44,276 nt of DNA from a virus: positions 1 to 44,276 of IMG/VR virus record IMGVR_UViG_3300044645_001430, one strand, 5' to 3'. The notes below the pieces were generated by a model. The model was not told where the DNA came from. It did no database searches and worked only from the letters and a program-made list of their open reading frames with translations. The translations under genes and the position numbers were made by a program. Shown in pieces: positions 1 through 44,276 of this stretch. How positions within the stretch are numbered: position 1 is the stretch's first letter; every line of letters begins with the position of its first letter.

Positions 1-584
1 GATTCCGCCACCCTAACGCCTTCCTTGTAGAGATTCGCTCCGAACCCACGGCTTCCGTGGTGGGTGACGAGCATCGTGCGACCCGTGTTCTTGCTGCGAC
101 CGACGAACAGGAAGTGGTTGCCGTCCCCCTGCGTCCCGAGGTGCGACTGAGCGCAGAAGAGGCTCTTCTGGTTGTTGAGGAACGGATTGGCTTCGATACG
201 AGCCTTCAGGTTTTCGGGAAGACCGATCTCGAAGTCGGGCGACCGTCCGCCGATCCCGAAGTGCGTGACCGCCTGTGCGAGATCAAGAACCATCTTGGGA
301 TCGGCATAGCCGAGATCCGTAGCCATCACGGAACAACAGACATCCGCGCTGTGCATTCGGGGGTGGATCGCATTCCAGGTGACGACCACGCCTCCCACGG
401 GGATCTCGTCCTTGCCCACGGGACAGGCATCGGGCATGATCGCCGCCTCAAGCACGGTCGGCGTGTCGAGGACGCTGTTCATCGCAGCCATGACGCTGTC
501 GAGGTTGCGGATCTCATGCTCGTCTTCCGCGAGGATGTTCTTATGGAAGGTATGGAACGGGAGGTTGGGGTTCAGTTCATTCAT
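1..584 (-). CDS. rtcB: RtcB-type RNA ligase, truncated by the window edge
   Basis: The visible 194 N-terminal residues carry the landmarks of RtcB, the GTP- and Mn-dependent ligase that joins RNA 2',3'-cyclic-phosphate or 3'-phosphate ends to 5'-OH ends. I see an MPD motif (50-52), an AD-x-x-C motif matching the metal-binding D/C pair (D81, C84), GDGNHF (154-158; the N/H pair of the active site) and HHGSRGFG (175-182). The family is usually about 400 aa, so roughly half, including the guanylated histidine, lies outside the window. The start is an ATG in an ATGA overlap with the upstream gene, preceded by AGAGGA. The usual GVDIGCGM stretch reads as HSADVCCSV, so this is a divergent member. In a phage with many tRNAs the likely job is repair of cleaved tRNA; that role is inferred. 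Confidence 0.88.
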   Translation of the reverse strand, partial: MNELNPNLPFHTFHKNILAEDEHEIRNLDSVMAAMNSVLDTPTVLEAAIMPDACPVGKDEIPVGGVVVTWNAIHPRMHSADVCCSVMATDLGYADPKMVLDLAQAVTHFGIGGRSPDFEIGLPENLKARIEANPFLNNQKSLFCAQSHLGTQGDGNHFLFVGRSKNTGRTMLVTHHGSRGFGANLYKEGVRVAE

Positions 585-1045
585 CGCTTGGTCTTCCTCT
601 TGGTCTTCTTGGGGCAGTCGCACAGTCGTTCCAGTCGGTTGAACTCCTTGGTTCCCTTCCACTCGCGGATGCGGTAGTCTCCCGTGCGGTCGATCTCCTC
701 AAGGATCGGAAGATGCCACGCCCTCATCATGTCCCTGAGGTTTTGTCGGCTCTCCTGCTCTGCCTTGTGCAAGGGACGCTGAAACTCGTCCTTGCCTTCG
801 TAGTCGGAATAGTTCACCCGTACCGTTGTGTCGGGATATTCCACGATGCCATTGGGCTTTCCCTTCGAGTCATAGCAGACCTTGCAGATCACGAAACGGA
901 CACCACCTGGAATCCATCGTTGATTCTCATCGAAAATCTCCTGGGTAGGCTTCTCGTACTTTCGTGCGACCACCCGCCATTCGGAAAGCGGCTGGTTCAC
1001 AAGACGGACGCTGCTCTTGTTGCTCTTCTTCGTGGTCTTCTTCAT
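581..1045 (-). CDS. hypothetical protein, basic ends
   Basis: A 154-aa protein I do not recognise. It has lysine-rich ends: the N-terminus begins MKKTTKKSNK and the C-terminus ends PKKTKRKTKR. The middle is charged, and two cysteines near residues 55-58 (CKVC) could bind metal but lack a clear partner pair. Its stop overlaps the rtcB start (ATGA) and its start overlaps the stop of the next upstream gene, so it belongs to a translationally coupled leftward chain. The ribosome-binding site for rtcB lies inside its last codons. The basic tails would suit a nucleic-acid-binding accessory protein, but nothing in the sequence proves this. Confidence 0.7.
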   Translation of the reverse strand: MKKTTKKSNKSSVRLVNQPLSEWRVVARKYEKPTQEIFDENQRWIPGGVRFVICKVCYDSKGKPNGIVEYPDTTVRVNYSDYEGKDEFQRPLHKAEQESRQNLRDMMRAWHLPILEEIDRTGDYRIREWKGTKEFNRLERLCDCPKKTKRKTKR

Positions 1046-1311
1046 CGCTCGTTCTCCTTGGTGTTCCTCATCGCTGACTGATTCTCATACACCTCGACCC
1101 ACTTGAATGCCATGCTTGTGCCGTCGATGCTCTCGTTGTCGTAGAAGATCTCCTGAGCCTTGTAGGCGGCATCGTGCGGATCCCTTGCCCACACGATCTC
1201 ATAGTAGGTCTCGTCCATCTCCTCCCCGTCGATCAGGACGATGTACTCGACGGTGTACATCTTCGTCATGGGAAGCCCGTACTGGTCTGTCTGGGTTTCG
1301 GTCTGTGTCAT
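1042..1311 (-). CDS. hypothetical small acidic protein
   Basis: 89 aa, acidic, with a beta-rich looking first half (YTVEYIVLIDGEEMDETYYE) followed by a predicted helix (DPHDAAYKAQEIFYD). No family recognised. It overlaps the genes on both sides by ATGA, so it is co-translated with them. The real start could be the internal Met at residue 15 or 18, since the first 14 residues are Thr/Gln-rich and look dispensable. I kept the long start because it gives the four-base overlap used by its neighbours. Confidence 0.65.
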   Translation of the reverse strand: MTQTETQTDQYGLPMTKMYTVEYIVLIDGEEMDETYYEIVWARDPHDAAYKAQEIFYDNESIDGTSMAFKWVEVYENQSAMRNTKENER

Positions 1312-1580
1312 CGTCCCTCCTTTGCCTTGCGGATATTCACGATGGCTTTGTATGCTTCACAATCCGCCGCCGTCATCGCCGCCAAAGTCGCCCGCCAAGC
1401 CCATTCCCGCCGCGTACGCCGACGCGGGCGCGCCGCATCTGCCGCTATAAATGCCGCTTCCTTCGTCCTCTTCTCGCACATGGTTCTCCATGTGTCGCCA
1501 TGCCCGTCCGCGTCAGCGAACGGCTGGTAGGACTGGAGTTCCGTCCACATCTGTTCCACGATGTCGTTGTTGCCGCTCAT
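1308..1580 (-). CDS. hypothetical small Ala/Arg-rich protein
   Basis: 90 aa, with many Ala, Arg and Trp residues. A central ARPRRRTRREWAWRA stretch is strongly basic and probably helical. No domain recognised. The stop overlaps the next gene start (ATGA) and AAGGAGG in the last codons serves as that gene's ribosome-binding site. A 75-bp gap with a strong hairpin (1607-1628) lies upstream, so this may be the first gene after a partial transcription stop. Confidence 0.6.
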   Translation of the reverse strand: MSGNNDIVEQMWTELQSYQPFADADGHGDTWRTMCEKRTKEAAFIAADAARPRRRTRREWAWRATLAAMTAADCEAYKAIVNIRKAKEGR

Positions 1581-1606
1581 TGTGTGTTTCTCCCGTTTGA
1601 AAGGAT

Positions 1607-1628
1607 GGAGGGGGCTTTCGCCCCCTCC
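1607..1628 (-). terminator. GC-rich hairpin, weak or processing terminator
   Basis: A perfect 9-bp inverted repeat (GGAGGGGGC and its complement) with a 4-nt loop that reads GAAA on the minus strand. It follows the stop of the 1656-2015 gene. The downstream sequence (ATCCTTTC) has no strong U tract, so it may act as an RNA-stability or attenuation element, not a full terminator. Confidence 0.55.
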
Positions 1629-1655
1629 GACCCGAATGTTGGTTGTGCAGTCCGA

Positions 1656-2015
1656 TCAGCCGATGCCGTTCTTGCGGAGGTCAGCGAGGATCTCCTGCGC
1701 TGCCGCATCGGTTTGCTCCGCATCAGAAGGCTTGGAACCGATCCCGCGCTTGAGCAGCACCCGCGCAGATGCGATGACGGCAAGGCTGTTGGCATCCGTG
1801 AGTTCCTTCTGATCGCGGAAGGTGCAGTAGATGCGAACCTGCGCGATTGCCTCCATGATGAGAGGGAGCCGATCCACGGTGATGGGGGTGTTCGACTTGA
1901 TGCTCCCCATGATCAATCCACCAACGAGGTCGAGCGTCTTGATGTTGTGCTCGGCGGTGATGTTGTGGAGGGGCGGGACGATGTCGTTGTTGTTGTCGTT
2001 GCTGTTGTTCGGCAT
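1656..2015 (-). CDS. hypothetical protein
   Basis: 119 aa. It opens with an Asn/Asp-rich segment (MPNNSNDNNND), followed by a mostly helical region with repeated hydrophobic positions (LDLVGGLIMGSI, PLIMEAIAQVRIYC). No family recognised. It starts after a clear AGGAGAAA ribosome-binding site and stands alone, with short gaps on both sides and a GC-rich hairpin downstream. The fold looks soluble and helical; no catalytic motif is visible. Confidence 0.65.
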   Translation of the reverse strand: MPNNSNDNNNDIVPPLHNITAEHNIKTLDLVGGLIMGSIKSNTPITVDRLPLIMEAIAQVRIYCTFRDQKELTDANSLAVIASARVLLKRGIGSKPSDAEQTDAAAQEILADLRKNGIG

Positions 2016-2067
2016 GATGGGTTTCTCCTGTCGGTCTGATTCGGGGTTTTCTGTCGCTCGGGCTGTG

Positions 2068-2523
2068 TCAGTTGATCTTGTCCTTGCACTTGTTGCAGAT
2101 GTCGATGCTGCGGTCGTAGCACCCGCTGGACTTGTAGTAGGTCGCGTTGTCGATGTCGGTCAGCGGAACCATGAGAGCCGCCGAGTTCTTGAACTTGCCG
2201 TCCCCGTACATCTTGGCGACGATGGCACGGAGGTCGCGGATCGCCTCCTCCGCTTCGGCACGGGTGTGCTTCTGCACCGCAGGAGCCTCGAAGACGAGCG
2301 AAGGTTCCTTGCCCGACTTGGGCTTGGACGCGGTCGTGGGCTTCACCTGTGCCGTGCTGCGAGATCCTGCCTCGGTCAGCGCGGCAAGCCCGCTGCTCAT
2401 GGCAGACGCGGTGGCGGATCGGGTCGAGCGACCCGCAGGACGGACGGCGGCAGTCACGACCACCTTGGTCTTGCTCTTGGTAGTCTTCGCGGTGCGCTTG
2501 GTCTTCTTGGTCTTGGTCGGCAT
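2068..2523 (-). CDS. basic histone-tail-like protein
   Basis: 151 aa. The first 60 residues are almost entirely Lys, Thr, Ala, Arg and Ser (MPTKTKKTKRTAKTTKSK...), resembling a histone H1-like tail. A shorter folded C-terminal part carries four cysteines near the end (SGCYDRSIDICNKCKDK), which could bind zinc. I chose the ATG at 2523 over an upstream in-frame one because AGGAGA sits seven bases before it and a consensus promoter lies just upstream (2570-2598). DNA or RNA binding is likely from composition, but this is inference. It appears to be transcribed from its own promoter. Confidence 0.65.
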   Translation of the reverse strand: MPTKTKKTKRTAKTTKSKTKVVVTAAVRPAGRSTRSATASAMSSGLAALTEAGSRSTAQVKPTTASKPKSGKEPSLVFEAPAVQKHTRAEAEEAIRDLRAIVAKMYGDGKFKNSAALMVPLTDIDNATYYKSSGCYDRSIDICNKCKDKIN

Positions 2524-2569
2524 AAGGTTCTCCTGAAAGGTTTGGGAAACGGATCGGTCGAGTGGTATG

Positions 2570-2598
2570 ATTCTATCCGAAGGCGGGGATGGTGTCAA
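2570..2598 (-). promoter_or_regulatory. leftward sigma70-like promoter
   Basis: On the minus strand TTGACA (2598-2593) is followed after 17 nt by TAGAAT (2575-2570). The -35 box overlaps the stop codon of the upstream gene. It would start transcription about 40 nt before the histone-tail-like gene. Confidence 0.65.
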
Positions 2599-2882
2599 TC
2601 CCCCTCTTCCTCCGACAAACGGTCGGTTTCTGCCTCAATGAGGCGGTCGAGGTCGCCAAACTGCCAACGAACCTCATACTCCGTGACATCATGGAGCCGC
2701 TTGGTCGCTTCGTCAAGGAGAGGACGGTTCCAACGGGCATGGGCAAGGTTGGTCAAGATCATCGCCTTGATCTCGTCGGGAAAGCCGTAGGTGCGACCTG
2801 CACGGCAGTTGGCAGTCTCGACGCGGACGAGTTCGAGGCGGTCGGTGATGCGGGACGAGATGTCGTTCTTGTTGTCAGTCAT
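2595..2882 (-). CDS. hypothetical protein
   Basis: 95 aa, charged and probably helical; no family recognised. The start at 2882 forms an ATGA overlap with the Ala/Trp-repeat gene, whose last codons hold a GAGGA ribosome-binding site. The same reading frame stays open far upstream only because the neighbouring repeat DNA has no stops; that Gly/Cys-rich extension is not a real N-terminus. The C-terminus is very acidic (DRLSEEEGD). Confidence 0.65.
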   Translation of the reverse strand: MTDNKNDISSRITDRLELVRVETANCRAGRTYGFPDEIKAMILTNLAHARWNRPLLDEATKRLHDVTEYEVRWQFGDLDRLIEAETDRLSEEEGD

Positions 2883-3373
2883 CGCTTGGTTTCCTCCAGA
2901 AGACGGTTCAGTTCTGCAAACTGCGCGGCGCGTTCTGCATCCCATGCCGCAGACCACGCCGCAGCCCGCGCCGCAGCCGAAGCCGCATCTGCCGCAGACC
3001 ACGCCGCAGCCCGCGCCGCAGCCGCAGCCGCCGCAGCCCGCGCCGCATCCCGCGCCGCAGCCCACGCCGCATCCCACGCCGCAGACCACGCCGCATCTGC
3101 CGCAGACCACGCCGCATCCCGCGCCCACGCCGCCGCAGACCACGCCGCCGCCGCAGCCCGCGCCGCAGCCGCAGCCCACGCCGCAGCCGTTGCCGCAGCC
3201 AGTTCCGCGTCGGTCGCCTCGCCGCGCAGATGCCGCGCCACGACATCGAGAGCGGCGGTGCTACGCGGGTCGGTCATCAGGTGGCGGATGCGCTCGGCGC
3301 ACCATAGCCCGAACTCTCGGCGTTGGCGGTCGGACAGGCGGTCGATCAGACGATTGATGTCGGTGTCAGTCAT
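2879..3373 (-). CDS. Ala/Trp-repeat protein
   Basis: 164 aa. Residues 1-58 form a folded head (MTDTDINRLIDRLSDRQRRE, then FGLWCAERI and an RHLRGEATDAEL segment). Residues 60-150 are an Ala-rich array of AAWSAA / AAWAAAR / AADAA units with regularly spaced Trp, Arg and Asp, and the tail is ELNRLLEETKR. The array should form a long, amphipathic helix. The next gene (3370-3897) shares the head and the tail but not the array, so the two are paralogues. Similar Ala/Trp arrays occur in bacterial proteins annotated as putative immunity proteins; I cannot tell whether that applies here. ATGA overlaps on both sides show tight coupling. Confidence 0.7.
   Translation of the reverse strand: MTDTDINRLIDRLSDRQRREFGLWCAERIRHLMTDPRSTAALDVVARHLRGEATDAELAAATAAAWAAAAARAAAAAWSAAAWARDAAWSAADAAWSAAWDAAWAAARDAARAAAAAAAARAAAWSAADAASAAARAAAWSAAWDAERAAQFAELNRLLEETKR
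2905..3195. repeat. low-complexity GCC/GCA-rich repeat tract inside a gene
   Basis: About 290 bp of imperfect short repeats built from gccgcag, cccgcgccgcag and accacgccgca blocks. It codes for the Ala/Trp array on the minus strand. It is nearly stop-free in other frames too, which gives spurious Pro-rich and Gly/Cys-rich ORFs. Such DNA is prone to slippage, so array length may vary between isolates. Confidence 0.8.
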
Positions 3374-3897
3374 CGCTTGGTCTCCTCTAGAAGTCGAATG
3401 AGTTCCTTCGTCTGCGTGGCATGCTCCTTCTTACGGGCTTCCTTCCGCATCGCATCAAATCCCGCCCTCTCCTCTTGCTGCCGTCCGCAACTCAGAGGCG
3501 GATACTGAAACTCATGCTTCAGTATCCACTTCTCCCACTTCTTCTCAGCGACTCCCAACGACACGCCATACGCAGAGACGGAGATAGCCCCGAAGCACGA
3601 CTGATCCAATGAAGGTTCACCCTGCGAGTTCTCCTCGCAGATGTCGCAGCAAAGGCTATACACCGCACGGACGGATGAACAGACGGGAGAACGATAGAGA
3701 ACATCCCTCGCGGAAGCAACCTCTTCCTTGGTTGCCTTGCCGTCGAGATAACGATGCACGACGGCGAGTTGCGGATTGACATCCGAATAAGCGAACTTGT
3801 TGGCGCGTCCGATGCACCAGAGCGCGAACTTGATCCGCACATCACGGGGAAGATCGTACAGCGCAGCGCGGAAATTGGTGTAGGTGAGCGTATTCAT
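3370..3897 (-). CDS. paralogue of the Ala/Trp-repeat protein, without the array
   Basis: 175 aa. The segment FALWCIGRANKF...VVHRYLDGKATKEEV aligns with FGLWCAERI...VVARHLRGEATDAEL of the downstream gene, and the tail ELIRLLEETKR matches ELNRLLEETKR. The middle is ordinary sequence with several cysteines (CSSVRAVYSLCCDICEE) instead of the Ala array. Function unknown. It overlaps the downstream gene by ATGA and is separated from the upstream gene by only 18 bp. The pair probably arose by tandem duplication, followed by expansion of the array in one copy or its loss in the other. Confidence 0.7.
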   Translation of the reverse strand: MNTLTYTNFRAALYDLPRDVRIKFALWCIGRANKFAYSDVNPQLAVVHRYLDGKATKEEVASARDVLYRSPVCSSVRAVYSLCCDICEENSQGEPSLDQSCFGAISVSAYGVSLGVAEKKWEKWILKHEFQYPPLSCGRQQEERAGFDAMRKEARKKEHATQTKELIRLLEETKR

Positions 3898-3915
3898 GGT
3901 GTCTGTTCCTTTCGT

Positions 3916-4866
3916 TCAGGACTTGCGGGGGAACGAGTTGCCGAAGGTGACGGTGAGGGTGACGAAGTCCGTGCCGCCGATGAGACGCGCATACCTGTCG
4001 GCGGGATGTTCAGCACCCCATCCATTGAAGATCTCATCCACATCGATGTACTTGGTGATGTTGCGGCGGTTGCCCCACTTGCCGCTGGACTCGTCGCTCT
4101 TCCATTGGGCAACGGCATCTTCCTTGCGGACGCACGAACGCCCCTCACGGAAGATCCACAATCCCGCATCGTTCCTGCGGTACTCGCGGATTTCGTATGA
4201 GCCGTTCCACACATTCGGCAGGAAGACCTTCAGGTGGCTCTCGTCGGTGGTGTTGGTCAGGCACCAGATCGCGGGGATGGCAAGGCTGTCGCGGAGAGCC
4301 TCGTTCTGCTTCAGCCATTGGGAGCGGGAGGATCGGCGGCGAGGGGCAGGAGCCGAAGCAGCAGCCACACTCGACTGAACTGCCGCCGTGAAGGACACCC
4401 CCGTAGCCAAAGGCTTGTTCGTCAGCGGCACGGTCGCGGGAGCCGCAGCAGCCGCACCGCGCACGATCTTGCCGTGCAGGGTGCGGGAGAAGTCGGCGGG
4501 ACGCTCGTCCATGCCGTCCACGCGCTGCCACGAAGAGAGGACGAGAGGATCAAGGATGATCTTGTCGCCCTTGACCACCTTCGGCAGTTCAGCCTCGGTC
4601 GCGGCATTGCCGATGTAGCCCATGAGAACCCACCCTTCGGTGGTCGTGATGCGAACCCACACGCGCCACGCGCTCATCCCGCTGCTGCGAGTGAGGGGAC
4701 CATACACATTCTTGAGATTGCGAACCACGCCCTCATGGGCATGGGCGGTCTTGAAGTAGTCGGGGTTGATGGAGTTGGCGGGGACGGTCACGGCGTTGCT
4801 CTTGGTTCGGTGGCTCTTGTACGGCGGCGCGACTGGATGCTTCGTGTTCGTGCGGTACTTGCTCAT
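3916..4866 (-). CDS. hypothetical protein, two conserved-looking halves
   Basis: 316 aa; no family recognised. The N-terminal half contains WRVWVRITTTEGWVLMGYIG, a beta-rich, SH3-like looking segment. An Ala/Pro/Ser-rich linker (about residues 140-180) follows, then a second half rich in Trp and aromatic residues (AIWCLTNTTDESHLKVFLPNV, GLWIFREGRSCV). The start at 4866 is supported by AAGGAGG eleven bases upstream; the open frame continues further but overlaps the next gene. It is the largest gene of the left accessory block. A two-domain binding protein would fit the layout, but this is only an impression. Confidence 0.65.
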   Translation of the reverse strand: MSKYRTNTKHPVAPPYKSHRTKSNAVTVPANSINPDYFKTAHAHEGVVRNLKNVYGPLTRSSGMSAWRVWVRITTTEGWVLMGYIGNAATEAELPKVVKGDKIILDPLVLSSWQRVDGMDERPADFSRTLHGKIVRGAAAAAPATVPLTNKPLATGVSFTAAVQSSVAAASAPAPRRRSSRSQWLKQNEALRDSLAIPAIWCLTNTTDESHLKVFLPNVWNGSYEIREYRRNDAGLWIFREGRSCVRKEDAVAQWKSDESSGKWGNRRNITKYIDVDEIFNGWGAEHPADRYARLIGGTDFVTLTVTFGNSFPRKS

Positions 4867-4870
4867 GTTC

Positions 4871-5287
4871 TCAGTTGCCTCCTTCGGGTTCGACTTCGGC
4901 GCGTTCAGCCATCTTGCGGACATACGAGTCGGAAGGCTGGATGATGTAAGACCCCATCTCGACAGCCGCCGTCTCGTCGGGAGAGAGGTCGGCATAGAAG
5001 CAGCAGTCGCAGTCGATCTCCTCGCCGTGCGACTCGACCACGAATCCCTTGCCGCCGCACGACTCGCACCCATCGGCAGCACGGAGAACTACCGTCTCGG
5101 GGTAGTTGACGGCGACTTCGTCCGTGCCGTGCAGGGCGCGATGCTCTGCGGTGCGCTCCTCAGCGTCGAGACGCTCGTTGTAGGCATCCCACTCCTCCTG
5201 CGAGGAGAAGTTGTCGGGATAGCCGCGCTGCATGGCATCGTCGGAGAGGCGGGAGAGGGAAAGGGCGTGGTCGGAACCTGAATCCAT
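4871..5287 (-). CDS. small protein with DnaJ-type cysteine motif
   Basis: 138 aa, acidic. A CESCGGKGF segment near residue 80 followed by CDCC about 15 residues later resembles one CxxCxGxG zinc repeat of DnaJ-type zinc fingers, but only a partial copy is present. The start at 5287 lies six bases after a promoter-like -10 box (5294-5299) and has no clear Shine-Dalgarno sequence, so the message may be leaderless. An alternative TTG start at 5434 also lacks a ribosome-binding site. Function unknown; zinc binding is inferred from the cysteine spacing. Confidence 0.6.
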   Translation of the reverse strand: MDSGSDHALSLSRLSDDAMQRGYPDNFSSQEEWDAYNERLDAEERTAEHRALHGTDEVAVNYPETVVLRAADGCESCGGKGFVVESHGEEIDCDCCFYADLSPDETAAVEMGSYIIQPSDSYVRKMAERAEVEPEGGN

Positions 5288-5293
5288 ACCACT

Positions 5294-5322
5294 AGTATCG
5301 TCTATTCCGAAGGTTTTGTCCA
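5294..5322 (-). promoter_or_regulatory. leftward promoter, possibly giving a leaderless message
   Basis: TGGACA (5322-5317), 17 nt, then GATACT (5299-5294) on the minus strand. The ATG of the downstream gene begins only six bases after the -10 box, so transcription would start at or very near the start codon. Confidence 0.45.
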
Positions 5323-5367
5323 CAGGGACAGCCGAAACAGCCCCAAAACGACGAAAATCGTTGTAAG

Positions 5368-5397
5368 TTTCGGTCTGGTAAGCACTTACGACCGAAA
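5368..5397. promoter_or_regulatory. intergenic stem-loop / operator-like inverted repeat
   Basis: TTTCGGTC (5368-5375) pairs with GACCGAAA (5390-5397), and inside it GTAAG pairs with CTTAC, giving a 13-bp stem with a 2-nt bulge. It lies in the 233-bp gap between two leftward genes. A 12-bp perfect palindrome, GTCAAATTTGAC (5444-5455), lies 50 bp away. Together they look like protein-binding or RNA-structure elements controlling the gene starting at 5287; the role is inferred. Confidence 0.4.
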
Positions 5398-5453
5398 AAC
5401 CACCAAAACCGACCCTAGAACAGCCTTTGGACAAGGAAAATCAGTCAAATTTG

Positions 5454-5480
5454 ACACAAAAACCACAACGAATTGTGGTT
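5454..5480 (-). terminator. leftward intrinsic terminator
   Basis: A perfect 9-bp stem (AAACCACAA with its complement) closed by a UUCG loop on the minus strand and followed by TTTTGTGT. It sits 40 nt after the stop of the spanin-like gene, so it probably ends the holin/spanin transcript. Confidence 0.6.
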
Positions 5481-5520
5481 TCGGTGCTTTTGTGATGGTT
5501 GAAGCCTCTCCGTGAGCCGT

Positions 5521-5793
5521 CTACTTGCGTCTCTTGGTCTTCTTGGGAGTCGAATCGTCCTCTGGAGTCGGCTTTCGGAAGAACTCTCGGTATCCCCAAG
5601 CCATCGCGACCACGACAACGGGTATGTACCAGAGGATCCACCCGTATCCAGTCTGTAACGGCTTGCCCATCTCCGTGTCCTTGTCGATCTTGCGGGTCAT
5701 CGCGCTTCCCTTGGTCTCGTCGGGGATGACCTTCGGGGTCACGGAGCAGCCGTAGAGCATGAGAGAGAGGACGATTGCTGTGATTGTGCGCAT
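5521..5793 (-). CDS. putative spanin-like lipoprotein with C-terminal membrane segment
   Basis: 90 aa. It has a lipoprotein signal peptide with lipobox LYGC (C16), a short periplasmic stretch (17-49), a hydrophobic membrane segment (50-68) and a basic cytoplasmic-type tail (KKTKRRK). An N-terminal outer-membrane lipid anchor plus a C-terminal inner-membrane segment is the layout of a unimolecular spanin such as phage T1 gp11, which fuses the two membranes at lysis. T1 gp11 is longer (131 aa), and the spacer here is short for crossing the periplasm, so this is a candidate only. It starts in a TAATG overlap with the putative holin gene, which supports a lysis cassette. Confidence 0.5.
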   Translation of the reverse strand: MRTITAIVLSLMLYGCSVTPKVIPDETKGSAMTRKIDKDTEMGKPLQTGYGWILWYIPVVVVAMAWGYREFFRKPTPEDDSTPKKTKRRK

Positions 5794-6251
5794 TAGGTCT
5801 TTCCTTTTCCTGCGGCATTGCCGAAGTAGAAGCCTACGAGGCTCAGTAGGATCTGCCTGTTCTCGGATGGATAGATGAACCCGTTGATCTCGACTATGAA
5901 CTTCTGCGTGTAGGCGGGAATCAGCCCGAAGAGCCTGTCGGGATTGGACTGATCCACCTCGAGGAAGGTCGGGATGCCGAAGAACGGAAGGATGAACGGG
6001 GCAAGCATCGTGGCAAACAGCACCGCGAGGACGATGATCCGCCGAATGGTCTTGCCCATGTCGATGGGAACCCTTTCGACAGCCTTGTCGTGGTTCTCGT
6101 TCGACTGCTTGTTGAGGTTGATGATGTTCTCGACCATCTGCCGTTCGTTCTCCCGCTTCTCTGCCATGTGGCGGAAGAGGAAGCCGACGAGGCTTCCTCC
6201 GATGAGGGAGATGAACTCAGGTGTGAGGAATGCCATAGGGGGCTGCTCCAT
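5793..6251 (-). CDS. putative holin (three membrane segments)
   Basis: 152 aa with three hydrophobic segments (about 9-27, 71-93, 133-147). A charged, Asn/Glu/Lys-rich helical linker lies between the first two (KRENERQMVENIINLNKQS). Size and layout recall the three-TM holin families of marine and GTA-like phages, which make the membrane holes that start lysis. The next gene downstream is spanin-like, which supports a lysis role, but no endolysin is visible in the window. The start could also be the Met at 6236; both candidates have GGAG about nine bases upstream. It begins just after the tmRNA terminator. Confidence 0.5.
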   Translation of the reverse strand: MEQPPMAFLTPEFISLIGGSLVGFLFRHMAEKRENERQMVENIINLNKQSNENHDKAVERVPIDMGKTIRRIIVLAVLFATMLAPFILPFFGIPTFLEVDQSNPDRLFGLIPAYTQKFIVEINGFIYPSENRQILLSLVGFYFGNAAGKGKT

Positions 6252-6305
6252 GATGGTGACTCCATTCTGAAACTATCACGGGTACATGGCTATCTATGGC
6301 TTCCC

Positions 6306-6340
6306 GAAAAGCACAAAGCCTCCTTTCGGAGACCCTGTGC
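6306..6340 (-). terminator. intrinsic terminator of the tmRNA
   Basis: A 13-bp stem (with G-U pairs) closed by a GAAA tetraloop and followed by TTTT on the minus strand. It lies 41 nt after the tag-peptide stop codon of the tmRNA and marks the 3' end of its transcript. Confidence 0.75.
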
Positions 6341-6584
6341 CGATGATCCGTTCAGTCGCGGGTGGATCGGACCCCACTGCTTCAAGCAGCCATCCGCATG
6401 TTCGCGGCGTTTATGGTTGCCGACATTGGGATTTTACGAGGGTTGTCAGCGACCTCTCGGACATCTCCCTGTTGCGAACATCTAGCCGTCGATTCCAGTT
6501 CGACCCCGTAGGTTTGAATGGAGTCGGGGGGTATCGAACCCCCGTGTGACCAGGTAGTATGCAAAGATCAACGATGTCGTTTGC
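6341..6584 (-). ncRNA. ssrA: circularly permuted two-piece tmRNA
   Basis: Read on the minus strand, the acceptor half comes first: a CATACTACC stretch, then a T arm (5-bp GGGGG/CCCCC stem, loop TTCGATA; 6543-6527), the 3' acceptor strand CGACTCC (6526-6520) and A73. After an 11-nt linker comes the coding half: GGGGTCG (6507-6501), then CTGGAATCGACGG, which nearly matches the tmRNA hallmark CTGGATTCGACGG. CTCGTAAAA and a tag reading frame follow. The acceptor halves pair over 7 bp with a G3-U70 wobble, the alanine identity element. The tag ATINAANMRMAA ends at TGA (6384-6382), which sits in the loop of a short CTGCT/AGCAG hairpin. No CCA is encoded. tmRNA rescues stalled ribosomes and tags unfinished proteins for proteolysis. 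Confidence 0.93.
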
Positions 6585-6944
6585 TCACTTGTTGAGGGTG
6601 AGCAGGTAGATTGTGTGGTTCACCACGCCCTTCATCTCGTCCCTGATGTTCTTGAGTTCCGTGTCTCCTTCCAACAACTCGTCGTCCAGCGATGTGAGGT
6701 AGGTATCGTACTGCTTGAGGAATGCCACGGGATCAGTCTCGCGGTAGTTGGTGAGGTGGATGCTGAATCCACCGCTGGAGAGGATCCTCCCCTTCTTTCC
6801 CATCATCGTCTCGATGAATGTGTCGATCAGGTCTCCTAGATCTCCGTATGCCTTTCCGAATGCCTCATGCTCCGCATACGATGTGGTCTGCCAATGGAAT
6901 ATGCGAAGTTGGTTCTGAAGAGTGAGAAGGCTGGTTATGTACAT
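6585..6944 (-). CDS. Dps/ferritin-fold protein (DUF5856-like)
   Basis: 119 aa. The segment LRIFHWQTTSYAEHEAFGKA followed by YGDLGDLIDTFIE matches the first helices of Dps and ferritin-like proteins, including the FHW motif and the later D/E positions that bind iron in Dps. Many T4-like phages carry this short family, annotated as DUF5856. It is shorter than Dps (about 160 aa), so a full ferroxidase cage is uncertain. It ends immediately before the tmRNA. Upstream, TATACATA (6970-6963) resembles the T4 late promoter TATAAATA and AGGAG gives the ribosome site, so late expression is possible. Confidence 0.65.
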   Translation of the reverse strand: MYITSLLTLQNQLRIFHWQTTSYAEHEAFGKAYGDLGDLIDTFIETMMGKKGRILSSGGFSIHLTNYRETDPVAFLKQYDTYLTSLDDELLEGDTELKNIRDEMKGVVNHTIYLLTLNK

Positions 6945-6962
6945 TTGGTGGTTCTCCTACTT

Positions 6963-6970
6963 TATGTATA
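6963..6970 (-). promoter_or_regulatory. T4-type late promoter-like box
   Basis: TATACATA on the minus strand, one mismatch from TATAAATA, ends 19 bases before the ATG of the Dps-like gene. GGTGG upstream of the box and CCACC between the ribosome site and the ATG could pair in read-through RNA and mask translation. Confidence 0.4.
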
Positions 6971-6979
6971 GCCACCTCC

Positions 6980-7273
6980 CTAAGCGGGTTCCTCCGTCTC
7001 CACCGTGATCTTGAAGTGACCCTCGGCAGCGGATTCGATGATGATGTCCGTGACCACGCGACCACCGAACTCATCAAGCGGAACGCCCATCTCTCCCTTC
7101 CCGATGAACGGACCACCCGAAGGATCGAAGAATGCGATCCCCTTCCCCGATGGGTCGTTTCCAGCGCGGTAGTAGCCGCACTTTCCGCTCATGGTGTACA
7201 CGCCGTGACCGTGGTCAACGATCAGGCGTTCTTCCCCGTAGCGACAATAGACTTTCTTGGTTTTGCTTGGCAT
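6980..7273 (-). CDS. hypothetical small protein
   Basis: 97 aa, with many Gly, His and Tyr residues (VDHGHGVYTMSGKCGYYRAG) and a likely beta-rich fold; no family recognised. I chose the MPSKTKK start at 7273 because it resembles the N-terminus of the histone-tail-like gene. An ATG at 7285 is also possible. Neither has a good Shine-Dalgarno sequence. The gene lies directly downstream of tRNA-Arg, so its message probably becomes free by tRNA 3' processing. Confidence 0.55.
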   Translation of the reverse strand: MPSKTKKVYCRYGEERLIVDHGHGVYTMSGKCGYYRAGNDPSGKGIAFFDPSGGPFIGKGEMGVPLDEFGGRVVTDIIIESAAEGHFKITVETEEPA

Positions 7274-7289
7274 TGTGTGTTTCATAAAG

Positions 7290-7363
7290 CACACCCGACA
7301 GGACTCGAACCTGTGACTGACGGTTTAGAAAACCGTTACTCTATCCTACTGAGTTACAGGTGT
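7290..7363 (-). tRNA. tRNA-Arg(UCU)
   Basis: 74-nt cloverleaf: acceptor ACACCTG/CGGGTGT, D arm ACTC/GAGT, anticodon stem ACGGT/ACCGT with loop TTTCTAA (anticodon TCT, codon AGA), T loop TTCGAGT. No CCA is encoded. It stands alone, about 3.2 kb from the next tRNA gene. Confidence 0.95.
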
Positions 7364-7377
7364 ATGTGGAAGTTTGA

Positions 7378-7521
7378 CTATCGTGACTTCTTGGTCTTCT
7401 TCTGCACGGACTGCTTCTTCGGCTTCTTCCCGAAGATCCTGTCCCAGTTCTCCGACCACTTCTTGCGGTCAACGGGACGGGGAGAGTCTCCCTTCCCCGC
7501 GCTGTGTCTGCGGTTGTCCAT
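7378..7521 (-). CDS. very small basic protein
   Basis: 47 aa, lysine-rich, with a KKWSENWDRIFGKK core and a KKTKKSR tail. Short WD-RIFG-type proteins are common in phage accessory regions, but no function is known to me. The start is chosen at 7521 because GGAGG lies six bases upstream; the longer in-frame start at 7593 would run through the 7546-7579 hairpin. Confidence 0.55.
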   Translation of the reverse strand: MDNRRHSAGKGDSPRPVDRKKWSENWDRIFGKKPKKQSVQKKTKKSR

Positions 7522-7545
7522 GACATGCCTCCGTAAAACAGGAAC

Positions 7546-7579
7546 GGCAGGGAGGGGAGCGTCCTCCCCTTGCCCTGCC
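7546..7579 (-). terminator. strong GC-rich hairpin
   Basis: Two stacked perfect 7-bp stems (GGCAGGG/CCCTGCC outside, AGGGGAG/CTCCCCT inside) with a 2-nt bulge and a GACG loop. It is followed on the minus strand by GTTCCTGTTTTAC. It lies between the winged-helix gene and the 47-aa gene and probably terminates or attenuates the former's transcript. Confidence 0.6.
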
Positions 7580-7669
7580 GCCGTCTGGCTCATGCTAGAC
7601 GATGATCATCGGATAGATCGCGGTATCCGACTGCCGTTCCCACGCGACCGTTTCAACTATTCCCGTCAT

Positions 7670-7951
7670 TCAAAGACGGTAACGATTGCCCTGAGCGTCG
7701 AAGCCCCAGACGCGCTGACCAGGGTGGATGTCGGTGAGGCGGTAGACCGTCTCGCCACGCTTGTTGGTGTCCGTCTGGAGCATCCAGTTGCCGTAACGCT
7801 CGAACTGCTCACGGATGGACGAGACCATGGCGCGGAGGTTCCTCACGCCGAACTTGCTAAACGCCTGATCCTGCGTCAGGGTCTTGCCCGAACGGAGGTG
7901 GTTGATGACCTGACGGGTCTTGCTGAGGGTGGGCTTGGTTGCGGTAGCCAT
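7670..7951 (-). CDS. winged-helix / HTH DNA-binding protein
   Basis: 93 aa. LTQDQAFSKFGVRNLRAMVS is a helix-turn-helix of the phage type in which the recognition helix reads (V/I)xNLRAxxS. It is followed by a wing ending in TVYRL and a short C-terminal strand (RVWGFDAQGNRYRL). Such single-domain proteins often act as phage regulators, but the target is unknown. CAGGAG before the ATG at 7951 fixes the start; the open frame upstream is not preceded by a ribosome site. A good leftward promoter (8040-8067) lies about 90 nt upstream, so it may form its own early unit ended by the 7546-7579 hairpin. Confidence 0.65.
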   Translation of the reverse strand: MATATKPTLSKTRQVINHLRSGKTLTQDQAFSKFGVRNLRAMVSSIREQFERYGNWMLQTDTNKRGETVYRLTDIHPGQRVWGFDAQGNRYRL

Positions 7952-8039
7952 TGTCTGAATCTCCTGAAGGGCAGCATCACTTTGATGGTGAGGTTGGCGC
8001 ATCGGCTGCCCCCGTGCGCTCCTCAACTGTTGCTTCACA

Positions 8040-8067
8040 AGTCTAACCGATCCTGGGGTGGAGTCAA
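8040..8067 (-). promoter_or_regulatory. leftward sigma70-like promoter
   Basis: TTGACT (8067-8062), 16 nt, TAGACT (8045-8040) on the minus strand. It shares the TAGACT box and 16-nt spacing with the promoter at 13594-13621. It drives the winged-helix gene. Confidence 0.65.
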
Positions 8068-8121
8068 TACCACACGACCAAGAATCGAAAAGACTCTTTG
8101 GATCTTCTTATTGATTTGGAA

Positions 8122-8346
8122 TCAAACGCTGCGGATGGGGTTCGACGCAGAAACATTCAGGTACTCGGAGAAGTCCGACCCGTAGATGGTCTTCCTCTCC
8201 TCGGGAGACATCTGTCGCAGTTCAGCGACCATGTCCGTCCCGTATCGGGCAATGCGCTCTGCGGGTGTCATCCTGAAAAGTCGCACATCGAATGTGCGCT
8301 TTCCCCGAAAGTGATGGTTTAGCCATGTCGAATAGAATCCACTCAT
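8122..8346 (-). CDS. hypothetical small protein
   Basis: 74 aa with two repeated-looking halves (MTPAERIARYGTDMVAEL and MSPEERKTIYGSDFSEYL), each of the form M(T/S)P-(A/E)ER, then Y-G-(T/S)-D. An internal duplication of a short helical motif is therefore likely. No family recognised. The start at 8346 has GGAGGA upstream, inside the end of the preceding gene, so it is translationally coupled to the capsid-targeted protein. Confidence 0.6.
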   Translation of the reverse strand: MSGFYSTWLNHHFRGKRTFDVRLFRMTPAERIARYGTDMVAELRQMSPEERKTIYGSDFSEYLNVSASNPIRSV

Positions 8347-8347
8347 C

Positions 8348-8881
8348 TCAGTCTCCTCCACCTACTATGAACTTCTTGCCCTTCAACCGAGTGTTGAAGT
8401 CGCCAACATTCGTGCTGATTCCAGCACCGCCGATACGCGCCCTCTTGCCCTTCGGAACCCAGTCCGACTTGCCCGTGCCGTGGAACACGCTGCCGTGCTT
8501 CTTGGAGACGGTGAGGACGGTGTCTTGATCATGCTGCGCTCCTAGCGTCTTCAAGGTGCGAAGCGTCTCGCGATGCGCATTCGTGGGATTCTCTGCATGA
8601 CCGTAAAGTTGACCCGAATGGATCATGAAGGTCTTCTCCTTTACCTTCTTCTTCTCTCCATTGTGGTCTTCGATGTACTCGCCCTTGACGGGGACGGGGG
8701 TAAAGCCATGCCCCTTGAGGCTCTTGTGCAGTTCCTTCGTCCTCTTGTTGTTCTCGGCAGGAGAAAGATTCCCACGGCTTGCGGAGATGAACCCCACCAT
8801 ATGCCCTGCCTGTAGGTGACCGTGTAGGCGGGAAAGGGAACGGGATGCTGCCTCTGCTACGAACTCTCTGTATGTCTTCAT
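8348..8881 (-). CDS. putative capsid-targeted internal protein, DUF3293-like
   Basis: 177 aa. The N-terminus MKTYREFVAEA closely matches the capsid-targeting sequence of T4 internal protein III (MKTYQEFIAEA). In T4 that sequence sends proteins into the prohead and is cut after the Glu by protease gp21. By analogy this protein would be packaged and ejected into the host with the DNA; this is inferred. The rest (VGFISASRGNLSPAENNKRT, later FMIHSGQLYG and a VFHGTG tail) resembles DUF3293, a small enzyme-like family of unknown activity. The start at 8881 is fixed by AGAGGAGA. That ribosome site is in a hairpin overlapping a late-promoter-like TAAATA, as in T4 late genes embedded in early transcripts. 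Confidence 0.7.
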   Translation of the reverse strand: MKTYREFVAEAASRSLSRLHGHLQAGHMVGFISASRGNLSPAENNKRTKELHKSLKGHGFTPVPVKGEYIEDHNGEKKKVKEKTFMIHSGQLYGHAENPTNAHRETLRTLKTLGAQHDQDTVLTVSKKHGSVFHGTGKSDWVPKGKRARIGGAGISTNVGDFNTRLKGKKFIVGGGD

Positions 8882-8885
8882 GGAA

Positions 8886-8907
8886 ATCTCCTCTGTGGAG
8901 ATATTTA
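8886..8907 (-). promoter_or_regulatory. late-promoter-like box overlapping a hairpin that hides the ribosome site
   Basis: TAAATA (8907-8902, minus strand) overlaps by one base the 5' arm ATCTCC (8902-8897) of a hairpin whose 3' arm GGAGAT (8891-8886) contains the ribosome-binding site of the gene starting at 8881. Read-through RNA would be masked. RNA started from TAAATA would lack the 5' arm and be translated. Confidence 0.55.
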
Positions 8908-8921
8908 GCAAAGTTCAACCC

Positions 8922-9203
8922 CTACGAGAACAAGCGAGAGAACCAGGACTTTTCTTCCTCCTTGAACCAGGACTTTTCTTCCTCCTTGGGGGGAGAACCG
9001 ATGATCACCTCCTTGGGGCGAGTCCACTCGTACTTCGCATCTCCATGCTTGTCGATGATCACCACTCTGCACACAGTATTCGGAAAGACCATGATCCCAC
9101 TCTCCCATTGCTGTTTGATGTGGTTGCCGATCTGTTCCGACATTTCCTTGCTGAAGTCATGGTCAAAGTGGATGATGAACTTGAGGTCTTCGTTCTGCTT
9201 CAC
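8922..9203 (-). CDS. hypothetical protein with duplicated C-terminal octapeptide
   Basis: 93 aa. The first 70 residues look like a compact alpha/beta fold (DLKFIIHFDHDFSKEMSEQI, then CRVVIIDKHG). The tail carries KEEEKSWF twice in tandem, before SRLFS, caused by a perfect 24-bp tandem duplication in the DNA. No family recognised. Its start overlaps the next upstream gene by ATGA. The aromatic/charged repeat may be a docking tail; this is a guess. Confidence 0.6.
   Translation of the reverse strand: MKQNEDLKFIIHFDHDFSKEMSEQIGNHIKQQWESGIMVFPNTVCRVVIIDKHGDAKYEWTRPKEVIIGSPPKEEEKSWFKEEEKSWFSRLFS
8941..8988. repeat. perfect 24-bp tandem duplication
   Basis: Two identical 24-bp copies (8941-8964 and 8965-8988), in frame within the gene at 8922-9203. 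No mismatch between copies suggests a recent slippage event. Confidence 0.9.
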
Positions 9204-9601
9204 TTGAATAGTCCTTCCAATTCCTTCTTCAGTTCCGCGAGTCTTGCCTCATCCTCTTCCTTCTGTTTCTTTGCTTTTGCAATCTTAGACTCATCCTGTT
9301 CGGCAAGTTTGGTTTTTGCTTGCATCCTGTTCTTGTGCTCGAAGTAGTCGGTCAGTGGCTTCAGGGTTGCAATGCTGTTGCCGTGGAGGCTCAATTGGTA
9401 TGTGAGATATTCGGATTGCCGCTCAAGGTTGTAAATCCTTCTGGAGAGGTCGTCAAGTCCCTTGCCGTGAGTGAGCAGATTCCGTTCAAGGTCGTTCACC
9501 CTCGATGTCATCTGATGAACCCAGTAGTACGAAAGGATCATGTAGGTGTTCAAGACCAGTGAGATGCCGATGCCGATGAAGATCCATGTTTCAGTAGTCA
9601 C
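9200..9601 (-). CDS. membrane-anchored coiled-coil protein
   Basis: 133 aa. An N-terminal membrane segment (about 6-27) is followed by a long helical, charged region with heptad-like hydrophobic spacing (VNDLERNLLTHGKGLDDL, then YNLERQSEYL). A Lys/Glu-rich C-terminal helix ends the protein. The layout (one N-terminal TM plus a coiled coil) resembles inner-membrane spanin subunits and other phage membrane tethers, but no partner lipoprotein lies next to it. It overlaps the downstream gene by ATGA and the upstream gene by 11 nt. Function unknown. Confidence 0.6.
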   Translation of the reverse strand: MTTETWIFIGIGISLVLNTYMILSYYWVHQMTSRVNDLERNLLTHGKGLDDLSRRIYNLERQSEYLTYQLSLHGNSIATLKPLTDYFEHKNRMQAKTKLAEQDESKIAKAKKQKEEDEARLAELKKELEGLFK

Positions 9602-9839
9602 TTGTCTTTCCCCAGAAGTCCTGTGTTGATTCCCACAACGCTTGGTCGCGCTCTGTGCGAACTTTCTCGAGGTCGGCGCGGAGGCGTTTGATCTCCGATG
9701 CAGCCTCCATGCGCTCCTCTTGATTCATTTTGCAAGTCTCGCTCGTCATCACGCAGCAAACAGGATTGCCGAATGTTTCGTGGGTGACGAATAGCGGTTG
9801 TCGCTCTAGTCTATGCACGATGTCTGGTTTGTTGCTCAC
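9591..9839 (-). CDS. small coiled-coil protein, tandem family member 1
   Basis: 82 aa. The C-terminal half EIKRLRADLEKVRTERDQA is a short coiled coil, similar to EIARLTAERDEARRELC in the next upstream gene and to ADLARVTAERDEARRWVC in the one after it. The N-terminal half differs and has three cysteines. This kind of short (K/T)ERD-EA coiled-coil protein is common in phage accessory regions and has no known function. It overlaps its upstream neighbour by ATGA. Confidence 0.6.
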   Translation of the reverse strand: MSNKPDIVHRLERQPLFVTHETFGNPVCCVMTSETCKMNQEERMEAASEIKRLRADLEKVRTERDQALWESTQDFWGKTSDY

Positions 9840-10132
9840 TTGCCTTCCTCCTCGAAGCAGTCCCAGCCGCGCACTTTGGCGTAACCCTCGGGATTCAATG
9901 ATGGAACGTAGTAGTCCGCTCCCAATCGTGACTTCAACTGGCAGAGTTCCCGCCGCGCCTCGTCGCGCTCGGCGGTGAGGCGGGCGATCTCGTCGCCCTT
10001 GCTCTCCAGTTCGTCAGCAGCGTCCTCTATGTAGTGAATGTCGGTCTTGCAGAGCGAATCTGGCTCTGCGACGATCATGCGGAGACGAGCCACGATCTGC
10101 TCGGTGGTGATCTCGGGGAAGTCGCTCATCAC
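9836..10132 (-). CDS. small coiled-coil protein, tandem family member 2
   Basis: 98 aa. It has an N-terminal helical region (TTEQIVARLRMIVAEP), a coiled coil EIARLTAERDEARRELC, and a C-terminal motif VRGWDCFEEEGK that recurs as MRGWDCFAKEG in the upstream gene. The DNA encoding these parts is also nearly identical between the two genes, indicating a fairly recent duplication. ATGA overlaps on both sides. Function unknown. Confidence 0.65.
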   Translation of the reverse strand: MMSDFPEITTEQIVARLRMIVAEPDSLCKTDIHYIEDAADELESKGDEIARLTAERDEARRELCQLKSRLGADYYVPSLNPEGYAKVRGWDCFEEEGK

Positions 10133-10500
10133 CCCTCCTTTGCGAAGCAGTCCCAGCCGCGCATCTGTGCTTCGAGGAGAACCTTTGCTTCGGTGGAATC
10201 AACCAAATCGTGGGGTTTCCTTTCTGCGTAGACCGTCTTTCTGCACACCCACCGCCGCGCCTCGTCGCGCTCGGCGGTCACGCGGGCGAGGTCGGCGGTG
10301 CGCTGAGATAACGCAACGGTGATACCGTTTAGCACCTGCTGCGTGATGTCTCGATGTTCTATCGTCGCATTGCGGTGAACCGTCATTTGATCAAGAGCGG
10401 CGGTGCGCTGCGCGAGTTCGGCGATCAACTTCTCGCACTTTTCCGCGAGGATTTCGATGTTTTCGATGAGTTCTGTCTTGGTCATGTTCTGTGTCTGCAT
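10129..10500 (-). CDS. small coiled-coil protein, tandem family member 3
   Basis: 123 aa, mostly helical, with two related segments (AELAQRTAALDQMTVHRNAT and VALSQRTADLARVTAERDEA), so the coiled coil is internally duplicated. The C-terminus carries the family motif MRGWDCFAKEG. The start at 10500 is set by GGAGGAAC just upstream; the open frame continues into tRNA-Leu, which excludes the longer version. It is the first gene of the three-gene family and lies just downstream of two tRNA genes. Confidence 0.65.
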   Translation of the reverse strand: MQTQNMTKTELIENIEILAEKCEKLIAELAQRTAALDQMTVHRNATIEHRDITQQVLNGITVALSQRTADLARVTAERDEARRWVCRKTVYAERKPHDLVDSTEAKVLLEAQMRGWDCFAKEG

Positions 10501-10512
10501 GTGTTCCTCCAA

Positions 10513-10594
10513 TACCAGCGACAGGAGTCGAACCTGCACGATCTAGGATCCGGATGTTTTGAGCATCCTGCGTATGCCATTCCGCCACGCTGGC
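10513..10594 (-). tRNA. tRNA-Leu(CAA)
   Basis: 82-nt class II tRNA: acceptor GCCAGCG/CGCTGGT (G1-U72 wobble), anticodon stem GGATG/CATCC with loop CTCAAAA (anticodon CAA, codon UUG). The 14-nt variable arm has a GATC/GATC stem. T loop TTCGACT. No encoded CCA. Confidence 0.95.
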
Positions 10595-10598
10595 GCAA

Positions 10599-10862
10599 TA
10601 CCCCCCGTGGGACTCGAACCCACAACTGACGGATTACCTACCACTTCGGCTTTCGCCGCCTTCCGTTCGTGGTCTGGACTTTGCCTTCACCCGTTCTGGG
10701 TGCTTGCCGTCAAGTCTCTACACCTTCGCATCGCTGCGCTTGGCTCGGCGTTGTCTCGTCTTTCGACAGGGAGTTCACCGACTTTGACAAGATTCGATCC
10801 GTGCATTCCTGCACGGCAGTTCCATTTGAAAGTCCGTTACTCTACCATTGAGTTAGAGGGGC
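10599..10862 (-). tRNA. tRNA-Lys(UUU) interrupted by a group I intron
   Basis: The exons rebuild a 72-nt tRNA: acceptor GCCCCTC/GGGGGGT, D arm ACTC/GAGT, anticodon stem ACGGA/TCCGT, loop CTTTTAA (anticodon UUU), T arm GTGGG/CCCAC. A 192-nt insert splits the anticodon between positions 35 and 36. One-base-shifted splice sites would give loop CTTGTAA (Thr, UGU). The U-G pair in P1 and the presence of a separate tRNA-Thr(UGU) favour Lys. No other lysine tRNA is seen in the window. Confidence 0.88.
10637..10828 (-). ncRNA. group I intron, compact, in the tRNA anticodon loop
   Basis: 192 nt, minus strand. Core elements resemble those of tRNA-Leu (subgroup IC3-like) introns: GCCGAGCCAAGC (Q-like), GTGTAGAGACTTGACGGC (R-like) and AAGTCCAG (S-like), with P7 from GACTT/AAGTC. 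Hairpins: P2 CCGTGCA/TGCACGG with GGAA loop, P5 CGCA-GCGA-TGCG, P8 CACCC/GGGTG, P9 ACCAC/GTGGT enclosing GGC-GAAA-GCC. The 5' exon TTT pairs with GAA in the intron, giving the expected U-G at the splice site. The last base is G. No homing endonuclease gene is inside, so it would self-splice but not move by itself. Confidence 0.88.
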
Positions 10863-10869
10863 GACTCGC

Positions 10870-11139
10870 TCATCCGTTCAGCAACGAACCAACGGAGCGG
10901 AAGGACTTCACCGACTTCGCGTTGAACGACCTCCATTGCCCTGCCTCGACATCCCACACGGGAATGACATCGGGTCCGACCGACCCGTCCTCAGTCAGGA
11001 GGTTGGATGCGGGAACGGAAATGGGAGCATGGCTCTGCGACCGTGTGCATTTCATGGTGCGCTCCGTGCCGTCTGCCTTGGTGAACACCACCTCGCAGAT
11101 TCCACGGTGAAGGGACTCGACCATCTGTGTCTTTTCCAT
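10870..11139 (-). CDS. SH3-like phage protein (DUF2693-like)
   Basis: 89 aa. The pattern CEVVFTKADGTERTMKCT followed near the end by VWDVEAGQWRSFNAKSVKSF is typical of the small phage family DUF2693, predicted to form an SH3-like beta barrel. The family is widespread in phages but has no established function. GGAGG five bases before the ATG at 11139 fixes the start. It sits between the intron-containing tRNA-Lys and a small basic gene, so it is likely co-transcribed with the tRNAs. Confidence 0.65.
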   Translation of the reverse strand: MEKTQMVESLHRGICEVVFTKADGTERTMKCTRSQSHAPISVPASNLLTEDGSVGPDVIPVWDVEAGQWRSFNAKSVKSFRSVGSLLNG

Positions 11140-11140
11140 C

Positions 11141-11407
11141 TCAGCCTCCAGTTGCCTTGAGTTCGTCGAAAGTCATCATCGAAGCGGTGCGGCGTTCCCC
11201 TGTCGGGTTAGATACGGCAGACGGGGTTGCCCCCGACAGGGGAACATTCTGCTGTGCCGCCCTTGCCCTGTCGAACACCGAGACCTTCTTCTTGGGCTTC
11301 GATGCCTTGTCCTTGGCTAGAGCCAGGCTTGCCTTGTTCTTGTTCTTCCACCGAATCCTGGACTTGCGGTGCTTCCTCGCGACATTCCTAGCCTTGCTGT
11401 TGGGCAT
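11141..11407 (-). CDS. small basic protein containing an in-frame inverted repeat
   Basis: 88 aa, very basic at the N-terminus (KARNVARKHRKSRIRWKNKN) with a KPKKK stretch, suggesting nucleic-acid binding. The C-terminal part is encoded across a 13-bp perfect inverted repeat (11195-11244) that adds a stable hairpin to the mRNA. No family recognised. It overlaps the upstream gene by 20 nt and lies 1 nt before the SH3-like gene start. Confidence 0.6.
   Translation of the reverse strand: MPNSKARNVARKHRKSRIRWKNKNKASLALAKDKASKPKKKVSVFDRARAAQQNVPLSGATPSAVSNPTGERRTASMMTFDELKATGG
11195..11244. repeat. 13-bp perfect inverted repeat
   Basis: TTCCCCTGTCGGG (11195-11207) and its exact complement (11232-11244) flank 24 bp. 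The whole lies inside the coding region of the small basic protein and is a multiple-of-three-compatible block, so it may be an in-frame insertion of a palindromic element. Confidence 0.75.
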
Positions 11408-11735
11408 CGTTGCCTCCTCTGGTGTTCCTGATCGCGGTCACGATGTCGTTGCCGACATCGCTCAACTTTCGCTCCGCTATGGTAATCTCCCCACGGATGG
11501 AGTCAAGCCTCTTCATGCACTCTCCGAAAAGGATGTTTGGATCCTGATCCCTGAGGGCATGGAACTTTTCCATCTCGCTGATGTCGAACTCAGAAGGGAA
11601 GTGCCTGAGTCTGTCCCTTGCCCTCTTTCGGACTTCTCTTGGAACCTTTGGAGTCTGCTTTGGATCCATCAGTGCCAGCATGAAGTGCCGTGCGTTTCGT
11701 ATAGCGTTGAACATCTCCTCTGGAACCGTCATCAT
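11388..11735 (-). CDS. phage protein of BPSL0761-like type
   Basis: 115 aa. The segment NAIRNARHFMLAL followed by VPREVRKRARDRLRHFPSEF fits a small phage/prophage family (often named BPSL0761) with the pattern R-A-ExL...P-xx-vRxxAr-LLRHyP; the function is unknown. A second, coiled-coil half follows. The ATG at 11735 (or 11732) has AAGGAG upstream, placed inside the preceding gene. The 20-nt overlap with the downstream gene and 146-nt overlap with the upstream frame are longer than usual in this genome. Confidence 0.6.
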   Translation of the reverse strand: MMTVPEEMFNAIRNARHFMLALMDPKQTPKVPREVRKRARDRLRHFPSEFDISEMEKFHALRDQDPNILFGECMKRLDSIRGEITIAERKLSDVGNDIVTAIRNTRGGNDAQQQG

Positions 11736-11952
11736 CGAACTCCTTGTCGTATGTGAAGGGGTATCCCTTCCAATCCTTCTCGTCCACCTTGCAGACCGAA
11801 TAGACCTGCTCCAGTTTCATTCCCTTCCGCAGGGCATTCATCTCATCGCAGACCTCGACGGCAAGGGACTTCTTCCTGTAGAAGAGGTATCCCCCGCCGT
11901 CCTTGAGGAGGTGCTGCGTGTCTTCACGGATGGAGATTGCATAGCATGGCAT
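11590..11952 (-). CDS. hypothetical protein, possibly frameshifted at its 3' end
   Basis: 120 aa as it stands. The first 75 residues look genuine (MPCYAISIREDTQHLLKDGG, then VCDEMNALRKGM and KWVEKDW-like Asp/Lys/Trp residues). The remainder runs 146 nt into the next gene and is Lys/Ser/Gly-rich. A -1 shift near 11745 would end the protein at CGATGA, exactly the ATGA junction used by most neighbours. I therefore suspect a one-base insertion, a real frameshift, or a sequencing error. The start at 11952 avoids tRNA-Glu, whose 3' end is at 11960. Confidence 0.5.
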   Translation of the reverse strand: MPCYAISIREDTQHLLKDGGGYLFYRKKSLAVEVCDEMNALRKGMKLEQVYSVCKVDEKDWKGYPFTYDKEFDDDGSRGDVQRYTKRTALHAGTDGSKADSKGSKRSPKEGKGQTQALPF

Positions 11953-11959
11953 GGAAGAA

Positions 11960-12033
11960 TGATCTAGGTGGGAGTCGAACCCACGGTCTTTGGAGTGAAA
12001 GTCCAACGATTTAGCCAACTAATCTACTAGACC
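11960..12033 (-). tRNA. tRNA-Glu(UUC)
   Basis: 74 nt: acceptor GGTCTAG/CTAGATC, anticodon stem TTGGA/TCCAA with loop CTTTCAC (anticodon TTC, codon GAA), T arm GTGGG/CCCAC with loop TTCGACT, A73. No encoded CCA. Confidence 0.95.
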
Positions 12034-12178
12034 GAACTGGTGGGACAACCTTGGAACATTCGGTAGGGCTTTGCAAGTACCCAATCCGTTTTCCGCGAAA
12101 CCCACAATGGAGTGGTGTTCTCCATTTTCTCCTCTACTTGAGCCTTTGCGCATTACAGGCAAGAGGAAGGTTTTTGAA
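12034..12178. other. 145-bp gap inside the tRNA cluster, nothing recognised
   Basis: No tRNA cloverleaf or ORF is supported. A 7-bp hairpin (AATGGAG/CTCCATT, loop TGGTGTT) and a bulged CCTCT/AGAGG stem are present. It may be a processing leader between two tRNA groups. Confidence 0.4.
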
Positions 12179-12250
12179 AGCCCCCACTCAGAATCGAACT
12201 GAGGTCTGATGATTACAAATCAACGGTAATAGCCGCTATACTATGAGGGC
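12179..12250 (-). tRNA. tRNA-Thr(UGU)
   Basis: 72 nt: acceptor GCCCTCA/TGGGGGC, anticodon loop TTTGTAA (anticodon TGT, codon ACA), T arm CTCAG/CTGAG. The anticodon stem GTTGA/TCATC has one U-U mismatch and the D stem is only 3 bp. No encoded CCA. Confidence 0.9.
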
Positions 12251-12260
12251 AGACACACAA

Positions 12261-12334
12261 TCGGGACAGCAGGATTTGAACCTGCGACATCTCGCTCCCA
12301 AAGCGAACGCTCTACCAAACTGAGCCATGTCCCG
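12261..12334 (-). tRNA. tRNA-Pro(UGG)
   Basis: 74 nt: acceptor CGGGACA/TGTCCCG, D arm GCTC/GAGC, anticodon stem TTCGC/GCGAG with loop TTTGGGA (anticodon TGG, codon CCA), T arm GCAGG/CCTGC, A73. No encoded CCA. Confidence 0.95.
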
Positions 12335-12343
12335 TCTCTGAAG

Positions 12344-12426
12344 TTGATCGTGTAGGACTTGCACCTACGAAGGTCGAAGACCAAGAGTTTTACAGACTCT
12401 CCCCTTTGCTGCTCGGGAAACGATCA
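12344..12426 (-). tRNA. tRNA-Tyr(GUA)
   Basis: 83-nt class II tRNA: acceptor TGATCGT/ACGATCA, D stem CCC/GGG, anticodon stem AGAGT/ACTCT with loop CTGTAAA (anticodon GTA), a long variable arm, T arm GTAGG/CCTAC, A73. No encoded CCA. Confidence 0.95.
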
Positions 12427-12432
12427 GTCGAA

Positions 12433-12505
12433 TAGGACTGGTTGGAATCGAACCAACGACCTCTCCCTTATCAAGGGAATGCTCTGCCTACTGAGCCACA
12501 GTCCA
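12433..12505 (-). tRNA. tRNA-Ile(GAU)
   Basis: 73 nt: acceptor TGGACTG/CAGTCCT with a U1-U72 mismatch, D arm GCTC/GAGC, anticodon stem TTCCC/GGGAG with loop TTGATAA (anticodon GAT), T arm GTTGG/CCAAC, A73. No encoded CCA. Confidence 0.93.
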
Positions 12506-12506
12506 A

Positions 12507-12577
12507 CTGGTCCGACAGGATTTGAACCTGTAACCCCGTCCTAACAGGACGGCGCACTACCGTTGTGCTACAGACCA
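12507..12577 (-). tRNA. tRNA-Asn(GUU)
   Basis: 71 nt: acceptor TGGTCTG/CGGACCA, anticodon stem CCGTC/GACGG with loop CTGTTAG (anticodon GTT), T arm ACAGG/CCTGT, G73. No encoded CCA. Only one base separates it from each neighbour. Confidence 0.95.
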
Positions 12578-12578
12578 A

Positions 12579-12650
12579 TGTGAGGAGAAGGAATCGAACC
12601 TTCGCTGACGGATTTTCAGTCCGCTACTCTACCTACTGAGTTATCCCCAC
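12579..12650 (-). tRNA. tRNA-Phe(GAA)
   Basis: 72 nt: acceptor GTGGGGA/TCCTCAC, D arm ACTC/GAGT, anticodon stem GCGGA/TCCGT with loop CTGAAAA (anticodon GAA), T arm GAAGG/CCTTC, A73. No encoded CCA. Confidence 0.95.
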
Positions 12651-12657
12651 GGAAAAG

Positions 12658-12728
12658 TTGCCCAACCTGGACTCGAACCAGGACAACGAGAATCAGAGTC
12701 TCGGGTGCTACCATTACACAATCGGGCA
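12658..12728 (-). tRNA. tRNA-Gln(CUG)
   Basis: 71 nt: acceptor TGCCCGA/TTGGGCA, anticodon stem CGAGA/TCTCG with loop CTCTGAT (anticodon CTG, codon CAG), T arm CCTGG/CCAGG, A73. No encoded CCA. Confidence 0.95.
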
Positions 12729-12740
12729 GTTATCACAGAG

Positions 12741-12814
12741 GGTGACTGGCGGGACTTGAACCCGCAACGGGGAGAATCACAATCTCCTGAACTATCCATT
12801 TGTTCTACAGTCAC
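12741..12814 (-). tRNA. tRNA-His(GUG)
   Basis: 74 nt: acceptor GTGACTG/CAGTCAC with C73 (typical of histidine tRNA), D arm GAAC/GTTC, anticodon stem GGAGA/TCTCC with loop TTGTGAT (anticodon GTG), T arm GCGGG/CCCGC. The base before G1 is T, so the extra G-1 is not encoded. Confidence 0.95.
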
Positions 12815-12816
12815 AA

Positions 12817-12887
12817 TAGCGAGTATGGGAGTCGAACCCATTTCCCTAGATTATGAGCCTAGTGTGTTGCCGTCTCACTCACTCGCA
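12817..12887 (-). tRNA. tRNA-Met(CAU)
   Basis: 71 nt: acceptor TGCGAGT/ACTCGCT with a U1-U72 mismatch, 3-bp D stem GTG/CAC, anticodon stem CTAGG/TCTAG with loop CTCATAA (anticodon CAT), T arm ATGGG/CCCAT, A73. The stem lacks the three G-C pairs of initiator tRNA. A lysidine-modified tRNA-Ile(CAU) cannot be excluded. Confidence 0.88.
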
Positions 12888-12888
12888 A

Positions 12889-12960
12889 AGCGGACGATGG
12901 GATTTGAACCCACGACCATCGGTTTGGAAAACCGAGACTCTACCTCTGAGTTACATCCGC
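12889..12960 (-). tRNA. tRNA-Gly(UCC)
   Basis: 72 nt: acceptor GCGGATG/CGTCCGC, D arm ACTC/GAGT, anticodon stem TCGGT/ACCGA with loop TTTCCAA (anticodon TCC, codon GGA), T arm GTGGG/CCCAT (one G-U), U73 as is usual for glycine tRNA. No encoded CCA. Confidence 0.95.
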
Positions 12961-13052
12961 ACGAAAGAGCGTTATCGCAGAATGCGCTCCCCTCTGCCGT
13001 CCTTGTCGTTTCCCCAGGTAGGTGGACGGAACCTATTTAGTCAGGACTTGAC

Positions 13053-13421
13053 TCACAATCCGAATGTGTCTTCGTTGTCTGCCATGCACCCGCCGCCGTT
13101 CTTGCACTTGGAACGCTCCTCAAGGCGGTCGATGCGGTCGTGCAGACCACGGATGGACTCGTTGCTGTAGTTTTCCTTGCGGTCATCGTTGCGACCCTTC
13201 TCCTCGCTTTCGAGCCATGCCTTCGTCTCCTGAAGGCGGAACCACAGGTATCCCGCGAACGACAAAGCAGCCGCGACGAGGCAGTAGTTTGCCTTCGTGG
13301 CAGAGTTCACCGTCTCAGGTGAGAGGAAGGTGAACCAGAAGAAGCCGATGCCGAAAAGGAGGGCAAGCAGACCAGTCACGCTCTTGCCGCTTCTTTCGCT
13401 GTCAGTAACAAACCTAATCAT
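13053..13421 (-). CDS. small membrane protein with coiled-coil tail
   Basis: 122 aa with two membrane segments (about 16-35 and 46-63). A helical, charged tail (SNESIRGLHDRIDRLEERSK) and a CKNGGGC motif near the C-terminus follow. No family recognised. The layout resembles phage membrane proteins that recruit or block other proteins at the inner membrane. The start at 13421 has GGAG eight bases away, and the open frame upstream is not supported. It lies between tRNA-Gly and tRNA-Ile(UAU), inside the tRNA transcription unit. Confidence 0.6.
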   Translation of the reverse strand: MIRFVTDSERSGKSVTGLLALLFGIGFFWFTFLSPETVNSATKANYCLVAAALSFAGYLWFRLQETKAWLESEEKGRNDDRKENYSNESIRGLHDRIDRLEERSKCKNGGGCMADNEDTFGL

Positions 13422-13503
13422 GTCGATGTCTCCATAGTCAGTGGATCCTTGTAGTCTCCGAACCGTGCGTGGATCCACATGGCGCACGGTCGGTTGTTGA
13501 TGT

Positions 13504-13576
13504 ATGCCGTACAGGAATCGAACCTGTTCTTACCTGTTTATAAATCAGGCTGAGGATGCCAAGACCTCCCACGGCA
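13504..13576 (-). tRNA. tRNA-Ile(UAU)
   Basis: 73 nt: acceptor TGCCGTG/TACGGCA, anticodon loop TTTATAA (anticodon TAT, codon AUA), T arm ACAGG/CCTGT with loop TTCGATT, U73. The anticodon stem CCTGA/ACAGG has an A31-A39 mismatch, so the decoding assignment is slightly less secure. It is the first gene after a consensus promoter. No encoded CCA. Confidence 0.88.
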
Positions 13577-13593
13577 CATTGACTGTCTGCATC

Positions 13594-13621
13594 AGTCTAG
13601 CCAGTTCCACGGCTGTGTCAA
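13594..13621 (-). promoter_or_regulatory. consensus promoter for the tRNA cluster
   Basis: TTGACA (13621-13616), 16 nt, TAGACT (13599-13594) on the minus strand. The predicted start is about ten bases before tRNA-Ile(UAU), so it probably drives the leftward tRNA unit. It shares its -10 box with 8040-8067. Confidence 0.75.
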
Positions 13622-13902
13622 GGGTTGTCCGAAACGATTCTTTTCGACTGCCTGTTATCGTCGCTGAAGACGATGGTGAACTTTTTGTTGCTCACATGCC
13701 CGTTCTCGTTCTTGTCGAGGTAGTTGGACTTCTGCCTGTCCTCGTCGTGACCTAGCCTGTAGTTGACCTTCTCTATCCCCAGGTTCTCGATCATCGTCAT
13801 CGTCTCTAGGAAGGACACGACCTTCTCCGACTTTCGGACGCACTCCTCCTCCGAATCCGATGGATCGAACGGAATGTCGATGTGGAACCTGTAGTGCGGC
13901 AT
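13618..13902 (-). CDS. hypothetical protein
   Basis: 94 aa, with an alternating beta-strand look (HYRFHIDIPFDPSDSEEECV, then IEKVNYRLGH and KKFTIVFSDDN); no family recognised. The ATG shares its A with the TGA stop of the upstream gene (TGATG), so it is translationally coupled. The frame is open further upstream but that stretch is the other strand-frame shadow of the upstream gene. Its 3' end overlaps the -35 box of the tRNA promoter. Confidence 0.62.
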   Translation of the reverse strand: MPHYRFHIDIPFDPSDSEEECVRKSEKVVSFLETMTMIENLGIEKVNYRLGHDEDRQKSNYLDKNENGHVSNKKFTIVFSDDNRQSKRIVSDNP

Positions 13903-14324
13903 CAGAGGGGGAACTCCATCGTAGGCTGTGCGGTCTCTCCTTCTCCCGCTTCCTCCTGCCGCCCCGCGCTCTCTTCCTTCCTGCGCTCGTTGATCTCCCA
14001 GATGTAGGACGGTCCCGACCAATGGGCGGTGGCAAGCCCGTTCGACTCGTCATGGATGTTTCCACGCGAGTAGTTGAGGCTTGGAGCCTTCATGCTTGCG
14101 GGGCGGTAGATGTCACCCGTGCGCTTGTCGATGAAGCCCCAGATCTGCTTCTTCCTGCTGCCGTCCGCTTCCTTGCTGACAAGGACGATGCGGACGTACT
14201 TGTATCCCTCTTCGTGGATGACCTCTGATCCGCCATCGGTGGCTTCCGCGACGATCTTTCCAAGCCCTTCCTCAAAGACCTTCAGGCTCGCGCAGAACTT
14301 CCTGTCGATATTCATCCTGAGCAT
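13902..14324 (-). CDS. conserved phage protein of unknown function
   Basis: 140 aa. The core QIWGFIDKRTGDIYRPASMK followed by YSRGNIHDE matches a short family I know from large and T4-like phages (pattern FIDxxTGDxxKPAS-K-PA-xARGNI); no function is established. The last 30 residues are Glu/Arg-rich and probably disordered. GAAAGG precedes the ATG at 14324; an in-frame ATG nine bases later is possible. It is the first gene of a leftward unit driven by the promoter at 14414-14441. Confidence 0.68.
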   Translation of the reverse strand: MLRMNIDRKFCASLKVFEEGLGKIVAEATDGGSEVIHEEGYKYVRIVLVSKEADGSRKKQIWGFIDKRTGDIYRPASMKAPSLNYSRGNIHDESNGLATAHWSGPSYIWEINERRKEESAGRQEEAGEGETAQPTMEFPL

Positions 14325-14413
14325 GATGATGCCTTTCTATCACGATTTCGATGATCTGCCTCGCGGCAACGACGGCTCCGTATCTAGGTCGGTGTCGTTC
14401 CGCAACTGAAGTA

Positions 14414-14441
14414 AAGATACGGTGTTCCCAAAGGTTGTCAA
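14414..14441 (-). promoter_or_regulatory. leftward sigma70-like promoter
   Basis: TTGACA (14441-14436), 16 nt, TATCTT (14419-14414) on the minus strand. It lies about 85 nt before the 13902-14324 gene. Confidence 0.65.
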
Positions 14442-14472
14442 GCCGTTCGGTCAAATGAACCTTACTTTGACG

Positions 14473-14530
14473 AGAATCATTTTGGTGGATGGGGATCCAA
14501 TCTTTCTTTTCGATTCGATCAGAATCATTT
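14473..14530. repeat. direct repeat in the intergenic control region
   Basis: AGAATCATTT occurs at 14473-14482 and 14521-14530, and GATTC-GATCA-GAATC forms a short inverted repeat with the second copy. A GAGAAG/CTTCTC hairpin lies near 14575. The 285-bp gap between the divergent genes (14325-14609) holds these, the leftward promoter and no ORF. Operator function is inferred. Confidence 0.45.
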
Positions 14531-14609
14531 CCCGATGCGTCTTCTGCCCGACATATCTAACTGTGTCCTGATTGAGAAGACCCCTTCTCGAGATACCAGT
14601 ACTTAGATC

Positions 14610-15023
14610 ATGGAACCATTGAGTATCTCAGTATCACAGGGAAGTCACAAACTTCCCAAAAGACATCAGCGTCTTCTCAGGTTTGCCTTCGAGAAGTGCA
14701 TGGATGTTCCCCGCAAGAAGAAGCATTGCAGCCTGATCCTGCACAAGAACAGGATCGTGGCATGGGGGACGAACAGGTTCAAGACACATCCCATGGCAGT
14801 CGAGCACGGCTACCTCTTCGACGAAGTCCATTCGGAACTCGATGCCTTCCTGAGGTGCGATCTCCGCGAGGACATCGAACTGTGGAACTTCAGGTTCAAC
14901 CGCAAGGGGGAGATGCGCATGTCCAGACCATGCCCCAAGTGCCTCCCGTGGTGCATGAAGGTCTTCGACCAGATCCACTACACTACGGAGGAAGGCATCA
15001 TGCGAGTGCCATCAGTCCGTTGA
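14610..15023 (+). CDS. cytidine/deoxycytidylate deaminase-superfamily protein
   Basis: 137 aa. It has the zinc-deaminase signature: HSE (74-76, H ligand plus catalytic Glu) and PCPKC (107-111, two Cys ligands), with LILHKNRIVAWGTNRFKTHP before and IHYTTEEG after, as in small phage deaminases. The family hydrolyses the amino group of cytosine in nucleosides, nucleotides or nucleic acids; the exact substrate is not evident. It lacks the allosteric insert of T4 dCMP deaminase (193 aa). It is the only rightward gene left of 19.95 kb and converges with the gp29-like gene, overlapping it by 26 nt. Confidence 0.75.
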   Translation: MEPLSISVSQGSHKLPKRHQRLLRFAFEKCMDVPRKKKHCSLILHKNRIVAWGTNRFKTHPMAVEHGYLFDEVHSELDAFLRCDLREDIELWNFRFNRKGEMRMSRPCPKCLPWCMKVFDQIHYTTEEGIMRVPSVR

Positions 15024-16989
15024 AGGTGGCAGTCTGGTTTGCTCCTCCGATGCGGGCTGACGGAGCCGAAAGCATCGTAGCGTTGTTGGACACCCTGTTG
15101 TCTGCAATGTTCGTCGTGGCTGGCTTGGGCTGAGGCTGAGGGGTCGTCCTCAGCATGGAGTTCTCCTGCATCATGGAAGATGCATTGGATCCCATCGTCG
15201 GTCTTGCATCCACCACTTGAGCGTCCACTCGGCTTGGAATCGACTGCGATGAGTCTTGTCCAACGGATGAAGCAGCCGATCCTGTGACTGGATTGGATGC
15301 CTCCGTCATAGGAGCAGTCTCTTTCTCATCATCGACCCGCAGCAGACTTCCGATTCCAGGAATGGACTCCAGTATGTCGTAGATCTCCCTTGGTCCAAGC
15401 GCATCGGCTAGGGCTTCGCCAAGAGTTCCTCCAAGCCAACTTCCACCCATGGCTCCCGCTATGGACCCGATTGCGGTTCCTGGTCCTGGACCCAGCAACG
15501 ATCCCACTGCGCCTCCAAGCACCGATCCTCCGACCGTGCCCAGTGCGCTTCCTATCGTCTTTCCGACGATTTGCCCTATCCTAGTCTTCTTCTCGTCGGG
15601 AGACATGGTCTCGTCCCCCTTGACGCTCGCTATGTCGAGCGCACCTATTATCGCTTCGATTGCAGCACCGATTGCAGGAACCGATGTCAATCCTTTCAGC
15701 AACTTCGGTCCTTGAGTCGATGCCAGGTTCTTGATGTACTTGAGCGGGTTCAACCTTGCCACCGCATCCACGGCACGGGATCCAAAGCCTTTTGTGGCAT
15801 TCCATGCGCTGGACAGCCATCCTGCCGCTGGCTTTGCTGCGCTCTTTGCGGCTCCCGCTATGTCGTTTCCCAGGTAGCGCATCTCTTTTCCTGCGAACTT
15901 GCCAGCCTGGACCAGACCAGAACCAGCCTGTATGGCTGTCTGACCTATTCCCGTCTTGGCAAGCATCGAACCGATTCCCTTGACACCCCGTCCTATTCCC
16001 GATGCCATGCGCGACATGATGCCTGGCTTCTTTGCCGCTTCAGCCGCGCCCGCAGCACCCGCAGCCGTGCCTTTAGCAGCACTAGTCGCGGTTCCTTTAG
16101 CAGCACCAGACAGAGCGCCAGAGATTCCCTTCAATCCGAAGAATCCCGCGATCTTGCCGAGTATGGTCAGTATCGGTGCTATCTTGCCCAGCAGCAATCC
16201 GAACTTTCCTGCCACCATCGATGCAAACCCGCCGATAGCCGTTGCTATCAGTCCAAACAGCCCTCCTCCTTCTTCCTTGCTGTCCTTGACTGCCTTTATC
16301 AACTTGCCGAACAGACCTTCCTGCTTCTCTGCGGCTTCTGCTGCGTCCTTGTCGTCCTCGCGCTCCTTCTCAACCGCCGCTTCCTTCGTTGCCGCGTCCT
16401 TGTCGTCCTCGCGGTCCTTCTCAACCGCCGCTTCCTTCGCTGCCGTGTCTGCGACCGGAGGTGGTGTCGGGGCTGTGATGGAAGACGGATCGGAAGAAGA
16501 CTCTCCTCCGTATACGCCCAGAGCAGTCCGGATCGTGCCGATCCCCGCAAGTGCCGCATCTGCCTTTTCATCGACTCCCCCCAGAACCTGGGAGAGTTCG
16601 CTGAATGCTTCCTTCAGTTGGTCGATACCGGCATCGGAAAACCTGACGGGAACTGCCCCTTTTTCCGCGCCCTTGCCCTTGAATCCCCACGAATCCTCGA
16701 ACACCTCTCGGAGGTATCCCAACGCGCCCATGTCAGATCTCTGCGCTTCCCTGTCCTGTAGTTCCCTCTTGGTGAGTTTCCTGCCCTGCTCGTCTCGTCC
16801 GGACTGAAAGTAGCGTTCTCGCTTCCGAATCTCCAGGCTTTCCCTGATCGTCCTTGCGCCAGGAAGGCGACCTAACGCACCGGCAGCACCGATGCCTCCC
16901 GTGAGGATCGCGCTTCCAAGGTTGAACCTGAGCATCTTGCCCAGCGACTCAGCCTGATACTTTATGGCTTCTCTTTCGCCTGGTTTCAT
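14998..16989 (-). CDS. 29: tail tape-measure / baseplate hub protein, T4 gp29-like
   Basis: 663 aa. Hydrophobic Gly/Ala-rich membrane-like stretches (about 240-300, 480-530), a long helical N-terminal region and an Asn/Gln/Ser-rich tail are typical of tape measures, which set tail length and are threaded through the tube. T4 gp29 has 590 aa. Position supports the call: it lies directly downstream of gp54, gp26 and the gp51-like chaperone. Residues around 185-220 contain a tandem 17-aa repeat (EAAVEKEREDDKDAA type). The start at 16989 follows the upstream stop by two bases. No lysozyme or peptidase domain is visible. Confidence 0.72.
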   Translation of the reverse strand: MKPGEREAIKYQAESLGKMLRFNLGSAILTGGIGAAGALGRLPGARTIRESLEIRKRERYFQSGRDEQGRKLTKRELQDREAQRSDMGALGYLREVFEDSWGFKGKGAEKGAVPVRFSDAGIDQLKEAFSELSQVLGGVDEKADAALAGIGTIRTALGVYGGESSSDPSSITAPTPPPVADTAAKEAAVEKDREDDKDAATKEAAVEKEREDDKDAAEAAEKQEGLFGKLIKAVKDSKEEGGGLFGLIATAIGGFASMVAGKFGLLLGKIAPILTILGKIAGFFGLKGISGALSGAAKGTATSAAKGTAAGAAGAAEAAKKPGIMSRMASGIGRGVKGIGSMLAKTGIGQTAIQAGSGLVQAGKFAGKEMRYLGNDIAGAAKSAAKPAAGWLSSAWNATKGFGSRAVDAVARLNPLKYIKNLASTQGPKLLKGLTSVPAIGAAIEAIIGALDIASVKGDETMSPDEKKTRIGQIVGKTIGSALGTVGGSVLGGAVGSLLGPGPGTAIGSIAGAMGGSWLGGTLGEALADALGPREIYDILESIPGIGSLLRVDDEKETAPMTEASNPVTGSAASSVGQDSSQSIPSRVDAQVVDARPTMGSNASSMMQENSMLRTTPQPQPKPATTNIADNRVSNNATMLSAPSARIGGANQTATFNGLMALA
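16343..16444. repeat. 51-bp tandem repeat in the tape-measure gene
   Basis: Two 51-bp copies (16343-16393 and 16394-16444) with two mismatches encode a charged 17-aa unit twice. The array would alter tape length by steps of 17 residues. Confidence 0.8.
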
Positions 16990-16990
16990 C

Positions 16991-17173
16991 CTAGCCTGTC
17001 CTTTGCTGCTTCAGCCTTTCGTTCTCCTCCTGTATGTGCTTGACAAGCAGGGAGAGGTACACTTCTCGTTCCCAAGGAATCATCTCCTCCAACTCCGTGA
17101 GCGAATACTTGTGCTCATGCATGAGGAGGAAGTTGGTCTTGAAGAGGTTTGCCAGGTTCTCGTGGCACATCAT
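16991..17173 (-). CDS. 51: tail assembly chaperone, gp51-like, probably expressed by -1 frameshift from gp26
   Basis: 60 aa from the ATG that shares its A with the gp26 stop (TGATG); the open frame extends to 17236. The helical sequence with HKYSLTELEEMIPWEREVYL recalls the extension part of tail assembly chaperones. A T TTT TTT slippery heptamer (17185-17179) lies just before the gp26 stop, in the right phase to fuse gp26 to this ORF by a -1 shift. In lambda-like phages the G/GT chaperone pair that wraps the tape measure is made the same way, and the tape-measure gene follows directly here. Both coupling and frameshifting are possible. The gp51 name is by position and role only. Confidence 0.6.
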   Translation of the reverse strand: MMCHENLANLFKTNFLLMHEHKYSLTELEEMIPWEREVYLSLLVKHIQEENERLKQQRTG

Positions 17174-17874
17174 CAGGTAAAAAAATCGCGTAGCCCTCTG
17201 AAGTCTATCTTGTATTCGTTTCCGCACGACGGGCATCGGCAGTCCACTTCCTTGCGGACCTGCGGGAGGTTCTGGTAGAACTCCGTGACCTTCTCGAACT
17301 GCTCAGTGGTCATCGACTCCACGAACTCCACCATCTCCTTCTGCGTGGAGTCCTTCCTGCCGTAGACCATCTCCTCGTCGAACACGCTCTCTATCGATGC
17401 GGCTACGAACTCAATCACATCCTCAGCGTTCATCCCGTTCATGCTGACGGCGGAATCGCCCAGGCACGGATACCTCATCACTATCCCCATCTTGTCCGTG
17501 AGCATGATCTTGTTGGATTTGTTGTCCTTGAAGTCAACCTGAATCTCGTCCAGTTTGACCTCGACCCCATGGGTCTTGCTGCACTTGGGGCATGGAGCGT
17601 TCAGGCTGACCACTTCGCCAGCCGACTTGGCTCGGATGTTTAGGAAGAGATACTCCAGGTCGAACATGGGCATGGAATGCACATTGGTCAGCCCGTCAAC
17701 GCATCTGTCCACTATGTCCCCGATAGCCTTGGCAATCTGCTTCTCGTCTCCGCTCTCCGAAGCCATCATGAGTATCTTCTGCTCCTTGACGAGGAAAGGT
17801 CTGAAGTAGGTCTCCTTCTTCGTGGAGGGGATCGTTATGGGATACTTGGCTATCGCTATTCTAGGCAATGTCAT
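17173..17874 (-). CDS. 26: T4 gp26-like baseplate hub / tail assembly chaperone
   Basis: 233 aa; T4 gp26 is 208 aa. The N-terminus LPRIAIAKYPITIPSTKKET followed by YFRPFLVKEQKILMMASE is the signature of the T4 base-plate protein family (PF12322). Two cysteine pairs, CPKC (95-98) and CPSC (214-217), probably form a zinc site, as in many members. T4 gp26 is required for hub assembly and is now thought to be a chaperone for the tape measure. The final codons contain seven T residues in frame (GAT TTT TTT), discussed as a frameshift site. It is preceded by gp54 with a 23-bp gap. Confidence 0.82.
   Translation of the reverse strand: MTLPRIAIAKYPITIPSTKKETYFRPFLVKEQKILMMASESGDEKQIAKAIGDIVDRCVDGLTNVHSMPMFDLEYLFLNIRAKSAGEVVSLNAPCPKCSKTHGVEVKLDEIQVDFKDNKSNKIMLTDKMGIVMRYPCLGDSAVSMNGMNAEDVIEFVAASIESVFDEEMVYGRKDSTQKEMVEFVESMTTEQFEKVTEFYQNLPQVRKEVDCRCPSCGNEYKIDFRGLRDFFT
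17179..17185 (-). promoter_or_regulatory. predicted -1 ribosomal frameshift site
   Basis: Seven consecutive T on the minus strand, read T TTT TTT in the gp26 frame (after GA), three codons before the gp26 stop. Slipping back one base continues as TTT TTT TAC CTG into the downstream ORF. Confidence 0.65.
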
Positions 17875-17897
17875 GTCGATTCATCCTGTTCTGGGTA

Positions 17898-18806
17898 TCA
17901 CCCGCTGGTTCGTCCAAACACTATGTTGTTCAAGTTGTTCATCGCTTGCTGCTCCTCGCTGGTCAGGTCGGACACTATCCTGCTTGCGCTGTCTGAATAG
18001 ATCGCCCGCCTTCCGCTCACAGGACCATCCGCTGCGGCAGTCTGCCTCTGCTCCCGTGGATTCACTCGACCAATCACCGCATAGTCGGTGTATCCCAAGG
18101 AGACATTCACCGTGTGCAACTGATCGGATGCATCCGATGAGAACTCCATGTCGGACATCGACTTGCAGAACACATTCCTGAGGCGAACCGCATACACATA
18201 TCCGTCCATGCGGTTCAACTGGTATATCCTCATGGTGGTCATGTAGTCGTCCGGATAGGAGACATCCGATGTCCTGTAGGATATGGACATGTTCATCCAT
18301 CTCTCGAACAGGTCTCTCTCCATCATGTCCTGACCGACGCGGAAGGTCATCCCGATCTCGTTGCCGTACATTGCCTCGTATACCTGCTCCACGGGTGGAC
18401 CATATATCTTGAACCCCTGCGACATGAGAGACCGCCCAGGCATGGATGTCGCCATGCAGTTCCTCACAAGACGCTCGTTCACATTGGAGGGAAACCCGTC
18501 TATGAAGAAGGAGAACCTGGTGGGTCTGGCATAGAAGCCCATCTCCACGATGTGCTCAAGTTGCCGCTTGACGCTGCTGGTCGATGGGTCGTGTGCCGCC
18601 GACTTGGACTCAAGCAACCCGTCTATCGCCAGGTTCATGGCTAGGTTGGAGGCATGGATTCCCGAGAGTCTGCTCTCAAACTGCCTCACGGCATCGTCGA
18701 ACGACTGTTGCTCCGTGTTGTTTCGGCTACCGTTGACGCGGTTCAGCGCATCGGGAGAGTTCAGCGCATTCAGGGCTGATGATGAGAAGAGGGGGTTGAA
18801 TGCCAT
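17898..18806 (-). CDS. 54: baseplate-tail tube initiator, T4 gp54-like
   Basis: 302 aa (T4 gp54: 320). After a helical N-terminus comes a tail-tube-like domain (about 90-260) with FFIDGFPSNVNERLVRNCMA, MPGRSL and a repeated beta pattern ending VNVSLGYTDYAV. This fold makes the ring on which the tail tube starts to polymerise, next to gp48. The gene lies in the gp4 / gp2-like / gp54 / gp26 / gp29 leftward set, and gp48 is only 1.1 kb away on the other strand. It starts three bases after the upstream stop. Confidence 0.75.
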   Translation of the reverse strand: MAFNPLFSSSALNALNSPDALNRVNGSRNNTEQQSFDDAVRQFESRLSGIHASNLAMNLAIDGLLESKSAAHDPSTSSVKRQLEHIVEMGFYARPTRFSFFIDGFPSNVNERLVRNCMATSMPGRSLMSQGFKIYGPPVEQVYEAMYGNEIGMTFRVGQDMMERDLFERWMNMSISYRTSDVSYPDDYMTTMRIYQLNRMDGYVYAVRLRNVFCKSMSDMEFSSDASDQLHTVNVSLGYTDYAVIGRVNPREQRQTAAADGPVSGRRAIYSDSASRIVSDLTSEEQQAMNNLNNIVFGRTSG

Positions 18807-18809
18807 TCG

Positions 18810-19490
18810 TCAGGTCTTTCTGTATCGCTTCCAGGTGTCTCTCCACACTCTTCCCTCTCCTGCCCCCAGGAACCGACCGGTGAACTGGTGGGTGGGCAGG
18901 AATATCATCTTCATCCAGTGCTCGGGTGGTATGAGCAAAGCCCGTCCACGGATGTTCTCGAACTTGTATCTCCGTATGCAGGGTCTCAGGTATCTAGCGG
19001 GTGGAGCGCGGAGTTTTGCGTTCTCAAGAAAGGAAATCCTGGTGCTTCTCTGAGATAGGTCTCCCGATGCATACTCCTCGACGAGAGTGAGGAAGGCGAG
19101 TTTCCTCCGCTCGGGATCCAGGTAGTGCAGGTTGATGCCCATGAATGTGCCTGGGGCGGGCTTGTCCTCTATCATCGTCAGGACGAGAGGGAACATGTCC
19201 CAGTAGGTCTTCTTCTTGTGGGACTTCTCTGGTTCGTAGGCGAAGGTATAGAGCCTTCCGCCGCCACGGGGGATCGCTCCGTAGTCGATGGACGAGTGGG
19301 GCAGCAGTGTGCTTTGCTTGAAGCCAGCGTTTTTTGGACTGACCCCGTAGGTGTCCTTGTAGACAGCGGTCGCATTGTCCTGATACCAATCCACCGCCTC
19401 CTGCACCAGGTCGTCCGTGGGAGTCTTCAGGTCTTCGTCCTTGAGGGCTTCCATTTCCTCGAACACCTTGCGCAGCGATTTCAGGTCCAT
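18810..19490 (-). CDS. gp2-like virion protein (DNA end protector family)
   Basis: 226 aa. The core GRLYTFAYEPEKS...FPLVLTMIEDKPAPGTFMGINLHYLDP, ending in a basic FLP-x-HQF...VWRDTWKRYRK tail, fits a family annotated in T4-like marine phages as gp2. T4 gp2 (274 aa) binds the ends of packaged DNA and protects them from RecBCD. The position next to gp4 is the same as in T4 (genes 2, 4, 53). The assignment rests on memory of the family and on synteny, so I leave the symbol blank. It lies 3 bp from both neighbours. Confidence 0.5.
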   Translation of the reverse strand: MDLKSLRKVFEEMEALKDEDLKTPTDDLVQEAVDWYQDNATAVYKDTYGVSPKNAGFKQSTLLPHSSIDYGAIPRGGGRLYTFAYEPEKSHKKKTYWDMFPLVLTMIEDKPAPGTFMGINLHYLDPERRKLAFLTLVEEYASGDLSQRSTRISFLENAKLRAPPARYLRPCIRRYKFENIRGRALLIPPEHWMKMIFLPTHQFTGRFLGAGEGRVWRDTWKRYRKT

Positions 19491-19493
19491 GGG

Positions 19494-19949
19494 TCACTTT
19501 CCTATCTTGAGTTCGTTCTCTGTGAGTATGAGGAACTTCCATCCCCTCTGCTCCGCGTACTTTCTGGCAGCATCCCACTTGTTCTGGTTCTTGACGAACT
19601 CCAGCGTCTCGTATATGTAACTCTTGGTCTGCCGCTTGGGCTTCTTCGGGGGCATCGTCTTCTTGTGGGGCTTTATCTCGACTAGGTAGGTCTGCCTCTT
19701 GCCTTCCTTGTCCTCCACGACTATGCGGAAGTCAACGAAGTATCGGTGAGTCCTGCCGTCAGCCTCGTAGAGATACGGGACTATCGTGCGTTCGCTCGAC
19801 CACTCCACGATGGATGTCTTGTTGTCGCAGTAGTTCATGAATCTTCTTTCCCAAGAACTGCGATAGATAATCTCCGTGGGATCCCCCTTGTACTTCTTGG
19901 GGTTCTTCGGGATGAAAGATCCTTGCAGAAACTTCTTTTGGGTGGACAT
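19494..19949 (-). CDS. 4: head completion protein gp4 (nuclease-fold)
   Basis: 151 aa, the same size as T4 gp4 (150). Diagnostic stretches are GSFIPKNPKKYKGDPTEIIY, YRSSWERRFMNYCD, HRYFVDFRI and VEIKPHKKTMPP, then NKWDAARKYAEQRGWKFLILTE. The E-x-D...E-I-K residues form a restriction-endonuclease-like active site (as in TnsA). In T4, gp4 finishes filled heads so tails can join. The start codon is only two bases from the divergent gp48 start, so its promoter must lie inside gp48. Confidence 0.88.
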   Translation of the reverse strand: MSTQKKFLQGSFIPKNPKKYKGDPTEIIYRSSWERRFMNYCDNKTSIVEWSSERTIVPYLYEADGRTHRYFVDFRIVVEDKEGKRQTYLVEIKPHKKTMPPKKPKRQTKSYIYETLEFVKNQNKWDAARKYAEQRGWKFLILTENELKIGK

Positions 19950-19951
19950 AG

Positions 19952-21430
19952 ATGAACTCTGAGAACGGAAAGTACTACGAGAGGGAGACGGACTTGTCCA
20001 TGGACGAGTTCCCTTATGCAGCGTCGTTCGGCGGAAGCCGCAACAGGGGTGCTGACGTGCAGAATGTCAACCTTGGAAGCCAACTGGGCGGGGCTGACGA
20101 CAACATCGGGCAGATCCTTTCCCAGTTCAACATACCCGATGCCAACCGAAATCAGATACTGGGCATTCCCAGTTTCCTTCAGTATCCGCAGGATCTGGGC
20201 AAGAACCGAAGATACCATCACTTCATGTGCTTCAATATCTATCAGGGAGAGTCGGACTCGACAAGGGTGCAGAACAGGATAGTCAATCAGTCAACAAGCG
20301 CATTGGCGGCTAAGGGAGAGATAGCGGGTGGAAATGGTTCCAGGTCTTCGTGGGAAGGAGACTACCCAGGATACTTGACTCAGGCGGGTTTCTCTCAGGA
20401 ACAGATAGACTTTGTCAGGGAGCAGAGCGAGTACGGTTCGGAGAGTCGAAGCGGCGTTACAGCCAACGAGCAGATACTTCAGTTGGAGAAGTCTGCTCTC
20501 GGTGGTCTTGGGAACATCTTGAGCGGGACTGGAGGAATAGCGTCCATAGCCGGTGAGTTAGGATTGGAGGTCGGAGAGACATTCCTTCCCGTGACGGACC
20601 TCATCAACTATGCCAAGTCTATTGGTGGGGATGTGCTTGTGGACAAAAGCGGAGAACTCAACAAGATAGACTACGAGCGCAGGGGAATCAGCGGTCGGAA
20701 GGTGAACCGCCCGAAGTGGGAGCAGAACATCCTTCTTGCCAACCGGAGGTTCGGCTATGCCAATGTCAAGTCCAAGGACACGATATGCCTCTATATGCCG
20801 CTCAAGATCACAGCCAACGACCAGTTGATATACTCCGATGAGGACATGGGGATGATGAGGAGCCTCATCAGCGCGGTGACGCTACAGCGAGGAGGTGTCT
20901 CGTCGGTGGTCGAGAAGGCAGGAACACAGGCAATCGCCAATCTCATAAATCAGGCAACGGGAATGCTTGGAATAGAGGCTGCCAACATTCAGGCTGCTAG
21001 GAATGCCTCGACGAGAAGCGTCACCAATCCAAGAAGGGAAATGATGTTCAAGGATGTCGGCATCAGAAACCACTCCTTCACATTCGAGTTTGCCCCGAAG
21101 AACCCACGCGAGGCGCAGACCGTTCTCGACATCATACGGATGTTCCGATACCATGCATACCCTGCCCTCCGTGGCGGCGGCGGTCACTTCTTCAAGTTCC
21201 CCGCAGAGTTCGAGGCTACCTTCTTCACCATAACCGATGCAGGAGCGGCTGTGGTGAACGACCATCTTCCGAAACTTCCACGGCTTGCGCTGGCTGGTGT
21301 CAATGTTGACTACTCCGCTGCGGGAGACTTCAAGACATTCCACGACTCCAAGCCAGCGTTCATCACCATGACCCTTGAGTTCCAGGAGATGGAGCAGTTG
21401 AACAACGAGCATATAGTCCACGGATACTGA
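19952..21430 (+). CDS. 48: baseplate tail-tube cap, T4 gp48-like
   Basis: 492 aa (T4 gp48: 364; marine T4-like versions are longer). The C-terminal part PRREMMFKDVGIRNHSFTFE...PKNPREAQTVLDIIRMFRYHAYP...FKFPAEFEATFF is characteristic. gp48 caps the baseplate hub together with gp54. The central 120-220 region is Gly/Ser-rich and not conserved in my memory. The start at 19952 has only a weak GGGTGG ribosome site; an ATG at 20000 with GGAGAC upstream is an alternative. The gene opens the rightward baseplate operon and is followed by gp53 after three bases. Confidence 0.8.
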   Translation: MNSENGKYYERETDLSMDEFPYAASFGGSRNRGADVQNVNLGSQLGGADDNIGQILSQFNIPDANRNQILGIPSFLQYPQDLGKNRRYHHFMCFNIYQGESDSTRVQNRIVNQSTSALAAKGEIAGGNGSRSSWEGDYPGYLTQAGFSQEQIDFVREQSEYGSESRSGVTANEQILQLEKSALGGLGNILSGTGGIASIAGELGLEVGETFLPVTDLINYAKSIGGDVLVDKSGELNKIDYERRGISGRKVNRPKWEQNILLANRRFGYANVKSKDTICLYMPLKITANDQLIYSDEDMGMMRSLISAVTLQRGGVSSVVEKAGTQAIANLINQATGMLGIEAANIQAARNASTRSVTNPRREMMFKDVGIRNHSFTFEFAPKNPREAQTVLDIIRMFRYHAYPALRGGGGHFFKFPAEFEATFFTITDAGAAVVNDHLPKLPRLALAGVNVDYSAAGDFKTFHDSKPAFITMTLEFQEMEQLNNEHIVHGY

Positions 21431-21433
21431 CAC

Positions 21434-22303
21434 ATGTACGACAGAATACCGATCACCAGATACATCTCTCCGCTTGGCTTTGGCTACATGACGGACATCA
21501 CCGTCAATCTCAGGGTGGCTGATGCCCTCATGAAGGAAGGTCAGTTTCCTGTGGACATCCTAGCGGGAGACAAGGACAGACCCGACATCTTCTCGGACAA
21601 GTTGTACGGGGACTCCAGATACCACTGGCTGCTCCTACAGATGAACGAGGCGGTCAATCCCTACTACGATTGGGTTCTGGCTCCGTCCTCGTTCGACAAC
21701 TATGTCGATGAGAAGCATCCTGGCTACACTCTGTTCCTGACCAATGTGGCGGGCGACAAGCCTTTCGAGGGTTCCTTCAGGAAGAACGACATCGTCTATG
21801 CGACCACGCAGACGAATCCAGGCTTGCAGCCATCCTATCAGAATGCCAACTTCGGAGCCAGGGTGCATTCCTTCGATCCCGTCACGGGGAGGCTGGTGCT
21901 TGAGTTCGCGGAGAAGACCCTGTGGATACCAGCAGAGAACTCGTACATCGCTGGAAAGAACACCGATGTGCTAGGCAACGAGACCTACTATGTCGCGAGG
22001 GTCGGAAAGTCCATTCAGAGTCCTTTCGCGATGCACCACTTCGAGCGGGATGGGTCGATGCTAAATCCCCTTCTCCCCTTGTCGTTGCAGGAGTCTTTCG
22101 TGGAACCGACCGACCTATCGGGATTCACATTCGGACAGACCCTGCTTGGAAGATACATCAACGAGGACTTCACAGACTTCGTGGTGACGAACCTAGAGAA
22201 CGAGGTAGCCGAGAACGACGACAGGCGGGGCGTGGTGGCTCTTCCCCGCCAGTATGTCGAGAAGGTCGCCAAGCAGGTCGAGGAGTCGTTGAGCAATGGC
22301 TGA
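21434..22303 (+). CDS. 53: baseplate wedge subunit gp53
   Basis: 289 aa (T4 gp53: 196). The N-terminal half has SDKLYGDSRYHWLLLQMNEA followed by VNPYYDWVLAPSSFDNYV and a KHPGY segment, the wedge gp53 signature. gp53 completes the baseplate wedge and links it to gp48. A LysM-like fold is known in T4 gp53. The extra C-terminal length (FGQTLLGRYINEDFTDFVV onward) is typical of marine homologues. The 3' end overlaps gp27 by eight bases. Confidence 0.85.
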   Translation: MYDRIPITRYISPLGFGYMTDITVNLRVADALMKEGQFPVDILAGDKDRPDIFSDKLYGDSRYHWLLLQMNEAVNPYYDWVLAPSSFDNYVDEKHPGYTLFLTNVAGDKPFEGSFRKNDIVYATTQTNPGLQPSYQNANFGARVHSFDPVTGRLVLEFAEKTLWIPAENSYIAGKNTDVLGNETYYVARVGKSIQSPFAMHHFERDGSMLNPLLPLSLQESFVEPTDLSGFTFGQTLLGRYINEDFTDFVVTNLENEVAENDDRRGVVALPRQYVEKVAKQVEESLSNG

Positions 22304-23609
22304 GGCATCGTCTCCCTCGACATACAGCGAGAGCGGGTTTCAGATCGACCGTCTGCTGATATTCAGCAACTCAGGAGGCGACGGAATAGAGATAGCATCG
22401 ATGGATGTGTTCATCGAACTGGTCATATCCGAATCCATCTTTGACGACAAACTCTACGGGGAGATACTTCTCCGCGACACCTTGAACCTGTCCGAGACGC
22501 TTCCGATAGTCGGAAACGAGAGGGTGGAGGTAACATACAGGACTCCGGGCACTCAGTTCGAGCCTGTGACCATAAAGGGATTCATCACCGCTCCCATGGG
22601 AAAGGCAAGAGCCGATGGAGAGAAGACCGAAGTCTATGTCGTTCAGTTCGTGACCGAGACTAACTTCCTCAACAGGTTCCTTGTCACGGAGTCATCCATC
22701 TCCGGAAGCATTACGGACATGGCTACCGCTATACTGCGGGATACATTCGACAAGACCCTAGATGTCAATGTTCGGACAAGCAAGAAGCGCAGTTTCGTGA
22801 TACCCCGATGGACACCCCTGTTCACCATATCATGGCTTGCGGAGAGAGCCTTCAACGACGAGCACACATCCTTCTACAGGTTCTACGAGGATGTGGACGG
22901 ATTCCACTTCAAGGACATCCTGCATGAGACTCAGAAGAAGGAGAAGTATGTCTTTCGCGTGGAGCCTAGAAATCCAGGAAACCTTGCCGATGTCGAACTA
23001 TACCTCACCAGGGTTCTAGACTACTCCATAACCTCGTACTTCGACAAACTGGACGAGTTTCAGGGGGGAATGTACTCGGGAGTGCTGAACACCCACGACA
23101 TAACGACCAAGCAGTACACGCAGCAGGACTTCGACTACATTGACTACACCAACAATCCCGGATGGAAGTCGCTGAACAGATATCCAATGATACCAACCAA
23201 CAAGTTCTTCGATCTCTACCTTGAGAAGGGAAAGTCTGCCAACAGGATATACCTCCCATCGCAGACTAAGAAGATGGACGGGATACAGGACAACGACAAC
23301 TATGGCGAATACGCGCTGACCAACAGAAGCCTACAGAAGCAGTTCACCACGATGCGCGTGACTATGCTTGTTCCTGGAAACTCATCGCTGAGGTTGCTGG
23401 ACACGGTCGGTCTACAGGTTCCCAAGATCGGATACATGGGGGACATGGAGACGGACTATCTGGATCATTTCATCACGGGCAAGTACATCGTCGTGACCCT
23501 GAAGCATGTCCTAAATAGGAAGAGCGGGTACAAGACCACCGTGGAGATGTCCAAGGAGTCCTTGATCAAGCGTATGCCCGACAGGATAGAGAAGACACAG
23601 ATAAGGTGA
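22296..23609 (+). CDS. 27: baseplate central hub gp27
   Basis: 437 aa (T4 gp27: 391). Conserved patterns include GFQIDRLLIFSN, SEFIFDD-like ESIFDDKLYGEILLRDTLNL, RSFVIPRWTPLFTISWLAER and the C-terminal DHFITGKYIVVTLKHVLN. gp27 forms the trimeric hub under the tail tube and holds gp5. Start ATG lies inside the last codons of gp53 (8-nt overlap). The next gene is a 53-aa ORF, then gp5, as in related phages. Confidence 0.88.
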   Translation: MAEASSPSTYSESGFQIDRLLIFSNSGGDGIEIASMDVFIELVISESIFDDKLYGEILLRDTLNLSETLPIVGNERVEVTYRTPGTQFEPVTIKGFITAPMGKARADGEKTEVYVVQFVTETNFLNRFLVTESSISGSITDMATAILRDTFDKTLDVNVRTSKKRSFVIPRWTPLFTISWLAERAFNDEHTSFYRFYEDVDGFHFKDILHETQKKEKYVFRVEPRNPGNLADVELYLTRVLDYSITSYFDKLDEFQGGMYSGVLNTHDITTKQYTQQDFDYIDYTNNPGWKSLNRYPMIPTNKFFDLYLEKGKSANRIYLPSQTKKMDGIQDNDNYGEYALTNRSLQKQFTTMRVTMLVPGNSSLRLLDTVGLQVPKIGYMGDMETDYLDHFITGKYIVVTLKHVLNRKSGYKTTVEMSKESLIKRMPDRIEKTQIR

Positions 23610-23620
23610 ACGGAGAACCC

Positions 23621-23782
23621 ATGCAGAATGAACGAACCGATGTCCATGTGATCACGCCCGACGAGACCGAAAGCAAGGTCCGCAAACTCTCCATGAGCAA
23701 CGAGGAGTTGCGGGAATGGGAGTCTTGGGCAAGAGAGAACTTCCCCGACCAGAACTACCGAGTCCGAGACAGAAAGCGATGA
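23621..23782 (+). CDS. 53-aa hypothetical protein between gp27 and gp5
   Basis: A short ORF with GGAG seven bases before its ATG. It is acidic at the N-terminus and ends in a basic tail (YRVRDRKR); residues 26-43 (MSNEELREWESWAR) are helical. It ends five bases before the gp5 start. The gene spacing and ribosome site support it, and coding it removes the only gap between gp27 and gp5. No function known. Confidence 0.6.
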   Translation: MQNERTDVHVITPDETESKVRKLSMSNEELREWESWARENFPDQNYRVRDRKR

Positions 23783-23787
23783 GATGA

Positions 23788-24930
23788 ATGCCTGACTTCA
23801 TGGGTAGGGACAGATTCGTCTGGTGGTTCGGTGTCGTGGAAGACATAGACGATCCACTCAAGATAGGACGGGTCAGAGTCCGCGCCTTCGGCTATCACAC
23901 GGACGACAAGTCGAAGATACCCACCAAGAGCCTTCCGTGGGCGCATGTCCTACAGGAATGCGGAAGCGCGTCGATCAGCGGAATCGGAAGATCTCCGACA
24001 GGCATGCTGCCAGGATCCCATGTCTTCGGATTCTTCAGGGACGGGCTGAACGCGCAGCATCCTGTGGTCATGTTCACGGTCGGAGGCATTCCATCGGAAC
24101 TGCCTGATCCCAGGAGCGGGTTCAACGATCCCACTGGAACCTATCCCACCGAGAAGGATGTTCCCGACACGAACCGACTTGCCACGGGAGACGAGAAGGA
24201 CAAGACCATCCTGAAGGACAAGGAGGATAGCCTTGTCGAGGATGTCATGGTGGCATGGGATGTCGAGGAGAAGGCTAAGTGGTCGGAACCGACTTCGCCA
24301 TATGCAGCCAAGTATCCCAACAACAAGGTCTTTGCGACCAAGTCGGGAATGGTCGAGGAATGGGACGACACCCAAGAGAAGGAACGCCATCACACATACC
24401 ACCCATCGGGAAGTTTCGAGGAGGTTGCCAACGGGTGGAAGAACGACCCCAACGGAACCCGCGTCCACAAGGTCGTGGGGAACAACTATGAACTCATAGC
24501 GGGAAGCGACTTCATCCACATCAAGGGATCGGCAACCATCACCATAGACGGGGACGGAAGGCTTCTGGTGGGGAACGGAAAGGACGGCGGCGACCTGAAC
24601 CTACAGGTTGAGGGCAATGTCAACCTCCTTGCCAGGAAGGATCTACGGGGAGTCGTGTGTGGGAATGTCGAGATGGATGTTCAGGGAGACTACAGGGAGA
24701 CGATACGCGGAAACAAGTACACGAAGGTCGTGGGGAACTGCGTCATCGAAACGGAAGAGGGAAAGATAGTGACCAACTCGGCTGACAGCACGGCTATCAA
24801 GACGCATGGCGGAAGCGATGTGTTCCTGGAGGGAGAGGGCAGGATGGTCAAACTAAACTCCCTTTCCCGCCAAGGATCGTCTCAGAGCGACCCCAAGTTC
24901 GTTCCAGGCAAATACCCATCCCCGTTCTGA
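23788..24930 (+). CDS. 5: baseplate spike protein gp5, without the lysozyme domain
   Basis: 380 aa against 575 in T4. The N-terminus WWFGVVEDIDDPLKIGRVRV followed by RAFGYHT is the gp5 OB-fold domain, and the C-terminal third has the repeated VEGNVNLLARKDLRG-, VQGDYRETIRGNKYT-type turns of the trimeric beta-helix needle. The T4 lysozyme domain that lies between them is absent; I see no Glu-x8-Asp-x5-Thr motif. The spike must then cross the cell wall by another enzyme or by force. It lies between gp27 and the PAAR tip, as expected. Confidence 0.85.
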   Translation: MPDFMGRDRFVWWFGVVEDIDDPLKIGRVRVRAFGYHTDDKSKIPTKSLPWAHVLQECGSASISGIGRSPTGMLPGSHVFGFFRDGLNAQHPVVMFTVGGIPSELPDPRSGFNDPTGTYPTEKDVPDTNRLATGDEKDKTILKDKEDSLVEDVMVAWDVEEKAKWSEPTSPYAAKYPNNKVFATKSGMVEEWDDTQEKERHHTYHPSGSFEEVANGWKNDPNGTRVHKVVGNNYELIAGSDFIHIKGSATITIDGDGRLLVGNGKDGGDLNLQVEGNVNLLARKDLRGVVCGNVEMDVQGDYRETIRGNKYTKVVGNCVIETEEGKIVTNSADSTAIKTHGGSDVFLEGEGRMVKLNSLSRQGSSQSDPKFVPGKYPSPF

Positions 24931-24939
24931 GAATCACCC

Positions 24940-25137
24940 ATGGCTTCAATACACTGGAAAGGAACCTTCGACCTGAACACGGCATATCAGCCTGGAGATG
25001 CGGTCTACTTCCCCGACAACGGGTTCACATACCTCTGCGTGGACGAGACGAAGGGCATTCCGCCTTTCGTGGAAGGATCGGGGTTTGAACTGATGGCAGG
25101 ATTCGACATAGACATAGTGGACGGAGGAAGATTCTGA
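24940..25137 (+). CDS. small chitin-binding-like (CBM 5/12-like) protein
   Basis: 65 aa. W-K-G-x-F...AYQPGDAVYFPDNGFTYLCVDE follows the W-x-xx-Y-xx-GD-V-xx-G-xx-Y-xC pattern of small carbohydrate-binding modules (CBM5/12-like) that occur in phage tail tips. It could bind polysaccharide on the cell surface or stabilise the spike. The stop codon shares a base with the next start (TGATG), and the gene follows gp5 by nine bases. The family call is by pattern only. Confidence 0.55.
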   Translation: MASIHWKGTFDLNTAYQPGDAVYFPDNGFTYLCVDETKGIPPFVEGSGFELMAGFDIDIVDGGRF

Positions 25138-25400
25138 TGCCGTCCCTAGGAGGAGTGGGAAACGCAATCGCGGGAGGAAGGGTTGTGACTGGATCGCAGT
25201 CTGTGACCGTCAACGACCTTCCCGTGGTGATAATCGGAAGCAATGTGGCAGGACACGGCAGGGACGAGCATTCTGGTCCCGTAATGGTCACGGGATCGCA
25301 GTCGGTTACGGCTGGCGACATAGGGGTGTGCGTCTACGGGAACCACGCTTCTTGCGGACACGCGATGACATGCAACAGCAATGTGGAGGTAGGACTATGA
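25137..25400 (+). CDS. PAAR-domain spike tip, T4 gp5.4-like
   Basis: 87 aa. Two Gly-rich half repeats, G-(R)-VVTGSQSVTVNDLPVVIIGS and MVTGSQSVTAGDIGVCVYGN, with H-x-x-x-x-H and CGH-MTC-type residues that bind zinc, mark the PAAR fold. PAAR proteins cap the needle of contractile tails (T4 gp5.4, 97 aa) and sharpen it. It immediately follows the gp5 needle and the small CBM-like gene. The ATG shares the A of the previous stop; its own stop overlaps the next gene by ATGA. Confidence 0.85.
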   Translation: MPSLGGVGNAIAGGRVVTGSQSVTVNDLPVVIIGSNVAGHGRDEHSGPVMVTGSQSVTAGDIGVCVYGNHASCGHAMTCNSNVEVGL

Positions 25401-26290
25401 CATGGGCGCAGAACCAGCCAGGATATCCCAGCATCTTCGACGCATCGAATTGCAGCCTGATATCCCAACTCATCCCGCCAGGACCGAAGAAGTTCCTACA
25501 GGAGTTCATGGACGGGAACCTTCTCCGCAATCCCGTGCAGCAGGTGGCGGAACTCCTTCAGGGGGACATCGGGAAGTCCTTGGGTCAACTTGAAAGCATA
25601 CAGGCTCTGTCCAGCGGTTTCGGCGGTCTTGCCGACGCTGCGGGAGACCTGTCCGATGTGCTGGGACGAACGAACACCGAACTACAGGCATTCATCGCGC
25701 ACACCAACAGACTCAGCGGAGTCGATCTTGGCGACCCCAACAGCGTCCTCCCGAGGCTGGATCAAATCATAGGTGTCATGTCCACCTACAACTCCATCAA
25801 GGACTTGCTGAAGGATCCTGGACAGAAACTCGAGGACAACTTCTCCAATGCCTTCTCCTCGCTAAACCCGCAGATCACGGGACCATTCTTCGAGAACTTC
25901 GGGCAGAACATGAGCCAGATCTCCAGCGTTCTCTCCAACATCGAGGCTCAACTTGCGGCTGGCGGTCTCACTGACCTCGCTGAGGATGTCGGCAAGATCC
26001 GCCAACTTACGGACAACCTAGTTCAGTTGGAAAGCACCATGCAGAGCCTCATAAACGGCGACATCAATGCCTACAATGCCGCTCTCGCATTCGTGGAGAG
26101 GTATGCCCTTGGCAACACCATCATCTCCTCCGTTCTTTCCGACCCGTGCTTCGGTGCGCAGTTGGTCACGAACCTCATAACCACCGAGGATGCCAGCAAG
26201 GCACTCAAGGACATAGCAAACGAAAGCGGCGTGAAGGTGGAAAATGCTCCCGTGAACCTCTTGGACTACATTCCCAGTCTGAACGACTGA
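25397..26290 (+). CDS. virion structural protein downstream of PAAR
   Basis: 297 aa, helical throughout, with a Pro-rich N-terminus (QPGYPSIFDASNCSLISQLI, IPPGPKKFLQEFM). A central region has heptad-like Leu/Ile spacing and the C-terminus includes VLSDPCFGAQLVTNL. Marine T4-like phages carry a structural protein of this size after gp5. I cannot name a T4 counterpart. The start at 25397 (ATGA overlap with the PAAR gene) is preferred to an upstream in-frame ATG inside the PAAR gene. It is followed by a 72-bp gap. Confidence 0.6.
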   Translation: MTWAQNQPGYPSIFDASNCSLISQLIPPGPKKFLQEFMDGNLLRNPVQQVAELLQGDIGKSLGQLESIQALSSGFGGLADAAGDLSDVLGRTNTELQAFIAHTNRLSGVDLGDPNSVLPRLDQIIGVMSTYNSIKDLLKDPGQKLEDNFSNAFSSLNPQITGPFFENFGQNMSQISSVLSNIEAQLAAGGLTDLAEDVGKIRQLTDNLVQLESTMQSLINGDINAYNAALAFVERYALGNTIISSVLSDPCFGAQLVTNLITTEDASKALKDIANESGVKVENAPVNLLDYIPSLND

Positions 26291-26362
26291 CCTTTGTCAT
26301 TATCAAGATCTTGCTGAAAACCTAAGTATTATGCTTTCAGACGAGAAAGGAAAGGCAAAGAC

Positions 26363-26986
26363 ATGGAAGACATCGATCTATGGTTCAAGATAGGAGCAGG
26401 AGTCGCCGCGATGATCGCTGGCGGCTACTTCGGTCTCAAGGAAGTTCTTAGATTCATCAAAGGTAAGAAAGCCAAGAAATCGGAGAAGGCTTTCACCCAA
26501 GTGAACATGCGGATCTGGGAAGTCCTCACCGAGTTGCGCATCCGCTCCAACGCTTGCAGGGCAACCCTTGCTCAGTTCCACAACGGAGGAAAGTATGTCG
26601 ATGGATCCTCCATGCGCAGGATGTCCATCACACATCAGTCCTGCGACCAGAAGGCATCGTCCACCATGCAGTTCAGGCAGGACTCTCTTGTAAGCAGGTT
26701 CGTGGAACTCATAGAATTGCTACAGGAGAACGATTCTGACATCAGGATGGTGTCTGAGGACGATGAGTCGAACAGCAAGCGGTTCCTCGAGGTTCACGAC
26801 ACGCTGGCGTATTCTATCCTGCCCGTGCAATGCAAGCACAGCCTCGCGATTCACGGATACATAATGATCGAATGGTGCGATTTGGGTAGATTGGACAATC
26901 TGGACGAGTCCAAGTTTCAGGATGAAATCGACGATGCGCGGGATCAGATAGCGTTCTTGTTGAGCACGGCAGAAGACTACAGATGA
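26363..26986 (+). CDS. membrane-anchored protein with GAF-like domain
   Basis: 207 aa. One N-terminal membrane segment (8-28) and a basic KKAKKSEK stretch are followed by a cytoplasmic-type domain. It contains ELRIRSNACRATLAQFHNGG, YVDGSSMRRMSITHQSC, LAYSILPVQCKHSLAIHGYI and a C-terminal helix. The Q-F-HNG...S(I/M)T-x-(E/Q) pattern recalls small GAF-like domains seen in phage and bacterial sensor proteins. Its place inside the baseplate operon is unexpected, because no baseplate role is obvious. A 72-bp gap with a TAAGTATT box lies upstream, so it may be separately expressed. Its stop overlaps gp25 by ATGA. Confidence 0.5.
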   Translation: MEDIDLWFKIGAGVAAMIAGGYFGLKEVLRFIKGKKAKKSEKAFTQVNMRIWEVLTELRIRSNACRATLAQFHNGGKYVDGSSMRRMSITHQSCDQKASSTMQFRQDSLVSRFVELIELLQENDSDIRMVSEDDESNSKRFLEVHDTLAYSILPVQCKHSLAIHGYIMIEWCDLGRLDNLDESKFQDEIDDARDQIAFLLSTAEDYR

Positions 26987-27381
26987 AAAGCATTGTTAGG
27001 AAGAACCTCTTCGTTGACCTGGATCTGGACTTCGCGGCTAATCCCGTGACGAAGGATGTCTCGTTGAAGAAGGATGCGGAGGCAGTCAAGCGATCCGTCA
27101 GGAACCTTGTACTGATGAACAGATACGACAAGCCGTTCAACCCGCAGATCGACTCCAGGGTTAGTCGAATGCTTTTCGAGCCAGCGACACCGCTGACTGC
27201 CATGGCTATCCGATCCAACATCATGGACATACTGAACAGGTACGAGCCAAGGGCAAAGGTAAACGATGTGCGGGTCATCTTCAACGAGGAATACAACCTG
27301 TTTGATGTGACCATCTCGTTCATGCTCATGAACAGCCGCGAGGTATCCACCCTCACCATCGCCATAGAGAGGAACATCTGA
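26983..27381 (+). CDS. 25: baseplate wedge subunit gp25
   Basis: 132 aa, identical in length to T4 gp25. It has the lysozyme-like wedge motif set: NLVLMNRYDKPFNPQIDSRV and SRMLFEPATPLTAMAIRSNI, ending in TLTIAIERNI. gp25 links the wedge to the sheath through a LYR-like region. Overlaps the preceding gene by ATGA and gp6 by one base (TGATG), which indicates strict coupling. Confidence 0.92.
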   Translation: MKSIVRKNLFVDLDLDFAANPVTKDVSLKKDAEAVKRSVRNLVLMNRYDKPFNPQIDSRVSRMLFEPATPLTAMAIRSNIMDILNRYEPRAKVNDVRVIFNEEYNLFDVTISFMLMNSREVSTLTIAIERNI

Positions 27382-29195
27382 TGCCTAACCGGGCACTTTC
27401 ACCCATCACCGACATAGACTTCGAGGGAATCAAGACCAACCTCAGGAACTATCTGAGCGGAACCCCAGAGTTCACCGACTACGACTTCGAGGGATCGGGA
27501 ATGAACATCCTTCTGGATGTTCTGGCATACAACACCCACTACATGGCAATGTATGCGAACATGCTTGCCGCAGAGTCGTTCATCGATTCGGCTGTTCTGC
27601 GAAGATCGGTAGTCTCTCTTGCCAAGAACCTGGGGTATGTCCCTACATCCGACACCGCAGCCCGTGCCGTGGTCAACTTGTCGTTCAGCGAGAATGTGGT
27701 GGGCTACAACACCATTCCGGTGGGAACTAGGTTCACTTCCACCAAGGACGGGATCCAGTATTCCTTCGTGACCCTGAAGTCATACGACATAGACAAGACG
27801 AGCACTCCCCACAAGTGCGAGAATGTCGAGATACACCAGGGGGCATTCGACTCCGTCTCCATCGTCTACGATCCCGACAGCAACTCGAGGAAGATGGAAC
27901 TTCCCTTCGACAACATCGACCGATCAACGATCCGGCTGTATGTCATGCGTTCTCCGACCGATCTGTCTAACGCAGACCTTTCGTGGAAGCGAGACGGGGA
28001 CTTCGTCTCCCTAGACCCAACATCAAAGGTGTTCTTCGTCAACGAGAACTACAAGGGCAACACGGAAATCTCGTTCGGAGACGGAATACTTGGGGCTGAA
28101 CCAGAGAAGGGTTCGTACATCGTAGCCATCTTCATGAAGACGCAGGGTCCGCAGGGCAACAACATCTCGGAGTTCCTTTTCGGCGGGCTTGGCGGAAACC
28201 AGTTCGGAGCGACCGTCACCACGGTGTCTGCGTCCACCCTCGGAGGCGTGAAGGACGACACCGAGCGAATCAGGTATACAGCCCCGAGATACTATCAGTC
28301 GCAGGATCGTGCGGTCACGGCAATGGACTACGAGTCCATAGTGCTGAAGGAATACAACAACGCCCTTCAGGTGAAGGTATGGGGCGGGGAGGAGAGCGAC
28401 CCACCTCAATATGGAAAGGTCTTCATCTCGGTCATACCCAAGAACTCGCAGTTCATCGGAGAACTGGACAAGAAGACGATACTGAACACCATACTCGACC
28501 AACGGAAGATTGTGGCAGTGACGGCTGAGGTGGTCGATGTTGACTACACATACATCCTCTTCGACTGCTCCGCGACATACGATTCTTCCCGAACACTCAC
28601 CAGCGAATCCGAAGTCAAGCGTTCCATAGAACTCGCTGCGGTCCTCTACTCCGCGCAAAACCTCTACTCCTTCGGCGGATCTTTCCGATACTCGACCATA
28701 TCGAGGCTGATCGACCTATCCAACAACGCCATGGTCAGCAACCGAATCAGCACTCGCCTAGCCAAGAGATTCATTCCCACATTCGGTCTGTCCAACTATG
28801 ACCTTGACTTCGGAGCGGAGTTGCAGAGAAGCCAGGGAACATGCGTCTCTGTCATCTCGTCCTCGCTGTTCAAGCACAGGAACTCGCAGAATGTCGTGGT
28901 GGACTGCTATCTCAGCGACAATGGTTCTGGAAACATAGTCCTGAACTCCGTGAAGGGTTCCACCGTCAAGGTGATCAACGACAGGATCGGCAAGATCGAC
29001 TACGCCACGGGAAAGATGTCCCTGACTGGATTTGCCCCCACTGGAACAGGAACGAAGCCGTTCATCCAAATCAATGCCGTTCCCGACCAGACCAAGGACA
29101 TAGTCCCCAAGCGAAACCAGGTTCTCTTCATCGACCCAAGCCTTGACGGCGGTCTGGTTGTCAGACTCACCGACTCGTCCTCCAGGAGAGCCTGA
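27381..29195 (+). CDS. 6: baseplate wedge subunit gp6
   Basis: 604 aa (T4 gp6: 660). The start DIDFEGIKTNLRNYLSGTPE followed by DYDFEGSGMNILLDVLAYNT is the gp6 / baseplate-J family signature. The ETNDxxR-like IRYTAPRYYQSQDRAVTAMD segment is the conserved middle, and a C-terminal beta domain follows. gp6 dimers form the ring that holds the baseplate hub in the sheath. Overlaps gp25 and gp7 by one base on each side. Confidence 0.9.
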   Translation: MPNRALSPITDIDFEGIKTNLRNYLSGTPEFTDYDFEGSGMNILLDVLAYNTHYMAMYANMLAAESFIDSAVLRRSVVSLAKNLGYVPTSDTAARAVVNLSFSENVVGYNTIPVGTRFTSTKDGIQYSFVTLKSYDIDKTSTPHKCENVEIHQGAFDSVSIVYDPDSNSRKMELPFDNIDRSTIRLYVMRSPTDLSNADLSWKRDGDFVSLDPTSKVFFVNENYKGNTEISFGDGILGAEPEKGSYIVAIFMKTQGPQGNNISEFLFGGLGGNQFGATVTTVSASTLGGVKDDTERIRYTAPRYYQSQDRAVTAMDYESIVLKEYNNALQVKVWGGEESDPPQYGKVFISVIPKNSQFIGELDKKTILNTILDQRKIVAVTAEVVDVDYTYILFDCSATYDSSRTLTSESEVKRSIELAAVLYSAQNLYSFGGSFRYSTISRLIDLSNNAMVSNRISTRLAKRFIPTFGLSNYDLDFGAELQRSQGTCVSVISSSLFKHRNSQNVVVDCYLSDNGSGNIVLNSVKGSTVKVINDRIGKIDYATGKMSLTGFAPTGTGTKPFIQINAVPDQTKDIVPKRNQVLFIDPSLDGGLVVRLTDSSSRRA

Positions 29196-31201
29196 TGCTT
29201 CCGATCCTGTTCGGCTCCACTGGTCCCGCTCCAGCACCTCAGGTTCTGCTGAGGGAGCCGCCAGCACTTACCATCAAGAGGTTTGGTCCCAGCAACCTGG
29301 TCGTGGATCAGGTTCCCGACTTCGTCAACAGAGACCATGTCACATTCAGGCTGTTCCTCGAGGCTTACTACGAGTGGCTTGAGCAGTATCAGAATGCGTT
29401 CGGAATCATCGACTCGTTTACGGAGAGCACGGACATCGACCGTACCATCGGTCTGTTTTTTGCCGACTTCCGCGAAATGTATCTGCGCGGATTCCCATAT
29501 CAACTGGCAACCGACGAGAACGGACGGGTGGTCAGCGAAGCCAACTTCCTCAAGAACGCAAGGAACTTCTATGGATCCAAGGGAACGGAGAAGTCGTTCA
29601 GGTTCCTGTTCAGGCTCATCTACAATGTCTCGTCCCAGGTAGCCTATCCTGGAAAGGACATACTCAGGGGATCGGACGGGAAGTGGATAGAGCGTCTGTC
29701 TCTCAAGACCACCAGTTCGGGTGGAACCGCGAACTACCTGATGGAGGGCAATCGGGTATATCAGTACGATCCTGCCACGGGACAGGTGGTGGCATCCGCT
29801 CAGGTCACCCGCGTGTTTCAGTACGACATGCGGCACTGGAAGGTCACGGAGATATTCATCGGACAGCCTTTCGGTGATTTCGTAGCCAATCTTCCCATCA
29901 GGTGCGATCTTCCCTCTGGTTCGCTGGAAGAGCGAGTCGTTCCTGTCATCAGCCGCGTGGATGTGCTGAACGGAGGATCGGGATACGAACAAGCCGACAG
30001 GTTGGGTCTCACTGGAGCGATTGAGGGATTCGGTGCTTCCGTTGCCATAGAACTAACCGACAAGGACGGACGGATACTATCGGTTTCCGTGATAGACTCC
30101 GGAATAGGATACTCCGACGATGTGGACGCATTCGTGGTTTCCAACACCGGCGACGGAAACGCGAGGTTTGCAGTCGTGGTCTCAGCCTTGAGCCAGTACA
30201 GGGGATACTACTCAAACAACGATGGGAAACTCAGTTCCACCAAGCGTCTTTTCGACGGAGACTTCTATCAGGACTTCTCGTATGTGCTGAAGAGCGAGAT
30301 ATCGTTCGACATGTACAAGGAGATGTACAAGCGGCTTGTCCATCCCGCCGGGTTCAAGATGTTCGGAGACATACTGGTTGATCGCGGCGTGATCGACAGC
30401 CTTCCGTTCCATTCCGAGATGCAGAGGTACGAACTCCCGTACATCGGTCACTACACACCTTACAGGATGGGAACCACCGCCGACCTATACGGAGTCTATC
30501 CAAACGGCTTCAATCCACGAGCCACGGTATACAACAATGTGCAGAACTACGGAAGCACGGGTGGAAAACTCTTTGTGCAGCCAATCGGGTTTACCTTTGG
30601 GGGACTGACTTTCACAAGCGTATTTGCTACCGGTGCTTCCGGAAACGGCATAACCGCAGGTGTCTTTGAGTTCAGAAGTCTAAACGATGGAGGAACCTAT
30701 GGAATCCTCCTTCTCAGGGGGATCAGCCTGAATGGAGCGGGATTGACCGCATTGTTTGGAGCCACATCCTCCTTCGTTGAGGGAAAGACGATCAGGATGT
30801 TCACAGCAACTTCAGGCTTTACAGCAACGGTGAGCCTTGTCAGAGCAGGAGTAGGAATCGTCCCCGAGACAGGTGGGTTCACCCACGACACGCAGGGCAG
30901 ACCACTTGGAAGCAGCCTCGGTGTCGAGGGCTACATAGAAGCACAGGGGTTCAGTTACGACTACTGGCGGATACACCATCACCCCAACATCTGGGGAATC
31001 CGTGGTCTGACGGGAGTCTGGAACGGATCAACTGGTGCTGGAGCATCCTTCGGGGCTATGGCACTCAACCCATTCTTCAGAATGCCTCTTGGCTATCACT
31101 TCCATTCAAGCCCGCAGAACACATCGTATGTCGGAACCACGGGGGACGGCAACGAATACGGACTGATAGAAAGCCCTCGACTGACATCACCGAACTTCTA
31201 A
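29195..31201 (+). CDS. 7: baseplate wedge subunit gp7-like
   Basis: 668 aa (T4 gp7: 1032). Marine T4-like gp7 shares the pattern seen here: PDFVNRDHVTFRLFLEAYYE-WLEQ, DIDRTIGLFFADFREMYL, FYGSKGTEKSFRFLFRLIYN and ILRGSDGKW. The C-terminal half is Gly-rich beta structure (about 470-640) that may form an outer arm. gp7 bridges gp6 to gp8 and gp10 in T4. It lies between gp6 (1-nt overlap) and gp8 (1 nt gap). Confidence 0.78.
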   Translation: MLPILFGSTGPAPAPQVLLREPPALTIKRFGPSNLVVDQVPDFVNRDHVTFRLFLEAYYEWLEQYQNAFGIIDSFTESTDIDRTIGLFFADFREMYLRGFPYQLATDENGRVVSEANFLKNARNFYGSKGTEKSFRFLFRLIYNVSSQVAYPGKDILRGSDGKWIERLSLKTTSSGGTANYLMEGNRVYQYDPATGQVVASAQVTRVFQYDMRHWKVTEIFIGQPFGDFVANLPIRCDLPSGSLEERVVPVISRVDVLNGGSGYEQADRLGLTGAIEGFGASVAIELTDKDGRILSVSVIDSGIGYSDDVDAFVVSNTGDGNARFAVVVSALSQYRGYYSNNDGKLSSTKRLFDGDFYQDFSYVLKSEISFDMYKEMYKRLVHPAGFKMFGDILVDRGVIDSLPFHSEMQRYELPYIGHYTPYRMGTTADLYGVYPNGFNPRATVYNNVQNYGSTGGKLFVQPIGFTFGGLTFTSVFATGASGNGITAGVFEFRSLNDGGTYGILLLRGISLNGAGLTALFGATSSFVEGKTIRMFTATSGFTATVSLVRAGVGIVPETGGFTHDTQGRPLGSSLGVEGYIEAQGFSYDYWRIHHHPNIWGIRGLTGVWNGSTGAGASFGAMALNPFFRMPLGYHFHSSPQNTSYVGTTGDGNEYGLIESPRLTSPNF

Positions 31202-31202
31202 C

Positions 31203-33503
31203 ATGGCAAACACCGCCCTCAAGTCACTCTTCAAAACCGACATCGTGGAGATCATCCGCGATTTTCTCTCGGGAAGCAGCAACTACTACCTGTTCGTGGG
31301 TCGTTCTCTCCCCTACGAGGACAACCCATCGACCACGGCTGTCGAAAGCGACACGAGACCACCGTCGTTCGGAGAGGTCGGCAGGAACACATACGACTCC
31401 ATTCGCAACGGCATCTTCATCAAGAGGATTTTCCCCGAGAACACGAAACTGATCGTTCCGCGCATAGACTGGACGCCAGGAACCACCTACGCGGCTTATT
31501 CGGAGACCACAGACCTTGCGGACAAGGAATGGTATGTCTTCACTTCCGAAAACGATGTCTACAAGTGCATGAAGTCCACCGGAAACGCATCGACCATCAT
31601 GCCTACAGGCAGATCCACTCAGGTATTCAGCCTGTCCGATGGCTACTCTTGGAAATACATCTACACCGTTCCTGAGGACTATCTTGGACACATCACGCTC
31701 GATTACATTCCGGTCTTCCTTGCGGGAGACGAGAACCTTGAGCAGAGGGCGGTGCAGGACAGCGCGGTTCCTGGAAGCATAGACACCGTTTCCTTCACCA
31801 AGACGGCGGGACCGACATTCGACAAGTCTTTCCGCTACAGCCGATTCTTCACCTCCTTCAACACGGTTCCCGACCTTGGTGTGACCGCCAATCAGGCTGG
31901 TTCGACGATAGTCACCATAAACATAGGCGACGAGGCGATCAATCCCGCAAACGGATACTGGAACGACTATGCCATCCGCGTCACCGATGGTCCTGGCATC
32001 GGTCAGTATCTCAGGATAGTGAACTTTGCCAAGACGGGAAGCGGAGTCTCCTACCACTATGCGGAGATCCACCCACCGCTCGACAGACCAGTCTCCACCC
32101 TGAGCCAATACAGGATAGTCCCATACATGGTCGTCGATGGAGATGGAACTGGTGCAGTCGTAGCACCCGTCACCGACTCCGACAGGAAGATCGACAACCT
32201 GACCATCCTGAACCCAGGCAGGAACTACACATATGCCAGACCAAGGGTGGTCACGGGAGCCTCTGGACCGAGCATTGGAACGGCAGTTGCAACCCTGAAC
32301 AACACCATTTCGGCAAGCCTGTCCACGCCGAAGGGTCATGGATACAACGCAATCCGCGAACTCAAGCCCGCCAGCCTGATGATGGTAGTTGAGGTCGATG
32401 GAACAGAAGACGGCAAGATAAGCCACAGGAACGACTACAGGCAGTTCGGAATCCTCAAGAGTCCCCTTCTTCGGGGAGGCGAGACCCTTGCGGGTCAGGA
32501 AGAGCAGAGGATACTGGAGGTTCTGGTCAAGAAGCAGCCGACCAAGACCGACAAGTATTCGCTGAACACATTCGTTCCCGGAATGTTCATATTCGGCAAG
32601 GAAAGCCGTGCCACGGCACGGATAGTGGACAGCGACAGGTTCGTTCCAAGCAGAAGCAGCATGCTTCGTCTATATCTCAAGGACATCGAGGGAGACTTCA
32701 GGTTCTCCGATGACTCGTCCAGCAAGGTGAGGGTCTACTACGGAGCCACTTATTCCGCTCCATTTGCCACTGGCGACATCGCAAGGCAGTATTCATCCGT
32801 GGTAGGACAGACCCTTTCCGCGTATGGAACGATATTCTCATACGACCTCTACGACCGAAGCGTGGTCATAGACACCCTACAGGGAGCATTCACCAAGGAC
32901 AGGCTAATCTCTTTCGGGACCGCTGGCTACACCATGGAGTCAGCAGCCATACTGGATGTCGATCAAGAGTATGGAGAGTCCATCGGTCAACTCACAATCG
33001 GAAGCACTGGAGGAAGTTCCTTCATGACTTTCGGCGGGGACGAGGTGTTCGGTCGCATCGCTTCCACTTCGTTCAGACCTTCAATAGCCGAGGACATCGG
33101 TCGATACGACCTGACCACCAAGATAACAGTAGTTTCTGGAACGCCGTTCACGGATGGTGTCCTCTTCGGAGTTCCCGCCGTGGATGGAACCCTCTCGCAG
33201 ACCGATCCCAAGACGCTCGTCCGCACGGACGCTGACATACTTGACTTCACCGTCCAAGGGGGAAGCGGTCTCACCGGAATACTCCGTGTGAACAATGTCA
33301 GGGGCAAGTTCAACACCACAGATTCGCTGTCCTTCACCGAATACGGACTGACTGCCGCACAGCAGATGACCGTCACCATCGCGGGAATAACGCTTCCGGA
33401 CATCTCAGTGGGTTCGGGTGAGTTGCTATACATAGAGAATATCCGACCAATACAGAGAAATCAGGAACAATCGGAAGAGTTCAAGATTGTCATAGGTTTC
33501 TAG
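31203..33503 (+). CDS. 8: baseplate wedge subunit gp8-like, long form
   Basis: 766 aa; T4 gp8 has 334. The first 190 residues carry the gp8 pattern: YYLFVGRSLPYEDN, NGIFIKRIFPENTKLIVPRI-DW, YVFTSENDVYKCMKSTGN and SDGYSWKYIYTVPEDYLG. The C-terminal 500 residues form an extra beta-rich region absent from T4 gp8 but common in marine T4-like phages. It could carry part of the gp10/gp11 function. The stop is followed 11 bases later by the start of the 1777-aa gene. Confidence 0.78.
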   Translation: MANTALKSLFKTDIVEIIRDFLSGSSNYYLFVGRSLPYEDNPSTTAVESDTRPPSFGEVGRNTYDSIRNGIFIKRIFPENTKLIVPRIDWTPGTTYAAYSETTDLADKEWYVFTSENDVYKCMKSTGNASTIMPTGRSTQVFSLSDGYSWKYIYTVPEDYLGHITLDYIPVFLAGDENLEQRAVQDSAVPGSIDTVSFTKTAGPTFDKSFRYSRFFTSFNTVPDLGVTANQAGSTIVTINIGDEAINPANGYWNDYAIRVTDGPGIGQYLRIVNFAKTGSGVSYHYAEIHPPLDRPVSTLSQYRIVPYMVVDGDGTGAVVAPVTDSDRKIDNLTILNPGRNYTYARPRVVTGASGPSIGTAVATLNNTISASLSTPKGHGYNAIRELKPASLMMVVEVDGTEDGKISHRNDYRQFGILKSPLLRGGETLAGQEEQRILEVLVKKQPTKTDKYSLNTFVPGMFIFGKESRATARIVDSDRFVPSRSSMLRLYLKDIEGDFRFSDDSSSKVRVYYGATYSAPFATGDIARQYSSVVGQTLSAYGTIFSYDLYDRSVVIDTLQGAFTKDRLISFGTAGYTMESAAILDVDQEYGESIGQLTIGSTGGSSFMTFGGDEVFGRIASTSFRPSIAEDIGRYDLTTKITVVSGTPFTDGVLFGVPAVDGTLSQTDPKTLVRTDADILDFTVQGGSGLTGILRVNNVRGKFNTTDSLSFTEYGLTAAQQMTVTIAGITLPDISVGSGELLYIENIRPIQRNQEQSEEFKIVIGF

Positions 33504-33514
33504 GAGCAATGTAG

Positions 33515-36500
33515 ATGCCCTCTTACGATCCGAGCCTGTTCAATGTTCGCCCCTACTACGATGACTACGAGGAGGACAAGAAGTTCCTCAGGATGCTGTT
33601 CCGTCCAGGCTACGCGGTTCAGACCCGCGAACTGACGCAGTTGCAGACCATCCTTCAGAACCAGATCGAGCGGTTCGGCAACAACATCTTCAGGGACGGA
33701 AGCCGCATCATCGGCGGAAACATCTCAACGCAGACCCTCAACTTCGTCAGGCTTCTTCCTCAGTCTTCGTCTGTCCCTCTGTTCAACCTAGCGGAGCAGG
33801 ACATCGTCGGCTTCAACCTCATACAGCGCGATGGTTCGGGCAATGTCGTGTCGAAAGCCAAGGTTCTCGACTTCCTGCCTCCGGCGGGAGACGACGACAA
33901 CTTCGTAGTTGCAGTCATCAGTTACATGTCGGGAACCGAGTTCTCCGCATCGACCTCGCTTGAGTCGGACAATCCAGACAAGTTCTTCAATGTCACCACA
34001 GCCCCAGACTCGCAGACGCTTCCATACAAGGGCAGATGCCGTGTCGTGGCTACGGGCGAAGGCATCTACTATGCTAACGGGTTCTTCGTAAGGACAAGCG
34101 ATCAGATCGAACCAGCCTACACGGTGGTCGATGGGGTGAGGACATTCACCGCTCCATCGGGATCGATGGGATTCAGGGTCGTATCCATGATAGTCACCGA
34201 GAAGGACGACTACACCCTCAAGGATCCCGCCAGCGGATCATACAACTACAACGCACCCGGCGCTCACCGATATAAGGTGGACATGGTCTTGTCTTTCGTC
34301 GAGACCGACTCCGAGAAGGACTTCGTCGAACTGGTCAGGTATCAGAACGGAACCGTCGTGCGGAAGTTCGACCAGACGCAGTATTCCGACTTGATGAACC
34401 TGTTCGCTCAGAGGACATACGACGAGAAGGGAAACTATGTCGTAAAGCCGTTCGACATAACCTTCAAGGACTCCACGGATGCCTCTTCAGTGGTTGCTGA
34501 GATCGGTTCGGGCAAGGCATATGTCTTCGGACACGAATACGAGTCCCGCTTCAAGGAGCAGATAGAGGTTCCAAAGGCAAGGACGATCACCGAGTATCAG
34601 TACATGGGCGTGTCGAACTACTTCGGCAACTACATCCTTGGCAAGTACAACCCCGTTGCATCGGGAACGAACATCGCTCCGCTCTTCTCCCTTCCAAGCC
34701 AGTTGAGGGGCGAGAGAAGCCTGTCGGTCGAGGTCTACGGGGCAACCCAACCTCTCACCGCACAGGAGTTCCTTGCGAACGGGTATGCCAACACCCTGTT
34801 CAGCGGAATACTCCACAGGCTCGACACCGACGATCCCACCGTGAACAGCACCCAAGGCGCGACGATGCAGTTCCGCGCATACCTGTCTTCGGTGGAGAAC
34901 ATCAAGTTCGGAACCACGGTGGGTCTGCCGATCAACCTCTACATGATCGATCCAGTCACGCGGATATCGACCAAGTTGCTCTCGGACATCACTAGGGATG
35001 CCGCCAACTCGGCAGTTCCCAAGTTCCATGACTTCGCCAGCCAGAGCCTTGTCTATCCGCTCAACGGAAACACCCCGACCACCATGATTGCGAATGTGGA
35101 CAGCGTTTCGTATGTCCACGATGTGTCCAGGACATTCGTGGTGTCCGCTGCAAACCCGTTTCCAGAGGTGGAACTGGGGCTTGGCAACGAATACAACTGG
35201 TGCTTCGAGGCAGCGAACATAGGACAGGGCTTCGTGCCAGATGGAAACGATGTCGTTCTGGACTCCGAGGACGGATACTATGTCGTTTCCGAATCACCGT
35301 CTCTTCCTCCGACGAACGCGAACTACCTCGCTCCAGGCACGATCCTCAAGATCGTAGGTCAAAGCGCACAGATTCCATCGGGACAGAGCGTTGCGCGGGC
35401 GAAGATATCAGGTAGCGGAGACTTCGTGGTCTTCACAAGCCAACTGCCTCCTGGCGGCTATCGGCTTGTCGGAAAGGTCAAGGCAGTCTCTACCAACTTG
35501 CAGGGGGTGTCCGTTGACACATCGAAGATCCGCACAAAGACACTTGTGCAGACCTCCGAGACCATCACGAACACCACCAGTCAGTCCAATGTGAGCAAGC
35601 GCATCATCAGAAGGAACAGCGCGAACGGCATCTACGAGATGTACTTCACCCTGAACAAGGCTGATGTCCACCGCATAGTTTCCATCCAGGACGGCAGCGG
35701 AAACGACATCTCGCATAGGTTTCAGTTCGACAATGGTCAGCGCGATTCGGCATATCTTCTCGCCAGGCTGTTTGTGAAGCCGAACTTCTTCTCCACCTAC
35801 GAGGAGACGAAGACCTTCCAGTTCACGGTCACATACACCAACTTCGATCACAGCGGATATGGTCCTTTCGTCCGAGACTCCTACCTCGGACTCTCATACG
35901 ACCAGATCCCCGTCTACACGGATCCGCATACGGGGAACTCGGTGCATCTTGCGAATGCGGTTGACTACCGTCCAATCGCCAAGATAATCGGCTTCTACTC
36001 TGGAAACACGCTTGGTTCATCCGGATCGTCGGTTCCAAACCAGTACAACCGACCGCTCATCAACTACTCAAACGGGTTCGCTCCCATTCAGTCCAGCATT
36101 GCAAGCGACCACGATGCGTATCTTCCACGGATCGACAAGATCGTCGTTTCCCGCAACATAGCGGCTGACGGAGAAGTCACAACATTGCAGAGGGTGGGCG
36201 GAATCGCCAGCGATTCGCCAGTTGTTCCCGAGGACACATCGGACTCGATGACCCTCTTCGTGTTGAGCGTACCGGCATATACATTCAATCCCACCGACAT
36301 CAAGGCTGAAAGCATCGGAAACGACAGGTTCACGATGAAGGACATCGGGACGATGTCTCGCCGCATCGACGAACTTGAGCAGCATGCCGTGCTGACCGAT
36401 GTGGAACTCAGCGTGGTCTCCAAGGACATCGTCAAGACGAACGGTCAGGATGCCATCAAGAGGGCAGTGCTGGTCGATACATTCGTCGGTCACTCAGTAG

Positions 36501-38848
36501 CCGATGTGGTGAGCGATGACCACCGATGCTCAATCGATGTGGAGCGCGGGGAACTCAGACCATCGTTCGATTCCCATGCCTACGACTTCATCGCTCCGTC
36601 CGCTCAGGGCATAACCCTGACGAAGGACAACATTCTCTGCGAGGTCTTCACGCGGAACACCGATCCCGTGGTCACTCAGTCCAAGGCTAGCAAGGCTGTT
36701 CGGGTGAATCCCTTCGGTCTTCCCAACTGGGTGGGCAGCATGAAGGTCTATCCCCACGCAGACTTCTGGTACGACAAGTCGAGGCGACCGGTGGTGAGGG
36801 TCAACGACGGAGGCGTGAACGATGCCTGGCTCGTCGGAACGATGAACTCGTACAGCGGTCACGGTTCGCAGTGGAACGATTGGGAGAGCCTGTGGACGGG
36901 GCTGTCGGTCGAACTTACGGACGCGGAGAGCGAGAGAAACGCATACTTCTTCTCAAGAAGCCGCATGGCAAAGCAGTCCAACTCTGCCGAGAACAAGTGG
37001 TTCGACAACGATGCCGTGTCCAGGAAGGTTGACGACACGGCATCCTCGCGTGGAATCTACCGCACCGACTTCCGCAGGAAGGGTTACTACAACGAAGTGG
37101 CAACCGACACGCTTGTCAACAAGAGCGTGGTTCCATTCGTCCGAGACAACACGGTAAAGTTCGATGTCGTGAACCTAAAGCCCGGCACACAGGTTCATGT
37201 CTTCATGGACAATGTGAACATGAATGCCTACTGCACCATGAATGGGGCAAGTGGTCCGTTCATGACCAATGCGGTCGATGGGTCGCTGATGTCCGTCAAC
37301 ATGAACATTCCAGCGGGTCTGTTCACGGTTGGCGAGAAGATAATCCGAGTCGTCGATGATGCCTCGAACGACATCGAGAATGCCACAACTATTGCCGAGG
37401 CTTCCTTCCAATGCTCAGGCATCAGGGAAAGCAAGAACCTCAGCGTCGTCGCCATCCGCGATCCCGAGATAAGGAAGCAGACACCGAACAGCAACAAGGT
37501 AGTGTCAACTCCCCTCTACAGAAAGAAGAACCTCAACACGGTCAGATACAACCAGTGGATCGATCCGCTGGCTCAGACATTCGAGGTCAACGAAGACCTG
37601 TACCCCAACGGGTTCTTTGCCGAGAGCGTTGACATCCACATTGCCACGGCAGATGCGGAACTTCCCATCACGGTCGAACTATGCCCAGTCATCAACGGGC
37701 TTCCGCACACATCGGTCATACTGCCGTTCAGCACCGTCACCAAGAAGCCATCCGAACTGACCGTGGACGAGGCATCGCCAGCGGCTACGAACTTCAAGTT
37801 CAGCACTCCAGTGTTCCTTGCACCAGGCGAGTATGCGATACTGATCTCGACCAACAGCCAGAACTACACCGTGTTCGTGGCTAACATCGGAGAGACCGAC
37901 ATAGAGACGGACGAGAGGATATCCTCGACCTTCCAGAAGGGCGCGTTGTTCCGTTCACAGAACGACTCCGAGGTCTCTGGCGACTCCAACACAGACCTCA
38001 TGTTCAGCCTCTATCGCTGCAACTTCCAGAGGGCTGATCCTTTCAACCTACAGGTCGGAATCACGGGAGACGGCATCAACGAGGTCAGCATAGTTCAGCC
38101 GAACATCTTCATGTTCGCTCCATCGGACATATCGATCAGCAATGAAATCACGCTTGGGTCATCGACATACAGGATGGTCAACGGTCGCAGCATTCCCCTG
38201 AAGAATTCCTTCGACTTCGACACCACAGCCACGGCGTTCGTGGAGTTCACCATCGGAAAGACCGACGAATCCATCGGCACATTCATGATCGACATGGACA
38301 GGTCGAACCTGATCGCGGTGGAATACATCGTGAACAGCGTCGGCAGCGAGACCACGGTCGAACAGGCTGCGGTGTCGGGACAGCCCAGCAGGAACCCCAA
38401 GAACCGCCCAAGGCGGGGCGTGTCCCACAGCACGGCTGTGGCACAGCAGGATGTCTCTTCCGTGGAGGGAGACGACACCGCGAGATACATCACCAAGTAC
38501 AGCACGATTCCCGGTGACCTCAAGGGAACGGAACTCAAGGTGTTCCTCAGCGCGAACATCCCTCCGAACTCATTCATTCGCGTGTTTGCCAAGACCATCG
38601 ATTCCAGCAAGGTGAACAGGGAACTGGGAGACACGGGATATCAACTCATGACTCTCGACTCTACGGGAGAGTTCTTTGCTGGCGGTCAGTTCAAGAACTC
38701 GACCAATCCATACGACTTCAGGGAGGCATCGTATACGCTTGTTCCCTCGAATCCGTTCAATGTTTTCCTAGTCAAGGTGTGCATGTACAGCAACGACAAG
38801 ACACGGGTTCCCGTCGTCAAGAATCTCAGGGTGGTGGCAGTCCAATGA
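33515..38848 (+). CDS. giant baseplate/tail structural protein (DUF4815 type)
   Basis: 1777 aa, the largest gene of the window. The N-terminus NVRPYYDDYEEDKKFLRMLF, RPGYAVQTRELTQLQTILQN and QIERFGNNIF is the DUF4815 signature of marine T4-like phages. Several long beta-rich regions follow, and a helix pair near residues 935-980 (MSRRIDELEQHAVLTDVELS). The protein lies where T4 has gp9-gp11 and gp10, so it probably forms the outer baseplate to which fibres attach. TAGGAG fifteen bases before the ATG supports the start. The gene ends with an ATGA overlap. Confidence 0.75.
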   Translation: MPSYDPSLFNVRPYYDDYEEDKKFLRMLFRPGYAVQTRELTQLQTILQNQIERFGNNIFRDGSRIIGGNISTQTLNFVRLLPQSSSVPLFNLAEQDIVGFNLIQRDGSGNVVSKAKVLDFLPPAGDDDNFVVAVISYMSGTEFSASTSLESDNPDKFFNVTTAPDSQTLPYKGRCRVVATGEGIYYANGFFVRTSDQIEPAYTVVDGVRTFTAPSGSMGFRVVSMIVTEKDDYTLKDPASGSYNYNAPGAHRYKVDMVLSFVETDSEKDFVELVRYQNGTVVRKFDQTQYSDLMNLFAQRTYDEKGNYVVKPFDITFKDSTDASSVVAEIGSGKAYVFGHEYESRFKEQIEVPKARTITEYQYMGVSNYFGNYILGKYNPVASGTNIAPLFSLPSQLRGERSLSVEVYGATQPLTAQEFLANGYANTLFSGILHRLDTDDPTVNSTQGATMQFRAYLSSVENIKFGTTVGLPINLYMIDPVTRISTKLLSDITRDAANSAVPKFHDFASQSLVYPLNGNTPTTMIANVDSVSYVHDVSRTFVVSAANPFPEVELGLGNEYNWCFEAANIGQGFVPDGNDVVLDSEDGYYVVSESPSLPPTNANYLAPGTILKIVGQSAQIPSGQSVARAKISGSGDFVVFTSQLPPGGYRLVGKVKAVSTNLQGVSVDTSKIRTKTLVQTSETITNTTSQSNVSKRIIRRNSANGIYEMYFTLNKADVHRIVSIQDGSGNDISHRFQFDNGQRDSAYLLARLFVKPNFFSTYEETKTFQFTVTYTNFDHSGYGPFVRDSYLGLSYDQIPVYTDPHTGNSVHLANAVDYRPIAKIIGFYSGNTLGSSGSSVPNQYNRPLINYSNGFAPIQSSIASDHDAYLPRIDKIVVSRNIAADGEVTTLQRVGGIASDSPVVPEDTSDSMTLFVLSVPAYTFNPTDIKAESIGNDRFTMKDIGTMSRRIDELEQHAVLTDVELSVVSKDIVKTNGQDAIKRAVLVDTFVGHSVADVVSDDHRCSIDVERGELRPSFDSHAYDFIAPSAQGITLTKDNILCEVFTRNTDPVVTQSKASKAVRVNPFGLPNWVGSMKVYPHADFWYDKSRRPVVRVNDGGVNDAWLVGTMNSYSGHGSQWNDWESLWTGLSVELTDAESERNAYFFSRSRMAKQSNSAENKWFDNDAVSRKVDDTASSRGIYRTDFRRKGYYNEVATDTLVNKSVVPFVRDNTVKFDVVNLKPGTQVHVFMDNVNMNAYCTMNGASGPFMTNAVDGSLMSVNMNIPAGLFTVGEKIIRVVDDASNDIENATTIAEASFQCSGIRESKNLSVVAIRDPEIRKQTPNSNKVVSTPLYRKKNLNTVRYNQWIDPLAQTFEVNEDLYPNGFFAESVDIHIATADAELPITVELCPVINGLPHTSVILPFSTVTKKPSELTVDEASPAATNFKFSTPVFLAPGEYAILISTNSQNYTVFVANIGETDIETDERISSTFQKGALFRSQNDSEVSGDSNTDLMFSLYRCNFQRADPFNLQVGITGDGINEVSIVQPNIFMFAPSDISISNEITLGSSTYRMVNGRSIPLKNSFDFDTTATAFVEFTIGKTDESIGTFMIDMDRSNLIAVEYIVNSVGSETTVEQAAVSGQPSRNPKNRPRRGVSHSTAVAQQDVSSVEGDDTARYITKYSTIPGDLKGTELKVFLSANIPPNSFIRVFAKTIDSSKVNRELGDTGYQLMTLDSTGEFFAGGQFKNSTNPYDFREASYTLVPSNPFNVFLVKVCMYSNDKTRVPVVKNLRVVAVQ

Positions 38849-39024
38849 AAAACTCACAGCATCAGTTCTCCCGCGACAGGGTATCAGGCGCACTCATCAT
38901 CAGCAATCCCGAAAAGGAGAGGGAACTGATGTTCCGCAGGACGGTTCAGGACGAGTTGCGGGCTATGAGGGACGAGATAGATAGTCTGAAGAGCAGAATC
39001 CGCGATCTGGAAGAGGGAAACTGA
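38845..39024 (+). CDS. 59-aa coiled-coil protein
   Basis: A small protein with a C-terminal coiled coil (LRAMRDEIDSLKSRIRDLEE). The ATG overlaps the stop of the 1777-aa gene by ATGA, and the next gene starts one base after its own stop. A longer in-frame start at 38779 lies inside the giant gene and has no ribosome site. Such coiled-coil genes between large tail genes may be fibre chaperones or trimerisation factors; this is a guess from position. Confidence 0.65.
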   Translation: MKNSQHQFSRDRVSGALIISNPEKERELMFRRTVQDELRAMRDEIDSLKSRIRDLEEGN

Positions 39025-39025
39025 G

Positions 39026-41584
39026 ATGCCGACAGGTCCAGCAGACAGCACATACATCATACCTCAACTGACATTGTCGGACACGATGTACGAGTGGTAT
39101 ACGCTGACCAACACCGAGATCATCGACAAGTTGAACCGCATCAAGGTGTACCAGTTGCAGGGAGCGACTGGAGTCGGAATCATTCAGCAGACGGACGGAG
39201 TGGCAGTGGCATTCCTGGAGGAGATCGTTCCAGGAAACCATACATTCACCGGAAACATCACATTCAACGGAACCGTGACCACGGTCAACAGCAATCTGGT
39301 CACAATCGACGACTACAACCTGGTTCTGGGTGCTGTCGGTTCCAGCGGAGCCACCGGTGGAACATCGGACACCGTAATCAGCAACGCAGGTGGCGGTGGC
39401 ATCATAATCGCTGGCGCTTGCGGAGACAAATACTTCCTGTGGAAGGCATTCGATGACGGCAAGACATTCCCAGCATGGAGAATCAGCGATCCCATAGCGT
39501 TCACGGGAGCAGCAAAGTTCTACTCCAAGGACAACAAGTTCTTCTTCGGTGGAGACGGAAGCGCGTCTGCGAGTAGCCTGACATCGACGCATTCCGGCTC
39601 TACCATCTCGGTCGAAAGCAACTTTGCAGGAACCACATACGAAAACATCTCCATCGGAAGCGATGGTTCCACCAGACTCATCAACGGATCACTGGTCAGG
39701 CGTTTCTCGGTTCCCGCAGGTGGTATCACTGGCATCGGTCTTACATTCGGAATGGTCATCAGGCACGATGCGACCACCGGAGGAATCACCAAGGCTCAGG
39801 CTAACACGGTCTTCAATGCCGAATCCATGGGCATTGCCGTCAACCTGAACACCACGCAGAACTTCGTGGATGTCAACATGCTTGGCTATGTCAGCGGAAA
39901 CTTTGCAAACGCCATCGCTTCTTCGGACGGAGCATCGTCCCTAGGGACGGGAGAGTTCTACTTCCTCTCCGAGTCAGAGGCGGGCAAGATCACCAAGAAC
40001 GCACCGACCACCACCGGATTCGTCAGGAAGCCCATCCTCTATGCGCTCGGCGCAACACAGGCGATGGTGATGAACTATGTCGGCAACAAGATAGTGGACA
40101 TAGACTCCCTGTTCTCAAGACTGAACGCATCCACGGTAGTGGTCAAGCACCCACCCAACTTCTTTTCGGTGGGTGATGCAGTCAGATTCGAGGAAGGTCT
40201 CACGGCATCGGACAGACCTTTTGGTTCCTACGTCAAGGCATCAGCCAGCACAAGCGAGTTGGCAGAGGCTCTTGGAATCATCTCCAAGACCAACTACGGA
40301 GGAAACTCCGCTGCCTCGTTGATGACCATCTCAGGATACATCGAACTGGGGGCAGCACCGTATGCCCCGATGACTCCAGGATCGGTCTACTTCCTCGGCA
40401 CGGAGGAAGGAACGCTCGTAACCACGCCGCCCTCCACGGTCAACACCGTCAGGAAGCCGATGCTCGTCGCGGTCACTCCTACGAGCGGAATCGTGCAGAA
40501 CTATGTCGGTCTCGTCATGACGAGCAATGTCGGAAGCGGCTCCAGCATAGAGATTCCGGAGTTCGACTCAGGCTTCAAGAACAAGTTGATAAACGGAAAC
40601 TTCGACTTCTGGCAGAGGGGAACCACATTCCCGTTCAGAAACCCCGTGAGCGAGCCAGACCGTTACACCGCCGACAGGTGGAAGATGGTGAACACGGGTG
40701 GAACAACCGCCGACAGGCTGAATGTCTCCGTGAACAGGTATCCCCTCATGCTTGGGGAGTTTTCGGATTCCAATGTCTATTCCCGTCATGCCCTAGAGTT
40801 TGCAATCGGAACGGGTGGACACACATCTGGATCGGAGACATATCTCTATCAGCGGGTAGAGGGAATAGAGAACCTTCCAAGCGGATATGCCACGATCTCC
40901 TTCTATGCAAAGGCTACCGTGGCAAATGCCAAACTAGGCGTGTCCTTCCGAAGGGACTTCGGTGGAGGAACCGCACCAGACTACGCGGTGACGGGAATAG
41001 AGCCAAACTCACAGAAGGAAAAGGGTTTCGTGGTCAGCCTACCAACCCAATGGGCTAAGTTCACGCACACCTTTGCCCTTCCCGACAGCAAGTTCGGTCT
41101 TGTCGGTGCTTCGGGGACGGATGGTCCCGAAATCAGGTTCTTCCTCCGTGGTGGATCCACTAGGGTAGGAACGGATGTGGCTGAGGAAATCAACCCGAAC
41201 ATAGCGAACGCCCCGTCCTACAGCATATACATCTCTCAGGTGCAACTTGAGCAGGGACAGGCTGCTTCTCCGTTTGAACTCAACGACCCTCAGACGGACT
41301 ACGAGCGTTGCCTTCGCTACTATCAGACGACTAACGCAGCATCTCCGTTCAGGAACATCGTCAACGGAGGCGCGAATGCAAGCAATGCCGACTCCATTCC
41401 TGTCGATGGAGGAACCATTGTAGTCAGATATCCGGTTGAGATACGGGATGCATCCACATCTCAGGTTACGATCAAGGGTCTTCCTTCATGGAGCGGAGCC
41501 ATAACTCAATCCAGCAAGGGATTCAAGGCAACCAAGAGCGCAGGAAGCATGGAAGTCAACTACGAAGTGGAATCGGAACTCTGA
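39026..41584 (+). CDS. tail fibre / receptor-binding protein
   Basis: 852 aa. The N-terminal 110 residues resemble fibre attachment regions (TFTGNITFNGTVTTVNSNLV). The middle is Ser/Gly/Thr-rich with alternating beta turns. Residues from about 520 (LINGNFDFWQRGTTFPF...YTADRWKMV) match the carbohydrate-binding module found at the C-terminus of many phage fibres, which contacts sugars. The end (YERCLRYYQTT...) is also typical. It probably contacts the host surface; the exact receptor is unknown. Lies directly after the coiled-coil gene and before a collar-domain fibre. Confidence 0.75.
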   Translation: MPTGPADSTYIIPQLTLSDTMYEWYTLTNTEIIDKLNRIKVYQLQGATGVGIIQQTDGVAVAFLEEIVPGNHTFTGNITFNGTVTTVNSNLVTIDDYNLVLGAVGSSGATGGTSDTVISNAGGGGIIIAGACGDKYFLWKAFDDGKTFPAWRISDPIAFTGAAKFYSKDNKFFFGGDGSASASSLTSTHSGSTISVESNFAGTTYENISIGSDGSTRLINGSLVRRFSVPAGGITGIGLTFGMVIRHDATTGGITKAQANTVFNAESMGIAVNLNTTQNFVDVNMLGYVSGNFANAIASSDGASSLGTGEFYFLSESEAGKITKNAPTTTGFVRKPILYALGATQAMVMNYVGNKIVDIDSLFSRLNASTVVVKHPPNFFSVGDAVRFEEGLTASDRPFGSYVKASASTSELAEALGIISKTNYGGNSAASLMTISGYIELGAAPYAPMTPGSVYFLGTEEGTLVTTPPSTVNTVRKPMLVAVTPTSGIVQNYVGLVMTSNVGSGSSIEIPEFDSGFKNKLINGNFDFWQRGTTFPFRNPVSEPDRYTADRWKMVNTGGTTADRLNVSVNRYPLMLGEFSDSNVYSRHALEFAIGTGGHTSGSETYLYQRVEGIENLPSGYATISFYAKATVANAKLGVSFRRDFGGGTAPDYAVTGIEPNSQKEKGFVVSLPTQWAKFTHTFALPDSKFGLVGASGTDGPEIRFFLRGGSTRVGTDVAEEINPNIANAPSYSIYISQVQLEQGQAASPFELNDPQTDYERCLRYYQTTNAASPFRNIVNGGANASNADSIPVDGGTIVVRYPVEIRDASTSQVTIKGLPSWSGAITQSSKGFKATKSAGSMEVNYEVESEL

Positions 41585-41593
41585 GGAGCATAA

Positions 41594-43414
41594 ATGGGAA
41601 CTAGCGCATTCGATCCAGTAGCACTAGCGGATGTCCGCTCCGTGCGCAATAAGATAGACATGGCAGGAGTCACGGCTGATGTCTTTGCCGTTGGCGATGT
41701 CATCCGCTATGATCCACAGGACGACAAGTATCTGCTTGCACAGGCTAACAGCGAGGCAAACGCTGCATTCGTTGGTGTCATCGAGTCCATAACATCCAAC
41801 GATGTGACCGTGGTCTATTCGGGTGAGATCTCTCTTCCCGATAGCCTGATGTCAACTATCGCGGGATCCACGGGAGCGCAGATATTCTACCTGTCCGACA
41901 CACAGAAGGGCAAGTTGACCACTACTGCGCCAAGCAATCCCGCTAGCGTCATCAAGCCCGTCATCATCACGACAGGAACCACGGACGACACATCTCCCAC
42001 ACTTGGAACTGTAGATGGTATCGTCGTGAACGGTCAATCGACCAGGATCAGCGGAGACTCCACGGTTGATCTCAGCGACATACAGCCCGTTGGTTCGGTG
42101 ATAGCCTTTGCTGGAAACACAGGAGATGTTCCTGCTGGATGGGACATCTGCGATGGTGGTTTGCTGCCGATCTCAAGTTATTCCGATCTTCATGCATCGC
42201 TGAACAGTGGATCGATCTACGGGTTTACCCAGCAGATCACCATGACCAAAACAAATGGAACGATCATACCGGACAACCAACTCATTGGATCGTATTTCTT
42301 CGTATCAAAGGCAGGACTGAACAGCGAGTTCAGGTGTACCTTTTTGTCGGTCGCCGTGACCGGAAACAACCTGACGGCGGAAGTCTTGGTGGACCCATTG
42401 CTGGTCAACGGAACCTATCACAACAGTCAACTCGTTCTTGGCGACCAGGGAAGAATCTACCTGGAGAACGGGTCTCAGACAAGTACGTTCTACAGCGTTA
42501 GCAGCGCGGTCAATCCAAAAGTTAGGCTCAAGAAGCCAGACATGCGGGCAAGATTCCTCATCGGGTCTTCCAGAGGATTGACCGGTCAAGAAAACTCGGC
42601 TTTTGGATCGTACACCATAGGACTTCTTGGTGGTGAGGAACGTCATTCACTGCAAGTAAACGAACTGCCGATACACGGTCATCCGATTTCCGTGAGCGCA
42701 TCGCTTACTGGCAATGTTTCCGTAAGCCACAACCTAACGACAAGTGTCGCTGGAGCACACAACCACTCTTTGTTCAATGAAACAAACATAGACCTTGACC
42801 TAGGTGGACCAGACAGCGTTGTTAGAACCGTTGGAGGCAGTTCTAGCGCGTTGCCAAATGCTGGTTCGCATTCGCATTCGGTGACTGGAACCATTTCGGT
42901 AAGCACGAACAACCTTACCCCCAATGTGACAGCGTCGATTGGAAACGCCGGAGGCAACTCGCCGCACAACAATGTTCCTCAGCATGTCGTGGTCTACTGG
43001 ATCATCAAGACGAGGAAGGATTCGTATGCCAAGTTGTACAAACTCGGTCCTTCTGGCGGCGGGGTGGTAGTAGCCAAGAACACAGCCAAGAGATGGGCGA
43101 GATCCACACCGGGAGCGGGATGCACAATCGACGCAGGATACGGTGCGTGGGGTGTTTCCTATGCGTCGAAAGGCAACTACATCTTCAGTCATGACCTACT
43201 GTTCGATCTTGGCACAGCCGATCAGACGAAATACATAGTCGAGGCTACTGTCGCCAAGTCTGGGTCCGGACTAACGCAGATGTTTGTCGCAAACTCCTAC
43301 AACTACGGAGGACTTACCTTCGGAGTTCAGGTCTACGACATAATCGGTGCTACCCACAGCGACAACTTCCAGTATCTGAACATAGTCGTGTATGGCGGCG
43401 GAACCGCAGTCTAA
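41594..43414 (+). CDS. tail-collar fibre protein, gp12-like tip
   Basis: 606 aa. Near residue 175 is the collar-domain sequence PAGWDICDGGLLPISSYSDL, the entry to a short-tail-fibre type tip. Further on are His-rich metal sites HGHP (about 363), HNHS (about 391) and HSHS (about 428), as in the zinc/iron-binding needle of T4 gp12 and related tips. A beta-rich C-terminal domain (480-606) may bind the receptor. T4 gp12 has 527 aa; homology is by domain, not full length. GAGGAGCATAA before the ATG sets the start. Confidence 0.7.
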   Translation: MGTSAFDPVALADVRSVRNKIDMAGVTADVFAVGDVIRYDPQDDKYLLAQANSEANAAFVGVIESITSNDVTVVYSGEISLPDSLMSTIAGSTGAQIFYLSDTQKGKLTTTAPSNPASVIKPVIITTGTTDDTSPTLGTVDGIVVNGQSTRISGDSTVDLSDIQPVGSVIAFAGNTGDVPAGWDICDGGLLPISSYSDLHASLNSGSIYGFTQQITMTKTNGTIIPDNQLIGSYFFVSKAGLNSEFRCTFLSVAVTGNNLTAEVLVDPLLVNGTYHNSQLVLGDQGRIYLENGSQTSTFYSVSSAVNPKVRLKKPDMRARFLIGSSRGLTGQENSAFGSYTIGLLGGEERHSLQVNELPIHGHPISVSASLTGNVSVSHNLTTSVAGAHNHSLFNETNIDLDLGGPDSVVRTVGGSSSALPNAGSHSHSVTGTISVSTNNLTPNVTASIGNAGGNSPHNNVPQHVVVYWIIKTRKDSYAKLYKLGPSGGGVVVAKNTAKRWARSTPGAGCTIDAGYGAWGVSYASKGNYIFSHDLLFDLGTADQTKYIVEATVAKSGSGLTQMFVANSYNYGGLTFGVQVYDIIGATHSDNFQYLNIVVYGGGTAV

Positions 43415-43425
43415 AGGGAGAGTAA

Positions 43426-44276
43426 ATGTCTCAGTTTTCGGCACATAGGGTATCGGCAGAAACCGGAATCAGGGTGGCGATAACCACCAAGGTTTCGCTG
43501 TATGTCAGTCCAACCGGCGATGATGTTCTCAACACGGGAACCGAAGAAGGTTCTCCCTTCCGAACCCCAAAGCGGGCAATGCAGTGGTTGTCCGACAAGC
43601 AGATAACCGACAGTGGATTCGTGACGGTGAACTTTGCTGGCGGCATCTACGATCTGGAAGAGCCGATTGAGATGAACCACGATCAGGGAAATCGCGTTGC
43701 TTTCGTTGGGGCAAGACCGGAAGTACTCATTCTTCAGTACGTTCAGGACTACATCACCACCGGATTTACCGCACCCGGATATGCCAAGTACTATTCTGGC
43801 GTAAAGCACGGAATCACGATGTCGTGCGTCAGGTACAGCACCAGTACCCAGTACGAAACCATAACCGCCTCCAACGGCATAAACAACAGCCAGGTCGGCA
43901 CTGGCGTGATCGTCCAAGACTACGACCTAAAGTTCACCGACGAATACAACCCGACGAACCACTACGCGGCGTATCCCACAACCCCAAGAAACAACATTGC
44001 CCGCCAAGGATCGATCTTGGGAGCGCACTCTCTGTCCGGCGTTTCATTTGGACTTCTGTCGGTATCGTCAACCATACGCGATGACTGGTTCAGCATACCC
44101 AACGGATCGTCCGACAAGTGGGGCAGATTTTACGGAAATGCTCAGACGGGGGTATCTTTCATCTCTGGTTCGTACACTGGACCATCGGACTTGAATGAAC
44201 TACAGAACAATGCTTGGTTGCAGCAGGTTGCCACATACAACGGTTCATGGATCAAGGGTCACTACATGAGCAGTGT
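43426..44276 (+). CDS. beta-helix tail fibre/tailspike, cut by the window end
   Basis: 283 visible residues, open to the window edge. The start YVSPTGDDVLNTGTEEG followed by SPFRTPKRAMQWLSD is the common opening of a right-handed beta-helix (pectate-lyase-like) in tailspikes and fibres. Later Gly/Asn turns (QGNRVAFVGARPEVLILQYV) fit the coil pattern. Such domains often cleave or bind surface polysaccharide, but no catalytic residues can be judged here. GGGAGAGTAA lies before the ATG, ten bases after the previous stop. The C-terminal part is missing. Confidence 0.7.
   Translation, partial: MSQFSAHRVSAETGIRVAITTKVSLYVSPTGDDVLNTGTEEGSPFRTPKRAMQWLSDKQITDSGFVTVNFAGGIYDLEEPIEMNHDQGNRVAFVGARPEVLILQYVQDYITTGFTAPGYAKYYSGVKHGITMSCVRYSTSTQYETITASNGINNSQVGTGVIVQDYDLKFTDEYNPTNHYAAYPTTPRNNIARQGSILGAHSLSGVSFGLLSVSSTIRDDWFSIPNGSSDKWGRFYGNAQTGVSFISGSYTGPSDLNELQNNAWLQQVATYNGSWIKGHYMSS

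Follow-up and report, generated by a model that had tools for sequence, protein, structure and literature searches.

A compact permuted tmRNA gene of a T4-type phage and a group of related phage genes with RNA-bearing linkers

The RNA that frees stuck ribosomes, tmRNA, is encoded in permuted form by a T4-type phage present as a 44,276-base virus record in IMG/VR (the window, i.e., the whole stretch of DNA analyzed). Here, we report that this is a real, compact permuted tmRNA gene, and we place it in a set of at least 58 distinct related phage genes (the window's included, identical genes removed). Loci that were cut by a contig end or misfit the regular expression (e.g., L230, L243, L287, and L291-L293) were excluded from the 58, and gene counts are counts of relatives, not of independent events. 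A phage with its own tmRNA could pick its degradation tag and keep ribosomes free in infection.

The Rfam model RF04321 (tmRNA_permuted) matched the minus strand at 6578-6382 with 57.1 bits (cut-off, 47 bits) over the full model (positions 1-213), close to the bottom of the range observed for the permuted genes scored (54.5-113.4 bits), and ARAGORN called a permuted tmRNA at the same locus. A sequence-only reading had proposed a phage-encoded permuted tmRNA, to be doubted if no tmRNA model matched above threshold; both programs bore the proposal out. Its 7-bp acceptor stem with G3-U70, T-arm, and 11-nt linker were all read in the sequence, as follows (minus strand throughout; by sequence reading where no other basis is named).

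6382..6578, minus: permuted tmRNA gene; starts at the P2 5' end in the acceptor piece and finishes with the stop codon of the tag (RF04321, ARAGORN)
6519..6578, minus: acceptor piece, no CCA encoded
6578-6573, 6564-6561, and 6553-6548, minus: P2 5' strands, in the acceptor piece
6543-6527, minus: T-arm
6526-6520, minus: acceptor 3' strand CGACTCC
6519, minus: A73
6508..6518, minus: linker TTCAAACCTAC, 11 nt
6501..6507, minus: 5' acceptor strand GGGGTCG, with G1 at 6507; pairs 7/7 with 6526-6520, G3-U70 included
6460..6487, minus: P2 3' strands GGCTAG, GCAA, and GATGTC; pair with the acceptor piece (RF04321 structure line)
6419..6459, minus: proposed pseudoknot PK1; stem 1 CGAG(A)GG/CCCTCG, stem 2 GCTGACA (6450-6444)/TGTCGGC (6425-6419)
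6382..6408, minus: predicted tag frame GCC GCG AAC ATG CGG ATG GCT GCT TGA (ARAGORN; 58-gene frame test)
6377..6389, minus: possible hairpin CTGCT-TGA-AGCAG, stop codon in the loop
6310..6341, minus: terminator-like hairpin, 14 pairs, then TTTTC (-23.7 kcal/mol, z -5.2)
6585..6944, minus: upstream neighbor of the DUF5856 family (PF19174, E 1.6e-19; phrog_858), directly before the tmRNA gene

Read directly, the acceptor/T-arm half lies upstream of the coding half, the T-stem GGGGG/CCCCC consists of five G-C pairs closing the loop TTCGATA, and the 5' acceptor strand GGGGTCG is followed by AACTGGAATCGACGG. A pattern for the permuted arrangement, composed post hoc, had a single match in the window and zero in 100 shuffles. 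When the strand was folded uncut, the minimum-energy structure contained the T-arm hairpin and lacked the acceptor stem. The same virus recurs in two further IMG/VR contigs (100% identity over 3714 nt and 99.98% over 11406 nt), so that a chimeric assembly is unlikely. The terminator-like hairpin just downstream is a possible precursor 3' end, which a terminator scan did not include among its predictions; no sigma-70-type promoter was found near the tmRNA gene. None of the genes in the 58-gene set, which contains the window's, encodes CCA, and neither does any of the 14 tRNAs listed in the window (7289-13577, minus strand).

The acceptor stem was paired 7/7 in 57 of the 58 genes, with G1 placed by script to maximize pairs, and the base pairs of its lower part vary. 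The pairs of P2 are present in the window and recur in the same layout, with one pair changed, in L216; its folding energy was no better than that of shuffles (270/2000 and 60/300 were at least as good). Comparison supports the proposed PK1: a stem 2 of 5-7 pairs could be drawn in 58/58 genes, ending 10-11 nt before the 8-codon tag frame in a search that allowed spacings of 9-12 nt, and its pairs differ by lineage (GTAAC/GTTGC, GCAAC/GTTGC, GTCAA/TTGAC, and GCTGACA/TGTCGGC). Taken singly the stem is weak, being matched by 62/1000 shuffles for the window and by 39-263/1000 for five relatives.

The tag called by ARAGORN is AANMRMAA-stop, 8 residues that start with alanine and end in AA-stop, and comparison across the set likewise supports this predicted frame, the first codon of which is GCC in 41/58 genes and GCT in 17/58. 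Tags in the set were AAPMRMAA (16 genes), ANQLAMAA (13), ANELAMAA (7), and others, with ends (e.g., in L068, L208, and L227) that were mostly M-x-M-A-A or L-x-M-A-A; the search pattern already contained the tag end (AA-stop and the bases after it), whose conservation therefore adds no independent support. The sequence-only reading had instead taken the tag to be the 12 residues ATINAANMRMAA, starting at GCA 6420. That frame is also open in the window, a similar one occurs in some relatives, L208-type DNA aligns with it, and ARAGORN gives 12 residues in six relatives (L191, L195, L227, L231, L237, and L241), reading ANIKAAPMRMAA in the last four of these. Against it, GCA 6420 lies within the proposed stem 2 of PK1, and of the 58 genes, 27 have the corresponding GCA in frame, 28 have it out of frame, and 3 lack it; moreover, ARAGORN called 41 of the 58 genes and preferred 8 residues in 28, the window's included, with a longer tag in 13. 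Because the GCA at its start is out of frame in 28/58 related genes, we regard the 12-residue tag as improbable and favor the predicted 8-residue AANMRMAA as the more likely one, short of proof. The tag codons (6408-6394 in the window, and in relatives) can also form a hairpin that takes in the first codons. Where ATTGC is followed by C or T (41 genes), the base at tag position 12 varies with the first codon, GCT going with A (17 genes) and GCC with G (24). Such a first-codon hairpin would be odd for a tmRNA.

Nine proteins of the window were scanned. Six had strong matches to tail/baseplate families; one of 663 residues had a weak tail-family match (E 0.0002) plus families of unknown function, one matched families of unknown function alone, and one had no match. 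The baseplate wedge protein matched 2368 records, all at <60% identity, and it shared 31.5-34.2% identity with the 20 listed phage records, which include cyanophages and pelagiphages. Judged by these similarities, the virus is a T4-type phage distant from the named ones, in line with the T4-type assignment made earlier from sequence. Elsewhere in the window, an open reading frame at 8348-8911 (minus strand) matches the S-adenosylmethionine lyase family (PF23780); phage S-adenosylmethionine lyase is an anti-restriction gene.

The host had been suggested to be of alphaproteobacterial type. All three clade models scored below their cut-offs on the window (alpha_tmRNA, RF01849, 24.6 bits versus 50; beta_tmRNA, RF01850, 36.3 versus 84; cyano_tmRNA, RF01851, 40.4 versus 70), and, because the alpha model scored lowest, that host type is not supported and was rejected. 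The same scores bear on whether the gene was recently captured from an alphaproteobacterial host. According to passages of PMC11915505, the source of RF04321, Alphaproteobacteria, Betaproteobacteria, and Cyanobacteria typically have the permuted form, which is compatible with such a capture; yet the alpha score (24.6 bits; cut-off, 50) was the lowest of the three, and the closest genes found were phage genes, bacterial genomes having been searched with one linker pattern. We consider a recent capture very improbable.

On sequence grounds, the predicted permuted tmRNA of the window is probably functional, and we are confident, short of certainty, that it would work as a two-piece tmRNA. The minus strand would be transcribed after the DUF5856 gene, and host tRNA 3'- and 5'-processing enzymes would cut after A73 and before G1, taking the 11-nt linker out. 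The host would then add CCA, the two pieces would stay joined through the acceptor stem and P2, G3-U70 would allow charging with alanine, and, with host SmpB as partner, AANMRMAA would be appended to chains on stalled ribosomes. The host protein enters this scheme because SmpB was found in none of 37 records (the window's and 36 others) and none of 50 subfamily records, all of them fragmentary; trans-translation would therefore need the host's. That same result would also suit an inert or inhibitory copy, an RNA that ties up the SmpB of the host or acts as a competitor of its tmRNA and does no tagging; such a role has been suggested for the tag-less tmRNA-like RNA of phage DS6A, and expression of an RNA of that kind inhibits tmRNA, according to passages of PMC4131195 and PMC11915505. 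A decoy would, however, have no need of the alanine-first tag frame that is kept in 58/58 genes (the tag end, for the reason given above, carries no independent weight here), and we judge it an unlikely explanation beside a tagging tmRNA.

The 11-nt linker had been suggested to mark a possible minimal permuted form, which the comparison refutes. Linkers of 5-7 nt occurred in 18 of 56 viral contigs with the permuted pattern (5-35 nt allowed; L014 and L049, both counted among the 56, belong to the window's virus), and all 45 bacterial matches were shorter than the window's in a search restricted to 3-16 nt (6-7 nt in 42 and 8-9 nt in three, measured from A73 to G1 with CCA counted where encoded). 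The window's linker is short but not minimal. Within the 58-gene set, linkers measured 6 nt (5 genes), 11 nt (the window), 39 nt (3), 71-74 nt (8), 95-99 nt (37), and 122-173 nt (4), and the 49 genes with linkers of 71-173 nt hold a conserved RNA there, the window's copy being without insert. Two different-looking types were distinguished: type A in 45/58 genes (29 with the exact core and 16 assigned by hand from the listing) and type B in 4 (3 plus L249, likewise assigned by hand).

L183:2235-2305, L227:679-775, and L231:10622-10718: examples of type A linker RNA (32 other distinct linkers in alignment A1)
L068:1065-1231, L274:1766-1938, and L249:6704-6825: type B insert, GGTTAG...CTAACC, at the same linker position

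A tmRNA T-arm lies upstream of 33 of 34 distinct type A core matches (the other, L243, ends at the contig edge) and of all 6 distinct type B matches; hence, as far as the two search patterns show, both types are confined to the tmRNA linker. The conserved RNA is probably folded, as the alignment of type A suggests. Its model, drawn on 35 distinct linkers, has two hairpins with pairable loops (CTGCAA/TTGCAG; CTGTAA/TTACAG in L231), a short closing stem, and an optional third hairpin. Paired cells made up 90.1% (shuffle mean, 83.5), and both-side changes occurred at 15 of 29 pairs (shuffle mean, 7.6), values that none of 500 shuffles reached in either case. Slid versions of the structure had both-side changes at no more than 8 pairs, a comparison biased in favor of the structure, which was drawn from the same 35 sequences. 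The number of further pair types was not unusual (29 versus 26.7; 65/500 shuffles as high). Column pairs that fit poorly were 27-61 (unpaired in 24/35), 20-30 (17/34), 75-97 (16/29), and 13-36 (15/35), and, on reading the alignment, rows L182 and L184 seem one column off in the closing stem.

In 19 long-linker loci, the linker had no Rfam match at cut-off, and L227, scanned up to E 10, returned just tmRNA models and low-scoring matches with no ribozyme; a known self-cleaving ribozyme is accordingly not supported. Titles and abstracts in the literature, a scope outside which most subscription papers and all preprints fall, yielded no folded linker RNA in a phage tmRNA. We suggest tentatively, and with more doubt than conviction, that the linker of this subfamily is a home for folded RNAs that either promote cutting of the precursor (by self-cleavage or by recruiting a nuclease) or are freed as phage RNAs, the window representing an insert-less form. 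If functional, the linker RNAs of the relatives would be a new way to process a split RNA gene or to load cargo onto it.

The form of the tmRNA gene varies among phages that share the DUF5856 neighbor. ARAGORN found a one-piece tmRNA near the same gene in two of 60 related loci (L083 and L085; L063 and L064, also among the 60, are the window's own virus), and in L083 this scored 130.8 bits with RF00023. The one-piece tmRNAs of L083 (4426-4760) and L085 sit beside the DUF5856 gene and carry the tag ANTQYRLAA. The permuted tmRNA of L068 was missed by ARAGORN and scored 85 bits with RF04321; the Rfam scan covered 15 of the 60 DUF5856-linked loci, and other ARAGORN misses are possible. Because ARAGORN is partly blind to this group (41/58 called), phage tmRNA counts based on it are probably low.

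That phage tmRNAs are rare, and mostly of the one-piece form, is broadly correct and was already known: passages of PMC9004378 give a tmRNA in 402 of 18,146 phage genomes, with 53/133 unique genes two-piece by ARAGORN. They also describe permuted tmRNAs in T4-type phages, which changes the earlier remark that one in such a phage is notable. With blastn (E 1e-5), the window's gene and two relatives had no match in 50,697 phage records. RF04321 matched three of five named phages; SRB7757 and S-SRM01 had no match. The three, Melnitz, Mosig, and HTVC008M, are marine T4-type phages with a permuted tmRNA as in the window (113.4, 93.6, and 90.6 bits, respectively) and a baseplate wedge protein that shares 32.7-33.9% identity with the one in the window. 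They differ in encoding CCA and in having linkers of tens of nucleotides or more (by eye), whereas the window has no CCA and an 11-nt linker, and their tags are ANDNYVPVDYALAA, GEDNFALAA, and ANFNEYALAA, respectively, compared with the predicted AANMRMAA.

Bacterial permuted tmRNAs with short linkers were mostly from Rhodocyclaceae and Accumulibacter by record title and encode CCA in 43/45 cases, unlike the window's gene, whose beta-model score of 36.3 bits, far under the cut-off of 84, also sets it apart from a bacterial beta tmRNA. The closest-looking IMG/VR genes, L216, L221, and L248, have the type of PK1 stem 1 found in the window, no CCA, and the tag AAPMRMAA versus AANMRMAA, and differ in a 6-nt linker and another PK1 stem 2. 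In L248 the DUF5856 gene lies 605 nt from the tmRNA gene, and L216 and L248 share another neighbor with the window. Other genes of the set (L068, L208, and L227) have the window's architecture and no CCA, and long RNA-bearing linkers mark 49/58. The window's gene is of an already-known kind; what is new is the surrounding group of at least 58 related phage genes and their linker RNAs.
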